A stretch of 64,000 nucleotides of DNA. It comes from Caballeronia pedi (GTDB lineage Bacteria > Pseudomonadota > Gammaproteobacteria > Burkholderiales > Burkholderiaceae). The stretch spans positions 62,001 to 126,000 of the forward strand of contig NZ_FCOE02000008.1 of NCBI RefSeq assembly GCF_001544915.2, given 5' to 3'. The notes under the pieces are model-generated. The model made no database searches. It worked only from the letters and a program-made list of their open reading frames with translations, and had not been told where the DNA came from. Shown piece after piece: positions 1 through 64,000 of the stretch (the stretch's first letter is position 1; the number at the start of each line of letters is the position of its first letter). A program made the position numbers and the translations under genes.

Positions 1-269
1 ACCCGACGCTGGCAATCTCGCGCGCGTTCGACGTGCTGATCGAGGAAGAAGGCCTGGCGCTGCGCGGCACGTTCGTGATCAACCCGGAAGGCCAGATCAA
101 GCTGTGCGAAATCCACGACAACGGCATCGGCCGTGACGCTGGCGAACTGCTCCGCAAGGTTCAGGCAGCGCAATACATCGCCAAGCACCCGGGCCAAGTG
201 TGCCCCGCCAAGTGGACGCCGGGCGCTGAAACGCTGACCCCGTCGCTCGACCTGATCGGCAAGATCTAA
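1..269 (+). CDS. ahpC: Alkyl hydroperoxide reductase subunit C, 3' end (partial)
   Basis: This is the C-terminal part of a typical 2-Cys peroxiredoxin; the 5' end lies left of the window and the frame is open from base 3. AhpC reduces hydrogen peroxide and organic peroxides in the cytoplasm and is re-reduced by AhpF. The visible part carries the resolving-cysteine motif [10 protein letters not shown] and the family C-terminus ending LDLIGKI. The peroxidatic cysteine is outside the window. ahpF follows 145 bp downstream on the same strand, the usual ahpCF order, and I see no clear terminator between them. OxyR control is expected from the family but I did not identify a binding site. Confidence 0.95.
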
Positions 270-414
270 GCTCGTCATTCACGAGCGCTGCATCGAACCT
301 GCCGCGCTTCAGCGGCCGGTTCACCCCAAAAGACGCCTTCGTCCGGCGCTGCGACCTTCGCAGCGCCGCGGTGAAGCGCGTCTGCACTACCCAAGTCAAG
401 GAACGGACATCGCC

Positions 415-2001
415 ATGCTCGACGCCAATCTCAAGAACCAGTTAAAAGCGTATTTGGAAAAGGTCACACGGCCGATCGAACTCGTCGCCTTTCTCGACGA
501 CGGCGACAAGTCGCGCGAGCTGAAAAGCCTGCTCGACGAGATCGCCTCGCTGTCTGCCCAGATCAGCGTCGTCGAGAAAGAGGACGCCGGCGTGCGTCGT
601 CCGTCCTTCACCATCGGCGAGGCGGGCAAGCCCGCGGGCATCCAGTTCGCCGGCATCCCGATGGGCCATGAATTCACGTCGCTCGTGCTTGCGCTGCTGC
701 AGACGGGCGGCCATCCGATCAAGCTCGACGACGCCACCATCGAGCAGATCCGCAAACTCGACGGCGACTTCGCATTCGAGACGTATTTCTCGCTGTCGTG
801 CCAGAACTGCCCGGAAGTCGTGCAGGCGCTGAACGTGATGGCGATCATCAATCCGCGCATCAAACACGTCGCGATCGACGGCGCGCTGTTCCAGAAGGAA
901 GTGGAAGACCGTCAGGTGATGTCCGTGCCGATGATGTTCATCAACGGCGATAGCTTCGGCTCGGGCCGCATGGGCGTGAAGGAAATTCTGGCGAAGCTGG
1001 ACACGGGCGCTTCGGCGCGCGCCGCGAAAGAACTGGAAAACAAGCCGGTGTTCGACACGCTGATCGTCGGCGGCGGTCCTGCCGGCGCGGCGGCGGCGAT
1101 CTATTCGGCGCGCAAGGGCATCGCGACGGGCGTCGTCGCCGAACGCTTCGGCGGCCAGGTGCTCGACACGATGGCGATCGAAAACTTCGTCTCCGTGCAG
1201 GAAACGGAGGGACCGAAGTTCGCGACGGCGCTGGAACAGCACGTCAAGAGCTATGAAGTCGACGTGATGGACGTGCAGCGCGCAGAGAAGCTCGTGCCGG
1301 GCCGCATCAACGAGGTTCATCTGGCGAGCGGCGCGGTGCTGAAGGCGAAGACCGTGATTCTGTCGACCGGCGCGCGCTGGCGCGAAATCAACGTGCCGGG
1401 CGAGCGCGAGTATCGCGGCCGCGGCGTGGCGTACTGCCCGCACTGTGACGGCCCGCTCTTCAAGGGCAAGCGCGTCGCGGTGATCGGCGGCGGCAACTCC
1501 GGCGTGGAAGCGGCGATCGATCTCGCGGGCCTCGTCTCGGCGGTGACTCTGATCGAATTCGGCAACGAACTGCGCGCCGACGCGGTGCTGCAGAAGAAGC
1601 TGCGCAGCCTGTCGAACGTGACCATCGTCACAGAGGCGCAGACGACCGAAGTCACCGGCGATGGCAAGAAGGTCAACGGCATCACGTACACGGACCGCGC
1701 GACGGGCGCGAGCCACCATGTCGAGCTGGAAGGCGTGTTCGTGCAAATCGGTCTCGTGCCGAACACCGAATGGCTGAAGGGCACGGTGGAATTGTCGAAG
1801 CACGGCGAGATCGTCGTCGACGCGCGCGGCGCGACGTCCTTGCCGGGCGTGTTCGCGGCGGGCGACGTGACGACGGTGCCGTACAAGCAGATCGTGATCG
1901 CAGCCGGCGAAGGCGCGAAAGCATCGCTCTCGGCGTTCGATCATCTGATCCGGGCGTCGGTGGACGACGAAGCAGTGGTCGAAGAAGAAGCGGCGGCCTG
2001 A
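415..2001 (+). CDS. ahpF: Alkyl hydroperoxide reductase subunit F
   Basis: A 528-residue flavoprotein that passes electrons from NADH to AhpC. The N-terminal tandem thioredoxin-fold region has its redox pair in SCQNC (Cys129/Cys132). It is followed by a FAD-binding GGGPAGAA motif near residue 220, the second redox pair in CPHC (Cys341/Cys344) and an NAD-binding GGGNSG motif just after it. The C-terminal FAD motif GVFAAGDVT is present. Length and domain order match AhpF from other proteobacteria. The ATG at 415 is preceded by an AAGGAA ribosome-binding site. A strong terminator follows the stop codon, so ahpCF appears to end here. Confidence 0.97.
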
Positions 2002-2030
2002 GCGTAGCTCGGGTGTCGTAGTGACCGGAA

Positions 2031-2060
2031 GGCGGACGGGGCGACCCGTTCGCCTTTTTT
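2031..2060 (+). terminator. Intrinsic terminator after ahpF
   Basis: Ten-base-pair stem (GGCGGACGGG with CCCGTTCGCC, one G-T pair), four-base loop GCGA, then six T residues. It lies 29 bp after the ahpF stop codon and separates it from the convergent kinase gene. Confidence 0.9.
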
Positions 2061-2065
2061 GCTTA

Positions 2066-3292
2066 CTAGCCTTGCGCCGGCTTCGGTTCCAGCACCATCG
2101 GGAACGTCACTTCGAAGACGCTGCCGTGCCCTTTCGACGACTGGAATCGCAAGTCCCCTTCCAGCGTGCGCGACAATTCCTTGACGATCGCGAGCCCGAG
2201 CCCCACGCCGGGAATGTCGTCATCCGCGGCGCGCTCGAACTCTTCGAACACGCGCTCCTGATCCGCCGCGCCGATGCCCACGCCCGTGTCGGCGACGCGC
2301 AGCTTCCAGCGCGCGTCGGGCGCGGCGGTAATGGCGAGGACGATTTCGCCCGAGGTCGTGTACTTGATCGCGTTCGACAGCAGATTCAGCGCCACCTGCT
2401 TCACCTTCAGCCGGCTCGACGTCACCGTGCCGAGCGCCGGATCGAAATGCCCGACGAGCTTCAATCCCTTCGCCTCGGTCGAGATGCGGCACGCCTGCAT
2501 CAGTTCGTCGAAGAGTCCGACGAGATCGAATGGCTCGACGACCAACAGCGAATCGTCGCCGAGGACTTTCGAATATTCGACCATTTCATCGACGAGCGTG
2601 GCCATGTCGGCGACCTGGCGGTTCGCGAGGCCGAGCGCCGTGTCGCGCTTCGCGGGCGAGCGCGTGGCGAGTTGCAGCGCCGTCGAGAATACGTTGAGGA
2701 AATTGCGCAGATCGTGGGCGACGCGCCGCGTGATCTGCATGCGCGTTTCGTAGAGATCGCTGATGAGCTTCTGCCGCAGCGTCAGCTCGTAGTTCGCGCG
2801 CTCCAGCATGCCGGTGTATTCGTCGATCTTGCGATCGCGCTCGCCGATCGCCTCGCGAATCGACGCGAGCGTGACGAAGCTCACCACTTCGTCGGTCATG
2901 AGGCGGGCATGTTCCTCGTCCGCGCGGGAAAAATCCTCGTGCGTGCTCGCGTACTCGCCAATCGCGAGCAGCAGCACCTGACGGAACAGATCGAGCTCGC
3001 GCACCAGTTCATCGATACGGTAACCCTGCTGCCAGCGCCATTGCCCGTGTTGACGCGCGTCGTGCTCGATCGCGCCCTCCTGGTCGCGCAGGTTGCGCGA
3101 TTCCAGCACGATGCAGATTTCATCGAAAATGCTCGGCAGATGATCCGCGAGCTGTCGATACGTGAGTTGATCGGAATGTTCGACTTCCTGATCGCCGAAC
3201 ACGAGCTTCATCCATCGCTCGGTGAGCGCGTGTTGCTGCCCGCGCAGCGCGGCCACGAGCCCTTTCAAGCCGCCGACTGACGTGTCGCTCAT
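2066..3292 (-). CDS. Soluble sensor histidine kinase with RsbRD-like N-terminus
   Basis: A 408-residue protein without membrane segments, so probably a cytoplasmic sensor. Residues 1-150 are helical and resemble the RsbRD N-terminal regulatory domain. A coiled stretch leads to a HisKA domain with H-box VAHDLRNFLN (predicted phosphorylated His193). The HATPase domain shows the N box LLSNAIKYT, G1 box DTGVGIG and G2 box GVGLGLAIVKEL. No response regulator is adjacent, so the partner is unknown; a hybrid or orphan signalling route is possible. The gene converges on ahpF. Kinase assignment is firm; the identity of the N-terminal sensor domain is inferred from its general pattern only. Confidence 0.9.
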   Translation of the reverse strand: MSDTSVGGLKGLVAALRGQQHALTERWMKLVFGDQEVEHSDQLTYRQLADHLPSIFDEICIVLESRNLRDQEGAIEHDARQHGQWRWQQGYRIDELVRELDLFRQVLLLAIGEYASTHEDFSRADEEHARLMTDEVVSFVTLASIREAIGERDRKIDEYTGMLERANYELTLRQKLISDLYETRMQITRRVAHDLRNFLNVFSTALQLATRSPAKRDTALGLANRQVADMATLVDEMVEYSKVLGDDSLLVVEPFDLVGLFDELMQACRISTEAKGLKLVGHFDPALGTVTSSRLKVKQVALNLLSNAIKYTTSGEIVLAITAAPDARWKLRVADTGVGIGAADQERVFEEFERAADDDIPGVGLGLAIVKELSRTLEGDLRFQSSKGHGSVFEVTFPMVLEPKPAQG

Positions 3293-3483
3293 CTACGAAG
3301 TCCCGGTTGCTGAACGCGCCGGACCGCGGCGCGCGTGGTGACGGTGATATGCAGTCGAAAGCATTGCCCCGATGGCCGGAGCCGCCCGCGATTGCTTCGC
3401 CAGTATAGGCGCGATGCTCGCATCAAAGTGCCATACCCGAGTTTTCCCTTGGACCTTTCCACGACCTGGATTCAGTACTCCCT

Positions 3484-4377
3484 TCAGATGCCTTCGGGCG
3501 GTGTCATCAGCATGGCGTAGAGCGCCTGCGCCGCCGGCGACAGCGACGCCGTCTTGCGCGTCACTAGCACGAGCGAGCGCGTGACCGTCGGCTCGACGAG
3601 TTCGATCGCCCGCACGGTCGGATACGCGTCCTTCTGAATCGCGAGCGCCGGCACGACCGCCGCCCCGACGCGCTGCGCCACCAGCCCGAGCGCCGTCGAA
3701 CTGCGCTGGACTTCGTAGAACGAGTGCAACTGGATGCCGCTGCCTTCCAGCGCGGCATCGATCAGGGCGCGGTTGCCGCTCACGTCGCCCGCGAGAATCA
3801 GCGCATGCTCCGACAGCGCGCGCCACGCGATCCGTCTGCGTTTCGCGAGCGGATGATCGCGATGGCAGACGAGCACATAGCTGTCCTCGACGAGCGGCTC
3901 GGTGTGCAGTTCCGGATGATGCTCGCCAGCGATCTTGATGCCGAATTCCACCTCCCGATGCAGCACCGCCTGCGCCACCGCCGACGACGCGTGATCGAGA
4001 ATCCGGATGCGGTTATGCGGATAGCGCGCGGAGTACGCCTGCAGAACGCGCGGCAGATATTGCACGCCGACGGTCGGCACGCACGCGATCGAGACATCGC
4101 CGCGCTGCGCCATTCCCGTCTCGCGAATCTCGACCAGCGCGGCGGACAGTTCTGCAAGCAGACGCCGCGCTTGCGGCAGGAAAGTGCGCCCGGTTTCGGT
4201 CAGAGTCATCGATCGCGTGGTGCGCTCGATCAGCGGCACGCCGAGGAACTCCTCGAGCTTCTGCAGGCGCTGCGTGATCGCGGTCTGCGTGATGTTGAGA
4301 CGCTCGGCCGCGCCCCGGAAGCTGCCCTGATCGGCGATAGCGACGAAGGCCTGCACGCCCAGCGTGTCGATTTTCAT
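3484..4377 (-). CDS. LysR-family transcriptional regulator
   Basis: A 297-residue LysR regulator. Residues 1-60 form the winged HTH (FVAIADQGSFRGAAERLNITQTAITQRLQKLE), followed by a periplasmic-binding-protein-like co-inducer domain. I chose the ATG at 4377, which gives the usual start MKIDTLGVQAF. An in-frame TTG four codons upstream is possible. It is divergent from the methyltransferase gene at 4481, with about 100 bp between them. LysR proteins often control the divergent neighbour, so regulation of that gene is a reasonable guess but is not shown by the sequence. The inducer is unknown. Confidence 0.9.
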   Translation of the reverse strand: MKIDTLGVQAFVAIADQGSFRGAAERLNITQTAITQRLQKLEEFLGVPLIERTTRSMTLTETGRTFLPQARRLLAELSAALVEIRETGMAQRGDVSIACVPTVGVQYLPRVLQAYSARYPHNRIRILDHASSAVAQAVLHREVEFGIKIAGEHHPELHTEPLVEDSYVLVCHRDHPLAKRRRIAWRALSEHALILAGDVSGNRALIDAALEGSGIQLHSFYEVQRSSTALGLVAQRVGAAVVPALAIQKDAYPTVRAIELVEPTVTRSLVLVTRKTASLSPAAQALYAMLMTPPEGI

Positions 4378-4480
4378 AAGAAAAACCAAATAATCCGCAG
4401 CATAAATTCATTTTACGCTGAGCACGCGTGGGTCCAGAATCGCGGCTGTCCCCAACCCAAACCATCGACTCGAGTCCGAC

Positions 4481-5260
4481 ATGACGACACAATCGACCGA
4501 CTGGCAGGCCCGCCAATACACGCTGTTCGAAGCGCAGCGCACGCGCCCCGTCCGGGATCTGCTGAACGCGGCGCAGGCCGCGACCGCGCGCACCGCGCTC
4601 GACCTCGGCTGCGGCCCCGGCAATTCAACCGAAACGCTGCTCGACTTTGCGCCGCACGCGCGCGTCATCGGGGTCGACAATTCCGCCGACATGATCGATG
4701 CGGCACGAAAACGCCTGCCGGACGTCGATTTCGAACTCGCCGACATTTCCGCGTGGGCGGGCGAAGGCCCGTTCGATCTGATCCTCGCGAACGCGTCGCT
4801 GCAGTGGGTAGCCGATCACGAGACGCTGTTGCCGTCGCTCGTCCGCAAGCTCGCGAAAGGCGGAAGGCTCGCCGTGCAGATGCCGGACAATCTCGACGAA
4901 CCCGCGCATCGGCTGATGCGCGAAATCGCCGCGGACGGCCCGTGGCGCGACAAGCTGAAGGGCGTGGAGCGCACGGCGCGTTATCGCGCAGAGGCGTATT
5001 ACGCGCTGCTTGCGCCGCTGTGCGCGAGTGTCGATGTGTGGCGCACGACCTACCATCATCCGCTCGAAGGCGGCGTCGATGCGATCATCGAATGGTTCAA
5101 GGGCAGCGGGCTGCGGCCATTTCTCGCGCCGCTCGACGCCGATGAAAAGACCGCGTACCTAGAACGCTATCGCGACGGACTGAAAGCCGCCTACACGGTT
5201 TTCGACGACGGCACCGCGCTGTTGCCCTTCCCGCGCATCTTCATCGTCGCGACGCGCTGA
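4481..5260 (+). CDS. tam: Trans-aconitate 2-methyltransferase-like SAM methyltransferase
   Basis: A 259-residue class I methyltransferase. The SAM-binding motif I is LDLGCGPGNST (residues 40-50), and the acidic residue binding the SAM ribose is in GVDNSADMI. The family-typical LANASLQWV and the C-terminal substrate region FIVATR follow. Tam methylates trans-aconitate, a spontaneous by-product of the citrate cycle that inhibits aconitase. The start DWQARQYTLFEAQRTRPVRDLL is characteristic of Tam, and the length matches. It is flanked by LysR genes on both sides. The methyltransferase fold is certain; the exact substrate is inferred from similarity. Confidence 0.88.
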   Translation: MTTQSTDWQARQYTLFEAQRTRPVRDLLNAAQAATARTALDLGCGPGNSTETLLDFAPHARVIGVDNSADMIDAARKRLPDVDFELADISAWAGEGPFDLILANASLQWVADHETLLPSLVRKLAKGGRLAVQMPDNLDEPAHRLMREIAADGPWRDKLKGVERTARYRAEAYYALLAPLCASVDVWRTTYHHPLEGGVDAIIEWFKGSGLRPFLAPLDADEKTAYLERYRDGLKAAYTVFDDGTALLPFPRIFIVATR

Positions 5261-5273
5261 ACGTCGGTGAAGC

Positions 5274-6209
5274 TCAATGCGGCCGGCTCTGTTCGCGCAG
5301 CATCTGCACGAACTGCCGCGCCGCCTGCGAGAGCTCCCCGCCCTTGCGGGTGACGATGCCGTACGTCTGCGATTTCGATTTCATGCGCACCGGCAGAATC
5401 CGCAACATGCCGTAGCGCTCGAACACGCGCGCGACGCTCGCCGGCAGGATCGACACGAGTTGCGGGCTTTCCTGCAGCAGCGTCACCGTCATGAGCGGCG
5501 AGGCGGTGGAGATCGGATTGGCGGGCATGGGCAGGCCGGCGAGATCGAGTTCGCGTTCGAGCAGCGCGCTCATCGGCATGTAGCTCGGGTAGGTGACCCA
5601 GCGATACGTCGCGAGATCCGCGAACCCGACTTCCCGCGCACCCGTGCGCTCGTGCGCCGGGCCGACGACGATGCACAGCGGCTCGTCCGCGAGCGGCTGA
5701 TAGTGATATTTCGACGGCTGATCCGACACGCTCGCGCGGCCGATCACGAGATCGACGCGGCCGTCGTCGAGCATCGGCAGCATGCGCGCGCTCGTGTCCT
5801 CGATGATCTCGATGGCCAGATCCGGATGTTTCGCGTGCATGTCGTTGACGATCGGCGCGACGACGCCCGGCACCGCGCCCATGATCGTGCCGACCGTGAG
5901 CCGCCCGCCCGTGCCCGCGCGAATCTGCGCGACTTCCTGACACAACGCGCTCAGATCGGCGGCCAGCACGCGCGCATAGCGCACGACGCAGCGGCCGAAC
6001 GGATTCGGGATCAGCCCGCTTTTCGCGCGTTCGAACAGCGGCGCCTCCAGCATCGATTCGAGTTCGGCGAGCGCCTTGCTGGCGGCGGATTGGGTCATCG
6101 CCATCGCGCTCGACGCCTTGTGCAGCGATTTATGATCGTCCAGCGCGATCAGCAATTGCAGCTGCTTCATGCGCAGCCGCGACATCAGTACGTCGAGCGT
6201 GTTCTTCAT
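5274..6209 (-). CDS. LysR-family regulator (GbpR/sugar-type)
   Basis: A 311-residue LysR regulator whose N-terminal HTH begins RLRMKQLQLLIALDDHKSLHKAS and continues through QSAASKALAELE. A substrate-binding domain follows. The GRLTVGTIMGAV junction resembles regulators of sugar or aromatic catabolism such as GbpR, although this subgroup call is weak. It is divergent from the aldehyde dehydrogenase gene at 6368, with a 158-bp AT-rich intergenic region that probably holds both promoters. The pairing suggests it controls that dehydrogenase. It converges on tam with only 13 bp between the stop codons. Confidence 0.9.
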   Translation of the reverse strand: MKNTLDVLMSRLRMKQLQLLIALDDHKSLHKASSAMAMTQSAASKALAELESMLEAPLFERAKSGLIPNPFGRCVVRYARVLAADLSALCQEVAQIRAGTGGRLTVGTIMGAVPGVVAPIVNDMHAKHPDLAIEIIEDTSARMLPMLDDGRVDLVIGRASVSDQPSKYHYQPLADEPLCIVVGPAHERTGAREVGFADLATYRWVTYPSYMPMSALLERELDLAGLPMPANPISTASPLMTVTLLQESPQLVSILPASVARVFERYGMLRILPVRMKSKSQTYGIVTRKGGELSQAARQFVQMLREQSRPH

Positions 6210-6367
6210 GCTTCTGCCTGCGGGAAAGCTCGGGGTGATTCCAAAAAGCGATCAAGCGATGGAAAGGTTTCACTATACAGCCGCCCGCGCGAAGCCGTAT
6301 AGTCGGGCATGATGCAGTCATCGTACAACTGGCTGCCACGAATCAATTCAAGCAAGGACGAGACAAC

Positions 6368-7951
6368 ATGCAACTCACTGGCAACCTGCTCATCGGTCAG
6401 GAATCGGTCTTCGGTTCGAACGGCTCGATCAAGGCCGTCAACGCGTCGACCGGCGCGGCCGTCGAACCGGCCTTCGGCGGCGCGACGCTCGCCGACCTCG
6501 ACCGCGCGTGCGCGCTCGCGTGGACCGCGTTCGACGTCTATCGCGAAACCGCGCCCGAGGCGCGCGCGAAGTTCCTCGAAACGATCGCGCAGAACATTCT
6601 CGATATCGGCGACGACCTGATCGAGCGCTGCATGATCGAAAGCGGCCTGCCGCGCGCGCGTCTCGAAGGCGAGCGCGGCCGCACGGTCGGCCAGTTGCGC
6701 ATGTTCGCCGACGTGGTCCGCAATGGCGACTTCCTCGGCGTGCGCATCGATCCGGCGCAGCCCGAGCGCAAGCCGCTGCCGCGCGTCGATCTGCGCCTGC
6801 GCCATATCGGCGTGGGTCCGGTCGCGGTGTTCGGCGCGAGCAACTTCCCGCTCGCGTTCTCGGTCGCCGGCGGCGACACGGCGTCCGCGCTCGCAGCGGG
6901 TTGCCCGGTCATCGTGAAGGCGCACTCGGCGCACCCCGGCACGGCGGAACTCGTCGGCCGCGCGGTGCAGAAGGCCGTGAAGGACTGCGGCATGCCCGAA
7001 GGCACGTTCTCGCTGCTGTTCGACAGCGGCCGCGACGTCGGTCAGGGTCTGGTCAAGGACAACCGCATCAAGGCGGCCGGCTTCACCGGCTCGCGCGGCG
7101 GCGGCACGGCGCTGATGCAGCTCGCGGCGGCGCGTACCGAGCCGATCCCCGTCTACGCGGAAATGAGCAGCATCAACCCGGTTCTGCTGTTCCCGGCGGC
7201 GCTCGCAAACCGTGGCGAAGCCATCGCCAAGGCGTTCGTGGGCTCGCTCGTGCTCGGCGCCGGCCAGTTCTGCACGAATCCGGGTCTGGTGCTCGCCGTC
7301 GACGGTCCGGATCTCGACAAGTTCATCGCGGCGGCATCGGCGGCGCTGAATGAAACCGCCGCGCAGACCATGCTCACGCCGGGCATCTGCAAGACGTACC
7401 GGAGCGCCGTGGAGCGCGCCGGCGAGCACGCCGGCGTGACGACTGCTGCGCGCGGCGTCGAGGCGAAGGGCGAGAACCAGGGCCAGTCGGCGCTGTTCGT
7501 CACCACCGCCGACGCGTTCCGCAAGAGCCACGCGCTGCAGGAGGAAATCTTCGGCGCGTCGTCGCTCGTGGTGCGCTGCCCGGACCTCGCGACGCTGCTC
7601 GCACTGGTCGAATCGCTGGAAGGCCAGTTGACCTCGGCGCTGCACATCGACGAAGCGGATTACGCCGAAGCGAAGCGCATCCTGCCCGCGCTCGAGCACC
7701 GCACCGGCCGCCTGCTGGTGAACGGCTTCGGCACGGGCGTGGAAGTCGGGCACGCGATGGTGCACGGCGGCCCGTTCCCGTCGACAGCGGATGGCCGCTC
7801 GACGTCGGTCGGCAGCCTGGCGATCAACCGCTTCCTGCGCCCGGTCAGCTATCAGGATCTGCCTGACGCGCTCCTGCCCGACGCGTTGAAGACGGACAAT
7901 CCGCTCGGCCTGAACCGCCGCATCGACGGCAAGCTGCAACTGGCCAGCTAA
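6368..7951 (+). CDS. Aldehyde dehydrogenase, alpha-ketoglutaric-semialdehyde type
   Basis: A 527-residue NAD(P)-dependent aldehyde dehydrogenase of the long subgroup that oxidises 2,5-dioxovalerate to 2-oxoglutarate in pentose, hydroxyproline or glucarate breakdown. Catalytic Cys302 lies in [12 protein letters not shown] and the general-base Glu265 in YAEMSSINP. The coenzyme region [10 protein letters not shown] and the GFTGSR motif are present. The start at 6368 has an AAGGA site nine bases upstream. The divergent LysR gene is its likely regulator. Family membership is firm; the specific pathway cannot be told because no sugar dehydratase or transporter lies beside it. Confidence 0.92.
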
Positions 7952-7971
7952 GGTCTCACCGAGTCCGATCA

Positions 7972-8011
7972 GGGCCGCGACGCGAACTACGCGCCGCGGC
8001 CCTTTCGTTTT
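7972..8011 (+). terminator. Intrinsic terminator after aldehyde dehydrogenase
   Basis: Inverted repeat GGGCCGCG (7972-7979) and CGCGGCCC (7995-8002) followed by TTTCGTTTT, 21 bp after the dehydrogenase stop codon. Confidence 0.85.
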
Positions 8012-8551
8012 CCGGACAAAGGTTCGGAAACCTTAACGATCCCGCCGCGCGGTGCAAGCCGGCTGGCCAATCGGTGTTTTCGCGCCCCAATGTGGGCGCG
8101 CAACAACGCATCGGCATGGAGCGGAAACACTTTGGCATCAGTGGGTTATCCGGCCGTCGCGCCCCCTTGTCGGTTAACGGCTAAGGATTGGCGGTTCAAA
8201 ACCGCCGGCGGCATCCCAAAATGTCAGAAACATCGTGAGCGAGAGAAGCGTGGCGCTCTGCGCGCGCCGGTCCGGAACCGTACGCGCATCGATCCGACGC
8301 CTTCACATCGACATCAGGGCCACACTATGGTGTAACCGCTTAAGATGCGCCTGAAAATGGCCCGGAAGTAGGTGCGAAAGGCAATTGACGTCCGATGGCG
8401 GTTGAACCATAGTCGAAATGTCGCTCCCCGCTTGTGCACGACGCGCGGGGAAGGATGACGAAGGATTGCTGTCGCGGGACTGAGTTTCCGCGTACAGGCG
8501 CGACGACTCGGCGCGCATTGGCGGCCACGCGAATTTGGCAACCTCACGCAC
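8012..8551. other. Intergenic region with a short perfect hairpin
   Basis: About 540 bp without a convincing gene. It contains a perfect seven-base-pair hairpin with a three-base loop at 8190-8206 (GGCGGTT, CAA, AACCGCC), which has no T tract. The promoter and leader for the gene at 8552 must lie here, but I could not pick one out. Confidence 0.5.
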
Positions 8552-10459
8552 ATGTCCTTCGAGGGCTCCAGCATGACCACGCGTCTGACGTTTCCCGCAT
8601 CCATGTTCTCCGTCGTCTGCCAGCGGTGCGGCAGCACGATGCGCAAAAACGCCGACAGTTGCCCCAATTGCGGCGCCGATCGCAACGCCGCGTTCGGCCA
8701 GCAGCGCGAGACCGCCCCGGGCAAACCACGCACGAACGTGTTCGAAGAAGCCGCGCCGCTTGCATCGGCGGCGGCTTCGGCATCGCCTTCGGCCGGCTCG
8801 ATGGGCGCGCGCGGCAAGCCATCCGAGCGTGTCGAGCCGGGCATGCGCTCGCGCTGGACGGAGCGCGCGAGCGAACGTATCTCCCAGAAAGCCGCGGAAT
8901 ATCGCGCCCGACGCGCCGAGGAAGCGGCACGCAACGCCTACGCCGAATCCAGCAATGATGCCGACGCCCTGCCCGGCTCCGAGCGCTGGAACCAGAAGAA
9001 GACCATCATCGCGGGCGCATGCGGGCTCGTGCTGCTGCTGGGCGCGGCGTTCTATTACCAGCTCGGCGATTCCGAGGGCGGCGGGACGCCCTCCGCCGAT
9101 CACAGTGTCTCCGGCGTCATCGATTCGAAAGTCGGCTCGCTGATTCGTGGCGCGACCGACACGCCCGCCGCGCCGGTCGTCTCGGAACGGCGCGTTCCCG
9201 CCGATACTCGTCCGCTCGCATCCGGCGATCCGCTGCAAGGCGTGCGCGCCGCGCTCGACGAGCACGATCTGGCCACCGCCCGCGCGCGGCTGAGAGTTTT
9301 TCCGACGCAGCAGCAAGGCCGCGCGGAATATGAAACGCTGAAGGACGAACTCGTCAAGCGCGAATCCCAGCGCGACGCCGCGCTGCAGCTCGCGCGCGCC
9401 TGCGAACGCACGTCCGCGTGGGCCTGCGTGCAGCAGAACGCGGGCGAGGCGCTCGCGCTCGACGGCAGCAACATCGAATCGCAAGCCATGCTCGAACGCG
9501 TGATCTCGCATGCGGGCTGGCTCGCGCCGACGGCATCGGCGGCGCTTGCGAAAAAGGTGCCCAGCACGACGCCTCCGGCGGCTGCGGCCGCCACCGCGTC
9601 GAAGCCTGCCGACACAGCGGCAATCGCGGCGACCAAACCCGGCGCCAGCGCGCCCGCGCCGCTGCCCGCGCAGGCAAACGTTGCAGCGTCCGCGAAGCCG
9701 AACATCCTCGCGCAGAAGCCGGCGACGGAGCGGCGTCCGGCGCAACGCAGCGCCGCCGCGCGCCAGGCCGACGACGAAGCCGCCGCTCTCGAATCGCGCG
9801 CCGAGAAGTTCGCGCGCGGCCAGGCGGCGACCAACGCCATCACCGCGGCGACCGTTACGCCGCCCGCCGCACCTGCCGTCGCTACCACGATGACGACGCC
9901 CCCGCCCGCCACACAGGCGACCCGACAAGCCGCCGCCGCGCCGTCGTCAGCGCAGCCAGCAGCGAAACCCAACACTGCGAGCGTCACGCAGGCGGCACGC
10001 ACGCCCTACTATCTCGGCGACGAAGAACCGCAACCTTCCGCCAGCGCCAATACGCGCGCCGCAAGCCCGCGCGCGCCCTACTATCTCGGCGATGAGCCGC
10101 AACAGCAGACCACACGCCCGGCCAACGCGCGCGGCCCGTATTACCTCGGCGAGGACCCGCCGCAGCCGGGCGCGCGCGCCACCGTGCCGCGTCCGCCGCA
10201 ATCGGGCAGCCAGAGCAGTTCGACGACGACACCATCCACCGCGACGACGCAGGCCGCCGTGCCGCGTCCGCCCGCGACGGCCAGCGCGCAACCGGTCGCG
10301 CAGCGCAGCACACAGTCGGCGGCCGCCACCACGGCGTCGCCTCAGTTCGCCACCATGCCAGCGGGCGCGCATATGGATTCGGACAAATCAGAGGAACTCG
10401 AGCGCGCCATCAAGCAATACGGCTGGAGCGGCGACTCGACGCCCAAGCCGTCGCGCTAA
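8552..10459 (+). CDS. Zinc-ribbon, single-pass membrane protein with Ala/Pro-rich tail (unknown function)
   Basis: A 635-residue protein I do not recognise by function. Residues 20-45 carry two CxxC pairs (CQRC and CPNC), a zinc-ribbon signature. A membrane helix lies at about residues 149-172 (IIAGACGLVLLLGAAFYY). After a short helical region around residues 230-320 the chain becomes rich in Ala, Pro, Thr and Gln. It contains three copies of a PYYLGDE/PYYLGED motif near residues 484, 509 and 529. The C-terminus ends with a conserved-looking ELERAIKQYGWSGD. A second start at 8573 (MTTRLTF) with GAGGGC upstream is equally plausible. The TAXI protein gene follows 145 bp downstream on the same strand. 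Confidence 0.75.
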   Translation: MSFEGSSMTTRLTFPASMFSVVCQRCGSTMRKNADSCPNCGADRNAAFGQQRETAPGKPRTNVFEEAAPLASAAASASPSAGSMGARGKPSERVEPGMRSRWTERASERISQKAAEYRARRAEEAARNAYAESSNDADALPGSERWNQKKTIIAGACGLVLLLGAAFYYQLGDSEGGGTPSADHSVSGVIDSKVGSLIRGATDTPAAPVVSERRVPADTRPLASGDPLQGVRAALDEHDLATARARLRVFPTQQQGRAEYETLKDELVKRESQRDAALQLARACERTSAWACVQQNAGEALALDGSNIESQAMLERVISHAGWLAPTASAALAKKVPSTTPPAAAAATASKPADTAAIAATKPGASAPAPLPAQANVAASAKPNILAQKPATERRPAQRSAAARQADDEAAALESRAEKFARGQAATNAITAATVTPPAAPAVATTMTTPPPATQATRQAAAAPSSAQPAAKPNTASVTQAARTPYYLGDEEPQPSASANTRAASPRAPYYLGDEPQQQTTRPANARGPYYLGEDPPQPGARATVPRPPQSGSQSSSTTTPSTATTQAAVPRPPATASAQPVAQRSTQSAAATTASPQFATMPAGAHMDSDKSEELERAIKQYGWSGDSTPKPSR

Positions 10460-10604
10460 AAAGCACAAGAACACGCCGAGACAACAACGACGCACGGTAT
10501 GCATGTGAGTGACCGCGCATGAGCAGATTGCGCGCGCCGCGAATCGACCTTCGCATCGCGCGAGTTTCAAAAGCACCCGTCCAACTCCGATCAAAGGGTC
10601 AATC

Positions 10605-11744
10605 ATGTTCACCACAAAAAGCATGCGCAACGCCGCACGGGGCGCGCTGGCACTCCTTGCCATCGCCGGGCTGATCGGCGCAGGAGCGAGTTTCGCCGCC
10701 GATCCGATCCCCTACAAGATCACGACGGGCCAGGAGCGCGGCACGTATATCCAGATCGGCCAGGACTTGTCGAAGTACGTGGCCGAGCCGGCGGGCATCG
10801 AACTGGAAGTGCTGCCGTCGAAGGGCTCGGCGGAGAACGTGCAGCGCATGCGCTACGAGCCCGGCGTGAAGTTCGCGCTGGTGCAGTCGGACGTGTATCA
10901 GGCGTACATGGACATGGCGACCTCGGGCAACGCAGACGCGGGCAAGATCATCAAGCCGCTGCGGCTCATCATGCCGCTCTACGACGAGGAGATTTATTTC
11001 GTCACGCGCGCGGATTCGCCGATGAAGTACATCCACGAGATCAAGGGCAAGAACATCAGCGTCGGGCCGATCGGCAGCGGCACGGCGCAATCGGCGGAGA
11101 CGCTGTATCGGCTGATGTTCGGCGAGCCGATCGCCGAGGCGAACGAGCAGCATCTGAACAACGAGGATTCGCTCGCGCGGCTGATCGTCGGCAAGATCGA
11201 TGTGGCGGTGATCGTCGCGGGCCAGCCGGCCAAACTGTTCCAGGACATGAATCCCGAGTTGCTGAAGCAGATCAAGCTGCTGCGTCTCGATTCGAGCGCG
11301 CAGGAAACCGCGCGCGCGAAGCAGACCTACTTCCCCGCGACGATCCGCACGACGAGCTATCCGAACTGGATTCAGGAAGACACGCCGACGCTCACCGTGA
11401 AGGCGTTTCTCGTGACCTACGACTACGGCTTGCGCGGCACGGTCGGCGCGCTGTCGAAGTTCGCCGATTCACTGTGCGCGAACTTCGACACGCTGCAGGC
11501 GAACGGCCATCCGAAGTGGAAGCAGGTGCATCTGGAACTGCCGCCGCTCACGCGCGGCTGGAAATACTATCCGCCGATGGAAAAGCATCTGCGCGCGTGC
11601 ATCGCGCAGCGCACGGCGGCGGCCGAGCAGTCGCAGAACCCGACGCGCAGAGTCGCCACGCGTGACCAGGACCCGGCCGCGCAAAAGCCGAAGAAGGCAA
11701 GTTGCAGCGCGCAGGAGAAGCTGTTGCTGTTGTGCGATCAGTGA
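10605..11744 (+). CDS. TAXI-family solute-binding protein
   Basis: A 379-residue exported protein of the TAXI family, the periplasmic binding component of some TRAP transporters. The start at 10605 has an AAAGGG site upstream and gives a clear signal peptide (hydrophobic LALLAIAGLIGAGAS, cleavage near ASFA-ADP). The mature part begins YKITTGQERGTYIQIGQDL, the family signature, followed by GSAENVQRM and KFALVQSDVYQAY. No TRAP membrane subunits are in the window, so this is an orphan component or has another binding role. The C-terminal 50 residues (Gln/Lys-rich, ending EKLLLLCDQ with a Cys pair) extend beyond the usual domain. Confidence 0.88.
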   Translation: MFTTKSMRNAARGALALLAIAGLIGAGASFAADPIPYKITTGQERGTYIQIGQDLSKYVAEPAGIELEVLPSKGSAENVQRMRYEPGVKFALVQSDVYQAYMDMATSGNADAGKIIKPLRLIMPLYDEEIYFVTRADSPMKYIHEIKGKNISVGPIGSGTAQSAETLYRLMFGEPIAEANEQHLNNEDSLARLIVGKIDVAVIVAGQPAKLFQDMNPELLKQIKLLRLDSSAQETARAKQTYFPATIRTTSYPNWIQEDTPTLTVKAFLVTYDYGLRGTVGALSKFADSLCANFDTLQANGHPKWKQVHLELPPLTRGWKYYPPMEKHLRACIAQRTAAAEQSQNPTRRVATRDQDPAAQKPKKASCSAQEKLLLLCDQ

Positions 11745-11754
11745 ACGTCGAAGG

Positions 11755-13206
11755 CTAGCGCATGAGCGTCGGCATGAGCGTGGCAAGCCGCGTCATGCCG
11801 CGCTCGACCGAGACGGCGTTCGTCCCGCCGTAGCCGAACAGCACGCCCTGCTGCGCCGGCTCGCCAGCGTACAGCGCGCCGATTCCATACAGTCCGACCG
11901 AGACGGCCCGCGCCGCCGCGACCACTGATTCTTCGCGCAACGGATCCGCGAGCCGCGCGACCAGATGGATGCCCGCCGTCGCGGGCAGCGGCTCGAACCA
12001 GGGCGCGAGCGCGCCTCTCAGATGCCCGATCAGTATCGCGCGACGCTCCGCATACGCCTTGTGCATGCGGCGCAGATGCTTCGCGTATTCGCCGTCGAGC
12101 ATGAACGCGCCGAGCGCCGTCTGCGTCAGCATGCAGCTGTGCCAGTCGCCGATCTGCTTGGCGTTCCAGAGCGGCCCGGACAGCGTCGCCGGCGGCACCA
12201 CGTAGCCGAGCCGCAGATCGGGAAAGAGCGTCTTCGAAAACGTGCCGACATACGCGACCAGCCCCGCGCGATCCAGACTCTTGAGCGATTCCACCGGCCG
12301 GCCTTCGAAGCGGAATTCGCCGTCGTAATCATCTTCGACGATCACCGCGCCGCGCTTCGCCGCCCATTCGAGCAGTTCGACGCGCCGGTCGAGGCTCATC
12401 GGCATGCCGAGCGGAAACTGATGCGACGGCGTCACGTAGACGAGGCGCGTGTTGCGCGGCAGCTTTCCGACGACGAGACCTTCGCCGTCCACCGGCACAT
12501 GCGCGATGCGCGCGCCGAGCGCCGTGAAGATCGCCCGCGCGGGCGGATAGCCCGGCTCCTCGACCGCGACGACATCGCCCGGCTGGAGCGTGACGCGCGC
12601 GAGCAGATCGAGTGCCTGCTGCGCGCCTTGCGTCACGAGTACGTCCTGCCAGTTGCACACGACCGCGCGGCTGAACGCGAGATAACGCGCGATGCCGAGC
12701 CGCAATTCCTGTTCGCCGCCCGGATCGCGATATCCCGCGACGCCGCCGCTCGAGCGCGCCTGCGCGCGCAATGCGTGATTCATGCAGCGCCGCCAGACGT
12801 CGTGGGGAAAGAGGGATTTGTCGGTCACGCCGCCCTTGAAGTCGCAGTCGAGCGACTCGGGCGCGGTCGGCATGGGCATCGACATGCGTTCGGGCATCTT
12901 GCGCCAGATGCCGGTAGCGCGGGCGCGGGCCGAGACGGGTTCGGGTTGCGCGGACGGCAGCCGCATGAGCCCTTCCGCGACGAACGTGCCATCGCCCGCG
13001 CGCGTGCGCAGAAAGCCTTCCGCGATGAGGCGCTCGAAGACCTCGAGCGTGGTCTTGCGCGAGACGCCGAGCTGCACGGCGAGATCGCGCGTGGACGGCA
13101 GTCGCGCATTCGCGGCGAGCCGCCCTTCGATGATGCCCGCGCGAAGCTGGCCGTAGATCTGGCCGGTGAGGTCGCGGCGGCCGTGCAGGGTGATGTGGAT
13201 GTCCAA
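11755..13206 (-). CDS. MocR-type regulator (GntR HTH fused to aminotransferase domain)
   Basis: A 483-residue fusion regulator. Residues 10-80 form a GntR winged HTH (PSTRDLAVQLGVSRKTTLEVFERL). The rest is a class I aminotransferase-like domain with the PLP-lysine at Lys325 in GTFSKTLFPDLRLGY and the phosphate-site motif EDDYDGEFRF. MocR proteins sense PLP or amino-acid-derived ligands and control vitamin B6, GABA or taurine genes. The target here is unknown. It lies 20 bp downstream of vapC on the same strand and converges on the TAXI gene with a 10-bp gap. Assignment to MocR is firm. Confidence 0.92.
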   Translation of the reverse strand: MDIHITLHGRRDLTGQIYGQLRAGIIEGRLAANARLPSTRDLAVQLGVSRKTTLEVFERLIAEGFLRTRAGDGTFVAEGLMRLPSAQPEPVSARARATGIWRKMPERMSMPMPTAPESLDCDFKGGVTDKSLFPHDVWRRCMNHALRAQARSSGGVAGYRDPGGEQELRLGIARYLAFSRAVVCNWQDVLVTQGAQQALDLLARVTLQPGDVVAVEEPGYPPARAIFTALGARIAHVPVDGEGLVVGKLPRNTRLVYVTPSHQFPLGMPMSLDRRVELLEWAAKRGAVIVEDDYDGEFRFEGRPVESLKSLDRAGLVAYVGTFSKTLFPDLRLGYVVPPATLSGPLWNAKQIGDWHSCMLTQTALGAFMLDGEYAKHLRRMHKAYAERRAILIGHLRGALAPWFEPLPATAGIHLVARLADPLREESVVAAARAVSVGLYGIGALYAGEPAQQGVLFGYGGTNAVSVERGMTRLATLMPTLMR

Positions 13207-13226
13207 GGGTGGTGACGATGGCGCGA

Positions 13227-13592
13227 TTACAGTTGATACGGCACCCGAACGCCGGGATCGTCAGGCGGGAAATCCTTCGTGTTGCGCGAAACGAGCAATG
13301 CGCCGACCGATTGCGCCGACGCCCACACGATAGCGTCTGGCAGCTTGATACGCGCTTTCTTGCGAATCGTCACCGCGAGATTCGCGACGGACGGATCGAG
13401 CGGCACGAGATCGAAAGTGGAGAGCCACGCGCGAACCGGTGACTCCGCATCGGGCTTCGCGCCCACGAGCACTTCCATCACCGTGATGATGCTGATCGAG
13501 CGCCGTTCGTAACGTTCGAGTTCCGCCTTTGCGGCATCGACTCCTACCAGATAGTCGATCAATATATTCGTATCGAAAAGTGCTCTTACCAT
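13227..13592 (-). CDS. vapC: PIN-domain ribonuclease toxin (VapC type)
   Basis: A 121-residue PIN-domain protein. The four acidic residues expected for the metal-dependent RNase site are visible: Asp7 (FDTNILID), Glu40 (VMEVLVGA), Asp86 (LPDAIVWA) and Asp107 (RNTKDFPP). The start at 13592 (MVRALFDTN) overlaps the antitoxin stop codon by seven bases, which is typical of translational coupling in type II toxin-antitoxin pairs. The open frame extends further upstream, but that extension has no PIN similarity. Toxin activity is expected because all four acidic residues are intact. The RNA target is unknown. Confidence 0.92.
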   Translation of the reverse strand: MVRALFDTNILIDYLVGVDAAKAELERYERRSISIITVMEVLVGAKPDAESPVRAWLSTFDLVPLDPSVANLAVTIRKKARIKLPDAIVWASAQSVGALLVSRNTKDFPPDDPGVRVPYQL

Positions 13593-13804
13593 TCTTCGCG
13601 CAACTCCTGCTGATACTGCAGTCCGTCGATCTTTCTGTCCTCCCACAGACCGAATACATCAACCGCCGGACGACGCTTGTTACTCGCGACATACGCGGTT
13701 ATGGCGTCGCGAATAACGGCCGCACGCGAACGCTGCTGTTCCTCGCCGAGCGCCGCGAGGTCGTCGATCTGCTCATCGGGCAAGTCGATCAAAATTCGTC
13801 CCAT
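13586..13804 (-). CDS. vapB: Ribbon-helix-helix antitoxin (VapB/CopG type)
   Basis: A 72-residue protein with an N-terminal ribbon-helix-helix domain (MGRILIDLPDEQIDDL, then RSRAAVIRDAITAYV) and a C-terminal tail rich in charged and aromatic residues (VFGLWEDRKIDGLQYQQELREEW) that would wrap the toxin. It is upstream of vapC and overlaps it by seven bases. AGGAG lies eight bases before the ATG. An AT-rich palindrome 17 bp upstream is the likely binding site for autoregulation by the antitoxin or the complex. Confidence 0.9.
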   Translation of the reverse strand: MGRILIDLPDEQIDDLAALGEEQQRSRAAVIRDAITAYVASNKRRPAVDVFGLWEDRKIDGLQYQQELREEW

Positions 13805-13820
13805 CGCATTTCTCCTATTT

Positions 13821-13839
13821 GATATACATATCGTATATC
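13821..13839 (-). promoter_or_regulatory. Palindromic operator of the vapBC pair
   Basis: GATATACATATCGTATATC has perfect seven-base arms around a five-base centre. It sits just upstream of the vapB ribosome-binding site in an otherwise GC-rich region and overlaps probable -10 sequences (TATA-rich). Such sites are bound by ribbon-helix-helix antitoxins. Confidence 0.75.
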
Positions 13840-13854
13840 ATTCGCGTGCGGGCC

Positions 13855-14124
13855 TCAACTTGCGCTATCGTCCCCGAACACCGCCCGACACAGTGCCGCC
13901 CCTTCCTCCGTCAACCACGCGCTTCCTGTCCCTTCTCCGCTGATCTGCACTTCGACGAGCCCGCCGTCTGCAAGGCCGGTCAGTTGCCGTCGCAACGCGC
14001 TCATCGGCAAGCCCGACTGTTTCGCCAGCTTCGCGAGCGACCACGCGCGCCCGGGCGTTTCCGTCCGCGCGCGCCAAAGCTGCGCCAGCACGGCGACGAG
14101 CGCCGGATCGATGTCATCACTCAT
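13855..14124 (-). CDS. Small winged-helix (ArsR-like) DNA-binding protein
   Basis: An 89-residue protein with a winged helix-turn-helix: WSLAKLAKQSGLPMSALRRQLTGLADGGLVEVQ, then a wing and WLTEEGAALC. There is no metal-binding cysteine cluster. It starts inside the stop codon of the MocR gene (ATGA overlap at 14121-14124), so the two are probably co-translated. Ligand and targets are unknown. Confidence 0.8.
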   Translation of the reverse strand: MSDDIDPALVAVLAQLWRARTETPGRAWSLAKLAKQSGLPMSALRRQLTGLADGGLVEVQISGEGTGSAWLTEEGAALCRAVFGDDSAS

Positions 14125-15554
14125 GCGCGATCTCCCTTGCCGTGGCCCATCTCGCCGACGAGTTCGCCGAGCCGCTGCAACGCGGTCTCGCTCTGCGCGG
14201 TCCACGGATAACTGTAGTTGAGCCGGATGAAGTGGCTGAAGGCATTACGCGTCGAGAACATATGGCCCGGTCCGACCGTGATGCCGCTTTCGAGCGCCGC
14301 GCGATACAGCCGCATCGAATCGACGCGTTCCGGCAATTCCACCCACAACACATAACCGCCCTGTGGCGCCGACGTACGCGTGCCCGCCGGGAAAAAGCGC
14401 TCGACCATCGCGCTCATGATTCGCGACTGCTGCCGATACAGCTTGCGCACGCGCCGCAGATGCCGGTCGTAGCCGTCCTGCCGAAGATAATCCGCGATCG
14501 CGACCTGCGGCACCGATGGCGTCGTCAGCGTGTTGAGGAACTTGAGCTTCTCGACCTGCGCCCGATACCGTCCCGGCATCGCCCAGCCGATGCGGTACGA
14601 CGCCGTCAGACTCTTCGAAAACGATGCGCAATGCAGCACGAGACCTTTCGTGTCGAAGTTCTTGAGCGCCGACGGACGCGCATCGCCGTAATACAGCTCG
14701 TGATAGACATCGTTCTCGATGACCGGGATCTCGTGCGCGGACAGCAGCTCGACGAGCTGCCGCTTGCGCTCATCCGGCATCTGGAAGCCGAGCGGATTCT
14801 GGAAGTTCGGCATCACCATGCACGCGGCGATCTTCCTGCGCCCGATGATCTGCGCGAGCGCCTCGATATCGATGCCCTCGGCCGGATGCGTCGGCACCTC
14901 GATCGCGCGCATGCCGAGACGCTCGATCGCGTGCAGCATCGCGTAGTAAGTCGGCGATTCGACCGCGACCGTGTCGCCCGGCTGCGCGACCGCTTGCAGG
15001 CTCAGGTTGATCGCCTCGGTCGCGCCCACGGTGATCACGATCTCCTCGGGATCGACCGGCACGCCGTTCTCCGCGTAGCGCCGGGCGATCTGGCGGATCA
15101 GTTCCGGATTGCCCGGCGGCAGATCGTCGATGAGATTCCAGCTTGCATGCCGCCGCGCGATCGCGTTCGCGTACTGATTGATGCGCCGCCAGGGGAACGG
15201 CCCGGGATCGGGATACGGCGAGCCGAACGGCACGGCATCGTGTGCGCCGATGCTGCGCAAGGTCGAGAGCACGAGCCGGCTCACATCGACCTCCGACGCG
15301 GTCGCGATCACGCGCTTCGGCTGACTGTGCGCCGCGCCCGCCCGCGGTTGCGCGCGCACGAAATAGCCGGACTGCGGACGCGTTTCCAGAATGCCGCGGC
15401 TTTCCAGAATCGCATAGGCATGCAGCACCGTCTTGATGCTCACGCCGTGCTGCTGGCTCGCCTGCCGCACGGACGCGATCTTCTCGCCCGGCGCGAACAC
15501 GCCGCGGCGCACGGCTTCCGCGATTTCATCGGCGAGTTTTTCGTAGAGCTTCAA
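14121..15554 (-). CDS. MocR-type PLP-dependent regulator/aminotransferase
   Basis: A 477-residue fusion of a GntR HTH (residues 1-70: KIASVRQASQQHGVSIKTVLHAYAIL) with a fold-type I aminotransferase domain. PLP-lysine is Lys314 in CASFSKSLTASYRIGW; NFQNPLGFQMP and ENDVYHELYY are conserved active-site segments. It is distinct from the MocR at 11,755 and lacks its fused linker style. The small winged-helix gene is coupled downstream by an ATGA overlap. It is divergent from the oxidoreductase gene at 15705 with a 150-bp spacer. Whether it regulates that gene is only an inference from position. Confidence 0.9.
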   Translation of the reverse strand: MKLYEKLADEIAEAVRRGVFAPGEKIASVRQASQQHGVSIKTVLHAYAILESRGILETRPQSGYFVRAQPRAGAAHSQPKRVIATASEVDVSRLVLSTLRSIGAHDAVPFGSPYPDPGPFPWRRINQYANAIARRHASWNLIDDLPPGNPELIRQIARRYAENGVPVDPEEIVITVGATEAINLSLQAVAQPGDTVAVESPTYYAMLHAIERLGMRAIEVPTHPAEGIDIEALAQIIGRRKIAACMVMPNFQNPLGFQMPDERKRQLVELLSAHEIPVIENDVYHELYYGDARPSALKNFDTKGLVLHCASFSKSLTASYRIGWAMPGRYRAQVEKLKFLNTLTTPSVPQVAIADYLRQDGYDRHLRRVRKLYRQQSRIMSAMVERFFPAGTRTSAPQGGYVLWVELPERVDSMRLYRAALESGITVGPGHMFSTRNAFSHFIRLNYSYPWTAQSETALQRLGELVGEMGHGKGDRA

Positions 15555-15704
15555 CGGCCGCTTTCCTGTTGTTTCTGACGTGATTGCAGTCTAGGGCAAA
15601 ACGCCGCAACTGTATCCCTCCGATTTCGCATTTTCTGTGCGCCGCGCTCGATTCGGAACACAGTACGCTTCATGTCATCGCATGCCTTACCTTGATCGAA
15701 CGCC

Positions 15705-18017
15705 ATGACGAAGCCCGAAGCCCGCATCGAACCGTACACGCATCCCGCCGCCGGCTGGGGCGCGCTGAAGCAGGTCGCCATCAATCTCGTCAAGGAACGC
15801 GTGTCCGGCGGGAACTACCGCACGCTCTTCAAGCAGAACCAGCCCGACGGCTTCGATTGCCCCGGCTGCGCATGGCCCGACCGCGAGCACGGCTCGACCT
15901 TCGAGTTCTGCGAAAACGGCGTAAAGGCCGTCGCCGCCGAAGCGACGAGCAAGCGCGTGACGCCCGCGTTCTTCGAGGCGAACACGGTGGCGTCGCTGAT
16001 GGCGCAAACGGATTACGAACTGGAGCAGCACGGGCGTCTCACCGACCCGCTCGTCTACGATGCGAAGCGCGACCGTTACGTGCCGATCGAATGGAACGAT
16101 GCGTTCGAACTGATCGCTTCGCATCTGAAAAAGCTCGACGATCCTGATCGCGCCGCGTTCTACACTTCGGGCCGCGCGAGCAACGAAGCCGCGTTTCTGT
16201 ATCAGTTGTTCGTGCGCATGTACGGCACCAACAACTTTCCCGACTGCTCGAACATGTGCCACGAAGCGACGAGCCGCGGCTTGCCGCATACGGTCGGCAT
16301 CGGCAAGGGCACGGTCACGCTCGACGACTTCGAACACGCCGACACGCTGCTGATCTTCGGCCAGAATCCGGCGACGAACCATCCGCGCATGCTCGGCGAA
16401 CTGCGCGATTGCGCGAAGCGCGGCGCGACCATCGTTTCGATCAATCCGCTGAAGGAGCGCGGCCTCGAACGCTTCGCGAGCCCGCAACACACGCTCGACA
16501 TGCTCTCGCCGAAGGGCGTGAAAATCAGCTCGGTGTTCGTGCGCCCGAAAGTGGGCGGCGACTTCGCGCTCATCAAGGGCGTCGCGAAGCGCGTGATCGA
16601 ACTGGACGATGAAGCCCGCGCGAGCGGCGCCGAACGCGTGCTCGATGTCGATTTCATCGCGGAGCATACGGTCGGTTTCGACGCCTTCGCCGATGACCTG
16701 CGCGCCGAAAGCTGGGACGCGATCATCGCGGAATCGGGCGTGGACATGGACGAACTGCTCAATCTCGCCGATATCTACGCGAAAGGCCGCGCCGTCATCT
16801 CGACGTGGGGCATGGGTCTCACGCAGCACAAGAACTCCGTGCCGACCATTCAGATTCTCTCGAACCTGATGATGATGCGCGGCAATATCGGCCGGCGCGG
16901 CGCGGGCCTGTGCCCGGTGCGCGGCCATTCGAACGTGCAGGGCGACCGCACGGTGGGCATCGAGGAAAAGCCGACGCAGGCGTTTCTCGACAGTCTGGGC
17001 GCCGCCTACGATTTCGAGCCGCCGCGCGAGCACGGCTACGACGTCGTCGAAACCATTCACGCGATGCTCGAAGGCAAGGTGAAGGTGTTCATCGGACTGG
17101 GCGGCAATTTTTCGATCGCGACGCCCGACACGCCGCGCACCTGGGAAGCGATGCGCTCGTGCGATCTCACCGTGCACATCACGACCAAGCTCAACCGCAG
17201 CCATCTCGTGCATGGCCGCGACGCGCTCATTCTGCCGACGCTCGGCCGCACGGAAATCGACCTGCAGAACGGCGTGCCGCAAGGCGTGAGCGTCGAGGAT
17301 TCGATGAGCATGGTGCACATCTCGTACGGCATGAACAAGCCGGCGTCGCAGAACCTGCTTTCCGAAGTGGCGATCGTCGCGCGCATGGCGCATGCGACGC
17401 TCGGTTCATCGAAGGTCGACTGGCGCGCGCATGCGGCCGACTACGCGTTGATCCGCGATGGCATCGAAAAGGTGATCGAAGGCTTCGAACGCTATAACGA
17501 ACGCCTGAAGCAGCCGGGCGGTTTCCATCTCGGCGTGGCCTCGCGCGATCGCGTCTGGAAGACGCCGAGTGGCAAGGCGCAATTCATCGTGCACGAGATC
17601 GCGTTCGATACGCCGATCCACCGCGCTCGCGCGCTTCACGGCGAGCGCCTGATGACGCTCATGACCACGCGCTCGCATGATCAGTACAACACGACGATCT
17701 ACGGCCTCGACGATCGGTATCGCGGCGTGTACGGACAGCGTCACGTGCTGTTCGCCAACCGCGAGGATATCGATATGCTCGGCTTCGAGTCGGGCGATAT
17801 CGTGGACATCACGAGCGTGTGGGACGACGGCGTCGAGCGCCGCGTGGACGCTTTCAGGCTCGTCGAATACGACATTCCGCGAGGCTGCCTCGGTGCGTAT
17901 TATCCGGAAACCAACCCGCTCGTGCCGTTGTCATCGGTTGCGGATGGCGCCGGTACGCCGACGTCGAAGTCCATTCCCGTGTTGTTGACTGCCTCCAGTC
18001 AGGCAATTGCTGCCTGA
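15705..18017 (+). CDS. FdhF/YdeP-family molybdopterin oxidoreductase
   Basis: A 770-residue protein of the YdeP group of molybdopterin-bis(guanine dinucleotide) enzymes related to formate dehydrogenase H. The N-terminal segment DGFDCPGCAWPD holds the CxxC that contributes to the iron-sulfur site. Typical motifs follow: TSGRASNEAAFLYQLF, FGQNPATNHPRM, the NIGRRGAGLCPVRGHSNVQGDRT cofactor region and, at the C-terminal domain, MTTRSHDQYNTTIYGLDDRYRG. Full length for the family. E. coli YdeP is linked to acid resistance; substrate is not established. No partner FdhD-type gene is in the window. The ribosome-binding site is weak. Confidence 0.88.
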   Translation: MTKPEARIEPYTHPAAGWGALKQVAINLVKERVSGGNYRTLFKQNQPDGFDCPGCAWPDREHGSTFEFCENGVKAVAAEATSKRVTPAFFEANTVASLMAQTDYELEQHGRLTDPLVYDAKRDRYVPIEWNDAFELIASHLKKLDDPDRAAFYTSGRASNEAAFLYQLFVRMYGTNNFPDCSNMCHEATSRGLPHTVGIGKGTVTLDDFEHADTLLIFGQNPATNHPRMLGELRDCAKRGATIVSINPLKERGLERFASPQHTLDMLSPKGVKISSVFVRPKVGGDFALIKGVAKRVIELDDEARASGAERVLDVDFIAEHTVGFDAFADDLRAESWDAIIAESGVDMDELLNLADIYAKGRAVISTWGMGLTQHKNSVPTIQILSNLMMMRGNIGRRGAGLCPVRGHSNVQGDRTVGIEEKPTQAFLDSLGAAYDFEPPREHGYDVVETIHAMLEGKVKVFIGLGGNFSIATPDTPRTWEAMRSCDLTVHITTKLNRSHLVHGRDALILPTLGRTEIDLQNGVPQGVSVEDSMSMVHISYGMNKPASQNLLSEVAIVARMAHATLGSSKVDWRAHAADYALIRDGIEKVIEGFERYNERLKQPGGFHLGVASRDRVWKTPSGKAQFIVHEIAFDTPIHRARALHGERLMTLMTTRSHDQYNTTIYGLDDRYRGVYGQRHVLFANREDIDMLGFESGDIVDITSVWDDGVERRVDAFRLVEYDIPRGCLGAYYPETNPLVPLSSVADGAGTPTSKSIPVLLTASSQAIAA

Positions 18018-18342
18018 AGGCACCTATTTCAGACATGCTGCAGAGCGCGTGAAGACGCGCCTTCTCCCGCTGACGGATGCGACGTTCGAGCGCGGCCGCG
18101 CCACTGAACCGGCGATCGATGAATGCGCCCAACATGGCGAGAATCGCGACCCACGCGATCCATCCGGCAGCGAAACTGTCGAAATGGTTGCTGAACCACG
18201 CGCCGCCCAGCATGGCGGCAGCGAACACCAGCATGACGAGAATGAACGGCGGACAGTGTTCGTGCTCGATATGCGTGTTGCTGCAGGCTCCCAAGCCCAA
18301 TTGGTAGCCACTCAACGAATATCCGCCGATGGAGTGATTCAT
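17854..18342 (-). CDS. Possible small membrane protein overlapping the oxidoreductase 3' end
   Basis: Starting at the ATG at 18342 (GGAG six bases upstream), this frame encodes 162 residues. Two hydrophobic helices (FILVMLVFAAAMLGGAWF and WIAWVAILAMLGAFI) are followed by a basic RRIRQREKARLH segment. The N-terminal 115 residues look like a real protein. The last 50 residues run antisense into the oxidoreductase gene by 164 bp and are low in recognisable pattern. The overlap could reflect a lost upstream stop or a chance open frame. No function is suggested. Confidence 0.45.
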   Translation of the reverse strand: MNHSIGGYSLSGYQLGLGACSNTHIEHEHCPPFILVMLVFAAAMLGGAWFSNHFDSFAAGWIAWVAILAMLGAFIDRRFSGAAALERRIRQREKARLHALCSMSEIGAFRQQLPDWRQSTTREWTSTSAYRRHPQPMTTARAGWFPDNTHRGSLAECRIRRA

Positions 18343-18488
18343 TCCGTTCTCCAAACTGTTGTCGATTTGCGCCGTCACAAATTTACTCAGTTGGAGACGC
18401 CAGCAACACCAGATAATTCCGAACAATGCGTTTTCGGCGTTTCGCTGTTGACTTCCGCAAAACACCGAAAATCACGCCGCGCGACCCT

Positions 18489-21227
18489 TCACTTCGCTCC
18501 GGCGAACTCCTGAATATCGGCATCGGCTTCGCCCGCGAGCGGCACGACGCCGGACGGTCCCGTCGCATGCGGATGCAACAGCAGCGCGACCAGCCCGCTC
18601 CAGCCCGTCTGATGCGAAGCCCCCACGCCGCGCCCGTTGTCGCCGTGGAAGTATTCGTGAAACAGCACGAGATCTCGCGAGCGTGGATCGGCCTGAAGCA
18701 GCGGATACGCGCCCATCACCGGGCGTTCGCCGTTCTTATCGAGCAGGAACAGCGTGGTCACGCGGCGCGCGAGTTCGTCGGCGATCTGCGAGAGCGAGAA
18801 CTTCTGCCCCGAGCCGGTCGGATATTCGACGCGAAAATCGTCGCCGTAATAGCGATGAAACTCGCGGATCGATTCGATCAGCAGATAATTCACCGGCATC
18901 CACACCGGACCGCGCCAGTTCGAATTGCCGCCGAACACGCGCGAGTCCGATTCCGCCGGAAGATAGCGGATGCTGAAGCTCTCGCTGTTGTGATAGAAGA
19001 CGAACGGGTTGTCCAGATGCACGCGCGAGAGCGCGCGCACGCCGTGATCGGAGAGGAACTCGGTTTCGTCGAGCATGCGCGCGAGAAGCGCTTTCATCCG
19101 ATGTCCGCGCAACAGCGACAGCAGCACGCTGTTGCCCTGCCCCGCCACGTTCCAGCGCGACACGAGCCGCGCGAGATCGGTGCGATGTTCCAGGAACCAG
19201 TGCAGGCGCTCGCGCAACTCCGGCAGCGAGCGATACACCTTCGGCTCCAGCACGTGCACGGCGAACAGCGGAATCAGCCCGACGATCGAGCGAATGCGCA
19301 TCGGGATGTTCGAGCCGTCCGGTAGACGCAGCTTGTCGTAAAAGAATTCGTCCTCGCTGTCCCAGAGACCGGTATCGCAGTTGTCTTCGCAACTCACGGC
19401 CTCGGCGATATACAGGAAGTGCTCGAAGAACTTCACCGCGATATCGACGAATACCTTGTTCGCGTACGCCAGCTCCAGCGCGATGCGCATCAGGTCGAGC
19501 GCGTACGCGGCCATCCACGCGGTGCCGTCGGCCTGATCGATGTGACCGCCCGTCGGCAGCGGCGATGAGCGATCGAAGATGCCGACGTTGTCCAGCCCGA
19601 GAAAGCCGCCCTGAAAGATGTTCTTGCCGTCGGCGTCCTTGCGGTTGACCCACCACGAGAAGTTCAGAAGCAGCTTGTGGAACACGAGTTCCAGAAAATC
19701 GCGATCGCCCGTGCCCGTGATCGCGCGATCGATCTCGTAGACGCGCCAGGTCGCCCACGCATGCACCGGCGGGTTTGCATCGCTGAAAGCCCATTCGTAG
19801 GCGGGCAACTGGCCGTTCGGATGCTGATAGCGGTCCTTCACGAGCAGCAGCAACTGACGCTTCGCGAACTCCGGATCGATCAGCGCGAACGCCGCCGCAT
19901 GAAACGCGAGATCCCAGGACGCGTACCACGGATATTCCCACTTGTCCGGCATCGACACGATGTCCGCGTTGCACAGATGCCGCCAGTCCACATTGCGCCC
20001 GAAGCGCCGCTGTTTCGGCGGTTTCGGCTGGAGCGGATCGCCGTCGAGCCAGCGCGTCACGTCGAACTGATAGAACTGCTTCGACCACAGCATGCCCGCG
20101 AGCGCCTGGCGCTGCACGAGCCGCTGATCGGCATCGACGATATCGTGTTGCAGCGCGCCGTAGAACTCGTCCGCTTCCGCAAGACGGCGCGCGAAGAGTC
20201 CGTCGACGTCGAGCGGCACGGCGTCAGGCGCGGATTCGGGCCGCCAGCGCAGATACACCACCGCCTTGCCGTGCGGCGCGAGTTCCAGATGCGCATGCGC
20301 CGCCGCGCGCGTGCCTGTGTCGCGGCGGATCGCGTCTGCGTCGCCGTGCAGGATGTAATCGTTGAAACCGTCCTTGAACGGTCCTTCGCCTTCCATGTGA
20401 AACAGGCGCTCGACATTGGTCTCGTTCTCGCAGAAAAGCCATTCGATATCCTGATCATCCGGCGACCATGCGGTGACGACCATCGGCTCGTGGTTGCCCT
20501 GTTGCGCGAGCACGTATGTTCCCTCGCCCTGCACCGTCTCCACTTTCAGCGACGGCTTCACCGGCGTCGGCTTCCACGACCACGTATTGCGCGCCCAGAT
20601 CTGCGGCAGCACGTCGAGCGCCGCGGACACGTCGCCGCGATTCTCGATCGTCACGCGCATCAGGATGTCGTCGGCCGTGTGCTTCGCGTATTCGACCTGC
20701 ACGTCGAAGTAGCGCTCGTCGTCGAACACGCCGGTGTCGAGCACTTCGTACTCGGGCATGTCGGCGCCGCGCCGCGCGTTTTCATCGACGAGATCGGCGT
20801 AGGGAAACGCCGCATGCGGGTATTTGTAGAGCATGCGCATGTAGGAGTGAGTCGGCGTGCCGTCGAGGTAGAAGTACAGTTCCTTCACGTCCTCGCCGTG
20901 ATTGCCTTCTTGGTTCGTCAGACCGAAGAGCCGCTCCTTGATGATCGGATCGCAGCCGTTCCAGAGCGCGAGCGAGATGCACCAGTTGAGTTTGTCGTCG
21001 CCGAAGCCGGCGAGACCGTCCTCGCCCCAGCGATACGCGCGGCTGCGCGCGTGATCGTGCGGGAAGTATTCCCACGCGGTGCCGAATTCGCTGTAATCCT
21101 CGCGGACCGTGCCCCACTGGCGCTCGCTCAGATACGGGCCCCAGCGCTGCCAGCGCGAGCATTCCTTCGAATGGAGCCGCGAGCCCTCGACGGTGTCGAG
21201 CTGATTGACGGGGCGCGATTTCGGCAT
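18489..21227 (-). CDS. GH63-like glucosidase
   Basis: A 912-residue enzyme of the MGH1/GH63 (alpha/alpha)6-barrel glucosidase group. It starts with [27 protein letters not shown] and has the acidic, aromatic-rich barrel segments [38 protein letters not shown] and [19 protein letters not shown], which surround the active site in this group. Bacterial members act on alpha-glucosides such as glucosylglycerate or mannosylglycerate, but the substrate cannot be told from sequence. It is the last gene of a leftward operon after the debranching-like enzyme, with a 58-bp gap. There is no signal peptide, so it is cytoplasmic. Confidence 0.85.
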
Positions 21228-21285
21228 GGACGTCTCCTCGTTTGCGAAGGCAAGACAGCAGGCAAGACTGGTAATTTAGCGCGTT

Positions 21286-23214
21286 TCAGCCGGCGTCGAG
21301 CAGCTTCTCGACGCGCAGCAGCTCTGCGAGCGACCACGCCTGGAATGGCGTGCCGCCGGGCGTGTACGGCGCGTCGCCATCGGCGACTTCGCTGACGTGA
21401 TCGAGGCCGTAGTGATCGAGATGCGCGTACAGCGGCGCGAGAAAGCGCTCGCGCGCGCCCGCCGCGCCGTGCACGCGCACCCATGCCTCGACGAACGGCC
21501 CGATCAGCCACGGCCACACGGTGCCTTCGTGATACGCGCCGTCGCGTTCCAGCACGCCGCCCGCATAGCGCGCCTTGTACGCCGGATCGGACGGCGCGAG
21601 CGTGCGCAATCCGAGCGGCGCGAGCAGTTGCGTTTCGACCTGCGCAACGACGGCGCGCGCGATATCGCCATCGACGAGCGGAAACGGCAAACCGCCGACC
21701 GCGAAGATCTGATTCGGACGAATCGAGCGATCGAGCTTGCCGGACTCGTGATCGGCGTCGACGACATCGAAGAGCGTGTGCGCGTCCGGATCGACGAAGC
21801 GCGCGGCGAACGCGCCCTGCGCCTGATCGCGCAACGCCTGCCAGCGCGGATTCCACGCGCTCGCGATCGAGAGCGCGTTGATCCACAGCGCCTGCACCTC
21901 GACCGGCTTGCCGATGCGCGGTGTCACGACCCAGTCGCCCGCCTTCGCGTCCATCCAGGTCAGTTGCACGCCGGGCGTGCCCGCGCGCAGCAGGCCGTCG
22001 GTATCGGCGGCAATGTTGAAGCGCGTGCCGCGCGCATAGCCTTCGAGAATGGCTTCGGCGGCGCGTTGCAGGCGGCTCGTGGTCGCGGCGTGCGCGTGGT
22101 TGGTCGCCAGATAATCGTGCACGGCGACGACGAACCACAGCGAGGCATCGACCGAGTTGTACTCGGGCAACCCGCCGCTGTCCGGGAAGCGGTTCGGCAC
22201 CATGCCTTCGGAGATCGTGTCGGCCCATTCGAGCAGGATCGATTCCGCTTCCTGATAGCGTCCCGATGCGAGCAGCAGACCGCGCATCGAGATGAAGGTA
22301 TCGCGGCCCCAGTCGGTGAACCATGGAAAGCCAGCGATGATGGTGCGCCCGACGTTGCGGTTGACGACGTACGCATCGGCCGAGCGCGCGAGCCGCGAGC
22401 CGAACGCCGCGCGGCGCTCCGTTTCCCGCGCCGCCAGCCGCGCTGCATGCGCGAGCGCGCTGTCTTCGAACGGTTTATCGTGGCCCGCGTGCGCGTGCAG
22501 GATCATCACGGCATCGCCGCGCGTGAGGTCGAAGGTGAAGACGCCGGGCGTCGCGAGGTCTTCGGTGAAATCGAGGCCACGCTCGCGCTCGCGCGCATAG
22601 CAGAAATTGCGATACCAGTCGGGCGCGTGATCGTAGGCGCCGTTCGACGTCGCGCAGATGGCGGGCAGATCGCCGTAGGGTTGCCATTGCACGCGTTCGC
22701 CTTCCAGTGTGGCGTCGAAGGAAAACGCGGGATTCTCGTGATGCAGCGCGTGATAGTCGCGTCCTGACAGGAGCGGGCGCACCTGCAGGCGTGCGGTCGA
22801 CGCCCCTTCGAGACGCCAGCGCAGCACGGTTTCGCGGCTCTCCTTCGCCACCAACACCTCTGCGATGACAGTCGCTTCGTCGTTGATGCGAAAGCGCCAC
22901 GTCGGCCACGGTTCGGTGTCGAAGGAAAGCAGGCTCGCGGATGTGTCCGGGTAGAGCACGTCGGGGGCGTAGCGCTGCATCGTCAGGGGAAAGCGCGTGC
23001 CGTTCACGTCGAGCCACGCTTCGATGCCGTTCACGAGCACGACGCGTCCGGCGGGCGGCTGCGTCGCGGCGAGCAGGAGCGCGTGATAACGCCGCGTGCG
23101 CATCGTGCCGACGGTGCCGGATGCGAAGCCGCCGCTCGCATCGGCCTCGAGCCATTCGTCTTCGAGACGCGCGGCGTCGATCGGCGTTTGATCGTTGCGT
23201 TCGATGCGCGTCAT
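21286..23214 (-). CDS. Glycogen-debranching-like amylo-alpha-1,6-glucosidase
   Basis: A 642-residue protein with an N-terminal GDE_N beta-sandwich domain (LEADASGGFASGTVGTMRTRRYHALLLAA) and a C-terminal (alpha/alpha)6 barrel (FPWFTDWGRDTFISMRGLLL, MVPNRFPDSGGLPEYNSVDASLWFV, YHEGTVWPWLIGPFVEAW). The catalytic acids of this fold are expected in DWGRD and HEGTVWPW. It hydrolyses alpha-1,6 branches or short alpha-glucosides in glycogen or trehalose-related metabolism. The true start is the ATG at 23214, which overlaps the SnoaL-like stop codon by four bases; an upstream open extension is out of character. It is the middle gene of the operon. Confidence 0.9.
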   Translation of the reverse strand: MTRIERNDQTPIDAARLEDEWLEADASGGFASGTVGTMRTRRYHALLLAATQPPAGRVVLVNGIEAWLDVNGTRFPLTMQRYAPDVLYPDTSASLLSFDTEPWPTWRFRINDEATVIAEVLVAKESRETVLRWRLEGASTARLQVRPLLSGRDYHALHHENPAFSFDATLEGERVQWQPYGDLPAICATSNGAYDHAPDWYRNFCYARERERGLDFTEDLATPGVFTFDLTRGDAVMILHAHAGHDKPFEDSALAHAARLAARETERRAAFGSRLARSADAYVVNRNVGRTIIAGFPWFTDWGRDTFISMRGLLLASGRYQEAESILLEWADTISEGMVPNRFPDSGGLPEYNSVDASLWFVVAVHDYLATNHAHAATTSRLQRAAEAILEGYARGTRFNIAADTDGLLRAGTPGVQLTWMDAKAGDWVVTPRIGKPVEVQALWINALSIASAWNPRWQALRDQAQGAFAARFVDPDAHTLFDVVDADHESGKLDRSIRPNQIFAVGGLPFPLVDGDIARAVVAQVETQLLAPLGLRTLAPSDPAYKARYAGGVLERDGAYHEGTVWPWLIGPFVEAWVRVHGAAGARERFLAPLYAHLDHYGLDHVSEVADGDAPYTPGGTPFQAWSLAELLRVEKLLDAG

Positions 23215-23687
23215 GGGGTTGCCTTCTGGCGATATGCCTTGAGCGCCTTGCGGGCCTTTTGCTGGATTGCGCGTTGCATCTGCGGCGTCCAGCCGAAAAG
23301 CCAGCCGCTCACGCCGAGCGCCTGTCGGCTCCAGCGCCAGAGGTCGAATACATCGGTTTGTTCGACGATGAGGCCGTCGCGGATCGCGAAACGCGACTGG
23401 ATGGCGTTGACGACGGTGTTGCCTGTGGCGGAATACGTATAGCGCGCGATGGCTGTGGCGCTCGCCGTCTGACCGATGGAGTCGATGCTGTCGTAGGTGA
23501 GCGTGAAGTCGGTCGCGCGGCCGAGGAGCATGCGCCACATGTCGCCGGCTTCCGCGCCGCGCAGCACGCCGAAGGCGGGGTCCTGGAAGTGGATGTCGGG
23601 GGCGTAGCAGGCGGACATCGCTTCGGCATCGCGGTTCTGGAACGCTGTGTAGAAGCGTTCGATCAGGGCGGTGTTGGCGTTGGGCAT
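23211..23687 (-). CDS. SnoaL-like/NTF2-fold protein
   Basis: A 158-residue protein with the NTF2-like signature of SnoaL family proteins: LIERFYTAFQNRDAEAMSACYAPDIHFQDPAFG and, later, YSATGNTVVNAIQSRFAIRDGLIVEQTDVFDLWRW. These folds serve as isomerases, hydrolases or ligand-binding proteins, so no specific role can be given. The start at 23687 (MPNANTALIERF) suits the fold. It is the first gene of the SnoaL-debranching-GH63 operon and is the last clear host gene before the prophage. Confidence 0.85.
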   Translation of the reverse strand: MPNANTALIERFYTAFQNRDAEAMSACYAPDIHFQDPAFGVLRGAEAGDMWRMLLGRATDFTLTYDSIDSIGQTASATAIARYTYSATGNTVVNAIQSRFAIRDGLIVEQTDVFDLWRWSRQALGVSGWLFGWTPQMQRAIQQKARKALKAYRQKATP

Positions 23688-23966
23688 TTGTTGTTTTTGC
23701 GCTTGTCGCTGGTTTGGCTTTTTCGCCGGATCCCGTATTCGTGCTGGTCTATTAGCACGCCCCTGTGCGGGGCGGCAGTCACTTTCTTTGCTGCTGCATC
23801 TCAACAAGGCGTACACTCGGAGTCAGAATTCGGCAGTTCGTTCTAGTTCATCGGCCCAAAACCCTTATGGAGCAAGGATCGCCGTACAATGGACCTCTAT
23901 TAACTGCTGTTTTCTGCCCCGAACTAAACCTTTCTCGTCAGAACTCTGTCGGGGGGTAGATAGGGG
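23688..23966. other. Host-prophage left junction region
   Basis: No gene is visible here. Bases 23,755-23,810 (starting TTAGCACGCCCCTGTGCGGG) resemble an intergenic repeat I recall from Burkholderia-type genomes; its expected mirror half is not present on the right side of the prophage. The junction probably lies in or just after this stretch, but I could not define attL. Confidence 0.4.
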
Positions 23967-23986
23967 GGTTAGAACTAGCTCTAACC
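23967..23986. promoter_or_regulatory. 20-bp palindrome upstream of the integrase
   Basis: GGTTAGAACTAGCTCTAACC pairs at nine of ten positions around a CTAG centre. It ends 16 bp before the integrase start, so it could be an operator on the integrase promoter or an integrase/Xis arm site. It lies in a stretch that is more AT-rich than the host flank. Confidence 0.65.
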
Positions 23987-24002
23987 TGAGGCCCCTGCGA
24001 TC

Positions 24003-25277
24003 ATGGCATCGACCCTTAACAAACTCTCACCTGCTGGCGTCAAGTCGGCGGCGACTCCCGGCTACCTTCACGACGGCGGTGGCCTGATTTTGCAGGTCAC
24101 CAAGACCGGCGCAAAAAGCTGGCTGTTTCAGTATAACTTTTCGCTGCCGCCTGTGACCGAGGGCGACAAGCCGAAGCGCGTGCGCCGCGAGAAAGGCCTC
24201 GGACCTTACCCGCTCGTGACACTCGCACAGGCCCGCGACAAGGCCGAGGCCCTGCGCCGCCTGCGGGCCGACGGCGTGATAGACCCGATCGCGCACGAGC
24301 GCACCGAACGCCTTGAGGCCGCGAAGGTCGCCCGCCAGCAGGTCCGGTACAGCGATGCGATCGAGCCGTTCATGACTCAGCGCAAAAAGGACTTCAAACA
24401 GCAGGACCGGCAAGCGGCGACATGGGAACGCAGCTTCGCAGAAGCGGGCAAGGTCCTGTCGGCCTACTACCTGCACGAGATCACGCCCGACATGGTGGTC
24501 GAGTCCATCATGGGTATGTGGCATGAGAAACGGCAGACTGCCGAGGACACGATCATGCGCCTGAACGCCCTGTTCAAGTGGGCGAAGGCCAAGCGCCTGA
24601 TGCCGCAGGACAGCCCGGCACGCTTGACGGGGCTGCTCGATCAACTGCTGCCGAAGCAGGTCAAGCAGCGCACGCACAGGCCTGCCCTCGAATGGAAGGA
24701 CATGCCCGACTTCATGACGAAGCTGCGGGCCTGTACGCGGCCTGCTGCCGCGCCGATGGAGTTCATCGTGCTCACGGGCACGCGGGTCGAGGAAGTACTC
24801 GCGATGCCGTGGAAAGAGATTGACCTCGCAGCCAAGGTCTGGGCGATCCCTGCCGAGCGCATGAAGGCAGGCAAGGCGCACGACGTGCCGCTCTCACCTG
24901 CTGCGATCGCACTGCTCAAGGCACAGGCGAGCTACAAGGACGCCAAGCCCGATCCCGAGACACTTGTCTTTACGACCCCGAGCGGCGCCCGTCACTATGC
25001 CTCGGCCTTGAGCAGCGAACTGCGAACCTCGCTCGGATACAAGCAAGGCGAAGTCACGATGCACGGTATGCGGTCGTCCTTGCGCACTTGGCTGCGTGCT
25101 CAGAACGTCGAGCATGACATCGCCGAGTCGGCGATCGCACACGACACGCGCAAGTCGCTCACTAAGACCTACGAGCGCACCCGCTTTTTTGAAGAGCGCA
25201 CGCCGCTGATGAAAGATTGGGCGATGTTCCTCGACTCGGCCAACAAGGTCGTCAAACTGCCGAACGCCCGCGCCTAA
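24003..25277 (+). CDS. int: P4-type tyrosine recombinase integrase
   Basis: A 424-residue integrase with an N-terminal DUF4102 arm-binding domain (LSPAGVKSAATPGYLHDGGGLILQV), a core-binding domain and a C-terminal catalytic domain. Catalytic residues are Arg261 (TGTRVEEVLAM), Lys288, His354 and Arg357 (MHGMRSSLRTW), His380 and Tyr390 (TKTYERTR). It mediates attP-attB recombination. P4-type integrases often use tRNA genes, but none is present at the left end. GAGG precedes the start by about ten bases. Transcription reads into the phage and meets the leftward early operon at a shared terminator. Confidence 0.95.
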   Translation: MASTLNKLSPAGVKSAATPGYLHDGGGLILQVTKTGAKSWLFQYNFSLPPVTEGDKPKRVRREKGLGPYPLVTLAQARDKAEALRRLRADGVIDPIAHERTERLEAAKVARQQVRYSDAIEPFMTQRKKDFKQQDRQAATWERSFAEAGKVLSAYYLHEITPDMVVESIMGMWHEKRQTAEDTIMRLNALFKWAKAKRLMPQDSPARLTGLLDQLLPKQVKQRTHRPALEWKDMPDFMTKLRACTRPAAAPMEFIVLTGTRVEEVLAMPWKEIDLAAKVWAIPAERMKAGKAHDVPLSPAAIALLKAQASYKDAKPDPETLVFTTPSGARHYASALSSELRTSLGYKQGEVTMHGMRSSLRTWLRAQNVEHDIAESAIAHDTRKSLTKTYERTRFFEERTPLMKDWAMFLDSANKVVKLPNARA

Positions 25278-25301
25278 GAACTCCCGCACCCTGCAATGAG
25301 C

Positions 25302-25324
25302 GAGGCCCCGCATGTCGGGGCCTC
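25302..25324. terminator. Bidirectional terminator between integrase and leftward operon
   Basis: Perfect nine-base-pair stem GAGGCCCCG / CGGGGCCTC with loop CATGT, between two convergent genes. There is only a short T-rich tail, so it is moderate in each direction. Confidence 0.7.
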
Positions 25325-25330
25325 TTCGCT

Positions 25331-25828
25331 TCATTCGCTCAAGCCGTGCTTCAGTCGCTCGGCATCCGCAGCTTTCTTATTGAGCCAGTCGCGCACCTTG
25401 CGTTTCAGGTAGCGATAGTTTTGCTTCCCGACCTTGAACGGTGCAGGCCAGTCGGGGTCGTCCTGCTCAAGTCCAATGACGACGCTCACCGAGGCTCCGA
25501 TCATCTGCGCCGCGCCTGCGCGATCGGTCGTCTCGATGTCCTCGTTCGCGGCCTTGCGTTCTTCACGGTCCCAGCGTTCCTGAATCTTGCGTGACTCTTC
25601 GAGCAGCATCGGGAACAGCGATGCATCAGGCTCGATCGGGCCGAGCGTGGTTGCCTTCGGCGTCGTCACCTTCGGCGGCAGCGTCGGTGGCCCGAGCACT
25701 GCCGCAGGTTGATCGACGATCGGCAGGCGGCGCGGACGACCGGGGCCGCGTTTGGCCGGCAGCGGATCAGCCTTCACGGCTGCGGCGGCTTTCTTGGTCA
25801 CTTGCTTCCCTCCCGGTGTCGGCGTCAT
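25331..25828 (-). CDS. AlpA-like HTH protein with AT-hook-like segment
   Basis: A 165-residue protein. Near residue 27 it has an AT-hook-like segment (KRGPGRPRRLP). The C-terminal 60 residues look like an AlpA/excisionase-type winged helix (TTDRAGAAQMIGASVSVVIGLEQDDPDWPAPFKVGKQNYRYLKRKVRDWLNKKA). It ends the leftward early operon and converges on the integrase, a position that suits an excisionase or a regulator. Its start overlaps the stop of the preceding membrane-protein gene (ATGA). The precise role is unproven. Confidence 0.7.
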   Translation of the reverse strand: MTPTPGGKQVTKKAAAAVKADPLPAKRGPGRPRRLPIVDQPAAVLGPPTLPPKVTTPKATTLGPIEPDASLFPMLLEESRKIQERWDREERKAANEDIETTDRAGAAQMIGASVSVVIGLEQDDPDWPAPFKVGKQNYRYLKRKVRDWLNKKAADAERLKHGLSE

Positions 25829-25983
25829 GGTGCTGTCCTAATAAGATAGAGAATCGCCCACGTCGAGGCCGTGATCGCGAGGACCAGCAGTGTGACCGTC
25901 AACATGAGCATGAGCCAACCGAGCACGCGTGAGACAAGCCGCACACGGTTTGCAGGCACGAAGCCCGGCAGGCGATCATTCAT
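25825..25983 (-). CDS. Small single-pass membrane protein
   Basis: A 52-residue protein with one membrane helix (VLGWLMLMLTVTLLVLAITASTWAILYLI). Both ends overlap neighbouring genes by ATGA junctions, which supports translation. Function unknown; size and location resemble small phage membrane proteins of the early left operon. Confidence 0.6.
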   Translation of the reverse strand: MNDRLPGFVPANRVRLVSRVLGWLMLMLTVTLLVLAITASTWAILYLIRTAP

Positions 25984-26150
25984 CGCTTGGCCTCGCTCAC
26001 CGGCTTGGCCTCGCCGGTGAATTGCGCTGCGTATGCAAGCTGCTCGCGAGCAAATCGCTTGATGTTTTTTTGGCCGTAGCGTGTGCCCGTATCGGGCCAC
26101 TTCGTGATCGCGAGCAAGGCATCGAGCATAATCTTTTCACGTTCAGTCAT
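25980..26150 (-). CDS. Small hypothetical phage protein
   Basis: A 56-residue protein starting MTEREKIMLDALLAITKWP at 26150; an upstream extension in the open frame is possible. Overlapping stop-start junctions on both sides place it in the leftward operon. No motif recognised. Confidence 0.55.
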   Translation of the reverse strand: MTEREKIMLDALLAITKWPDTGTRYGQKNIKRFAREQLAYAAQFTGEAKPVSEAKR

Positions 26151-26649
26151 CGTCAGCGTCCTCGTCCTCTTCGTTAGCTGCACTCACGTCGAGCGTGCCC
26201 TTGATCGTGTGCTTAAGCACGGTCATTATCTTCGCAGCCTCGTCTTCGTTCGGATGCACCTGAAGCCGCCACGCAAAGCCGCAGGTCCCGCCCTCGCGCG
26301 GTGTGACACGCAGCTTGTTCAGCTTCGCGTCAGTGAGCAGGACCTCATTCTTTTTCGTGCCGATGTGCAGCGCCAGCGACACAGGCGATATCGAGCCGTT
26401 CCACGTCAACGGACCCAACTGTGGGAACTTGAGGTTCGGCATATGCCCGGCATCCTTGCCGAGCAGGTCCGGGTCCGCATCGGTGCGAAACAGTGAGGGC
26501 CGCAGATCATCGTCAAGCCGATCGAGCGCCATGTTCGGCAGGTCGGTCTCGCACTTCAGATCCATCGCGAGGACTTCATCGTCGCCGTGGCGCTCGGTGC
26601 GCACGTTGACCTGTGTTATGCGTAGCTCGTGCTGCTGGAAGTCAATCAT
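26143..26649 (-). CDS. Hypothetical protein of the leftward early operon
   Basis: A 168-residue protein with an acidic C-terminus (NEEDEDADDD). It starts MIDFQQHELRITQVNVRTERHG and carries a beta-rich core with PNLKFPQLGPLTWNGSISPVSLALHIG. I recall similar proteins next to RecT/exonuclease genes in phages of pseudomonads and Burkholderia, but no function is known to me. It overlaps both neighbours. A role in recombination or DNA handling is only suggested by position. Confidence 0.65.
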   Translation of the reverse strand: MIDFQQHELRITQVNVRTERHGDDEVLAMDLKCETDLPNMALDRLDDDLRPSLFRTDADPDLLGKDAGHMPNLKFPQLGPLTWNGSISPVSLALHIGTKKNEVLLTDAKLNKLRVTPREGGTCGFAWRLQVHPNEDEAAKIMTVLKHTIKGTLDVSAANEEDEDADDD

Positions 26650-26920
26650 GGTCGTGAGGCTCCGAGGACATTCTTGCGATCACGGTTTGCGCCTTGGCGA
26701 ACGAGACCGCCTCGGCCTGAAGCGCATGGATAGCAGCGACCGCCAAATGGTCGGGCAGGTCACAGATACCCTGATGCAGGTTCATCATGATTAGGACGCC
26801 GCCGAAGAAAGCGCGCTGCATGTCAAGCCGCTGGCTTTCGCTCGCATCCTCGGGAATGTTCGCCTTCGCGAATCGGGCGAACTCAGTCACGAGCACGTCG
26901 GACGAGTAGTAGATCGTCAT
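26642..26920 (-). CDS. Hypothetical phage protein
   Basis: A 92-residue, mostly helical protein beginning MTIYYSSDVLVTEFARFAK and ending with a histidine/aspartate-rich tail (SSEPHDHD). Its stop and start overlap neighbouring genes. No family recognised. Confidence 0.6.
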   Translation of the reverse strand: MTIYYSSDVLVTEFARFAKANIPEDASESQRLDMQRAFFGGVLIMMNLHQGICDLPDHLAVAAIHALQAEAVSFAKAQTVIARMSSEPHDHD

Positions 26921-27372
26921 GACTGGTCCCCTTTGTCGGCGGGTTGCCAGAACCGTTCGAGCAGGTCATCGGCCAAGTAGCCGCCGAACAACTCGCCGTC
27001 CTGCAAGATGCTTTCGACGTGCGACATCGCGTCGAGCAGTTGGCAGGCCTGTGCGAACAGAACGTATCGATAGCCGCCGATCGAATACGGCACCATGTTC
27101 AGATCGAGATAGCCGCCTGCGTCGAGTGCCGATGCGACGATATGGTGTTCGTCGAGGTGGAAGCTGCACTCGTGCAGGTCGCTCGCGTCGCTTCTGATCC
27201 GTTGCACGGCGGCGAACGCTGTGAGGATCGCCCGCACGCCGTCACGCATTTCGGCCTCGCCGTCGTAGGGCCTGTGCTCAAACAAGGCGAGGGCTTCACA
27301 CGCAGCGGCGAGCGCGGCCTTGGCGACCTGTTGCTGTGCCTGCTCGTCGGGTAACTGTAGATTTGCACTCAT
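26917..27372 (-). CDS. Hypothetical phage protein
   Basis: A 151-residue protein (start MSANLQLPDEQAQQQVAKAALAAACEAL) with helical character and a His-rich segment HECSFHLDEHHIVASAL. It overlaps the recT-like stop codon by four bases (ATGA at 27369-27372) and is therefore coupled to it. No function recognised. Confidence 0.6.
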   Translation of the reverse strand: MSANLQLPDEQAQQQVAKAALAAACEALALFEHRPYDGEAEMRDGVRAILTAFAAVQRIRSDASDLHECSFHLDEHHIVASALDAGGYLDLNMVPYSIGGYRYVLFAQACQLLDAMSHVESILQDGELFGGYLADDLLERFWQPADKGDQS

Positions 27373-28427
27373 GCTGTCGCCCCTTGTTCGTCATCGCCCT
27401 GGCGGTCGCCCAGGCGATGCATCGCAGCTTCGTAAAGCCCGGTGAGTTCCTTCCGTTGCTGCTCGTCGGCGACGTGCTGGATCAGATCGGCCGCGGCGGC
27501 GATGCCCTCGCTATCGATACGGCGCTCTGCGGCCTCGATCGCGCTGGCGACCTCGGCATAGGTCACGACGACAGATTCGGCCTGAGCAGGCTTTTTGCCT
27601 GTCTGCTCGTCCTGCGGCGGCTTGCCTTTACTCTTCGCGGCGGCGAGCTTCGCCTGATAGTGCTGGCGGGCCTTCGCTTTCTCGTCCTCGTTCGTGAGCT
27701 TCGAGGCGATCTCGCCGGCCGCCTTCAGTGCATCGGCGGTCTGCGCATCGTCGATGGCCTTCATGACCGAGGCGAGCGTGACCTTGCGCAGCTTCGACTT
27801 GACCGACTCGCCGGGCGTACGCGGCGGCGGCGGCGCGGCTGTTTTGAGTTCGCCGGTCGTCGGGTCAATCTCTTCGACACGGCCCATGTCTACGGCCTCG
27901 CGCACGAGTTCAGCGATCGGCAGGCCGCGCAACACGTCCGGGAACTGATCGCGTAGTGCGAAGCCGCGCGCCCGCATCTGCAACATGCGCTTGGGGTACT
28001 TTTGCCAAACGTCCTTCCCGACGAGGCCTGCGGTGCGTGCATCGTCGATGCTGAACCGGGCCGACTTGTCCGCCTTGCCGTAGCGCTTCGCGATGCAGAC
28101 CGCCGTCATGTCCTCTGTGCCTTCGTTCTCGTAGAACTCGATCACGTCCTCACAGGCCGGGCTGGCGGTTACGAGCGCGAGCACGGCATCGCCCCACAGC
28201 GAAGGGCGGTTGCCGATGACCGCAATGTTCTGCAACGACTGCATCGGCTTGAGGCCGAGTTCGTTGCCCCACTGCATGGCGACTGCGCATTTCTCAGGCT
28301 CGTTGATATAGTCTTTGGGCGCGAGGCCGCTCTCGGCGACCATGCGAGCGAACTCCATCAACTCGGCATAGGTACGCGGCGCGATGTCGTTCGATTCATC
28401 GACCTGCGTGATTACGTCATTCGTCAT
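27369..28427 (-). CDS. recT: RecT-family single-strand annealing protein
   Basis: A 352-residue protein. The RecT core occupies residues 15-185, with MVAESGLAPKDYINEPEKCAVAMQWGNELGLKPMQSLQNIAVIGNRPSLWGDAVLAL, then KRYGKADKSARFSIDDARTAGLV and WQKYPKRMLQMRARGFALRDQFPDVLRGL, which are RecT/Bet signatures. After residue 195 the chain is a lysine- and alanine-rich linker plus a helical tail. RecT proteins anneal ssDNA and work with the neighbouring exonuclease. Its start overlaps the exonuclease gene by eleven bases, which fits a two-gene recombination module. Confidence 0.9.
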   Translation of the reverse strand: MTNDVITQVDESNDIAPRTYAELMEFARMVAESGLAPKDYINEPEKCAVAMQWGNELGLKPMQSLQNIAVIGNRPSLWGDAVLALVTASPACEDVIEFYENEGTEDMTAVCIAKRYGKADKSARFSIDDARTAGLVGKDVWQKYPKRMLQMRARGFALRDQFPDVLRGLPIAELVREAVDMGRVEEIDPTTGELKTAAPPPPRTPGESVKSKLRKVTLASVMKAIDDAQTADALKAAGEIASKLTNEDEKAKARQHYQAKLAAAKSKGKPPQDEQTGKKPAQAESVVVTYAEVASAIEAAERRIDSEGIAAAADLIQHVADEQQRKELTGLYEAAMHRLGDRQGDDEQGATA

Positions 28428-29325
28428 CGTTCAACCCCTTCGGTTTAGTGAAACGGAAGTCGACATACTCGGTCGGTGCGACCTCGTAGCCCTTGCGCTG
28501 CACGATCTTTCGGCGGTACTCGCCGACGCCCGGCAGCTTGCCGATCGCGGCATCGCCCATCAGGTCAAGCAGGTGCGCCTTGCAGCCTTCGACGACCTCG
28601 TCATAGCCATCGCGTCGCTTCTTCGCCGATACGAGCGTCGCGTGCCAGTGCATGGCTTCGCCGGGCAGTTCGATGACGCCGCCGCCCGTGCCGGGATAGA
28701 GCCGCTTGAGCAGGCCGATCGTGCTCGGGTGGGTGTAGTCGAACTCGGGCGGCTCGTCGCGTTCGACGCACTGCCAGAACTCATGCTCGTTGTCGATCAC
28801 GAGTTCGACGACTTCCGGGTCACGCTCGATGTGATAGCGGCACAGCGAGTTCCCGCCGACGCACGCAATGAGTTCCCACTCGGGGTAGTCGAGGACAATC
28901 ATGTAATGCATGCATTGCAGGTAGTAAGGCTCGGGCACGATCGACGAGCCTTCCTCGCCCCACTCGCCGCTGTAGCGATGCACCATCAGATCGACGTTCT
29001 TAATCTCGACGCCGACCTTCACGCCGCGACGAAGGCGATCGACATTGGCGCGCATCCACGGATACTTCGGATGAGTCAAGGTCTGGTGGCGCTGATAGAC
29101 CTGTATGTCGTATTTCTCCGAAGCCCAGTTCGCGATCGCAGGCTCGACGAAGCGGCCAGCCATCATGCGCTCGTTGTCCTCGACATCGGCGACCCGGCGT
29201 TTTTTGCGCTCGAACAGTTCGCGGCGGGTCACGCGCGCATCGAGGCCGCATGCTGCTGCGCACTCGCTGCCGCCGATGCCGAGGCTTCGCGTCGCCAGCA
29301 TCGTCGCTCTGTCGATTTTGTTCAT
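28417..29325 (-). CDS. YqaJ-type viral exonuclease
   Basis: A 302-residue nuclease of the PD-(D/E)XK superfamily like YqaJ and lambda Exo. The N-terminal LGIGGSECAAACG, the ERMMAGRFVEPAIANWASE glutamate, the WMRANVDRLRRGVKVGVEIKNVDLM core (acid-lysine pair) and the PEPYYLQCMHYMIVL glutamine motif are all present. It degrades one strand of dsDNA ends so that RecT can anneal. It is the first gene of the leftward operon, with GAGG ahead of the ATG. It lies at the left edge of the control region. Confidence 0.92.
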   Translation of the reverse strand: MNKIDRATMLATRSLGIGGSECAAACGLDARVTRRELFERKKRRVADVEDNERMMAGRFVEPAIANWASEKYDIQVYQRHQTLTHPKYPWMRANVDRLRRGVKVGVEIKNVDLMVHRYSGEWGEEGSSIVPEPYYLQCMHYMIVLDYPEWELIACVGGNSLCRYHIERDPEVVELVIDNEHEFWQCVERDEPPEFDYTHPSTIGLLKRLYPGTGGGVIELPGEAMHWHATLVSAKKRRDGYDEVVEGCKAHLLDLMGDAAIGKLPGVGEYRRKIVQRKGYEVAPTEYVDFRFTKPKGLNDDE

Positions 29326-29403
29326 CGGGAATTACCTCGCTGATAATAAGCGTGATACGGATTCGGACACGGCAGTTAATCCGCGTAGAGCGCTGTTCGT
29401 TAG

Positions 29404-29416
29404 TTCAAGGCTTGAA
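29404..29416. promoter_or_regulatory. Perfect 13-bp palindrome, operator candidate
   Basis: TTCAAGGCTTGAA has perfect six-base arms around one central base. It lies 79 bp upstream of the exonuclease start and may be an operator on the leftward promoter. Confidence 0.5.
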
Positions 29417-29469
29417 AATTAGACCCTCGTAAGGCAAATGAACAGGGCGAAATTTTTACTTCGAAAGGA

Positions 29470-29479
29470 TATCTAGATA
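29470..29479. promoter_or_regulatory. TATCTAGATA palindrome
   Basis: Perfect ten-base palindrome. A second TCTAGA core lies 37 bp away at 29,509, so the two could form a pair of related sites. Confidence 0.35.
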
Positions 29480-29567
29480 ATCCGGCCTGTAAGTAGTCGG
29501 CGAATAAATCTAGAATTGGCTTTAAGTATTAGATGCATTCGTAGTACTGCATTCGGATTCGTGAAAG

Positions 29568-29608
29568 TCAACCCTCTGATGGTTGTCTAAACAATAAGTC
29601 AGGGTTGA
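29568..29608. promoter_or_regulatory. Separated inverted repeat in the control region
   Basis: Perfect eight-base arms TCAACCCT (29,568-29,575) and AGGGTTGA (29,601-29,608) with a 25-base centre. It could be a paired operator or an RNA hairpin. Confidence 0.45.
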
Positions 29609-29871
29609 GTGAATGTCGCAGTTTTCCATACGGGTAATCCCCGATGGGTCGTGAGTCCATAAGGGCGATCGCAGGCTCGGGCGACTCCAAGTTACGTGCC
29701 AGCGCGCATATCAGTTTTGAATCTTAGCTAATGCTAGTTACTCCGCGTTCGCATTAGTTCGAGTTAGTTAATTCGAGTTCAGACGTTCAAAGTTAATAAA
29801 AACTCCTTAATTCGGTCGAAACTTTTTTTCTTGCATTCGGCCTCTGTCGGAAACTACTCTGCACGATAGTC

Positions 29872-29894
29872 CTGTCGCGAGTTAATCACGACAG
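29872..29894. promoter_or_regulatory. 23-bp dyad upstream of the rightward early operon
   Basis: Arms CTGTCG and CGACAG with further inner pairing (GAGTT against AATC region), only two mismatched pairs over 23 bp. It lies 70 bp before the first rightward gene, the best placed rightward operator candidate. Confidence 0.55.
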
Positions 29895-29964
29895 CTATTT
29901 GCGGCACGACAAAAATAAAACAGCCGTCCGACCGATCGATGCATTAACCGTAGTGAGGAACGAC

Positions 29965-30195
29965 ATGGTTTCCGACAGCGCAATGCCGAATAGTCCCGTT
30001 CGCACTTTTCGCCAGCAGGCGTGGATCAACGCCCACGAACGCCAGTCACAGCACGAGGCCGAGGACCTGTTCGGTTGGTGGTGTTCGATGCGGTTGCAGG
30101 GCCGCATTTCGTCGGCCTGCGAAGGCTCCCTGTCGGCTTGTCTGCGACAGTTCAACGTGACACAGCTCGCGCCGCTGCCGATGACCTTCGAGTGA
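29965..30195 (+). CDS. First gene of the rightward early operon, unknown function
   Basis: A 76-residue protein (start MVSDSAMPNSPVRTFRQQAW). The ATG at 29965 has a good GAGGAA site at the right distance; an upstream TTG in the frame is less likely. It contains aromatic and cysteine residues (LFGWWCSMRLQGRISSACEGSLSACL) and no HTH that I can see. Its position would suit a Cro- or CII-type gene, but the sequence does not support that identity. Confidence 0.55.
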   Translation: MVSDSAMPNSPVRTFRQQAWINAHERQSQHEAEDLFGWWCSMRLQGRISSACEGSLSACLRQFNVTQLAPLPMTFE

Positions 30196-30200
30196 CGATC

Positions 30201-30941
30201 ATGAACGCCATTGTCGGCGTCGCGATGGACAACTTGCCTTCTATCGCTGATGCAAAACTCCCGAGCGTCTATCGCAATGCGGTGACAGCGCTCGAACAGG
30301 CGACCAAGATCGACGAGTGCCAGTCATGGGCCGATAAGGCGATGGCGCTCGCTTCCTATGCCCGTCAGTCGCGTGACGACACGCTCTGCAAGATGGCCGT
30401 GCGAATTCAGAATCGGGCGAGCCGCCGCTGTGGCGAACTGCTTGCACAAGTGCCGCGCAATCCGGGCGGTAGTCCGACGCACAAAGCTACTCGGGTAGGC
30501 GTTAACCCAAGTAGCCCTTCGAGTGAGTTCGTTACAGATGGCCTAAAGCACGTCGATGGAATTTACGCGGCTGGTCATGACGCAAAAATGAGCACAGGTC
30601 AAATCAAGACGGCACTGCGCGTCGCTGCTGTGCCGGAAGACGTGTTCGAGGAACAGGTCGAGAGTGACGATCCGCCGAGCGTCACGAAGATGGCCGAGCA
30701 AGGCACTAAGCCACGGCCTAAACCGCTGATTGACCTCGAAGGCATCAAGCCGCAGAACTTCCGTGACGCGACCGAACTCGGCGGCTTGTTGCACCGCCTC
30801 GAAGAGTTCTGCAACACGCATGACCCTGCACAGGTCGCACAAGGGTTCAAGGCTCACGAGTGCGTCGTGCTGCGTGCCCATATCACTGCCGCAGGTCATT
30901 GGCTGCGTGCGTTCGCTGACCACTTGCCCGAGGGCCGATAG
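30201..30941 (+). CDS. Phage protein with helical N-terminal segment common in temperate phages
   Basis: A 246-residue protein. The N-terminal part (LPSVYRNAVTALEQATKIDECQSWADKAMALASYARQSRDDTLCKMAVRIQNRASRRCGELLAQV) matches a segment I know from many phages of alpha- and beta-proteobacteria, where function is not established. It is followed by a Ser/Asn-rich linker and a helical C-terminal part. Its place before the replication genes suggests a replication or regulatory role, not shown. Confidence 0.7.
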   Translation: MNAIVGVAMDNLPSIADAKLPSVYRNAVTALEQATKIDECQSWADKAMALASYARQSRDDTLCKMAVRIQNRASRRCGELLAQVPRNPGGSPTHKATRVGVNPSSPSSEFVTDGLKHVDGIYAAGHDAKMSTGQIKTALRVAAVPEDVFEEQVESDDPPSVTKMAEQGTKPRPKPLIDLEGIKPQNFRDATELGGLLHRLEEFCNTHDPAQVAQGFKAHECVVLRAHITAAGHWLRAFADHLPEGR

Positions 30942-30943
30942 TC

Positions 30944-31393
30944 ATGTTCAGTCGATCAGAACTCACGCGCGAGATAGCGCGAATCATGCTGCGTCTCGAA
31001 CAGCGCAAGCTGCCGAAGCATCCGGACTGGATCACGCAGGCCATCATGCGCAGGCATCCGTTGCCGAAGGTGACGAAGCACGCGGACTTTTACGAGTACA
31101 ACACGCGCGCCAACGTGCGCGAAGCAGTCGCCGCTCAAGTGCGCAGAGCGAAGCTAAACACAGAGGCCGTGCCTGATCGGCAAGGTGTGCTCGAAGGCTT
31201 CGAGCGGCTTCAGAAAGAGTACTTGGTCGAGCGTGACGGAACAGAGGTTGCGATGCCGATCGAGAGCATGAGTGACGAGCAGCTTATGGAGCAGTTCTAC
31301 AAGCTACAGGCGATGGAGAAAGGACTGTTCCAGCACGGACAAGAAATCCTGCGGTATATCGACCTGCGCCGTAGCGCGAGAACCGGGACATGA
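30944..31393 (+). CDS. Hypothetical early phage protein
   Basis: A 149-residue, helical and basic protein (start MFSRSELTREIARIMLRLEQRKLPKH; PDWITQAIMRRHPLPKVTKHADFYEY). It overlaps the initiator gene by four bases (ATGA). No family recognised. Confidence 0.6.
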   Translation: MFSRSELTREIARIMLRLEQRKLPKHPDWITQAIMRRHPLPKVTKHADFYEYNTRANVREAVAAQVRRAKLNTEAVPDRQGVLEGFERLQKEYLVERDGTEVAMPIESMSDEQLMEQFYKLQAMEKGLFQHGQEILRYIDLRRSARTGT

Positions 31394-32340
31394 ACGACAT
31401 GGCTCGCATTCGCACCGTAAAGCCGAAGCTGTTCACGCATGAGGCGTTGTTCGATGCCGAGCACGAGTGCGGCCTGCCCTTGCGACTCGCGTTCATCGGC
31501 CTGTTCACCGAGGCCGATCGCGAAGGCCGCTTTCAGTGGCGACCGCGCACGCTCAAGGCCGCGATTCTGCCCTTCGATGACCTCGACTTTTCACGCGTGC
31601 TCGACGCGTTAGCCACGCGTGGCTTTCTCGTGAAGTACGCGTCGCGCAGTGGGGAAGTACTCGGCGCGATTCCGACTTTTCGCCATCATCAGGCGATCAA
31701 CAACAAGGAACAGGCTTCGGAACTCGATGCACCGAGCGCCGAGGATATCGCGACTTGGCGAACCCTCGCGGGACAAGGGAATGCGGACGCGTTGCGAACG
31801 CGTGAATCACGCGTGACCCACGCGTCACCGGGCAGGCTTAGGAATTCGCGAGGGGAAGGGAAGGGAAAGGAAGGGAGTAAACCTAAAACCTTAAAACCTA
31901 AAACCGAGGGTTCTAGCTCGTCTCGTCAGCAAACCTCGCGCGCACGCACGAGGCACGGTGACGATGATCGACGAGACGAGACGACCCTCGCCTTGAGAAA
32001 AATTGCGGAGGAAGCCGGGCTTCGGCTGACGCCGAAAACGGCGAACGGCATTGAGGCCGCAGCAGCCGAAGGTGTCACGTCGGCGAGCTTCGCGCATGCG
32101 ATCGCAGCTGCGGTCGAGCACGGCGCGCACGACCGAGCCGCCTATGCGCTCAAGACCGTGCGGGCATGGCAAGCCGAAGGCAGTGAGCCGCCGCTCAACG
32201 GCAGACATGCAGGCCCGCGCTTCGATGAAAAGAACGAGGACCGGAAGCGCTGGATGGCCGAGATCGGCGCACACGCAGATGACGACATGCCGACGATCGA
32301 CGTCGAAGCAACGGAGGTCCTGCATGGCCCGCGTTCCTGA
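31390..32340 (+). CDS. Phage replication initiator, lambda O-like
   Basis: A 316-residue protein. The N-terminal domain MARIRTVKPKLFTHEALFDAE...RLAFIGLFTEADREGRFQWRPRTLKAAILP is the winged-helix start of a large family of phage replication proteins. A long Ser/Lys/Arg-rich linker (about residues 145-200) precedes a C-terminal helical domain, which in O-like proteins binds the loader. A second start at 31399 (MARIRT) is likely. The DNA contains an apparent origin (31,593-31,905) inside the gene, as in lambda O. The P-like gene overlaps the end by 17 bp. Confidence 0.8.
   Translation: MNDMARIRTVKPKLFTHEALFDAEHECGLPLRLAFIGLFTEADREGRFQWRPRTLKAAILPFDDLDFSRVLDALATRGFLVKYASRSGEVLGAIPTFRHHQAINNKEQASELDAPSAEDIATWRTLAGQGNADALRTRESRVTHASPGRLRNSRGEGKGKEGSKPKTLKPKTEGSSSSRQQTSRARTRHGDDDRRDETTLALRKIAEEAGLRLTPKTANGIEAAAAEGVTSASFAHAIAAAVEHGAHDRAAYALKTVRAWQAEGSEPPLNGRHAGPRFDEKNEDRKRWMAEIGAHADDDMPTIDVEATEVLHGPRS
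31593..31905. other. Candidate replication origin with 11-bp-phased iterons
   Basis: Two arrays of the hexamer ACGCGT occur inside the initiator gene. Array A has copies at 31593, 31604, 31615 and 31637 (the unit at 31626 is degenerate); array B has copies at 31787, 31798, 31809 and 31820. Spacing is exactly 11 bp within arrays (22 bp over the degenerate unit). The hexamer falls in all three reading frames, so it is not a protein repeat. Next come a 28-base purine tract (31850-31877) and an A/T-rich stretch with ACCTAAAA-type repeats (31878-31905). The arrangement resembles lambda ori. Confidence 0.75.
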
Positions 32341-32917
32341 CCACGTTATCGACAGCCTGTTCCGACGCATGGCTGCGATGTATGGCAGTGCCTATGTCGA
32401 CAAGTGGCGTGCTGTGCCGATCAAGGACATGCGCGAGCAGTGGGCGCAAGGCCTTGCGTTCGTAAGTTCCGATGACCTGCGCTACGGCATCGCGCGGCTG
32501 TTCCACCATCCCGGCCCGCCTGACCTGCCGACGTTCATCGGCCTGTGCCGTCATGAGGCTGTACCGCTCGAACATCGACCGGCCCTGACCAACGGGCGTT
32601 CGCCGATGACGCCTGAAGGCCTCGCAGAACTCGCACGCATCAAAGGCATCGTCAATGCGAATCCTGCAACGCTGCCGAACGCGCCTCGGGCCGATGGGAT
32701 TCAATGGGCGTACAAGCTGCTCGACAAGGCGACGCGCGGCCAAGCGAACGCGCATCAGGTCGCCTTCGCCGAGGACGCGATCAGCCGGTGGAAGGCCTCG
32801 CATCATGTCGCGGCGGATGCCGACAACGATGCACCGCTCGAACTGCCGAAGCGCATCGCGAGTCCGCATATCTACGGCGATCGTGAGCCGGGCAGCGATG
32901 ACGAGGTGCAGCCATGA
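32324..32917 (+). CDS. Replication protein, lambda P-like helicase loader candidate
   Basis: A 197-residue protein with GGAGG ahead of the ATG at 32324. The N-terminal helical region VIDSLFRRMAAMYGSAYVDKWRAVP and LRYGIARLFHHPGPPDLPTFIGLCRH is typical of phage P-like replication proteins. No Walker motif, as expected for the P type rather than DnaC. It overlaps the initiator gene by 17 bp. It probably recruits host DnaB to the origin in the initiator gene; this is inferred from position and general similarity. Confidence 0.7.
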   Translation: MARVPDHVIDSLFRRMAAMYGSAYVDKWRAVPIKDMREQWAQGLAFVSSDDLRYGIARLFHHPGPPDLPTFIGLCRHEAVPLEHRPALTNGRSPMTPEGLAELARIKGIVNANPATLPNAPRADGIQWAYKLLDKATRGQANAHQVAFAEDAISRWKASHHVAADADNDAPLELPKRIASPHIYGDREPGSDDEVQP

Positions 32918-33150
32918 ACGTGACTCTCGGCGTGTTCATCGAACACCTTCGTAACCCGAACTATTCGATCGACGAGGCCGAACGTGCCCGCATCGCGACG
33001 TTGGTCGAAGTGCTCGACTTCGAGTACATGCGAGCGATGGAAGCATTGCACCGCATTGCGCTGATGACCGGCTATCGCGTGCCCGATGGTGACCTCGTGC
33101 TCGGCCTGCCGCAGCATGTCGCCTTCATGATCGCAGGGGAAAATCAATGA
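32914..33150 (+). CDS. Hypothetical phage protein
   Basis: A 78-residue protein, MNVTLGVFIEHLRNPNYSIDEAERARIATLVEVLDFEYM, of helical character. ATGA overlaps on both sides place it in the replication operon. No function recognised. Confidence 0.6.
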   Translation: MNVTLGVFIEHLRNPNYSIDEAERARIATLVEVLDFEYMRAMEALHRIALMTGYRVPDGDLVLGLPQHVAFMIAGENQ

Positions 33151-33476
33151 TTCGCTACGAACAGGACCGCCGCACACGCGCAGAGCAAAACCTGCTGTCG
33201 GCACTGCTGCGCAAGTCCGAGAACATTCGCCATTGCATGAACGTGCGATGCGATGACTTTTCACACGATCAGCACGGCATGATCTTCGCCTCGATCCGGT
33301 CACTGATCGACGACGGTGAAGCGGTCAACGTTGAGAGCGTGCATGCACATATGCAGACATGGCATCGGGTCAACGTCTCGACGTATGCCTACCTGCTGAC
33401 GCTGGCCGAGCTACGTATCGCGACCTGCTACACAGGCCTTTACGCGGCTGCAATGCTCAACGGGAGGAAGTCATGA
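33147..33476 (+). CDS. Free-standing DnaB N-terminal-like domain protein
   Basis: A 109-residue protein that resembles only the N-terminal domain of the replicative helicase DnaB: AEQNLLSALLRKSENIRHCMNVRCDDFSHDQHGMIFASIRSLIDDGEAVNVESVHAHM, then YLLTLAE. There is no RecA-like ATPase part. In DnaB this domain forms the collar that contacts primase and loader. Placed next to the initiator and loader genes, it may modulate host DnaB or replace collar contacts. The similarity is by motif only; the gene is complete with overlaps at both ends. Confidence 0.75.
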   Translation: MIRYEQDRRTRAEQNLLSALLRKSENIRHCMNVRCDDFSHDQHGMIFASIRSLIDDGEAVNVESVHAHMQTWHRVNVSTYAYLLTLAELRIATCYTGLYAAAMLNGRKS

Positions 33477-33700
33477 CGAACCCGACCTTGACGCTTGACC
33501 TCGGTGGCGAAAAGCCGCTCGTGACGATCGACGATCAAGCCGTCGCTGGTGTCGTGCGTGTCGATGTCGAGGTAACGCCCGATGCATTGCCGACGCTCGT
33601 GCTGCGTGTCGTAGCCTTCCGCTTGATCGGCGGCGACCTGCCGAAGGTCCCGAACTTCGGCGGCCTCGTGCGTGTGCATCGTGATGACCGGAGCGAATGA
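33473..33700 (+). CDS. Hypothetical phage protein
   Basis: A 75-residue, beta-rich protein (TLTLDLGGEKPLVTIDDQAVAGVVRVDVEVTPDALPTLVLRVVAFRL). The start at 33473 has GGGAGG and overlaps the previous gene. No function recognised. Confidence 0.6.
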   Translation: MTNPTLTLDLGGEKPLVTIDDQAVAGVVRVDVEVTPDALPTLVLRVVAFRLIGGDLPKVPNFGGLVRVHRDDRSE

Positions 33701-33921
33701 CCATGAGCAAGAAAGCCAAGCAGGCAAGCGAGCGCATCGCCGATGACATGATCGAGCAGCCGGTCGATGAATGGGTCCCGGACTACGATCACGAGTGCGA
33801 GAACTGCGGCGAGACGCCAGTCGTCACCGGCGTGCATCGCGGCATCGTGGTGGTTGCGACCGGCATGTGCGGCTGCTGCACATGGGGCGAAGCGGCCTGC
33901 ATCGATCCTGCGCAGTGGTGA
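33697..33921 (+). CDS. Small putative zinc-binding protein
   Basis: A 74-residue protein with CENC and CGCC pairs (spacing suitable for one zinc ion) after a lysine-rich start; a start at 33703 is also possible. Such small zinc proteins are common in phage early operons, with unknown roles. Confidence 0.6.
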   Translation: MTMSKKAKQASERIADDMIEQPVDEWVPDYDHECENCGETPVVTGVHRGIVVVATGMCGCCTWGEAACIDPAQW

Positions 33922-33928
33922 GCCGACC

Positions 33929-34474
33929 ATGACCCGCACGACCTTGCCCGCTCACAAGCCGCTTGACGTGCTGCCGCTCACGCAGCCGGTCACGCTGAGA
34001 CTGCCGTATCCGCCGAGTTCGAACAGGTATTGGCGGACCTACGTCGTGCAGGGTCATGCACAGACCGTCGTGTCTGCCGAAGCGAAGGCCTATCGTCGCG
34101 AGGTCGCTTGGCTGCTCAAGGTCGCGAAGATTCGCGAGCCTGCGTTCGGTCGGGTCAAGGTCACGATCGTGCTGCATCCGAAGATGCCGCAGGATGCACG
34201 GCTGCGCATGCGCAAGTTCGGCGATCGTTGGGAGGACGATCTACTGTGCATCGACCTCGACAACGCCCTGAAAATTTTGTTTGACTCGCTCAAAGGCAGA
34301 GTCTTTTACGACGACCGCTTTGTGTGGAAAATCGATGCGTCACGCGGTGAGCCGAAACCAGAAGCATGCGTCGTCGTGACGATTGAGCGCGTGCCGTATA
34401 TCGAGCCGCAGCAGGCCCTCTTCGATGCGATGCCTGTGCAACCGCAAACGGTCGATGACCCATTCGCATCATGA
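33929..34474 (+). CDS. rusA: RusA-family Holliday junction resolvase
   Basis: A 181-residue protein. The RusA fold is seen in LPYPPSSNRYWRTYV (residues 25-39), the basic K-containing strand RVKVTIVLHP, and the catalytic acids Asp109/Asp111 in CIDLDNALKILFDSLKG with Asp128/Asp129 in VFYDDRFV. RusA cuts Holliday junctions made by phage recombination before packaging. The start at 33929 places the domain without extra sequence. Confidence 0.88.
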   Translation: MTRTTLPAHKPLDVLPLTQPVTLRLPYPPSSNRYWRTYVVQGHAQTVVSAEAKAYRREVAWLLKVAKIREPAFGRVKVTIVLHPKMPQDARLRMRKFGDRWEDDLLCIDLDNALKILFDSLKGRVFYDDRFVWKIDASRGEPKPEACVVVTIERVPYIEPQQALFDAMPVQPQTVDDPFAS

Positions 34475-34707
34475 ACGCCAAGGGATTCACGATGATGGTA
34501 AGACTCGAAGCGATCAGGCATCGGCTCGCAGCAGACAATGAACGACTGCGTGAAGCCTTGGCACTGATCGCCGCTATCGGCGAAGGCCATGCCGAAACTG
34601 ACCTTCGCAACTGCGCACGCATCGCACGCAATGCGCTGCTGTCGGCAGAACCCGAGAACAAAGCATTGCGGCACGAGCCGCGTCACCCGGAGCAAGAAAC
34701 ATCATGA
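34471..34707 (+). CDS. Hypothetical phage protein
   Basis: A 78-residue helical protein (RLEAIRHRLAADNERLREALALIAAIG) probably forming a short coiled coil. ATGA overlaps with both neighbours. No function recognised. Confidence 0.55.
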   Translation: MNAKGFTMMVRLEAIRHRLAADNERLREALALIAAIGEGHAETDLRNCARIARNALLSAEPENKALRHEPRHPEQETS

Positions 34708-34958
34708 GCCAAGCCAATGAACAGCCGAGCAGCAATGCACAACCGGCTAGCGCACCTGTCGATCCACAAGCGCCGACTGCACCTGTTGCGCCTGTGGCAC
34801 CGGTCGCACCTGTTGCGCCTGTGGCACCGTCGGCACCTGCTGCTCCTAGCCAACCGGCGCAGCCTGCCGCGCCTGCGCAACCCGCTGATGCGCCTACGAA
34901 ACAGTCGCCGTCCGAGAAGGGCCAGGACCAAGGCCGCGACGGCAACGACGAGGACTGA
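34704..34958 (+). CDS. Pro/Ala-rich low-complexity protein
   Basis: An 84-residue protein made mostly of Ala, Pro and Val with repeating APV units, a central DNA tandem repeat and an acidic, charged tail (SEKGQDQGRDGNDED). Probably intrinsically disordered. No function recognised. Confidence 0.6.
   Translation: MSQANEQPSSNAQPASAPVDPQAPTAPVAPVAPVAPVAPVAPSAPAAPSQPAQPAAPAQPADAPTKQSPSEKGQDQGRDGNDED
34779..34829 (+). repeat. 27-bp tandem repeat in the Pro/Ala-rich gene
   Basis: A 27-bp unit (34,779-34,805) starting GCACCTGTTGCGCC is repeated nearly completely in 34,806-34,829 and encodes (APV)n. Confidence 0.75.
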
Positions 34959-34963
34959 CGACG

Positions 34964-35206
34964 ATGCACTCGACGAAGCACCGCTGCGCGTGGCCTCACT
35001 GCGACGAATTGGTCGCACGCAACATGTGGGGTTGCAAGGTGCATTGGTACATGCTGCCGTCGCAGCTGCGTTCGTGGATCGGTCGCGCGTATCGGCAAGG
35101 CCTTGCCGCCGACGCGCACCCGACCCGCTACTACGTGAAGGCGCATCAGGCCGCGCTCGCTTGGATCGCGGAGAACTGCACGACCGAGGACGAACATGCA
35201 CGGTGA
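34964..35206 (+). CDS. Small Cys/His-containing phage protein
   Basis: An 80-residue protein starting MHSTKHRCAWPHCDELVARNMWGCKVHWYMLP; the C-x4-C...C-x2-H pattern suggests zinc binding. Its end overlaps the next gene by eleven bases. Similar small proteins sit in the same place in other phages; role unknown. Confidence 0.6.
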   Translation: MHSTKHRCAWPHCDELVARNMWGCKVHWYMLPSQLRSWIGRAYRQGLAADAHPTRYYVKAHQAALAWIAENCTTEDEHAR

Positions 35207-35861
35207 GATTTTTCGGGACGTCGCTGTCGCACTGACGACCAGCTATCGCATGGCGAGTACACCCGCCGTCGATGCTGGCGCGACCCGCCGCGCCCTGATC
35301 GTGATCGCCGTCTCGCAGGCCAGCCGCTCACGCATGCAGTCCGACTACGTGAAACGGCTGGTCGGCTATCCCTCGCGCGTCGTGGACCTCTCAGGACTCA
35401 CGCGGCTCGAAGCCCGCGCACAATGCGCGCTCGTGCGCGAGGCCGTCGTCAACCGGCTATCGATTCCCGAAGCGTGCGCCGTGCTCGCGCGCTTCAGTCA
35501 AACCCCCGGCGAGAAGCAAATGGGTGTGTCGGGACTCGTCGCGCATTTCTCGGCGACGGGTCCCGCTTCCCTGCGCTCGCTCGATGACCCGCTCGCCGAT
35601 CCCCTGTGGGACCTGCTCTGGCGTCATTACCTGCCGCAGCGCTACGGCGACGGCCTGTCGCTGCGGGAGATTGCGCGCCGCACGCATATGAGCAAGTCCG
35701 CACTGTCGCGCCGCGCCGACGAACTCGCGCATGACCTCGACGCGCTCGAACAGCAGGCGCTTAAGAGTCTCGAACATTCATTCGTGCCTGAGGGCCTATG
35801 CGAGGCGCTGCTCGCCCGGATCGATAGCACGCCTAGCGGGTCCGTGAAACAGACCGCGTGA
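35196..35861 (+). CDS. HTH protein in the late-regulator (Q-like) position
   Basis: A 221-residue protein with a helix-turn-helix near residues 150-185 (GLSLREIARRTHMSKSALSRRADELAHDLDALEQQAL), resembling sigma-region or antiterminator-type HTHs. It is the last gene of the early operon. It sits directly before a promoter-terminator leader that precedes the late genes, which is where lambda Q lies. I infer an antitermination or late-activation role from this position; there is no recognisable similarity to lambda Q itself. Confidence 0.6.
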   Translation: MHGEIFRDVAVALTTSYRMASTPAVDAGATRRALIVIAVSQASRSRMQSDYVKRLVGYPSRVVDLSGLTRLEARAQCALVREAVVNRLSIPEACAVLARFSQTPGEKQMGVSGLVAHFSATGPASLRSLDDPLADPLWDLLWRHYLPQRYGDGLSLREIARRTHMSKSALSRRADELAHDLDALEQQALKSLEHSFVPEGLCEALLARIDSTPSGSVKQTA

Positions 35862-35868
35862 AACATTC

Positions 35869-35897
35869 TTGCGGTCGTGGGACAAATTGCCTATGCT
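35869..35897 (+). promoter_or_regulatory. Candidate late promoter
   Basis: TTGCGG (35,869) and TATGCT (35,892) separated by 17 bp form a sigma70-type promoter. It would start transcription about 45 bp before the terminator at 35,946. Confidence 0.6.
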
Positions 35898-35945
35898 CTG
35901 CGCAATGTGGCGTCGTGTGTTCGCCATTTCTGCTTGCGCTGTCTC

Positions 35946-35982
35946 AGTCCGCTTCCCTCGGCAGGGAGCGGACTTTTTTTTT
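35946..35982 (+). terminator. Strong intrinsic terminator in the late leader
   Basis: Twelve-base-pair stem (AGTCCGCTTCCCT with AGGGAGCGGACT, one bulged base), loop CGGC and a run of nine T residues. It lies between the late promoter candidate and the first late gene, as lambda tR' does. Confidence 0.9.
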
Positions 35983-35996
35983 GGAGCGACGCCACG

Positions 35997-36275
35997 ATGA
36001 ACGCATTCGGACGCTGGCTGCGCAAGGTCACTGGCGACGTTGCGCCGATCGTGAGCGAGATCGAGATCGCCTCGTTGCATCCCGGCGACCTGCTTATCTT
36101 TCACCTTCCCGAGCAGCTATCGCCCGATCAGGTCGAGCGGCTGCGCGCGGACCTCACGACACGACTGCCGAGGACGGTCAACTGCTGCCTGATGGTCGGC
36201 GAAGACGTTCGTGTCGATATCGTTCGGGTCGTCGATCCGACGACTCGCCCTATGCAACGCCCGATAGGCGGATAG
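35997..36275 (+). CDS. First late gene, hypothetical
   Basis: A 92-residue protein (MNAFGRWLRKVTGDVAPIVSEIEIASLHPGDLLIFHLPEQLSPDQVERLRADLTTRL). The start at 35997 has GGAG. It is immediately downstream of the late terminator. The DLLIFHLPEQLSPDQVERL segment resembles small phage proteins near the terminase. Function unknown. Confidence 0.6.
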   Translation: MNAFGRWLRKVTGDVAPIVSEIEIASLHPGDLLIFHLPEQLSPDQVERLRADLTTRLPRTVNCCLMVGEDVRVDIVRVVDPTTRPMQRPIGG

Positions 36276-36289
36276 CTCTAGGAGGTCTC

Positions 36290-36652
36290 ATGCTGACGAT
36301 GCAACAGGCCCGCGACATGCGGCAAGGCATAACCCTGTCTGGCGATCGCAATCAGTGCAGCGAGTGCGGCCTGCTGTTCAATAGCTCAGGCGCTTTCGAT
36401 AAGCACCGTACAGGCCGCATCGGAGTGTACGAAGGACCTGAGGCCCGCAGATGCTTGTCCCCTTCAGAGATGCGCCTCACTGGCATGGCGGTAAATCCTG
36501 CCGGATTCTGGGTCAAGGCCCTGATGACTGAGGAAGAGAGGGAAAGGGCAAAGGCAGGAATCGATTCTGATCTGTTACAGGTAGAGCTAGAAGCCTCTGG
36601 CAGGCCTTCGGAGGTAGTAGGACAGCGGGAAGCCCCTGCCAGCCCCTCCTAG
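36290..36652 (+). CDS. Small phage protein with a Cys2-type zinc-finger-like segment
   Basis: A 120-residue protein starting at the ATG at 36290 (AGGAGG). QCSECGLLFNSSGAFDKHRTG resembles a C2H2 finger with CxxC and a His. Similar proteins occur between late regulators and terminase in other phages. The C-terminal half is charged and lacks motifs. Confidence 0.65.
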   Translation: MLTMQQARDMRQGITLSGDRNQCSECGLLFNSSGAFDKHRTGRIGVYEGPEARRCLSPSEMRLTGMAVNPAGFWVKALMTEEERERAKAGIDSDLLQVELEASGRPSEVVGQREAPASPS

Positions 36653-36677
36653 CATTTGGCTGAAAGCCCGCTCTGTC

Positions 36678-36980
36678 ATGTCTGCACCTGACCAACCCCG
36701 GCAAGTGCGGACCAGAGGCCGCCGCTGGCTCAGGATCAGGGCCCGTCACCTTGCCGAGTACCCGCTCTGCGTCAAGTGCCTGTCTCAGGGCTTCACCACT
36801 CAGGCACAGGAAGTCGACCACATAGTCCCCTTGTTCAAGGGCGGCACTGATGCCCCGAGCAACCTGCAATCGCTCTGCGTGACCTGTCATGCGGACAAGA
36901 CTCGCGACGACTGCGGCCTTGCTCCGATCGGTTGCGACGTGTTCGGCTCGCCGATCGAGGCGAAACGAAAGTTCCGATGA
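36678..36980 (+). CDS. HNH endonuclease
   Basis: A 100-residue HNH nuclease with CVKC, the HNH-type EVDHIVPLFKGGTDAPSNLQSLCVTCHADKT (His/Asn/His set and two CxxC pairs). HNH proteins next to the terminase are needed for cos cleavage or packaging in HK97-like phages. The 139-bp region after it is the candidate cos. Confidence 0.88.
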   Translation: MSAPDQPRQVRTRGRRWLRIRARHLAEYPLCVKCLSQGFTTQAQEVDHIVPLFKGGTDAPSNLQSLCVTCHADKTRDDCGLAPIGCDVFGSPIEAKRKFR

Positions 36981-36997
36981 TCGGCCGCCGCCGTCGT

Positions 36998-37047
36998 CGC
37001 TCGCGGGTCGCGCCGTGGGGGGCCGTTTGTAACTTTTTTCGCGAGCG
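36998..37047. other. Candidate cos/packaging site
   Basis: Perfect inverted arms CGCTCGCG (36,998-37,005) and CGCGAGCG (37,040-37,047) flank a 34-base spacer containing CCGTGGGGGGCCG and a T tract. It lies just after the HNH gene, where cos is expected. It is only a candidate. Confidence 0.4.
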
Positions 37048-37119
37048 GTGGACACCCCGTGCCCTCCTTTATTTTTAGAAATCCGTTCTATCGCCGGGCC
37101 TGCCTCATAGGGAGCGTCA

Positions 37120-37650
37120 ATGGACCAGCCTGTTAAAAATGCGCCGCAGTGGCCCGCGGCCAAGGTGCAACTGTGGGACATCGAGAAGCTGATTCCCTAC
37201 GCACGCAACGCGAAACAGCACTCTGCAACGCAGGTCGCGCAGCTTGCCGCGAGCATGCGCGAGTGGGGCTTCACGATGCCGGTTCTCGCCGCCGAGGATG
37301 GCACGATCATCGCCGGTCACGGTCGGGTCATGGCAGCGAGACTGCTCGAATGGGAGCGCTTGCCGGTCATGATCGCGAAGGGTTGGACCGACGCGCAACG
37401 CCGCGCGTATGTCCTGGCCGACAACCGCCTGGCCGAGTCGCCGTGGGACGATGAACTGCTGGCGGTCGAACTCGACGCGCTCGCGTCCGATAAGTTCGAC
37501 ATGTCGCTGCTCGGCTTCACGAACGACGAGATGGACGCCCTTGCAAACGCAGGCGAATTCGGCCCCGGCAGCGCAGGCGATCAAGGCGACCTCTCGACGT
37601 TACAGCCGATCATCTGCCCGCATTGCGGCGGTGAGGTCCCCCGCAAATGA
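37120..37650 (+). CDS. ParB-like nuclease-domain protein with C-terminal zinc knuckle
   Basis: A 176-residue protein. Residues 15-110 are a ParB/sulfiredoxin-like domain with LIPYARNAKQHS, VAQLAASMREWGFTMPVL, the GHGRVMAARLL motif and YVLADNRLAESPWDDELL. In many phages this domain is the front half of a DNA methyltransferase; here no methyltransferase follows and the chain ends in ICPHCGGEVPRK, a zinc knuckle. The Mom-like gene overlaps its stop by four bases, so the two probably act together in DNA modification. The role is inferred. Confidence 0.8.
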   Translation: MDQPVKNAPQWPAAKVQLWDIEKLIPYARNAKQHSATQVAQLAASMREWGFTMPVLAAEDGTIIAGHGRVMAARLLEWERLPVMIAKGWTDAQRRAYVLADNRLAESPWDDELLAVELDALASDKFDMSLLGFTNDEMDALANAGEFGPGSAGDQGDLSTLQPIICPHCGGEVPRK

Positions 37651-38453
37651 GCACGCCCGCTCGCCTGTCCGAAGCGACCGGAGCGAAGCCCGCTCTGCGC
37701 ATCGATTGGGCGACCGACGAGGCTGTCGCCTATGCCTGCGGTCACTGGCACTACTCCCGATCGGTCCCGGTCAGTACGAACGTCAAGATCGGCGCATGGG
37801 AAGGCGATCGCTTTATCGGCATCGTGCTGTTCAGTCGCGGCGCGAACCGGCATATCGGCAACCCCTACGGCCTCACGCAAACCGAGTGCTGCGAACTCTC
37901 GCGCGTCGCGCTGCGTGACCATCAGACGCCTGTGTCGCGCATCGTCATGCTGGCCGTCAAGTTCCTGCGCAAGGCCTCACCCGGCCTGCGCCTGATCGTC
38001 AGCTATGCCGACACCGTACAAGGCCATGTCGGCGGCATCTATCAGGCCATGAACTGGATTTATACCGGCGTCGGCAAGACGACACGCGTCGTCGTGCATG
38101 GCGAGGTCCTGCACGGTAAGACCGCGAGCAGCCGCTACGGCAAGCGAGGGTTCAACCTCAAGTGGCTAATCGCGAACGTGGATCCGAAGGCGACCCGCAT
38201 CGACGGCGGCGACAAGCATCGCTACCTGCTGCCGCTCGATGACGACATGCGTGCTCAGGTCGCACCGCTTGCCAAGCCTTACCCGAAGTCTGATTCAACC
38301 CCGCGCGAGAAGCGGGCGATGACCGGTTCCACCGGTACAGCGGCGGTTCAACACCGACCCTCGCGCTCCATCCTTAAGACGGTGACTCATGCCCGGAATC
38401 CGAAAAGGGCGCGGCACAGTGCCAAGAAAGCCAACTCACCTGCGGGTGATTGA
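37647..38453 (+). CDS. Mom-like DNA-modification protein
   Basis: A 268-residue protein of the Mom family (GNAT-related fold; phage Mu Mom converts adenine to a methylcarbamoyl derivative that resists restriction). Matching segments are ACGHWHYSRSVPVSTNVKIGAWEGDRFIGIVLFSRGANRHIGNPYGL, CCELSRVALRDHQTPVSRIV and LIVSYADTVQGHVGGIYQAMNWIYTG. The last 80 residues form a basic tail. Its 3' end overlaps terS by 65 bp. It would modify phage DNA just before packaging. Activity is unproven. Confidence 0.82.
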   Translation: MSTPARLSEATGAKPALRIDWATDEAVAYACGHWHYSRSVPVSTNVKIGAWEGDRFIGIVLFSRGANRHIGNPYGLTQTECCELSRVALRDHQTPVSRIVMLAVKFLRKASPGLRLIVSYADTVQGHVGGIYQAMNWIYTGVGKTTRVVVHGEVLHGKTASSRYGKRGFNLKWLIANVDPKATRIDGGDKHRYLLPLDDDMRAQVAPLAKPYPKSDSTPREKRAMTGSTGTAAVQHRPSRSILKTVTHARNPKRARHSAKKANSPAGD

Positions 38454-38862
38454 AGGCACGACGCACAAAAACCGCAACCCCTACGAACCTAAGCCCGAAC
38501 TCGCGATCCCTGAGCCGCCGACGCATATGTCACGCACGGCGCGCGCCGAATGGGACCGCCTAAGTGTGGTCCTGTTCAGGCTCGGCCTGCTCACGCATCT
38601 CGATCGCGGCGCGCTCGCGGCTGTCTGCTCGGCCTACGGTCGTTGGGTCGATGCCGAGGAAGCGCTCGAAAAGATGGGCCGTCCGCTGCTGTACAAGACG
38701 ACCAACGGCAATTGGATACAGCACCCGCTGATCGGCACGGCGAACCGCGCGGCGTATCAATACGTCCACCTTGCCGCCGAGTTCGGCCTCTCACCTTCGG
38801 CACGCGCGAACATCCGCGTGAATCCTGATGACAACCAAGACCCGGCCAAAGCCTACTTCTGA
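38389..38862 (+). CDS. terS: Terminase small subunit, P27 family
   Basis: A 157-residue P27-type small terminase (KPTHLRVIEGTTHKNRNPYEPKPELAIPEPPTHMSRTARAEWDRL, then LLTHLDRGALAAVCSAYGRWVDAEEAL). It recognises the phage DNA and loads TerL. It starts inside the end of the Mom-like gene and overlaps terL by 35 bp. Confidence 0.9.
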   Translation: MPGIRKGRGTVPRKPTHLRVIEGTTHKNRNPYEPKPELAIPEPPTHMSRTARAEWDRLSVVLFRLGLLTHLDRGALAAVCSAYGRWVDAEEALEKMGRPLLYKTTNGNWIQHPLIGTANRAAYQYVHLAAEFGLSPSARANIRVNPDDNQDPAKAYF

Positions 38863-40669
38863 GCCGACAGGGCCGGTCGCTGATCCTGTCACGCAGTTCG
38901 CGAAGGACGTTCATAGCGGTGCGATCGTGGCAGGCCCTGACGTGCGCGCGGCCTGCCGCCGTCACCTGCATGACCTGCGGCACGGCAAGGCCCGAGGGCT
39001 TAAGTGGGACCTGCCCGCCGCGATGCGCGTGATTAACTTCTATCCCGACGTGCTGCGCCTGAACGGCGGCGAGTTCGAGGGCGTGTCCTTCGGCCTGCTG
39101 CCGTGGGAGGCCTTCATCGTCGGCAGCTTGTTCGGCTGGAAGCGTCGCGACGGCTCACGCCGCTTTCGTGAGGCCTATGTCGAGTCGGGCAAGGGTAGCG
39201 GTAAGTCACCGCTTGCGGCCGGCATTGGCCTGTACATGCTCGTCGCCGATGGCGAGGAACGTGCCGAGGTGTATGCAGCAGCGACGAAGAAAGAGCAAGC
39301 GCAGATTCTGTTTCGCGATGCGGTCGCGATGGTCGATCTATCGCCGACGCTCTCGTCACGTATCACGAAGTCGGGCCGCGCCGAACGCACGTTCAACCTC
39401 GCGTACATACATAAGGCCTCGTTCTTTCGCACGATCGCGAGTGACACGACAGGCCAGTCAGGACCGCGCCCGCATTGCGCACTGATCGACGAGATTCACG
39501 AGCACAAGGACCGCACCGTCATCGACATGATGCAGGCAGGCAAGAAAGGCCGACGCCAGCCACTCATTTTCATGATTACGAACTCGGGCAGCGATCGCAC
39601 GTCGCTTTGCTTCGAGAAACACGAGTACGGGCAAAAGGTCGCCGCGCAGCAGCTTGCCGACGATGCGTTCTTCGCGTTCATCTGTTCCCTTGACGAAGGC
39701 GAGGACCCGTTCGAAGACGAGGCCTGTTGGGTCAAGGCGAATCCCTCGCTCGGGCAGACCATCCAGCATAGCTATCTCGACGAGCAGGTTCGGCAGGCGC
39801 GCGGCATGCCTTCGCTCGAATCCACCGTACGGCGCCTGAACTTCTGTCAGTGGGTGGACGCCGACGATCCTTGGATCACGACCGACGTATGGAAGTCATG
39901 TGAGGTCGGCGCACCGCTCGCAGTGCATGAGGTCATCGCCGACACCGATAGCGACGCGATGCCCGCGACATGGAAAGCGACCGTCGAGCGTGCGCTCGCT
40001 GAACGCGACGCGATGCTTGAGCGCATGAAAGGCCGCGAAGTGTTCGGCGGGCTTGACCTCTCGGGCACGCGCGACTTGACCGCGTTCGCAGCTGCGTGCA
40101 AGCAGGACGACGGCAGCGTCGATGCCTTCGTTGAGTTCTGGACGCCCGGCGACACGCTCGCCGAACGTGCGCGACTGGACAACGTGCCGTACACGGTCTG
40201 GAGCAAGGCCGGATTCATGCATGCGCGTGAGGGTTCGATCGTGCGCTATCGCGATGTCGTGCAGCGCTTCGTCGAGCTACACGAGCAACTGAACATTGCG
40301 CGCATCGCGTTCGACACGTATCGCATGAAGGACTTCGAGCAGGCCCTCGAAGAGGCCCGCCTCGTGCTGAAACTCGTACCTCACGGCCAAGGCTTCACAC
40401 GCGCCGCGGAGTCGGGCCTATGGATGCCACGCTCGATCGAAATACTCGAACAGCTTGTGTTCGATCAGACCTTGCGCGTCGCCTATAACCCCTGCCTGCG
40501 CTGGAACGTGCTGAACGCCGAGGTCAAGGCCGACGCGAAGAACAATCGCGTGTTTCACAAGGCCCGGCAGCAGAAGCGCATCGACGGCCTTGTCGCCTTG
40601 ACGATGGCGATCGCACTCGCAGGCGCGACCGAGCGCCAGCCCGAGTACCAAATGCTTTTCATCGGCTAA
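38828..40669 (+). CDS. terL: Terminase large subunit
   Basis: A 613-residue packaging ATPase/nuclease of the HK97 group. Walker A is SGKGSGKSP (residues 120-128), Walker B ALIDEIHEH (Asp221/Glu222), coupling motif ITNSGSD, and the nuclease start GGLDLSGTRDLTAFA. Full length and intact. It starts within terS. Confidence 0.95.
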   Translation: MTTKTRPKPTSEPTGPVADPVTQFAKDVHSGAIVAGPDVRAACRRHLHDLRHGKARGLKWDLPAAMRVINFYPDVLRLNGGEFEGVSFGLLPWEAFIVGSLFGWKRRDGSRRFREAYVESGKGSGKSPLAAGIGLYMLVADGEERAEVYAAATKKEQAQILFRDAVAMVDLSPTLSSRITKSGRAERTFNLAYIHKASFFRTIASDTTGQSGPRPHCALIDEIHEHKDRTVIDMMQAGKKGRRQPLIFMITNSGSDRTSLCFEKHEYGQKVAAQQLADDAFFAFICSLDEGEDPFEDEACWVKANPSLGQTIQHSYLDEQVRQARGMPSLESTVRRLNFCQWVDADDPWITTDVWKSCEVGAPLAVHEVIADTDSDAMPATWKATVERALAERDAMLERMKGREVFGGLDLSGTRDLTAFAAACKQDDGSVDAFVEFWTPGDTLAERARLDNVPYTVWSKAGFMHAREGSIVRYRDVVQRFVELHEQLNIARIAFDTYRMKDFEQALEEARLVLKLVPHGQGFTRAAESGLWMPRSIEILEQLVFDQTLRVAYNPCLRWNVLNAEVKADAKNNRVFHKARQQKRIDGLVALTMAIALAGATERQPEYQMLFIG

Positions 40670-40680
40670 CGGAGATAGAC

Positions 40681-41286
40681 ATGAAACTCGAACGCGCTTA
40701 CACGCTGCTCGACGTGCGCAGCAGTGACGACGAAGCCCGCACGATTGAGGGCATCGCCAGCACGCCGACGCCTGACCGCTACGAGGATATCGTCGAGCCG
40801 CTCGGCGCGAAGTATGCACTGCCGATGCCGCTGTTGTGGCAGCACCGCAGCGACGCACCTGTCGGACATGTCGAGTTTGCGAAGCCCGACAAGACCGGCA
40901 TTCCGTTCAAGGCCCGCGTGCTCAAGACTGACGAGCCGGGCACGCTTCGCGATCGGCTCGACGAGGCTTGGCAGTCCGTCAAGATGGGCCTCATTCGTGC
41001 CGTCAGTATCGGCTTCCGTCCGATCGAGTATTCAATGATCGAAGGCGGCGGCATTCGCTTCCTGTCGTGGGAGTGGCTAGAGCTATCGCTCGTGACCATC
41101 CCCGCGAACGGTGAGGCAACCATCAACGTCGTTCGCAACATCGACGCCAGCGAACGGGCCGCGTCCGGCCAAGGTTCGTCGACGATCGAACGTCCCGCAT
41201 CACGCGTCGTGCGCCTGCATGACGATCCCCTCTCGCGCGCTCGCGAACCCTTCGTGATTCACACTATCCATCGGAGCGTGAAATGA
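40681..41286 (+). CDS. HK97-type prohead protease
   Basis: A 201-residue protease (SYNTHETIC herpes-like U35 fold). Catalytic His55 lies in LLWQHRSDAPVG and Ser109 in IRAVSIGFRP; the third acid is in WEWLELSLV. It matures the capsid and removes the delta domain. It overlaps the capsid gene by four bases. Confidence 0.92.
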   Translation: MKLERAYTLLDVRSSDDEARTIEGIASTPTPDRYEDIVEPLGAKYALPMPLLWQHRSDAPVGHVEFAKPDKTGIPFKARVLKTDEPGTLRDRLDEAWQSVKMGLIRAVSIGFRPIEYSMIEGGGIRFLSWEWLELSLVTIPANGEATINVVRNIDASERAASGQGSSTIERPASRVVRLHDDPLSRAREPFVIHTIHRSVK

Positions 41287-42782
41287 AGTTCACCATTCAG
41301 GAACAGATCGCGGCGTTCGAGGCACGCCGGGCCAGCGCGAACGCGCGCATGGTCGAAATCATGGAAGCGGCCGCCGAAGTCGGCGCGACGCTCGACACCG
41401 CCCAACAGGAAGAGTTCGACACGCTGACCGATGAAATCAAGGCGATCGATTCGCATATCGGACGGCTCAAGACCATCGAGGCTCAAGTCATCCGCGCCGC
41501 TTCACCGATCATCGTCACCGACCCGGCCAGCGCGAGCGCCGTGCGCGGCGGCGTCGTGGTCCCGCAGCAGCAGCAACGCAATCCGGTTATCACGGTGCAG
41601 CAGAACGTCGCGAAGGGCGTCGCCTTCACGCGCTATGCGATCGCACTGATGCGCGCTAAAGGCGACCTGATGCAAGCCGCCGAGATCGCCCGAGGCTGGC
41701 ACGACAGCACGCCGCAGGTCGAACTCGTGTTGCGTGCTGCTGTTGCCGCAGGCACGACGACCGATCCGGCATGGGCCGCGCCGCTCGTTGATTACACGAA
41801 CATGACCGGTGAGTTTATCGAACTGCTGCGGCCTGAAACGATCATGGGCCAGATTCAGGGCTTTCGTCGTGTGCCGTTCAATATCAAAATGCCGTCGCAG
41901 CTTTCCGGCAGCAGTGCGCAATGGGTCGGTGAAGGCAAGCCGAAGCCCGTTAGCGCCCTGAGCTTCGGCACGGTGACGCTCGGCTTTAGCAAGGCCGCTG
42001 GCATCGTCGTCATGACCGACGAGCTTGTCCGGTTCTCGAACCCGAGCGCCGAGGCGATCGTGCAACGCGACATGATCGCGACCATCGCACAGTTCCTTGA
42101 CGTGCAGTTCATCGACCCGACTGTCGCCGCCGTCGCGGGCGTGCATCCCGCCTCGATCACGAACGGTGCGCCGAACATCCCGGCGAGCGGACCGACCGCT
42201 GATGACCTGCGGCAGGATATCGGGACCTTGTTCGCGATGTTCGTGCAAGCCAACATGTCGATTCGTGGCGCGTACTGGATCATGGACCCGGTGATGGCGC
42301 TCTCGATCGGCATGCTGTCGAACGCGCTCGGTCAAGCCGAGTTCCCCGGCATCAACATGAACGGTGGCGTGTTCTTCGGCCTGCCGGTAGTCGTGTCCTC
42401 GAACGTGCCGCACCACACGAGCACAGGTGAATCGGACCCGGCGACGACCATGCTCGTGCTCGTGCTGCCGTCTGAAATCCTGCTCGCCGATGACGGCGGC
42501 GTCACGCTCGATGCATCGCGCGAGGCCTCGCTGCAACTCGACGATGCGCCGACAGCGGGAGCCGCGACGCTCGTCAGCCTGTGGCAAAACAACATGGTCG
42601 CGCTGCGTGCCGAGCGTTTCATCAACTGGCAGCGTCGGCGCAATCAGGCGGTCGCCTATATCACGGGCGCACGCTACGGCGGCAACTTCATTATCCCGAA
42701 GCCGCCTGTGACTGATGGCGAGGAAGGGACGAACGGCGAGCCGGTACGCGACGCAGGCCTTGTGACGACGACCCGCAGCTAG
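41283..42782 (+). CDS. Major capsid protein, HK97 type
   Basis: A 499-residue HK97-fold capsid protein. The N-terminal 100 residues form a coiled-coil delta scaffold (EEFDTLTDEIKAIDSHIGRLKTIEAQ), followed by the core (FIELLRPETIMGQIQGFRRVPFNIKMP, IVVMTDELVRFSNPSAEAIV). A strong terminator follows the gene. The portal gene lies downstream, not upstream as usual. Confidence 0.93.
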   Translation: MKFTIQEQIAAFEARRASANARMVEIMEAAAEVGATLDTAQQEEFDTLTDEIKAIDSHIGRLKTIEAQVIRAASPIIVTDPASASAVRGGVVVPQQQQRNPVITVQQNVAKGVAFTRYAIALMRAKGDLMQAAEIARGWHDSTPQVELVLRAAVAAGTTTDPAWAAPLVDYTNMTGEFIELLRPETIMGQIQGFRRVPFNIKMPSQLSGSSAQWVGEGKPKPVSALSFGTVTLGFSKAAGIVVMTDELVRFSNPSAEAIVQRDMIATIAQFLDVQFIDPTVAAVAGVHPASITNGAPNIPASGPTADDLRQDIGTLFAMFVQANMSIRGAYWIMDPVMALSIGMLSNALGQAEFPGINMNGGVFFGLPVVVSSNVPHHTSTGESDPATTMLVLVLPSEILLADDGGVTLDASREASLQLDDAPTAGAATLVSLWQNNMVALRAERFINWQRRRNQAVAYITGARYGGNFIIPKPPVTDGEEGTNGEPVRDAGLVTTTRS

Positions 42783-42838
42783 TGCGTTTAGTCGATCGCG
42801 CAACACATACAGGCTAAACAGGCCGCAGCAGCTAAACG

Positions 42839-42875
42839 AAGGGCACGACCGGCGATCGGCGTGCCCTTTCTTTTT
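42839..42875 (+). terminator. Internal terminator after the capsid gene
   Basis: Stem AAGGGCACG / CGTGCCCTT followed by TCTTTTT in the 106-bp gap before the next gene. It probably lowers portal and tail transcription relative to capsid. Confidence 0.8.
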
Positions 42876-42888
42876 GAGGGTAGCAACC

Positions 42889-43200
42889 ATGAAAGTCACG
42901 GCGAATCGCGCGTTCTCTTACGGGCGCAAGCAGTACGACAAGGGCGACGAAATCGAGATGCCTGAGCGCGACGCGAAGCTGCTGGCCGCGACCGGCCGCA
43001 TCCTCGTGCCTGAGCAGACAGCAGGCAAGGCCAAGCCTCAGGCAGGACGCCAGAAGCCCCACCAAGCCCCTGATAACCGACAGGAGCACGCAGAGCAGCA
43101 GGACGATGCCGAGGAAGGCAGCAAGGGCCGCAAGGGCAAGGGCAAAGCCTACAAGCGCCGCGACATGACTGCCGAGGGCAACCCGAGCGGAGACGAATGA
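42889..43200 (+). CDS. Small head-module protein, unknown
   Basis: A 103-residue protein (MKVTANRAFSYGRKQYDKGDEIEMPERDAKLLAATGRIL) with a beta-rich start that resembles small phage head-tail proteins, and a Gln/Lys-rich tail. GAGGG precedes the start at 42889. It overlaps the portal start. Confidence 0.65.
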   Translation: MKVTANRAFSYGRKQYDKGDEIEMPERDAKLLAATGRILVPEQTAGKAKPQAGRQKPHQAPDNRQEHAEQQDDAEEGSKGRKGKGKAYKRRDMTAEGNPSGDE

Positions 43201-44699
43201 CCATGCGACTCTTCGGCCTTGAGATCACACGCGCCGCGCCGCGAGGCAGCACAGGCAGCGCAGGCAGCACGACGGCCTCGCAGCCGGTCGTGCCGATGGA
43301 TGGCCGCACGGTCGGCAGCGGGAGCCTGGGGCCGTTCGGTAGTGGCGGCTGGTGGCCGCTGATCGTACGCGAGGCCTTCGCAGGTGCATGGCAACGCAAT
43401 ATCGAACTCAGGCCCGAGACGATCCTCGCGTATCACGCCGTCTATGCCTGTGTCACCTTGATTAGTGCCGATATCGGCAAGCTGGCCGTGCGCCTGATGA
43501 CCCGCGAGGGCGAGGTCTGGATCGAAGCATCGTCGCCCGCGTTCTCGCCTGTGCTGCGCAAGCCGAACCGCTATCAGAACCACATTCAATTTATCGAGAA
43601 TTGGATCATGTCGAAGCTGACGCGCGGCAACACGTACGTGCTCAAGGAACGCGATGCGCGCGGCATCGTCGTCGCCCTCTACGTGCTCGACCCGAACCGA
43701 TGCAAGCCGCTCGTCACCGAGGACGGCGCGGTCTATTACCAGCTTGATATGGACTACCTCGCGGGCATCGTCCCCGACGATGACAATCGCGGCGGACAGG
43801 TCATCGTGCCTGCAAGTGAAATCATTCACGACCGCATGAACTGCCTGTTCCATCCGCTGTGCGGCACGTCGCCCTTGTTCGCGTGCGCGCTCGCTGCCCG
43901 CCAGGGCCTTGCGATCCTGAACAACTCGGCGGCGTTCTTCGAGAACGGAGCCGAACCGGGCGGCATCCTCGTCGCGCCCGGTGCGATCAGTGACGAGACA
44001 GCGAAGCGCCTTAAGGATCGGTGGGAGGAAAACTACGGCGGGGCGAACCGAGGCCGCATTGCCGTGCTCGGTGACAACCTGAAGTATCAACCGCTGACGA
44101 TGACCGCCGTCGATGCCGAACTTGTCGATCAACTGAAGATGACGAGCGAGGTCGTGTGCTCGGTGTTTCATGTCCCCGGCTATATGGTTGGCGTTGGCGC
44201 TGCCCCGACCTATAACAATATTGAGTCGCTGTCCCAAAACTATTATTCGCAGTGCCTGCAATCGCTGATCGAATCGTTCGAGCTATGCCTCGACGAAGGC
44301 CTCGCACTGCCACCCGAGTATCGCACCGAGCTAGACCTCGACGGCCTGCTGCGCATGGATACCGCGACGATGGTTAAGACGCTGGTCGATTCGGTCGGCG
44401 GCGGCATCGCAGCACCTAATGAAGCACGCAAGCGGCTGAACCTGCGGCCTGTGAAGGGCGGGCAGACGCCGTACCTGCAACAGCAGAACTATTCGCTGGC
44501 GGCACTCGACGAACGCGATCGCAATGCACCGTTCGCGAAGCCTGACCCTGCGCCGACCATCGGCCCGCCGCAACCGACGAGCAGCGGCAATGGCGGCAGC
44601 AACGCGGACGACGCCAACGACGACGAGACAGCGAGCGAGCGCTCGGCGCGCTGGTTCGATCGGCTCGTGAGCGGCCTAACGGAGGCAGATCATGCGTGA
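43197..44699 (+). CDS. HK97-type portal protein
   Basis: A 500-residue portal protein. Recognisable are YHAVYACVTLISADIGKLAVRLM, RYQNHIQFIENWIMSKLTRGNTYVL, GTSPLFACALAARQGLAILNNSAAFFENGAEPGGIL and the YNNIESLSQNYYSQCLQSLIE clip/crown region. The Gly/Asn-rich C-terminus is disordered. A start at 43203 (MRLFGLE) is also possible. Confidence 0.92.
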   Translation: MTMRLFGLEITRAAPRGSTGSAGSTTASQPVVPMDGRTVGSGSLGPFGSGGWWPLIVREAFAGAWQRNIELRPETILAYHAVYACVTLISADIGKLAVRLMTREGEVWIEASSPAFSPVLRKPNRYQNHIQFIENWIMSKLTRGNTYVLKERDARGIVVALYVLDPNRCKPLVTEDGAVYYQLDMDYLAGIVPDDDNRGGQVIVPASEIIHDRMNCLFHPLCGTSPLFACALAARQGLAILNNSAAFFENGAEPGGILVAPGAISDETAKRLKDRWEENYGGANRGRIAVLGDNLKYQPLTMTAVDAELVDQLKMTSEVVCSVFHVPGYMVGVGAAPTYNNIESLSQNYYSQCLQSLIESFELCLDEGLALPPEYRTELDLDGLLRMDTATMVKTLVDSVGGGIAAPNEARKRLNLRPVKGGQTPYLQQQNYSLAALDERDRNAPFAKPDPAPTIGPPQPTSSGNGGSNADDANDDETASERSARWFDRLVSGLTEADHA

Positions 44700-45468
44700 C
44701 GTGACCGGAATCCCGAATGAACTGCTCGACGTGATCGCGCGTGCGATCAAGCTGCACGTGCAGACCTATTGCGCGTCGATCATCGCCCGCCTTGACTCGA
44801 TCGAAAAGCGCAGCGAGCCGGTCGTCAACGTGACCAGCTTCCCGGTGAAGGATCACAGCGAAGCGGTTGCGAGCCTGCAACGCAATGACGAAGAGCAGGC
44901 CAAGCAGACTGCCGAGCACCGGCGCGAACTGGATCGTGTCGCGAGCGGCCTCGATGCGCTCGGCGAGCGGGTCAAGACGATCGAAGGCCGCGAGCCGCCT
45001 GTCGTGAAGGATGGCGAGCCGGGGCGCGATGCGTTCGAGCTCGACGTGCTGCCGGTCATCGACTTCGCGAAGGACTACGCACGCGGCACGCTCGCCCAGC
45101 ATCAGGGCGGTTTGTGGCGTGCACACGCAAACACGCACGGCGAGCACGGCTGGGCCTGCGTGGTCGATGGCATCGCATCGACGCAAGTCACGATGGACAG
45201 CGAACGCAGCTTCACGGTGCATATCGTGCGCTCGGGCGGCGCACACGAGACAGCGACGTTCGCCCTGCCGGTCATGATCTATCGCGGCGTGTTTGTGGCG
45301 GGCGAAACATACAAGGCCGGTGACGTCGTGACATGGGCCGGTTCCCTCTGGCACTGCAATGCGACGACCGACACGAAGCCCGACACGGGCGGCGATGCAT
45401 GGACTCTCGCTGCGAAACGCGGTCGTGATGGTAAGGACCGCATGAGCATTGTGGGGGCGGCAGCATGA
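44692..45468 (+). CDS. Structural protein with chitin-binding-like C-terminal module
   Basis: A 258-residue protein between portal and connector. The N-terminal half is coiled-coil (SLQRNDEEQAKQTAEHRRELDRVASGLDALGERVKTIEG), then a beta region and a C-terminal segment YRGVFVAGETYKAGDVVTWAGSLWHCNATTDTKPDTGGDAWTLAAKRG that resembles the carbohydrate-binding CBM5/12 type. It may decorate the capsid or neck. Function is unproven. Confidence 0.7.
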   Translation: MRDVTGIPNELLDVIARAIKLHVQTYCASIIARLDSIEKRSEPVVNVTSFPVKDHSEAVASLQRNDEEQAKQTAEHRRELDRVASGLDALGERVKTIEGREPPVVKDGEPGRDAFELDVLPVIDFAKDYARGTLAQHQGGLWRAHANTHGEHGWACVVDGIASTQVTMDSERSFTVHIVRSGGAHETATFALPVMIYRGVFVAGETYKAGDVVTWAGSLWHCNATTDTKPDTGGDAWTLAAKRGRDGKDRMSIVGAAA

Positions 45469-45773
45469 CAGGCGACCTCGTAACAATCGATCAGGCCCGC
45501 GCGGCACTGCGGCTCGATGATGACTTCCCCGACCTCACGGTTCAGATCGCGATCACGAGCGCGAGCGATTCGGTCATTCAGTATCTGAAGCTGAAGGAAC
45601 CGTACACCGACGAGAACAAGCCCCCGCCGAACGTGCAGCAGGCGACCTTGCTGCTCGCCGGCATTCTGCTGCGGGACCCGGATGGCGTCGAGTCACAGAC
45701 ATGGGAGCAAGGCTATCTGCCGTGGGCCGTCTGCAACCTGCTGCACCAACGTCGTGACCCGGCGATGGAGTAA
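45465..45773 (+). CDS. Head-tail connector, HK97 gp6-like
   Basis: A 102-residue helical connector: VTIDQARAALRLDDDFPDLTVQIAITSASDSVIQYL and NVQQATLLLAGILLRDPDG match gp6-type adaptors beneath the portal. Confidence 0.85.
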   Translation: MTGDLVTIDQARAALRLDDDFPDLTVQIAITSASDSVIQYLKLKEPYTDENKPPPNVQQATLLLAGILLRDPDGVESQTWEQGYLPWAVCNLLHQRRDPAME

Positions 45774-45778
45774 GGACG

Positions 45779-46156
45779 ATGGCAACCAAGACCACAGGCC
45801 TCGCAGGTGGGCCGCTCAGGCATCGGGTAAGGCTCGAAGAGCCAGTCGTGCAGGTGGACAGCTTGAGCGGCGAGCCGGTCATTACGGAATGGCTTGATCG
45901 TGGAACCGTATGGGCCTCGGTCGAGAGCCTGAGCGGTCGCGAGTGGCTGCTCTCGGCAGAGTTCCGCGCAGGCACGACAACCCGAGTTCGCGTGCGCTGG
46001 CGCGATGACGTGACCGAGCAATGGCGGGTCATTCATGCACGCAAGGCCGGTGACACGATTTACAACATCGACGCGGTGCTGCCTCGGTTCGAGAGTATGT
46101 CCGAACTGAACCTGATGTGCAGCAGCGGCGTCGTGACCGAGGGCGGACAGCCATGA
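45779..46156 (+). CDS. Head-tail adaptor/stopper (SPP1 gp16-like)
   Basis: A 125-residue beta-barrel adaptor (LRHRVRLEEPVVQVDSLSGEPVITEWLDRGTVWASVESLSGREWLLSAE). It closes the head and joins the tail. Confidence 0.82.
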   Translation: MATKTTGLAGGPLRHRVRLEEPVVQVDSLSGEPVITEWLDRGTVWASVESLSGREWLLSAEFRAGTTTRVRVRWRDDVTEQWRVIHARKAGDTIYNIDAVLPRFESMSELNLMCSSGVVTEGGQP

Positions 46157-46653
46157 TGTCGATAAGCGCAGTCAAGGGCCTTAAGGAACTGGACGAGTTT
46201 CTGGCGACACTGCCCGAAGAGGTTCAGAAAAGCATGCTGACGAGTTCGCTGCGCGTCGCTGCAAAGCCGATCCTCGATCAGGCAATGCTTAACGTCCTGA
46301 TGAACTTCGGCGGGCATCCGCGTTCGAGCGGCGTGCTGTTCTCGCATATCACGCGCGGCAAGGTCAAGCGCACAGGCTATGCAGCCCGCATCGATGTGAA
46401 GCTGAAGCGCCGCAGCAAGTCGCCCGGCAAGGTCAACGCACGCATTAACGGCGTGCGTAAGCCTTACGGTGACGACCCGTTCTATGGTCGTTTCCTCGAG
46501 TTCGGTACGTCGAAGATGGAGGCCAAGCCGTGGCTGCGGCCTGCGGCGATCGCCAAGCAGGACGACGCCGGTCGCGGCCTTAATGTCGAACTGCAACGAC
46601 GCATGGCCTTGTGGTGCAAAAAGAACGGCGTCAAGTTCGTGCCGAGCCTCTGA
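46153..46653 (+). CDS. HK97 gp10-family tail-head joining protein
   Basis: A 166-residue protein with the gp10 pattern (VKGLKELDEFLATLPEEVQKSMLTSSLRVAAKPILDQA and YGRFLEFGTSKMEAKPWLRPA). The start at 46153 overlaps the previous stop. It forms or regulates the tail terminator area. Confidence 0.85.
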   Translation: MMSISAVKGLKELDEFLATLPEEVQKSMLTSSLRVAAKPILDQAMLNVLMNFGGHPRSSGVLFSHITRGKVKRTGYAARIDVKLKRRSKSPGKVNARINGVRKPYGDDPFYGRFLEFGTSKMEAKPWLRPAAIAKQDDAGRGLNVELQRRMALWCKKNGVKFVPSL

Positions 46654-46655
46654 CC

Positions 46656-47015
46656 ATGACCGAGGCCGACCTCTTCGCCATCCTCGACAGTGCGATGCCG
46701 GGACGCGTGTTCACGCCGATCGCACCTAAGGGAACCGTCGAGCCGTATGTCATCTATCAAGACGTGACGGTCCTACCAACCAACACGATGTGCGGTTATG
46801 CATGGCTCGATCAATGTCACTGGCAGATCGACAGCTATGCCCGCACGAAGGGCGAGGCCCGCGCAAATATGGAACTCGTCAAGCAGGCCCTGCACGCTGC
46901 TGACCCGCAGCCGACAGTGGAGAACGAGCAGTCGTTGTATGAGGTCGAGACGCGGCTATGTCGCCGCATGGTTCAGGTCATAACGTGGGACTCAACCGGA
47001 AAGGTGACAGCATGA
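46656..47015 (+). CDS. Tail completion protein, DUF3168 type
   Basis: A 119-residue DUF3168-type tail terminator (MTEADLFAILDSAMPGRVFTPIAP, YVIYQDVTVLPTNTMCGYAWLDQCHWQIDSYARTKGEARANMELVKQAL). Confidence 0.83.
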   Translation: MTEADLFAILDSAMPGRVFTPIAPKGTVEPYVIYQDVTVLPTNTMCGYAWLDQCHWQIDSYARTKGEARANMELVKQALHAADPQPTVENEQSLYEVETRLCRRMVQVITWDSTGKVTA

Positions 47016-47962
47016 AAAAAGCCATGAGTGCGCAAGGCACGAAGATGTATCTCGAAGATTTGACGAGCGCGCCGACGGCAACCGGCGCGATTGTATCGGC
47101 GAGCGCGAGCGAACCCGTCTATGCGGTGTTCGATGACGTAAGCAAGCTGAAGAACGGCGAGCCGGTTCTAATCACCGGGACCGGCTGGCCCTCGCTCGAC
47201 AATCAGTCGTTCGTGCTTCAGGACCTCGACGTTAACGGCAAGTCAGCGGCCCTCTATGGCAGTGACGCGACCGAAGAGACAGCGGAGTTCGGTGACCTCT
47301 CGATGTGGTCGTTGAGCACGTTTATCGACCTGTGTGCACGCACGTACTCTGTGCAGCAGACGCCCGCGACCTCGATCGACACAACCACCCTGTGCGATGA
47401 CGAAAAGACTTCGCTCGTCGGCTTCCGCGATCCGGGGACCTTCACGTTCGATTTTTTCATCGACCCGACCGACCCCGCGTATCTCGCCCTGCTCGCCGCC
47501 TATGACGATGGTGAGGTTCGCATGCTCGAAGTCGTGTATCGGAACAAGGCCGTGCGCACGCTGCCGGTCATCGTGCAGTCGATCAGTGAAACGGGCGGCG
47601 TCGATCAGGCTGTGGCCGGATCATGCACGATGAAAATCACGGGCGCACCTGTGCTCACGCAGCCGCCTGACAGCGGCCAGCCCGCCGAGCAGTACAACCT
47701 CAGTGTGACCGTCACGCCCGCAAGCGGTGACGCACCGCTGCACGTCACGATGCAACTGACCGAGACAGGCGGCGCAGCTGCGAAATACGCGATCGACTGG
47801 AAGGACGGCAGCACGGTCGAGAACCTGATCGGCAGCAAGACGACCACGCACAACTACGAGACGGTCGGCAGCTACGAGGCCGCAGTGACTGCGACAGTCG
47901 GCAATAAGGCACAGCCGGTCGTCAAGGCGAATCCGGTCACGGTCGCGAACGCGGGGGGTTAA
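47012..47962 (+). CDS. Major tail tube protein with C-terminal Ig-like domain
   Basis: A 316-residue protein. The N-terminal 225 residues form the tail-tube domain (GEPVLITGTGWPSLDNQSFVLQDLDVNGKSAALYGSD, GFRDPGTFTFDFFIDPTDPAY). The C-terminal 80 residues (NLSVTVTPASGDAPLHVTMQLTETGG...YETVGSYEAAVTATVGN) form a PKD/Ig-like domain that would decorate the tail exterior. The start overlaps the preceding stop by four bases. Confidence 0.85.
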   Translation: MKKAMSAQGTKMYLEDLTSAPTATGAIVSASASEPVYAVFDDVSKLKNGEPVLITGTGWPSLDNQSFVLQDLDVNGKSAALYGSDATEETAEFGDLSMWSLSTFIDLCARTYSVQQTPATSIDTTTLCDDEKTSLVGFRDPGTFTFDFFIDPTDPAYLALLAAYDDGEVRMLEVVYRNKAVRTLPVIVQSISETGGVDQAVAGSCTMKITGAPVLTQPPDSGQPAEQYNLSVTVTPASGDAPLHVTMQLTETGGAAAKYAIDWKDGSTVENLIGSKTTTHNYETVGSYEAAVTATVGNKAQPVVKANPVTVANAGG

Positions 47963-47965
47963 AGC

Positions 47966-48292
47966 ATGAACGACCTGAGCCAACCCGCGCCGCTCTTTCA
48001 TCTCGTCACGTTGAGCGAGGAAGTGCCGACGACGCTGTTCGGACATGTGACCGTGAGCGAGCTAGCGAACCGCGTGCTCTCGAACCTCTATGCCGAGCAC
48101 GATCCCGAGACCGATGCCGAAGGCTTCGGGCATGCGCTGCTGTGCGAAAGCGTGCGCGGTGAGAACGGCGAGCGCATGACGCCCGAGTTCATTCGCAGCC
48201 TGCCAAATCGTGCGCTGCCCGATCTAAAGCTGCTGATGCAGGCCGCTGTTCGCGTCAACGGCATGGAGCGCGCCGACGTGGAAAAAGAGTGA
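47966..48292 (+). CDS. Tail assembly chaperone (lambda G-like)
   Basis: A 108-residue protein between tail tube and tape measure, the position of gpG. It starts MNDLSQPAPLFHLVTLSEEVPTTLFGHVTVSELA and has helical FIRSLPNRALPDLKLLMQAAVRVNGMERADVEKE. The last codons contain GGAAAAAG (48,280-48,287) two codons before the stop, a possible -1 slippage site into the next gene. Confidence 0.75.
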   Translation: MNDLSQPAPLFHLVTLSEEVPTTLFGHVTVSELANRVLSNLYAEHDPETDAEGFGHALLCESVRGENGERMTPEFIRSLPNRALPDLKLLMQAAVRVNGMERADVEKE

Positions 48293-48489
48293 CCGCACCT
48301 GTAACGCGCCTCGTGTATGCAGTGGCCGCGCATCTGCATATGACGGCGGGCGCGGTCCTCGATCAGATGGGCGCACACGAACTCATGACGTGGGGATACC
48401 TCTTCGACGAACACGCGAAGGCACAGCAGCAAGCAGCAAGCGCGCCGCTTGAACTGAGCGTCGAGGACGAAATCAACGCATGGAGATAG
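48289..48489 (+). CDS. Tail assembly chaperone T-like second frame
   Basis: A 66-residue frame in the -1 frame relative to the upstream gene. It begins with GTG overlapping the stop codon and contains RLVYAVAAHLHMTAGAVLDQMGAHELMTWGYLFDEHAKAQQQA, similar to the T part of G-T fusions. It is probably expressed by frameshift from 47,966 and/or from the GTG. Confidence 0.7.
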   Translation: MTAPVTRLVYAVAAHLHMTAGAVLDQMGAHELMTWGYLFDEHAKAQQQAASAPLELSVEDEINAWR

Positions 48490-48493
48490 GTCG

Positions 48494-50650
48494 ATGGCTT
48501 CCGCTGGGAACATAGTTTTCGAACTCGCCGCCGACGTGTCACGTCTACGGACGGACATGCAGAAGGCAGCGAAGGAAGTCGATGCGTCGCTGAAAAGCAT
48601 CGCACAGTCGTCGGCAGTGTCCGCGTTCAAGATGGGCGCAGAGTTCGCGCAGAGCTTCGCGCGGGCCTTCAGTGAGAACGTCAAGAAAGCGATCGACCAA
48701 GCCGACGCGATGGGCAAGCTGGCGCAGCGCGTCGGCACCACGACCGAGGCTATGTCGGCGCTCGCGTATCAGGCGAAGCAGGCCGATGCATCGACCGATG
48801 ACCTTGCGGCAGGCTTCCGAGGTCTATCGAAATCGATCGTCGAGGCAGCGAAGCCGACCAGTGATGCCGCTGCCGCGTTCAAGGCCTTCGGCATCAATGT
48901 CGATGACCTCAAGAACAAGGACCCTGCCGAGCAGCTTGCTTTGATCGGCGAGGCCATGAAGGGCTTTAAGACCAACGAGGACTTCATCGCTGCCGGTACC
49001 GCGATCTTTGGCAAGAACTTCACGGCCCTGTTGCCGATGCTTAAGCAAGGTAAAGAGGGCTTCACCGATGCAGCGAAGGAAGCCGGAAGCCTCGGCGCGA
49101 TCATTAAGGACAGCACGGCTAAAGCGGCTGACGAGTTCAATTCGCAACTGACGAAGCTAAACACAGTCGGCACCTCACTGTGGGGGTCGATCGCCGAAAA
49201 CCTGTTGCCGACCGTTAAGGACCTTGCGAAGTATTTCATCGACGCGGCGAACGACGGCACGACGTTTAAGGAAGTGCTCGAAGATGTGGCCGACGCGGGC
49301 GCGTTCGCAGCGCGTGTGCTGATCGGCACGACCGCGAACGTCACCGCAGCAGCGAAGGCGTTCAAGTTCCTTAGTGACTCGTACAAGGTCCCGGTCGGTG
49401 ATATCGAAGGCCAGAAGAAACTGCGCGCGGACTTCGCCGGTGAGGTGGAGGAACTGTACACGAAGGCCGCGAACGCACAGGCTGCAATCTCTCGCTCGCG
49501 GGAGGATGCCCGCGCAGGCATCAAGCCGAAAGTAAGCGCGACGGACAACCATCAGCAGGACGAGGCGAACAAGAAAACGGTCGACTTTGCGAAGGCGCTC
49601 GCCGATGCAGGCAAGGCAGGCAAGAAAGCGAAGGAAGAGATCAGCGACTATCAAAAGATGATCGAGCAGCTAGACACGGACTATCGCAAGCTGGCCGCCG
49701 AAGGCGATCCGATGAAAGAGCTACTGAGCGACCCGCGCTATCTCGAATCGAGCAAGGCCCAGCAAGCGGACCTCGTTGCCCGCACGCAGCGAAACATCGA
49801 CCTGAAGCTGGCGATCGAGGCCCGCGCACAGGCCGAAGAGGATGCGAACAACGAAGCTGCCCGCCAGGGCGCTGAAGCGGCCGCACGCTGGAAGGCCGAA
49901 GAGGACCATGCGAAGGACATATGGGATTGGGCCGACCAGCAGCGCCGTGCCGTCGATCCGATGCTCGACTATAACGATCAGGTCGATAAGCTGAACGAGG
50001 CCCTGAAGGAAGGCGCGATACCCTCGATGGAGGAATACCTCGCGATCCTTAAGCGTATCAACGATAACTACGATCAGCAGATCGACAAGTCCGATCCGTG
50101 GCTCGAACAGCTTGAGCAGATACAGAAAGCGATCGAGGGCTTCGGCAAGAAATCGAGCGATGCCCTCGTTGACTTCATGTTCGCGACGAAGGACGTCAGC
50201 GTCAGCTTTAGCGAGATGGTCGTATCGATCCTGAAGGACCTCGCCAAGATGCTGGTCTATCAACAGATCATGGGGCCGCTGTTCGGCGTGCTCGGCAAGG
50301 GCCTAACGGGTCAAGGCTGGGACTGGACCAGCTTCGTCGAGGGCAAGCTACAGAGCGGCGGCCCTGTGCGTGCTGGCGGCTTGTATCAGGTCAACGAGAT
50401 TCCGGGCCGCTCGGAGTACTTCATTCCCAACGTGCCGGGCCGTGTCGTCACTGATGCAGGTGCAGGCGGCATCGGCGGCGGCAGCAATGTCGTCGTGAAC
50501 GTGCACATGGCGAAGGACGACACCGCTACACAGAGCACGACCGCCAATCAGAAGCAGGCCGCGGAACTCGGCAATCGCATCGCGACTGTCGTGCGGCAAG
50601 TCATCAGCACCGAGAAGCGCGCGGGCGGTCTGCTCGCACCAACCCGCTAG
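48494..50650 (+). CDS. Tape measure protein
   Basis: A 718-residue protein. The N-terminal half is coiled-coil with TMP-type motifs (VFELAADVSRLRTDMQKAAKEVDASLKSI, SALAYQAKQADASTDDLAAGFRGLSKSI). A hydrophobic segment lies near residues 575-600 and the C-terminus has the Gly-rich GGPVRAGGLYQVNEIPGRSEYFIPNVPGRVV typical of lambda-type tape measures. At 1.5 angstrom per residue it predicts a tail of roughly 108 nm. Confidence 0.9.
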   Translation: MASAGNIVFELAADVSRLRTDMQKAAKEVDASLKSIAQSSAVSAFKMGAEFAQSFARAFSENVKKAIDQADAMGKLAQRVGTTTEAMSALAYQAKQADASTDDLAAGFRGLSKSIVEAAKPTSDAAAAFKAFGINVDDLKNKDPAEQLALIGEAMKGFKTNEDFIAAGTAIFGKNFTALLPMLKQGKEGFTDAAKEAGSLGAIIKDSTAKAADEFNSQLTKLNTVGTSLWGSIAENLLPTVKDLAKYFIDAANDGTTFKEVLEDVADAGAFAARVLIGTTANVTAAAKAFKFLSDSYKVPVGDIEGQKKLRADFAGEVEELYTKAANAQAAISRSREDARAGIKPKVSATDNHQQDEANKKTVDFAKALADAGKAGKKAKEEISDYQKMIEQLDTDYRKLAAEGDPMKELLSDPRYLESSKAQQADLVARTQRNIDLKLAIEARAQAEEDANNEAARQGAEAAARWKAEEDHAKDIWDWADQQRRAVDPMLDYNDQVDKLNEALKEGAIPSMEEYLAILKRINDNYDQQIDKSDPWLEQLEQIQKAIEGFGKKSSDALVDFMFATKDVSVSFSEMVVSILKDLAKMLVYQQIMGPLFGVLGKGLTGQGWDWTSFVEGKLQSGGPVRAGGLYQVNEIPGRSEYFIPNVPGRVVTDAGAGGIGGGSNVVVNVHMAKDDTATQSTTANQKQAAELGNRIATVVRQVISTEKRAGGLLAPTR

Positions 50651-50660
50651 AGGTCCCGCC

Positions 50661-51116
50661 ATGCCTGAAACCGTCCTTGCGCTCAACGAGTCGCAGCGCC
50701 TGAAGCTGCACGCGCTGCTCACGAGCGATCGTGTGTTGATCGAGCCGCAGGCCTCAGGCCTCGCGTTCAAGTGGTGCGTGACTGAGGCCAGCTACGAGCT
50801 AGAGCCGAAGATCGTCAAGGCACAGTTCGGCGATGGCTATGCACAGCGCAGCCCGGCAGGCATCAACACGCAGGCCTGCATGTGGACCATCAGCATGAAA
50901 AACAACGACGCCGAAACGGCCGGCGCGGTCGTTGCCTTCCTGTCGGCACGCAACGGCGTCGAGATTTTCAACTGGACCCCGCCGCGCCAGATCGTGGACC
51001 CGCCTGTCGTGCAGGACGTTATCTGTCCGTCGTGGTCGGTCCGATACGGGCAGCTCGTGTCGAACGGCACACTGCTTTATGACGTGTCGTTCAAGTTCGA
51101 GCAGGTGTTTGTATGA
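50661..51116 (+). CDS. Minor tail protein M-like
   Basis: A 151-residue tail-tip protein (EPKIVKAQFGDGYAQRSPAGINTQACMWTISMKNND, FNWTPPRQ) similar to lambda M. It precedes the L-like gene with a four-base overlap. Confidence 0.85.
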   Translation: MPETVLALNESQRLKLHALLTSDRVLIEPQASGLAFKWCVTEASYELEPKIVKAQFGDGYAQRSPAGINTQACMWTISMKNNDAETAGAVVAFLSARNGVEIFNWTPPRQIVDPPVVQDVICPSWSVRYGQLVSNGTLLYDVSFKFEQVFV

Positions 51117-51805
51117 GCCTCAAGGGCGACATTCAATCGCTGTCGCCGAGCGCGCGCATTGAACTCTACGTGATTGACCTGCGGCCCTATCGCGAGCAGA
51201 CCCTGTACTTTCATGCAGGCACGAACAAGGTCGGCGGCGATGTCGTGTGGCAAGGCGTCACGTATGTGCGCTATCCAGTGCGGGCGAGCGGCTTCGAGTG
51301 GAAAGGTCAAGGCACGCTGCCGCGACCTCACTTCGCGGTCGCGAACGTGACCGGCATCGTGTCGGCGATGTGCAAGCAGTACAGCGATTTAGTCGGCTGC
51401 AAGGTCACGCGCAAGCGGACGCTCGCACGCTATCTCGATGCGGTCAACTTTCCGAACGGCAACCCGTTCGCGAATCCCGCCGAGACCTTCGCCGACGACA
51501 TATTCGCAGTCAATCAAAAGGTGCGCGAGAGCAACGATATCGTCGAGTTCGAACTCGCTACACCGATGGACGTTGAGGGCGTGCAACTGCCGGGCCGACA
51601 GGTCATCCAGAATGCATGCCCGTGGCGCTATCGCGGCGACGGCTGCGGCTATGCAGGCCCGCCCGTTGCCGATATCAACGACAACCCGACAGGCGACCCG
51701 GCGAGCGATGCCTGCGGCAAGCGGCTCAAGTCATGCCGCATGCGCTTCGGCAATGGCTGGATGCCGTTCGGTGGGTTCCCCGGTGCAGGCACGTACAGGT
51801 CATGA
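51113..51805 (+). CDS. Minor tail protein L-like, Fe-S cluster type
   Basis: A 230-residue protein like lambda L. Four cysteines in NACPWRYRGDGCGY and DACGKRLKSCRMRFG could bind the [4Fe-4S] cluster known in lambda L. The start overlaps M by four bases. Confidence 0.87.
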   Translation: MSLKGDIQSLSPSARIELYVIDLRPYREQTLYFHAGTNKVGGDVVWQGVTYVRYPVRASGFEWKGQGTLPRPHFAVANVTGIVSAMCKQYSDLVGCKVTRKRTLARYLDAVNFPNGNPFANPAETFADDIFAVNQKVRESNDIVEFELATPMDVEGVQLPGRQVIQNACPWRYRGDGCGYAGPPVADINDNPTGDPASDACGKRLKSCRMRFGNGWMPFGGFPGAGTYRS

Positions 51806-52590
51806 CCATGAAAGACGAGACCCTTGCCGCTGTCGTGCCGATGGTCATCATTCACGCACAGGCCGAGGAACCGCGCGAGTGCTGCGGCGTCGTCGTGCGC
51901 CGCGATGCCTCACTCGTGTATGTGGCCTGCCGCAACGTCGCGACCGAGCACGAGCATTTCGTCATCGACGGCAACGACTATGCACGCGCCGAGGATACCG
52001 GCCTCGTGATGGCGATCGCGCACTCGCATCCGTACCAGTCGCCCGAGCCATCGCTCGCCGATCGCACCGGCATCGAGCGGACCGGCCTGCCGTGGCTGAT
52101 CGTCAACGTGCCGACCGGTCACTACACGATTACGCGGCCCTCGGGCTTCAATGCACCGCTCGTCGGTCGTCCCTTCGTGCATGGCGTGCACGACTGCTAT
52201 TCGATCGTGCGTGACTACTACGCCGAGCAAGGCGTCATGCTCAACGACTACCCGCGCGCCTTCGGCTGGTGGGAGCAACGCGGCGGGCCTGACCTCTATC
52301 GGCAGAACTTCGCGAAGGAAGGGTTTCATATCGTGCTCGCGCACTCGCCGCAGACGCTCGACGATTACAACCGCATCAAGCGGAACGACCTGCTGCTGAT
52401 GAACATTCGCGCAGCGCACGACAACCATATGGCGGTATATCTCGGCGGCGGCGTCATGCTGCACCACTTGATCGGGCAGGCCTCGAAGCGCGAGGCTTAT
52501 CAGGAGTTCTACCAGCGGCGCACGACTGCCGTGCTGCGGCACGAGCGGTTCATGACGCCCGACGAACTGAAGGACGAACCGTCATGCTGA
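51802..52590 (+). CDS. Tail assembly protein K-like (JAMM plus NlpC/P60)
   Basis: A 262-residue two-domain protein. The JAMM metalloprotease set is Glu26, His74, His76, Ser84 and Asp87 (HSHPYQSPEPSLAD). The NlpC/P60 part has Cys132 (VHDCYSIVRDYY) and His209 (DNHMAVYLG). As in lambda K, it may cut peptidoglycan at infection. No other peptidoglycan hydrolase was recognised in the prophage. Confidence 0.9.
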   Translation: MTMKDETLAAVVPMVIIHAQAEEPRECCGVVVRRDASLVYVACRNVATEHEHFVIDGNDYARAEDTGLVMAIAHSHPYQSPEPSLADRTGIERTGLPWLIVNVPTGHYTITRPSGFNAPLVGRPFVHGVHDCYSIVRDYYAEQGVMLNDYPRAFGWWEQRGGPDLYRQNFAKEGFHIVLAHSPQTLDDYNRIKRNDLLLMNIRAAHDNHMAVYLGGGVMLHHLIGQASKREAYQEFYQRRTTAVLRHERFMTPDELKDEPSC

Positions 52591-53153
52591 CCGTCCGCTT
52601 ATACGGTGACCTCGGCGCACGCTTCGGGCGTCGCTACCTGCTTGACGTGCGATCGCCTGCCGAAGCGGTGCATGCACTGTGCGTGCAGCTTCCCGGCCTG
52701 CGTCGTTACTTCATTGAGCATGCGACACAGCAGTTCCGCGTGCGCGGCGTGCAGGACTACGACGAGCAGGACATGCACTATCCGCAAAGCACCGGCACGC
52801 TGAAACTCGTGCCGATGATCGAAGGCGCAGGTGCATGGGGCAAGGTACTCGGCGGCGCTGCCCTGGCGGTCATCGGCGCGGTCGCGATGGCCTACGGTCA
52901 ACCGTGGGGCGCGAAGGTCATCGCGCTCGGCGCTGCACTCGCAATGGGCGGCGTCGCGCAAATGATGGCCCCGCGCAATGCAGGCACAGCGACCCCGGAG
53001 AAAGCCGACAATCAGCCTTCCTTGGCCTTCGACGGTGCAGTCAATACGATGGGTCAAGGCGGGCCTGTGCCGCTCGGCTACGGGCATCTGATCGTCGGCT
53101 CGCAGATTATCTCGGTCGGGTTCTCGACGAACAATGAAGTGGTGATTCGATGA
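52584..53153 (+). CDS. Tail assembly protein I-like
   Basis: A 189-residue protein with a ubiquitin-like N-terminus (MLTVRLYGDLGARFGRRYLLDVRSPAEAVHAL), a hydrophobic Gly/Ala region (LGGAALAVIGAVAMAYGQPWG) and the closing PVPLGYGHLIVGSQIISVGFS, as in lambda I. Confidence 0.87.
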   Translation: MLTVRLYGDLGARFGRRYLLDVRSPAEAVHALCVQLPGLRRYFIEHATQQFRVRGVQDYDEQDMHYPQSTGTLKLVPMIEGAGAWGKVLGGAALAVIGAVAMAYGQPWGAKVIALGAALAMGGVAQMMAPRNAGTATPEKADNQPSLAFDGAVNTMGQGGPVPLGYGHLIVGSQIISVGFSTNNEVVIR

Positions 53154-56100
53154 CCGCGCTCGTGCGTGACCTCATGCCGATCGCGGGCGCTGGCGGCGGC
53201 GGTGGCAAGGGCGGCGGCTCAGGCGGCTCGTCGGCACCTGTCGAGGCTCCCGACTCGCTGCGCTCGATCCAGTACGCGCGGGTCATCAATCTAATCTGTG
53301 AGGGCGAGGTCGAAGGCATCGTCGGCGGCGCACAAGGCATCTTCGTCGATGACACGCGGCTACAGAACGCTGACGGCACGTGGAACTTTTCAGGGGCGGC
53401 GGTCGAGTGGCGCAGCGGCACGGCGAGCCAGCAGCCGATCGCAGGGTTCTCGGCGACCGAGAGCGAGAGCAGTGTCGGCGTCGCGGTGACTGCCGCCGCG
53501 CCGGTCGTGCGCTCGATCACGAACCCGAACATGACCTCGTTCCGTATCACGCTCGGATTCAATGCGCTCACGACACTGGACCCGACGAACGGCAACCTCT
53601 CGGGCGCATCGGTCACGCTCGGCATCGACGTTCAACGCAACGGCGGCGGCTTCGCTCGGATCTACACCGATACGGTCGATGGCAAGACGACGAGCCGTTA
53701 TCAACGGTCCTACCGCATCGACCTCATGAGCCGCTTCGGCACGATCGGCGGCACCTTCGATTTTCGTGTGGTGCGGGTCACGCCTGATGCAACCTCGGTC
53801 AACGTGACGGACAAGTTCCAGTGGGAGACGATGACCGAAATCGTCGACTCGCAGCTTATCTATCCGTACTCGGCACTGGCGGGCGTGCAGATCGATGCAT
53901 CGACATTCAAGGCCATTCCGAAGCTGGCCTTCGATATCAAGATGCGCCGCATACAGGTCCCGTCGAACTATGATCCGACGACTCGGGCCTATACGGGCAT
54001 ATGGGACGGTACGTTCAAAATCGCATGGAGCGACAACCCGGCGTGGGTTGTGTACGACCTCGTGACGACGGCCCGGTTCGGCCTCGGCAACTATCTGTCG
54101 GCGGCGCTCGTCGATAAGTGGACCCTATACACGATCGCGCAATATTGTGATGCCCTCGTGCCTGACGGCTTCGGCGGCATGGAGCCACGCTATACCTGCA
54201 ACGTGTATGTGCAGGCCCGCAGTGAAGCGATAGGCCTGCTGCAACAGTTCGCCAGCATCTTTAACGGCCTGCTGTTCTGGACCGGCGGCGCGCTCACCTT
54301 CGCTGCTGACATGCCCGCCGATACGACGGTCGTGTATGGCCGCTCGAACATCATCGACGGCGTGTTCAACTACGTCGGCACGCCGCTTAATCAGCGGCAC
54401 ACGACTGCGCTGATTACGTGGAACGATCCGGGCAACAAATACCAGCAGGCGATCGAGTACGTCGAGGATCAGGAAGGCGTAACCCGCTGGGGCGTGCGTG
54501 CCCTTGAGGTTCAGGCCTTCGGCTGCACGTCACGAGGACAGGCGCACCGCATCGGCAATTGGGCCTTGCTCAGTGAGCGGCTGCTCGGTGAGACGGTGAC
54601 GTTCCGCACCGGCATGAATGCCGCGTTCAGCAGGCCGGGCGATGTGTTCGCGACGACTGACGAGACACGTGCGGGCCTGCGCATGAGTGGCCGCGTCATG
54701 AGTGCGACGGCCTCGACGATCAGGATCGATGCACCGATCACGGTCGGCATCGCGCAGTTCTCGGTCATGCTGCCGAACGGCACGTTCGAGACCCGCACGA
54801 CCACGAACGCCTACGGCTCGACCGATACCGTTACGGTCAACCCGCCGTTCTCGGTTGCACCGACGCGCGGCTCAGTGTGGAGCTATCAAAGCAGCGACCT
54901 CGTGAATGAACAGTGGCGCTGCGTGGGTGTCACCGAGGATGACGACGGCAATGTCGAAATCAGCGGCATCGCCTACCGGCCCGACAAGTTCGCTGCGATC
55001 GAGCTGGGCCTGCAATTGCAGCCGCTGCCGACTTCGATCATTGATCCGTTCAACGTCGGACCCTGCACCGAACTGAAGGTCAAAGAGAGCAAGTATCAAA
55101 TGTCGCCCGTCGTCGTCGCTGCGCGTGCCACGTTCTCATGGCTCGCACCGCTCGGCGCGGTGCGCTTCAACGTGCTCTATCAAAAAGGCAGCGACGCGCC
55201 GGTCTACATTCAAAGCGGTATGCCGAGCATCGACGTGCAGCCGACCGAAGAGGGTCAATGGACCTTCACGGTGTGGGCGATCAATGCGATCGGCGTGACC
55301 AGCCCGCCCGCGACGATCGTCGTGCAGCTACGGGCCTTGAATCAGCCGCCCGGCGATGTGAAGGGCTTCCAGCTTGATATCTACAACGACAGCGCACAAC
55401 TCGGCTGGCTGCCTGCAACCGACCTCGACGTGATGGTCGGCGGGCAGGTGCATATCCGATACTCGACGCGGCTCACCACTGCGGTGACGTGGGAGGAAGC
55501 CAGCCCGATCGCGCAGTTCGCAGGATCACAGACGAGCGGCTTTGTCGCCCTCATGAAAGGCACGTACCTCGCAAAGTTCCGAAACTCGTCGGGCGCCTTC
55601 AGTACGAACGCGGCCTATATCATCAGCACGACAGGACCGCTGCGTGACTATAACCTCGTCGTCGATATGGCCCAGCAGCCGACCTTCACAGGCACGAAGG
55701 TCAATTGCGAAGTGCGTACCGGCGTGCTGTACCTGAGCCAGAACGCAGACCGCACGGCGGTCGCCCTGCATGCCGAGTACTACTTCATGCCGAAGTTCAT
55801 CGACCTCGCGAAGGTCTACACGATCCGCTGCTCGGCCTACATGGAGGGCGCAGTCTACGGCCTGCTTGATGACGTGGACTCATGGCCCGACTTCGATGCG
55901 CGGCTCGACGTGGACGGTTCGAAGATCGACGAAGGCGGCGCAATGGTCATGGTGTCGACCACGAACAAGGACCCGGCGACCGCTGCCGAGGCTGACTGGT
56001 CTACATACAAGCGGCTTGTCGTGTCAGACCTCACGTTCCGTGCTGCACGCTTCATGCTGCAAGAGGTCGTCCCGGACCTCACGACTGGCATGGGGATTAT

Positions 56101-56491
56101 CACGCTCGGCGTCAAGGTCGATGTGCCTGACCGCATCGAGTCGCGCAACAATGTCGCGATCGCAGCTGCGGGTACGACGATCAAATTCACTGTGCCGTTC
56201 AAGGATGCCCCGGCGATATCGATCATCGCGCAGGGCCTCGCGAGCGGCGATAAGTGGACGATCACAGGACAGAGCGCGACCGGCTTTACGATCGCGTTCC
56301 AGAACTCGGCAGGCACGGCGATCGCCAAGACCTGCGACTGGATCGCACGCGGCTACGGCTACGAGCATGTCGCGCTCGCCGGCCTCGGGCAGCAGGACCT
56401 CGAACGGGCCGACCTCGATGTGCTGATCGCACAGCGTGCGGCGATTGGCCCTGTCATGCAGCAACGCAACGAACTCGGAGATTGGTTATGA
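53150..56491 (+). CDS. Central tail tip / host-specificity protein J-like
   Basis: A 1,113-residue protein. The N-terminal part is conserved (DSLRSIQYARVINLICEGEVEGIVGGAQGIFVDDTRLQ, RYQRSYRIDLMSRFG). Fibronectin-type III domains lie near residues 630-810. The C-terminal 250 residues, which set host range in lambda J, contain a discoidin/galactose-binding-like region and end in a coiled segment. Start and stop overlap neighbours by four bases. Confidence 0.92.
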   Translation: MTALVRDLMPIAGAGGGGGKGGGSGGSSAPVEAPDSLRSIQYARVINLICEGEVEGIVGGAQGIFVDDTRLQNADGTWNFSGAAVEWRSGTASQQPIAGFSATESESSVGVAVTAAAPVVRSITNPNMTSFRITLGFNALTTLDPTNGNLSGASVTLGIDVQRNGGGFARIYTDTVDGKTTSRYQRSYRIDLMSRFGTIGGTFDFRVVRVTPDATSVNVTDKFQWETMTEIVDSQLIYPYSALAGVQIDASTFKAIPKLAFDIKMRRIQVPSNYDPTTRAYTGIWDGTFKIAWSDNPAWVVYDLVTTARFGLGNYLSAALVDKWTLYTIAQYCDALVPDGFGGMEPRYTCNVYVQARSEAIGLLQQFASIFNGLLFWTGGALTFAADMPADTTVVYGRSNIIDGVFNYVGTPLNQRHTTALITWNDPGNKYQQAIEYVEDQEGVTRWGVRALEVQAFGCTSRGQAHRIGNWALLSERLLGETVTFRTGMNAAFSRPGDVFATTDETRAGLRMSGRVMSATASTIRIDAPITVGIAQFSVMLPNGTFETRTTTNAYGSTDTVTVNPPFSVAPTRGSVWSYQSSDLVNEQWRCVGVTEDDDGNVEISGIAYRPDKFAAIELGLQLQPLPTSIIDPFNVGPCTELKVKESKYQMSPVVVAARATFSWLAPLGAVRFNVLYQKGSDAPVYIQSGMPSIDVQPTEEGQWTFTVWAINAIGVTSPPATIVVQLRALNQPPGDVKGFQLDIYNDSAQLGWLPATDLDVMVGGQVHIRYSTRLTTAVTWEEASPIAQFAGSQTSGFVALMKGTYLAKFRNSSGAFSTNAAYIISTTGPLRDYNLVVDMAQQPTFTGTKVNCEVRTGVLYLSQNADRTAVALHAEYYFMPKFIDLAKVYTIRCSAYMEGAVYGLLDDVDSWPDFDARLDVDGSKIDEGGAMVMVSTTNKDPATAAEADWSTYKRLVVSDLTFRAARFMLQEVVPDLTTGMGIITLGVKVDVPDRIESRNNVAIAAAGTTIKFTVPFKDAPAISIIAQGLASGDKWTITGQSATGFTIAFQNSAGTAIAKTCDWIARGYGYEHVALAGLGQQDLERADLDVLIAQRAAIGPVMQQRNELGDWL

Positions 56492-57606
56492 CACAAGTCG
56501 CCTCGTATCAGGTCCCCGCGCATCCGTCCGGTCTGGACATGCGTACGCAACTGAATGCGATCGTGCTCGCGCTCGTCGGTGATAACTCAGGACCGACTGC
56601 ACCGACCGTGACCTATCCCGGCATGATGTGGGGCGACACGACAGCGAACCGATTGAAGCGACGCACGAACGCCAACGATGCATGGGTGGACTTAGGTCCC
56701 ATTGATAACTTCCTCGCCGACGTGACGACCAGCGTAAACAACAAGGTCAACCGAAGCGGCGACACGATGACCGGCGCACTGACGCTCTCGAATACGGGGA
56801 CCATCTCGTACCAGCTTTATATGAAGGCAGGCAGCTATAACCCGCATATTCGCAGTAACTCCGCTTTGCCCGGCTTCGAGTGGGTCAATAGCGCGAACAA
56901 CGCCGTGCCTATGAGTCTGTCTGATTCGGGCGGCTTGGTTACGGCGGGTGGCATATCGAGCACGAACGGCACGATCCAAGTCAATAACTACAATCAATTT
57001 GTCGTGGCGGGCGCAGCAGGCAATGCACGGCTACGGGCCGATGCAGGTATCCCGAACGGGTACGGCGCGGGCGCGATCGGCTGCGGCTTTATCAACAGCG
57101 CAGGCAGTGCATGGAATATTCAGATAAGCGACAACGGCAACTATGGATGGCGCGGCTTTTCCTACAACGACATATCACGCGTCGCGAATAACGGTGATGC
57201 GAATGGCTATCGCACTGTGTTCGGCGGGGGCTGGCTAAAGCAGAACGAATACAACTACGGCGCGTATCACGACTTGATGCGAGCCGCGAGCGAGGACTAT
57301 GCATGGCGCATCCATTTCAACTTCACGAACGGTTACCTTGAGTTTCTGCGCAACGGTAGCGGCAACGTTCAGTTCTCGCCCGATGGCAACCTCTATTGCT
57401 CGGCCTTCGGATGGATATCGAACAAGGCGAACGCAGGCTCGCGCGTGCAATGGGATAGCGGCGTCAATGAGTGGGGGCCGATCAACGGGCCGACGACGCT
57501 CGACATGGGCGCACCGTGGGTGATGGAAGGCTGGCGCACGAACTCAAATGGCAATTGGGTCAGCGGTGCGCAATGGATTCGTGGTGTCGTCCTTCGGAAT
57601 CAATGA
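56488..57606 (+). CDS. Tail fibre protein
   Basis: A 372-residue fibre starting MTQVASYQVPAHPSGLDMRTQLNAIV. DTMTGALTLSNTGTI is a phage-fibre repeat-like motif; the middle is beta-rich with many Gly and Asn, and the C-terminus ends WVMEGWRTNSNGNWVSGAQWIRGVVLRNQ. It is a likely receptor-binding fibre. The start overlaps the J stop by four bases. Confidence 0.82.
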   Translation: MTQVASYQVPAHPSGLDMRTQLNAIVLALVGDNSGPTAPTVTYPGMMWGDTTANRLKRRTNANDAWVDLGPIDNFLADVTTSVNNKVNRSGDTMTGALTLSNTGTISYQLYMKAGSYNPHIRSNSALPGFEWVNSANNAVPMSLSDSGGLVTAGGISSTNGTIQVNNYNQFVVAGAAGNARLRADAGIPNGYGAGAIGCGFINSAGSAWNIQISDNGNYGWRGFSYNDISRVANNGDANGYRTVFGGGWLKQNEYNYGAYHDLMRAASEDYAWRIHFNFTNGYLEFLRNGSGNVQFSPDGNLYCSAFGWISNKANAGSRVQWDSGVNEWGPINGPTTLDMGAPWVMEGWRTNSNGNWVSGAQWIRGVVLRNQ

Positions 57607-58598
57607 ACATGACTAACGAAGAGCTTTGCTATCTGCTGCTGAAGTTCTATCCGGGAACAGTCAACGGCCTGCACTACCTCACCGGCCATCGGCTCGACAC
57701 TGAGGGCAAGCAACTCGGCGAGGCCTTCCTACAGTACTGGCGATTGCCGGACCCGCAGCCCTCACGCGGCCAACTCGTGACGTGGTGGGAACAGAACCGC
57801 GAAGAGGTTCAGGCCACGATCGCCGGTATCCATCATCGGTGGGAACGCAACGAGCGACTGCTCAAGGCCGACGCACTGGTCTATCGTGCCGAGGACTCGG
57901 GCGACGAAGCCCGAGCGGCTGCCGCGCGCAAGTATCGGCAGGCCCTGCGTGACGTGCCGCAGCTTGCCGGATTCCCTCATGCGTTCGAGTGGCCTGTGCC
58001 GCCTGAGGCCGATGAAGTCGAGAACGTCGCACGGCGCGATGCGGTCCTGAGGGACGTCGAGGCACGGTTCGCACAGCCGACGCCCATCGTGAGCATGCCC
58101 GCCGACCTGCTGCCGCCTGCCTCACTGTTGAGCGTGACCGAGGACGGCATGACCAGCCCGGCACTGCCGCCGCCGCCGCCGCCGATGTATCAATACGGCA
58201 ACCTCGAAACCGGTGAGACGATGAAGCCGCCCGAGCACCGCAAGCCAATCGTGCCTGTTCTCGGCCCGGATGGTAGGAGGACTACCGAAGGTGAGGACGG
58301 CGACGACGGAGAGCCGCTGCCGCATTCGCCCGGCTATGAAGAGGGCATACCGGCGAACGGAGGCACGTCCGAGAGCACGATTCCGGTCGCCGAGACGCCG
58401 CCGTTCGAGCCGAGTCCGCAACCTGACTTCCTCGAACTTCAGGACCCGCAGAACGCTGCCGCGATCGCACTCTCTGCGGACCCTGCCGAGAAGCTGCGGG
58501 CCTTCCTGAGCGCGAACCCCGACGTGCTGGACTTCATCGAGGACAACACGCCGCCGCCCGAGCCGCCGCCCGATCCTGACGCGGAGCCGAAGTCATGA
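57603..58598 (+). CDS. Tail-fibre-associated protein with Pro-rich C-terminus
   Basis: A 331-residue protein. The N-terminal 90 residues (LLKFYPGTVNGLHYLTGHRLDTEGKQLGEAFLQYWRLPDPQPSRGQLVTWWEQN) resemble XkdW-type tail proteins. After a helical part it becomes Pro/Glu-rich with PPPPPPMYQYGNLETGE. A fibre chaperone or connector is possible. Confidence 0.65.
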   Translation: MNMTNEELCYLLLKFYPGTVNGLHYLTGHRLDTEGKQLGEAFLQYWRLPDPQPSRGQLVTWWEQNREEVQATIAGIHHRWERNERLLKADALVYRAEDSGDEARAAAARKYRQALRDVPQLAGFPHAFEWPVPPEADEVENVARRDAVLRDVEARFAQPTPIVSMPADLLPPASLLSVTEDGMTSPALPPPPPPMYQYGNLETGETMKPPEHRKPIVPVLGPDGRRTTEGEDGDDGEPLPHSPGYEEGIPANGGTSESTIPVAETPPFEPSPQPDFLELQDPQNAAAIALSADPAEKLRAFLSANPDVLDFIEDNTPPPEPPPDPDAEPKS

Positions 58599-58900
58599 AA
58601 GCCGGATCGCTGGGCCTGCTAACGATTGCCCTGGCGGTGACCTCATGCGGCACGTTCAACCCGCCTAGCGGGACGATGGCCGGGCACAACACGACACTAC
58701 CGGCGCAGCCTGCCTGCCTGATCTTTTGCTTCGCCGAGGTCAGGTCAAGCATCGACACGCCGCCGCCGAGCGCAATGACGAAGAACAAGCAAGGTAAGAC
58801 CGCGCCTGCACCTGTGATCGTCCCGCCGCCAGTCATTAACACCGCACCCGCACAGAAGCCGCCCCCCACGGCCCCGATCCCTGACGGATCCCGCCCATGA
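58595..58900 (+). CDS. Proline-rich lipoprotein (o-spanin-like candidate)
   Basis: A 101-residue protein with signal peptide and lipobox (LALAVTSC, Cys18) and a C-terminal half rich in Pro (PAPVIVPPPVINTAPAQKPPPTAP). Pro-rich outer-membrane lipoproteins of this kind include Rz1-type spanins, but no Rz partner is visible. Other options are exclusion or moron lipoproteins. Confidence 0.6.
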   Translation: MKAGSLGLLTIALAVTSCGTFNPPSGTMAGHNTTLPAQPACLIFCFAEVRSSIDTPPPSAMTKNKQGKTAPAPVIVPPPVINTAPAQKPPPTAPIPDGSRP

Positions 58901-59058
58901 CACGGCGCGCGCGGCTCGTGCTGTGCTTCCTCGTCATTCTCGCCGTACTCGCAGCAGGCCTAACGACGCTCGTCTCAGTGCTCAAGACACCGCGCCGCCC
59001 GCCTGCTGTACTCCCTGCTGTTCAACCTGCCCGACCGGGCATCCCAACGAAGAGGTAA
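58897..59058 (+). CDS. 53-residue single-pass membrane protein
   Basis: Small gene starting at an ATGA overlap with the lipoprotein gene. It encodes 53 residues with one membrane helix (LVLCFLVILAVLAAGLTTLVSVL) followed by a basic Pro-rich tail (KTPRRPPAVLPAVQPARPG). It lies in the region where lysis genes would be expected, but holin or i-spanin identity is not supported. Confidence 0.6.
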   Translation: MTRRARLVLCFLVILAVLAAGLTTLVSVLKTPRRPPAVLPAVQPARPGIPTKR

Positions 59059-59063
59059 GGACC

Positions 59064-59249
59064 ATGAAGGTAAAGATCGAGAACCAAGGCGACAGCGATA
59101 TCCGCGTCGTGACGGACCATGACACCGTGAACGACACGACGCTCGAAACAGGGGCGACTGAAGTGTTCGAGTCGAACGACGAGGGCGTGATCGAGCTACG
59201 TGAACTCGGCAGCGACGAACAGCAGGGAGAGGAAGACGACAGGCCCTGA
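59064..59249 (+). CDS. Small acidic protein, last late gene
   Basis: A 61-residue acidic protein (MKVKIENQGDSDIRVVTDHDTVNDTTLETGATEVF, then IELRELGSDEQQGEEDDRP). AAGG precedes the ATG at 59064. Similar small proteins end late operons in other Burkholderia-type phages. Role unknown. Confidence 0.65.
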   Translation: MKVKIENQGDSDIRVVTDHDTVNDTTLETGATEVFESNDEGVIELRELGSDEQQGEEDDRP

Positions 59250-59257
59250 GGCAGGAC

Positions 59258-59286
59258 AAAAAAAGGCCCGCACGAGTGGCGGGCCG
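59258..59286 (-). terminator. Terminator ending the right-end leftward operon
   Basis: Seven-base-pair stem GGCCCGC / GCGGGCC; read on the minus strand it is followed by seven T residues (59,259-59,265). It may also weakly end late transcription. Confidence 0.85.
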
Positions 59287-59343
59287 AATGCATTCAACAC
59301 GACAGGCGGGCTGGTTACACCTGCCGCGAGCGGTCAGTATAGG

Positions 59344-59685
59344 TCATGCGTCACTGCGAGCCTGCATGGCTTGCTCCCACTCAATGCAGGCCGAACGCGT
59401 AATCAGGACCTTGCGGCCAATGTTTATCTCTTTCGGCCCGATGCCGTCACGGCGCATCTTGAACAGGGTCGAGCGCTCGATCTTATAGGCCTCGCAAAAC
59501 TCTGCGAGCGTCAGTGCGCCGAGGTCCGCAGGTGCGGGCCTGTCCTCTCTCTCTGCATACCTCGCGAAGGCCCTCAGGGCCTCACGCAAGGCGATGACAT
59601 GCTCTGAAGCCGAATCGGCCATCCCTGCGAGCCGTTCGAGCTCGTCCACCTTCCCCGACAATCCCTTGCTGGTCATTATCATCAA
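59344..59685 (-). CDS. Helix-turn-helix protein (AlpA/excisionase-like)
   Basis: A 113-residue protein whose C-terminal half is an AlpA/MerR-like winged helix (LGALTLAEFCEAYKIERSTLFKMRRDGIGPKEINIGRKVLITRSACIEWEQAM). The N-terminal half is helical. It is the last gene of the leftward right-end operon. The start overlaps the preceding gene by four bases. Confidence 0.7.
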   Translation of the reverse strand: MMIMTSKGLSGKVDELERLAGMADSASEHVIALREALRAFARYAEREDRPAPADLGALTLAEFCEAYKIERSTLFKMRRDGIGPKEINIGRKVLITRSACIEWEQAMQARSDA

Positions 59686-59924
59686 TCCGCCTTCAATGCC
59701 TCGTCAGCAGCCTGCACAAGGGCCTCGTACTGCTTGTCTGCTCTGACTGCATCGGCGAGCGCCCGCAAGGCTAAAGAGAGTCGTTCTAGCTGTGCGCCGC
59801 CCTGATCCCCGAAGTCGGCCAGCCGCTCTAGCTCCGACCACGGACCTTTGTCACCCTTCGCTGCTCGTTCAATCAAGAACGGCAGCAGGCCCCGCCATGT
59901 CGGCGTGCATTCAATCGTTCGCAT
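59682..59924 (-). CDS. Hypothetical phage protein
   Basis: An 80-residue helical protein (start MRTIECTPTWRGLLPFLIERAAKG). It overlaps the genes on both sides. No function recognised. Confidence 0.55.
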   Translation of the reverse strand: MRTIECTPTWRGLLPFLIERAAKGDKGPWSELERLADFGDQGGAQLERLSLALRALADAVRADKQYEALVQAADEALKAD

Positions 59925-60204
59925 CTTTGTTGTCCTCTGGATGAAAGGCGACCCATGCCGCCTCGGTTGCATTCCATGCCTCGTCGTCATTCATGACATA
60001 CGAGAGCGTCATATACCCATCGACCGAATAGCCGATCAACTGCGCGAACTGCTGCCGGTCCTCGGGAGTGAAGTCCAACATTGCCAGCTTGTTCATGTCA
60101 ATTCCGCCGTTATCGAGCAGATACTCGACAATGTGGTTGCGCTTGAACCGCACGGTGTTGCGGTCATCACGAACCAAGGGCTGCATCGGATGTTTAGGCT
60201 CCAT
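59911..60204 (-). CDS. Hypothetical phage protein
   Basis: A 97-residue protein (FKRNHIVEYLLDNGGIDMNKLAMLDFTPEDRQQFAQLIGYSVDGYMTLSYV). This helical pattern recurs in phages and plasmids as a short protein of unknown role. It overlaps the next gene by 14 bp. Confidence 0.6.
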   Translation of the reverse strand: MEPKHPMQPLVRDDRNTVRFKRNHIVEYLLDNGGIDMNKLAMLDFTPEDRQQFAQLIGYSVDGYMTLSYVMNDDEAWNATEAAWVAFHPEDNKDAND

Positions 60205-60212
60205 CCTTCCTC

Positions 60213-60335
60213 CTAGTAGTGTGCGGCGAGTGCCACTGTGACAAGTCCGACGACTGCGACCGCGATCAGCAGCAGCCCGGACACGAACAAGGGCGTCGCC
60301 TTATCCCTGCTTGGCTTGCTTGGCTTGCTTCGCAT
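60213..60335 (-). CDS. 40-residue membrane protein
   Basis: Short gene (start at 60335, MRSKPSKPSRDK) with one membrane helix (LFVSGLLLIAVAVVGLVTVALAAHY) and a basic N-terminus. It overlaps the larger membrane-protein gene by 35 bp. Confidence 0.5.
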   Translation of the reverse strand: MRSKPSKPSRDKATPLFVSGLLLIAVAVVGLVTVALAAHY

Positions 60336-60537
60336 CGACAACCTGTTTAACGAGATAGGTAAGCGGGAAAACGAAGCCGAGCAGCAGGCCTGCATTGGCC
60401 GATACCATCATCGAGCCGCCGATCAGTCCGAGCAGGAACAAGGCGAACAGCTTTGTGGCCCTGCCGAGCGAAGGGAAGTTCTTATACAGCCATGCAATGC
60501 AAACAACGATGATGAAAAACGCGGCGATACCGATCAT
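60301..60537 (-). CDS. Small multi-pass membrane protein
   Basis: A 78-residue protein with two or three membrane helices (IGIAAFFIIVVCIAWLY, LFALFLLGLIGGSMMV, AGLLLGFVFPLTYLV) and a charged KQAKQAKQG tail. Holin-like size, but it sits in the antirestriction operon. Function unknown. Confidence 0.6.
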   Translation of the reverse strand: MIGIAAFFIIVVCIAWLYKNFPSLGRATKLFALFLLGLIGGSMMVSANAGLLLGFVFPLTYLVKQVVDAKQAKQAKQG

Positions 60538-60785
60538 ACGGTCCTCGTGATTTTGAAAAGTCGGACCGGCTCACCGAGTCCGTCATGCTGGATCGCATAG
60601 CACAAGGTCATCGTGTATGCGGCTTGGCCTTCACTCTCGATGGCCTTGTGGATTGAGCGCTGATAGAAGCGGCGGGACCATTCGCCCTTGTCCAGCTCCA
60701 TCAGGAACTCGCCTTGCCCGAGCTTCGTCAAGTGCCAAGCGACGGAGCCAGCTTGCAGGTTAATGGTCGTGTCATGCATGGTCAT
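60534..60785 (-). CDS. Hypothetical phage protein
   Basis: An 83-residue protein (start MTMHDTTINLQAGSVAWHLTKLGQGEFLMELDKGEWSRRFYQRSI). It lies directly downstream of the ArdB-like gene with a four-base gap. No family recognised. Confidence 0.6.
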   Translation of the reverse strand: MTMHDTTINLQAGSVAWHLTKLGQGEFLMELDKGEWSRRFYQRSIHKAIESEGQAAYTMTLCYAIQHDGLGEPVRLFKITRTV

Positions 60786-60789
60786 GCCC

Positions 60790-61203
60790 CTAGTCGATCG
60801 CTCGCAGGATCGCATTAGCCTCAGGATGCTGGCAGGCGAACGCGCGTAGCTGGTGATAGTGGTCTGAATACTTTTCACGAAGCGGCGCATTGTCGATCCA
60901 GACCAAAGCCCCGTACACGAACAGTGTGACGATGACCCCGAACGCGTCCGCACTGACTTCGCCTTCGTAGCTGTTGCCTGTGACCTGCACAGGGAATCGC
61001 TTGTCGGTCTCCGGTGCAAGGTAATAGCCGCCGTTGCTCAATGTGTAGAACTGCCACAGCCCGCCCTGATAGGTACGCGAGAGCATTGCGGCCTGATGAT
61101 AGACAAGGCCCTCGGCCTTTATCATGACCCGAGGCGTAAAGGCCTCAGGCATGAACGCAAGCCGCTTGCTCGCGGGTACGGGGGTCGCGATAACTTCCTT
61201 CAT
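60790..61203 (-). CDS. ArdB/KlcA-type antirestriction protein
   Basis: A 137-residue protein. KRLAFMPEAFTPRVMIKAEGLVYHQAAMLSRTYQGGLWQFYTLSNGGYYLAP and VTGNSYEGEVSADAFGVIVTLFVYGALVWI, then YHQLRAFACQHPEANAILRAID, are the ArdB/KlcA signature. These plasmid and phage proteins block type I restriction in vivo. I chose the ATG at 61203 with AAGGA ahead; a TTG two codons upstream is possible. It is the second antirestriction gene in this prophage. Confidence 0.88.
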   Translation of the reverse strand: MKEVIATPVPASKRLAFMPEAFTPRVMIKAEGLVYHQAAMLSRTYQGGLWQFYTLSNGGYYLAPETDKRFPVQVTGNSYEGEVSADAFGVIVTLFVYGALVWIDNAPLREKYSDHYHQLRAFACQHPEANAILRAID

Positions 61204-61212
61204 AGCCAATCC

Positions 61213-61413
61213 TTAGTAACGGTCAAATTTTTTGCGCTTCGCAGCGACGTTCTCAATTTCGCTCTGCACCCAATACACGCGGCCATCCCTGCGCACCGGC
61301 TTAACCGGGAACCGGCAACCAGCGTCGTGCTGGCTGTCCGTTGCATAGTTGGTCATCGTTTTGGTCGAGACACCGAGGATTGCAGCAGCGTCTTTCGACT
61401 GAATCAGTTTCAT
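61213..61413 (-). CDS. Small HTH (AlpA/excisionase-like) protein
   Basis: A 66-residue protein with MKLIQSKDAAAILGVSTKTMTNYATDSQH followed by VRRDGRVYWVQSEIENV, the layout of AlpA/excisionase-type winged helices. It precedes the ArdB-like gene by ten bases and overlaps the upstream gene by four. Regulator or Xis candidate. Confidence 0.7.
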   Translation of the reverse strand: MKLIQSKDAAAILGVSTKTMTNYATDSQHDAGCRFPVKPVRRDGRVYWVQSEIENVAAKRKKFDRY

Positions 61414-61634
61414 CGCGAAAAGCCTCCCGACCAACCGAGTGATTCAGTGACCTCGCCCGGCAGATAGCCGACGTGCTCGCCTTGGCCGAGGTACACCATA
61501 AAGCCATCATCGGTAAGCAGTTCAGCAACCTGCCCGAGCTTGTATTCCATCGGCCAGCTAGGCTGGTGCGCAAAGCGGACTTCCGCTTGCGGCGGCAGGC
61601 CCTCAAGTATTTCCATCAGTTCCATCACAGTCAT
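61410..61634 (-). CDS. Small phage/plasmid protein
   Basis: A 74-residue protein (MTVMELMEILEGLPPQAEVRFAHQPSWPMEYKLGQVAELL). This pattern is shared by many small phage and plasmid proteins of unknown function. It lies just downstream of an intrinsic terminator. Confidence 0.65.
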   Translation of the reverse strand: MTVMELMEILEGLPPQAEVRFAHQPSWPMEYKLGQVAELLTDDGFMVYLGQGEHVGYLPGEVTESLGWSGGFSR

Positions 61635-61651
61635 GCGATACCCCTAGAGCA

Positions 61652-61709
61652 AAAAAAATAGAGTCCAGTTGGCAGGGCCTTAACTTCAGGCCCCGCACAA
61701 CAGGACTCC
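61652..61709 (-). terminator. Intrinsic terminator/attenuator inside the leftward operon
   Basis: Read on the minus strand, GAGTCC pairs with GGACTC and the inner GGGCCT with AGGCCC, with a few mismatches, over 48 bases, followed by a run of eight T residues. It separates the promoter-proximal genes (61,813-63,491) from ArdB and the distal genes. Confidence 0.75.
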
Positions 61710-61812
61710 ATAATATGTGGCCCATCAGATGGGGTACACGGCCCATCGTTGGCGAACCGCTCTAATTCCGAAAGCCTTATCCAACAAGCCTCACAGGCCG
61801 ATTACTGCTGCT

Positions 61813-62004
61813 CTATTTAGTGCTGTTTGTCCTCTCTGCTGCCTCCATCGACTCTAGCAGCAGGTCTAGCCTTGCGATGCATGAGTCGAGCCGATCGACG
61901 ATGCGCTCGTGTGCTGCCTGCATCGCGGCGAAGGTCTGCGCATGCTCTGCGTTCACGGTCGCAAGGTCCCGCCGTAGCTGTCGCAAGTCATCGTAGGTCG
62001 TCAT
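61813..62004 (-). CDS. Short coiled-coil protein
   Basis: A 63-residue helical protein (LRQLRRDLATVNAEHAQTFAAMQAAHERIVDRLDSCIARLDLLLESMEAAE). It overlaps the upstream gene by 17 bp. Function unknown. Confidence 0.6.
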   Translation of the reverse strand: MTTYDDLRQLRRDLATVNAEHAQTFAAMQAAHERIVDRLDSCIARLDLLLESMEAAERTNSTK

Positions 62005-62218
62005 CGCATTCGGCCTCCGATGGCAGCATGCCGAGGCCTGTGCCCGCTATGAACGCGAGCGTCGTTGCAGCACGTTGCACGAGGCCCTTGGTCAACATGA
62101 TCGGCTCGTCGTCACGCATGCCGTCCTCGATCAGCATGTCGAGGATGTTCGCGAGTTCATAGGCCTTGTCGTATGTGGCGGATAGGTCCCGCCTTTCGCT
62201 CAGTCGCATGATGCCCAT
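61988..62218 (-). CDS. Hypothetical phage protein
   Basis: A 76-residue helical protein (start MGIMRLSERRDLSATYDKAYELANILDMLIEDG; a start at 62209 is possible). It overlaps both neighbours. Function unknown. Confidence 0.55.
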   Translation of the reverse strand: MGIMRLSERRDLSATYDKAYELANILDMLIEDGMRDDEPIMLTKGLVQRAATTLAFIAGTGLGMLPSEAECDDDLR

Positions 62219-62535
62219 CCGATAGACTGCATGGCGATATGAAATGGTGTCTTGGGCGTCGTGTCGTCACCCTCACGCGTCGCCCCAACCCATAAGGCAC
62301 GGCCTGCGAGAATCTGCGGATAGCCGTCAACGAAGAAATAGGCCTGCTGCTTGCGGTCGAGGCCGATATCGTCCACGTAGATCGCATCGCCGTTCGGCAG
62401 GTGCGCTGCGTCGATGCAGTCAACACCGACGAAGGCATACACCTCGCGCAAGGCCTGAAGGCCGACGCCGTCGCTGCTGCGCGTGACCTTCGATACAGTT
62501 TTCGTGAACGGGTCTATCAGGTAAGCGTTAATCAT
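62200..62535 (-). CDS. DUF3846-like protein
   Basis: A 111-residue protein. VDCIDAAHLPNGDAIYVDDIGLDRKQQAYFFVDGYPQILAGRALWVGAT matches the DUF3846 pattern seen in phages and mobile elements; function unknown. Confidence 0.7.
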   Translation of the reverse strand: MINAYLIDPFTKTVSKVTRSSDGVGLQALREVYAFVGVDCIDAAHLPNGDAIYVDDIGLDRKQQAYFFVDGYPQILAGRALWVGATREGDDTTPKTPFHIAMQSIGWASCD

Positions 62536-62857
62536 GGCTGTCGTCCTTTCGCATGATCTTGTCGAGTTCGACCATTGTTTCTTTCTCGGCCCGGATGCGA
62601 TGCATCTCGGTATAGATCGTCATGTACTGCATCAACGCGTCGTCGTGGTCCTTCATCGGGTACATAGGCCCTACCTGCCTCGTGACGCCTTCGACCCCAA
62701 GGAAATAAAACATCCTAAGCAGTAGCCACGTGTCCTCGTCATCCGGGATTGCGAAGGGACCCACGTGGGCTTGTGTGCGCAGGTAGGCCGAAAGCTTTTC
62801 CCATAGGTCCTGCATCGGCGACTCAGGTGTATTGAACCACTCTTCGAAGTCACTCAT
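62528..62857 (-). CDS. Hypothetical phage protein
   Basis: A 109-residue protein starting MSDFEEWFNTPESPMQDLWEKLSAYLRTQAHVGPF. It is aromatic and acidic, with a basic helical C-terminus (RIRAEKETMVELDKIMRKDD). It overlaps its neighbours. Function unknown. Confidence 0.6.
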   Translation of the reverse strand: MSDFEEWFNTPESPMQDLWEKLSAYLRTQAHVGPFAIPDDEDTWLLLRMFYFLGVEGVTRQVGPMYPMKDHDDALMQYMTIYTEMHRIRAEKETMVELDKIMRKDDSHD

Positions 62858-63102
62858 GGCTGGCTGTCCATAATCTTTATCAGACCGGGAAAGTACACGT
62901 CGCATCGCTCCGTGACGGTCGCATGCCTGCGCGGGCAGTTGGCGATCGCCGCGCCTAGATCAGTCATCGGGAAGTCGTCGCCGAGCGACGCAACCAGCTT
63001 CACGAGCCGATAGCGGCCGCGCCGATCGCAGCGAGAGCAGGCCATCTCGATATGAGTTGAGCGCGCTGCAACTTCCCCGAGGGTTACGCTTCCTTTTGTC
63101 AT
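62854..63102 (-). CDS. Small zinc-ribbon-like protein
   Basis: An 82-residue protein with CSRCDRRGRYRL and later CPRRH...C that probably bind zinc. The start GEVAARSTHIEMACSRCDRRGRYRL is very common in phages and mobile elements of alpha- and beta-proteobacteria. Function unknown. Confidence 0.7.
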   Translation of the reverse strand: MTKGSVTLGEVAARSTHIEMACSRCDRRGRYRLVKLVASLGDDFPMTDLGAAIANCPRRHATVTERCDVYFPGLIKIMDSQP

Positions 63103-63491
63103 CGCACCACTTTTGCATCGAGATACTTGCTGTCCGCGCCGCCGAAACTAACGCACAGGGCTGCGACTTCAGCCGCATACCATGACGCATCATGCTTTTC
63201 GTTGCGTGCCTTATCTTCGTTCAGTGCCTTCGAGACATAGCGCACGACCTCTTTTTGATGCTGAAAAAGCGCAGCTTTCTCGGGCTTGGCTTTGCTCTCG
63301 CTTTCCATCGTCGCTATCAGGGTGGATAGCTCGACGCCCTTGTCACGCATGGAGGTCACTGCTGCACCCGCCGAAGCCCCGTCAAGTTGGCAGAAAAAGC
63401 GAAGCTTGAACTGCGCATCGCTTTCTGCGTGCGTGACCGATGCAGCAGCCAGTAAAGCACCGATCGTCGAAACCTTCCACATTGTCGTCAT
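63099..63491 (-). CDS. Exported hypothetical protein, first gene of the leftward operon
   Basis: A 130-residue protein with a signal peptide (MWKVSTIGALLAAASVTHA, cleavage before ESDAQ) and a helical, charged mature part (FFCQLDGASAGAAVTSMRDKG...). The start lies among ATGs at 63497, 63491 and 63482; I use 63491. A periplasmic role, such as exclusion, is possible but unsupported. Confidence 0.6.
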   Translation of the reverse strand: MTTMWKVSTIGALLAAASVTHAESDAQFKLRFFCQLDGASAGAAVTSMRDKGVELSTLIATMESESKAKPEKAALFQHQKEVVRYVSKALNEDKARNEKHDASWYAAEVAALCVSFGGADSKYLDAKVVR

Positions 63492-63801
63492 GACCATTTA
63501 CCCTGATTCACGTCCCCATCCGAGCGCAGCCGGGCGACTGTACTTTTGATAGTTGACCTTTGCCAGTCGAGTCACATACACGAGCACGCCAGTGCGCCCT
63601 CCGGGACCTTTGCACCGCATTCTCGCCGTGGCCGAACCGCCAAGGATCATCGCACTTGGAGAATGACTGCCCGTGAACGTCATCTTTCATTTATTTGATT
63701 TGTCCACTACATTGGAGCCGATGTTCAGGCACTCGCTGATGCGAGGCGACTTTAGACATCAGCTTCTGATGTAATTCATTTCCACGTCGAATGGAGAAGC
63801 C
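63492..63801. other. Right junction region of the prophage
   Basis: 310 bp without a gene. It must hold the leftward operon promoter and probably attR. The only short match to the left junction is CAAGGATC (8 bp at 63,640 and 23,873), which is expected by chance. The last 100 bp become AT-rich, leading to the DUF1254-type gene. Confidence 0.5.
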
Positions 63802-64000
63802 ATGCGAAGAAGAACAAACTCAGCCTTGCTCGCAATACTTTCACTCCTTGCCGTAATTCACACCGCTTATGCGCAATCGGTCCCACTGCCCGTGACTGCC
63901 GATAACTTCATCCGTGCCGAGTCGGACGTTGAGCTAGACAAAGTGGTCAAGGCCAACGGATTTGGCAAATTCTTCCATAACCGGGAACTCGCTCCCGTTG
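63802..64000 (+). CDS. DUF1254-type protein, 5' part (partial)
   Basis: The first 66 residues of an exported protein: signal peptide (LAILSLLAVIHTAYA) followed by VPLPVTADNFIRAESDVELDKVVKANGFGKFFHNRELAPV, the DUF1254/DUF1214 start. GGAG precedes the ATG. The gene continues beyond the window. It looks like a host gene, marking the right flank of the prophage. Confidence 0.85.
   Translation, partial: MRRRTNSALLAILSLLAVIHTAYAQSVPLPVTADNFIRAESDVELDKVVKANGFGKFFHNRELAPV

Follow-up and report, generated by a model that had tools for sequence, protein, structure and literature searches.

That an initiator gene can carry its own origin is already known. In pSK41, four Rep boxes lie within rep and the origin encodes the linker of the protein (PMC5703833). 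RepA_N iterons are mostly semi-palindromic direct repeats, the inverted parts of which converge on a poly-A tract (PMC7145576). The lambda O gene contains its own iterons mid-gene and occurs with the replication gene P (PMC7466680). For the iteron plasmids RK2, F, P1 and R6K, iterons of 17–22 bp are described, and in the case of RK2 TrfA separation by half a helical turn abolished cooperative binding (PMC4980987).

Here we analyzed a 64 000-nt stretch of a Caballeronia pedi contig (the window), in which a gene matching phage replication initiators contains two arrays of the hexamer ACGCGT. The literature covered by our search did not reveal an earlier description of an origin with ACGCGT units, an 11-bp step or a purine tract for this initiator family; most subscription journals lie outside that coverage, so absence is not proven. 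The genome paper of Vibrio phage VvAW1, a carrier of a related initiator, does not settle the replication strategy of the phage, and its accessible text does not contain the word 'iteron' (PMC3558961); the accessible text of PMC9011153 contains neither 'iteron' nor 'origin of replication'.

Two phased arrays in an initiator gene

The preliminary description of this DNA had claimed eight ACGCGT copies within 240 bp, in two arrays with 11-bp spacing and one degenerate unit. Indeed, eight exact copies are present in the gene, spanning 233 bp from first to last (Table 1), and the degenerate unit of array 1 reads TCTCGT. The copies occur in all three reading frames, as had been stated (2, 1, 0, 1 in array 1 and 1, 0, 2, 1 in array 2), and are followed by the 28-nt purine run that had been noted, with TAAACCTAAAACCTTAAAACCTAAAACC directly after it. 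At the A/T-richer stretch of 28 nt behind the tract, the 60-nt GC minimum is 0.43.

Table 1. Coordinates of the initiator gene, its sequence elements and the following genes (numbered from the first letter of the window)
Feature	Position	Strand	Remarks
Initiator gene	31390..32340	+	phrog_16167, AlphaFold2 model, structure matches, alignment
Array 1	31593..31642		ACGCGT at 31593, 31604, 31615 and 31637; 11-bp step; slot 31626 degenerate
Array 2	31787..31825		ACGCGT at 31787, 31798, 31809 and 31820; 11-bp step; in interdomain linker
Purine tract	31850..31877	+	GGGAA-type, 28 nt; near-fixed codons among homologues
A/T-richer ACCTAAAA-type stretch, 28 nt	31878..31905	+	not a family feature
Gene after initiator	32324..32917	+	weakly like P-type helicase loaders: phrog_109 (E 6.2e-6); phrog_1524, unknown function (E 3.4e-6)
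109-aa protein	33147..33476	+	only the DnaB N-terminal domain matched, PF00772 (E 1.8e-12)

The phased arrays in the initiator gene are not a product of chance. In 20 000 synonymous-codon shuffles of the gene we obtained a mean of 0.78 and a maximum of 6 ACGCGT sites (8 in the wt gene), and a mean of 0.025 and a maximum of 3 pairs at a distance of 11 bp (5 in the wt gene). ACGCGT is not enriched across the whole window (37 observed vs 44.9 expected). The three-unit 11-bp pattern occurs nowhere else in the 9.14-Mb genome to which the window belongs, and in only 1 of 397 other genomes of the same phylum, there as a tandem repeat outside initiator homologues.

Counted from the ATG at 31390 the initiator comprises 316 aa; the ATG at 31399 is the likelier start, because homologues begin near MxRIRT. 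The protein matches the PHROGs profiles phrog_16167 ('replication initiation protein', E 2.5e-42) and phrog_1408 (E 8e-21). Pfam includes a lambda O family, but hmmscan against Pfam-A returned no family for the initiator up to E 0.1, neither a lambda O-type nor a RepA_N domain. The AlphaFold2 model displays a winged-helix order in the N-terminal part, a low-confidence linker and a helical C-terminal domain, which may be DnaD-like; RepA_N plasmid initiators are marked by DnaD-like domains in both halves, the N-terminal one being a winged helix. Among the structure matches, Fur and other repressors with a winged-helix fold reach scores as high as those of initiators. In this model, array 1 coincides with codons of the predicted winged helix, namely those of the helix in the recognition position and of the strand that follows; the preliminary description is to be corrected accordingly, one of the two arrays being placed in codons of the predicted DNA-binding domain.

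RecT-like and RecE-like genes are located upstream of the initiator on the opposite strand, and a RusA-like resolvase gene and terminase genes downstream. As the window belongs to a bacterial contig, we read the region as a prophage. The 109-aa PF00772 protein lacks the helicase part and may serve in helicase loading or as a decoy. Further downstream, a Mom-like DNA modification protein is encoded (37647–38450, + strand; phrog_1384, E 1.2e-50), adjoined by a ParB-like or methyltransferase-like gene (37120–37650).

Conservation of the 11-bp step at the DNA level

With the window protein alone as query we found an identical sequence (L003) and two further relatives (L004, L005) in viral contigs, as well as an initiator of Caballeronia megalochromosomata (L002) in the genome collection; another close relative (genome G352, 64% identity) belongs to the same genus. 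Phased ACGCGT is present in L002, L004 and L005. For a broader, protein-led search, viral contigs were scanned with two peptide patterns, neither overlapping the arrays, taken from an alignment of 16 initiators (14 of which had first been found through the DNA pattern). The scan yielded at least 600 stretches, at least 565 of them encoding relatives, of which the best 80, hence the closer ones, were retained. All of these 80 homologues, one being identical to the window (L205), contain at least one ACGCGT pair with a distance of exactly 11 bp, 79 of them two or more, so that no homologue with a conserved protein and without phased copies is found in this part of the clade. Alignment of homologues, proposed earlier as a check, thus reveals that the spacing is kept within the clade while synonymous sites elsewhere vary.

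After removal of near-copies, 63 non-redundant genes remained. They contain 363 ACGCGT sites and 199 pairs at 11 bp, compared with means of 47 sites and 1.5 pairs (maximum 5) when synonymous codons were shuffled 200 times; 105 pairs are spaced by 22 bp, 27 by 33 bp, 22 by 44 bp, one by 12 bp and none by 10 bp. Both arrays are present in 58 of the 63 genes. In array 1, slot 3 is exact in none of the 63 and slot 4 in 20, and therefore the missing unit of the window is a family trait. The longest purine run has a median length of 37 nt, compared with a shuffle mean of 17.5 nt, and starts 4–69 nt behind the final phased unit in 58 genes and 184–196 nt behind it in the other five. The lambda-like order suggested in the preliminary description (iterons, then purine-rich and A/T-rich DNA) holds for the iterons and the purine tract. 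The A/T-rich part is not a family feature, as no such region next to the arrays is kept across 60 aligned genes, and the comparison is therefore only half right; among 12 homologues compared, L206 and L208 have an A/T-richer stretch behind the tract, and L207 partly has one.

Codon use in the 63 genes (with the residues of array 2 and the tract assigned from window coordinates) demonstrates that the ACGCGT units, as had been claimed, and also the purine tract are under selection at the DNA level: codons are near-fixed in the units and drift at other conserved residues. Conserved residues of array 1 use S TCA in 57 of 57 cases, R CGC in 95%, V GTG in 89%, D GAC in 100%, A GCG in 100%, T ACG in 100% and R CGT in 98%. 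The corresponding values are T ACG 97%, R CGT 98%, R CGC 100%, V GTG 72% and A GCG 88% for array 2, and E GAA 98%, G GGG 95%, K AAG 95%, G GGA 94%, E GAA 98% and G GGG 92% for the tract. In other words, conserved residues wholly or nearly inside units or tract use one codon in 88–100% of the genes, all but V147 (72%). Elsewhere, the top codon of conserved R, L, P and G residues reaches 24–51%, and that of two-codon residues 51–75%, except for F72 just before array 1 (TTT, 93%); L76, L79 and G83, which lie mostly in the array 1 spacers, have top codons of 43–57%. The frame of array 2 differs between phages, with all three being used (25, 22 and 11 of 58), and array 1 lies in one frame in 54 of 58.

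The same association emerges when the protein is ignored and viral contigs are searched for three ACGCGT at a fixed step. An 11-bp step gave at least 120 stretches; in 103 of 120 (69 of 80 among the matches listed) the array falls within an initiator homologue. A 10-bp step gave 15, ten of them within a homologue. For a 12-bp step this was the case in none of 24 stretches and for the frame-preserving 9-bp step in none of three, a small sample. Only steps near one helical turn go with this initiator family.

The step is also kept in a densely sampled sister clade of enterobacterial relatives (phages Louie, HK639 and kin), while the core differs, a pattern that would be expected of sites read by the initiator. 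From a protein-led scan we selected the best 80 of 509 relatives, thinned them to 40 and, after partial filtering of TGATTC-tract words, compared the number of exact 6-mer repeats with that in ten synonymously shuffled sets; since the genes are interrelated, none of the following counts are independent. At lag 11 there are 155 repeat pairs (16.2 expected), at lag 22 there are 53 (9.2 expected), and the neighboring lags 10, 12 and 13 give 8, 22 and 0 (3.5, 12.7 and 5.7 expected). The commonest lag-11 words are TGCAAG, AAGCAC and GTGCAA, and ACGCGT occurs only 10 times in all 40 genes. Lag 21 exceeds lag 11 (254 vs 46.2 expected), owing to a CTGATTCCCTTAAC-type tract that stands where the purine tract would be, and lags 7, 25, 30, 33, 37, 42 and 44 are raised as well. 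Tracts of CTGATTCC replace the purine tract in L203 (2510–3397), L197 (2501–3364) and L292 (1501–2370) as well as in the 40 sister genes; they repeat at 7, 14 and 21 bp, the last of which corresponds to two helical turns.

A tree was built from 97 initiator N-terminal domains, of which 53 belong to genes with phased ACGCGT; some domains had been chosen by DNA pattern. On this tree, the label of phased ACGCGT requires 3 changes, compared with 32.1 when shuffled. One group of 35 rows, 34 of them labelled, includes the window and mostly has two arrays. A second group of 19 rows has the linker array and no first array, with steps of 10 or 11 bp and some stray sites; its purine tract measures 23–44 nt. 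Of ten named phages that were fetched, three contain an 11-bp pair, i.e. the Vibrio phages VvAW1 (48% G/C at the locus) and 1.176.O (42% G/C) and one Podoviridae isolate; it is absent from the other seven. Phased ACGCGT is found in plasmid records of Endozoicomonas, Bradyrhizobium and Shinella (all three examined; five found), and is absent from the distant homologues of Vibrio phage 24E30.2 and Marinomonas phage P12026. A family-wide genome search detected an initiator homologue in 33 of 398 genomes; of 30 loci from this search, three contain the 11-bp pair (one being the window's own) and in the other 27, more distant homologues, it was not found, nor was a clear array found in many single distant homologue genes.

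Two individual initiators are of separate interest. In VvAW1 (L195:2501–3394), the C-terminal part, about residues 170–284, matches proteins of other phages that lack the N-terminal part, two of them annotated as DUF1376; it is perhaps a swappable domain. In Podoviridae ct7QV12 (L201:2501–3300), three GAAGCA units at 11 bp precede a GGGAA tract, a possible core switch; the place of this protein in the tree is unsure (long branch).

A candidate in-gene origin and the alternatives

The initiator gene very probably holds an in-gene prophage origin, which the gene's own predicted winged-helix protein would bind on one helix face, because many related phages preserve the arrays at the level of DNA. 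The origin-like iterons proposed in the preliminary description thus find support within the clade, both from the 80 best homologues and from the near-fixed unit codons. From the anatomy of the locus and from the analogues pSK41 Rep, lambda O and RK2 TrfA we infer the following sequence of events. The predicted N-terminal winged helix would bind ACGCGT palindromes at 11-bp steps (10 or 11 bp in some relatives). Owing to this spacing, bound protomers or dimers would all sit on the same side of the helix, and their assembly across both arrays would be cooperative. The resulting complex might strain or open the DNA at or beside the purine tract, whereupon the C-terminal domain and the P-like loader would bring in the host DnaB helicase, possibly with the 109-aa protein as a partner in loading.

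One alternative would be that the arrays form an operator, at which the initiator or a phage repressor blocks transcription of the gene and limits copy number, with replication starting elsewhere. The repressor-like scores of the winged helix would fit such a role, and a loop could form between the two arrays of the gene. Yet the arrays lie about 200–435 bp into the gene, they are followed by a near-fixed purine tract, for which an operator has no use, and the gene is named an initiator and succeeded by helicase-related genes; we regard this explanation as improbable. Slightly less credible again is the binding of another phage-borne protein (ParB-like, host nucleoid or modification enzyme) for partition or packaging. 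The window does encode ParB-like and Mom-like proteins, and some relatives reside on plasmid records, but in relatives recorded from Alpha- and Gammaproteobacteria and from Caballeronia the arrays sit inside the initiator gene, the window's own genome has them at no other place, and a sister initiator clade shows a different core. That the repeats arise incidentally from repetition in the protein or from the codon preferences of a GC-rich gene is next to impossible. Although the array 1 peptide SRVLDALxTRGF is indeed conserved, a step of 11 bp is not divisible by 3 and the copies occupy three frames, synonymous shuffles yield few sites, codons are fixed in the units and not in the spacers, and arrays also occur in loci of 42–52% G/C.

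Returning to the in-gene origin, we tentatively propose, with a little less than even confidence, that it works as a ruler of one helical turn: hexamers recur every 10–11 bp, the core varies between clades while the step is kept, and the purine tract takes the place of an A/T-rich opener. If this is true, in the two-array clade the recognition helix would be encoded by the sites it binds, and origin and DNA-reading surface could not mutate independently. The locus can also serve as a natural experiment in helical phasing and in the coevolution of a binding site with the protein region it encodes. To our knowledge, the origins of many temperate phages are unmapped. As three ACGCGT at an 11-bp step fall within such an initiator in 103 of 120 cases (from at least 120 stretches), the putative origin of phages with this initiator could be read from sequence and placed to within a few hundred bp.

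Relation to described origins

On the basis of its anatomy, our best reading is that the initiator works like lambda O or pSK41 Rep, with Pfam placing it in neither family. What appears to be new is the unusually short unit, the strict one-turn step, the array in DNA-binding-domain codons and the purine tract instead of a conserved A/T-rich element. The iteron plasmids RK2, F, P1 and R6K use other initiator proteins. They resemble the proposed scheme in that cooperative binding depends on helical spacing (PMC4980987). In the satellite PLE of V. cholerae, the origin of RepA is non-coding and its repeats are different. The RepA_N initiators of the pSK41/pTZ2162 type have their origin inside rep, as proposed here, whereas the present locus has ACGCGT units at an 11-bp step, in two arrays, one of them in DNA-binding-domain codons, followed by a purine tract. 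Lambda iterons measure roughly 18–19 bp. The likeness to lambda O consists in candidate sites inside the initiator gene and a P-like gene nearby. In lambda the iterons are four in number and longer, and unwinding depends critically on an A/T-rich tract (PMC7466680), whereas here we find hexamers at an 11-bp step and no A/T-rich tract kept in the family.
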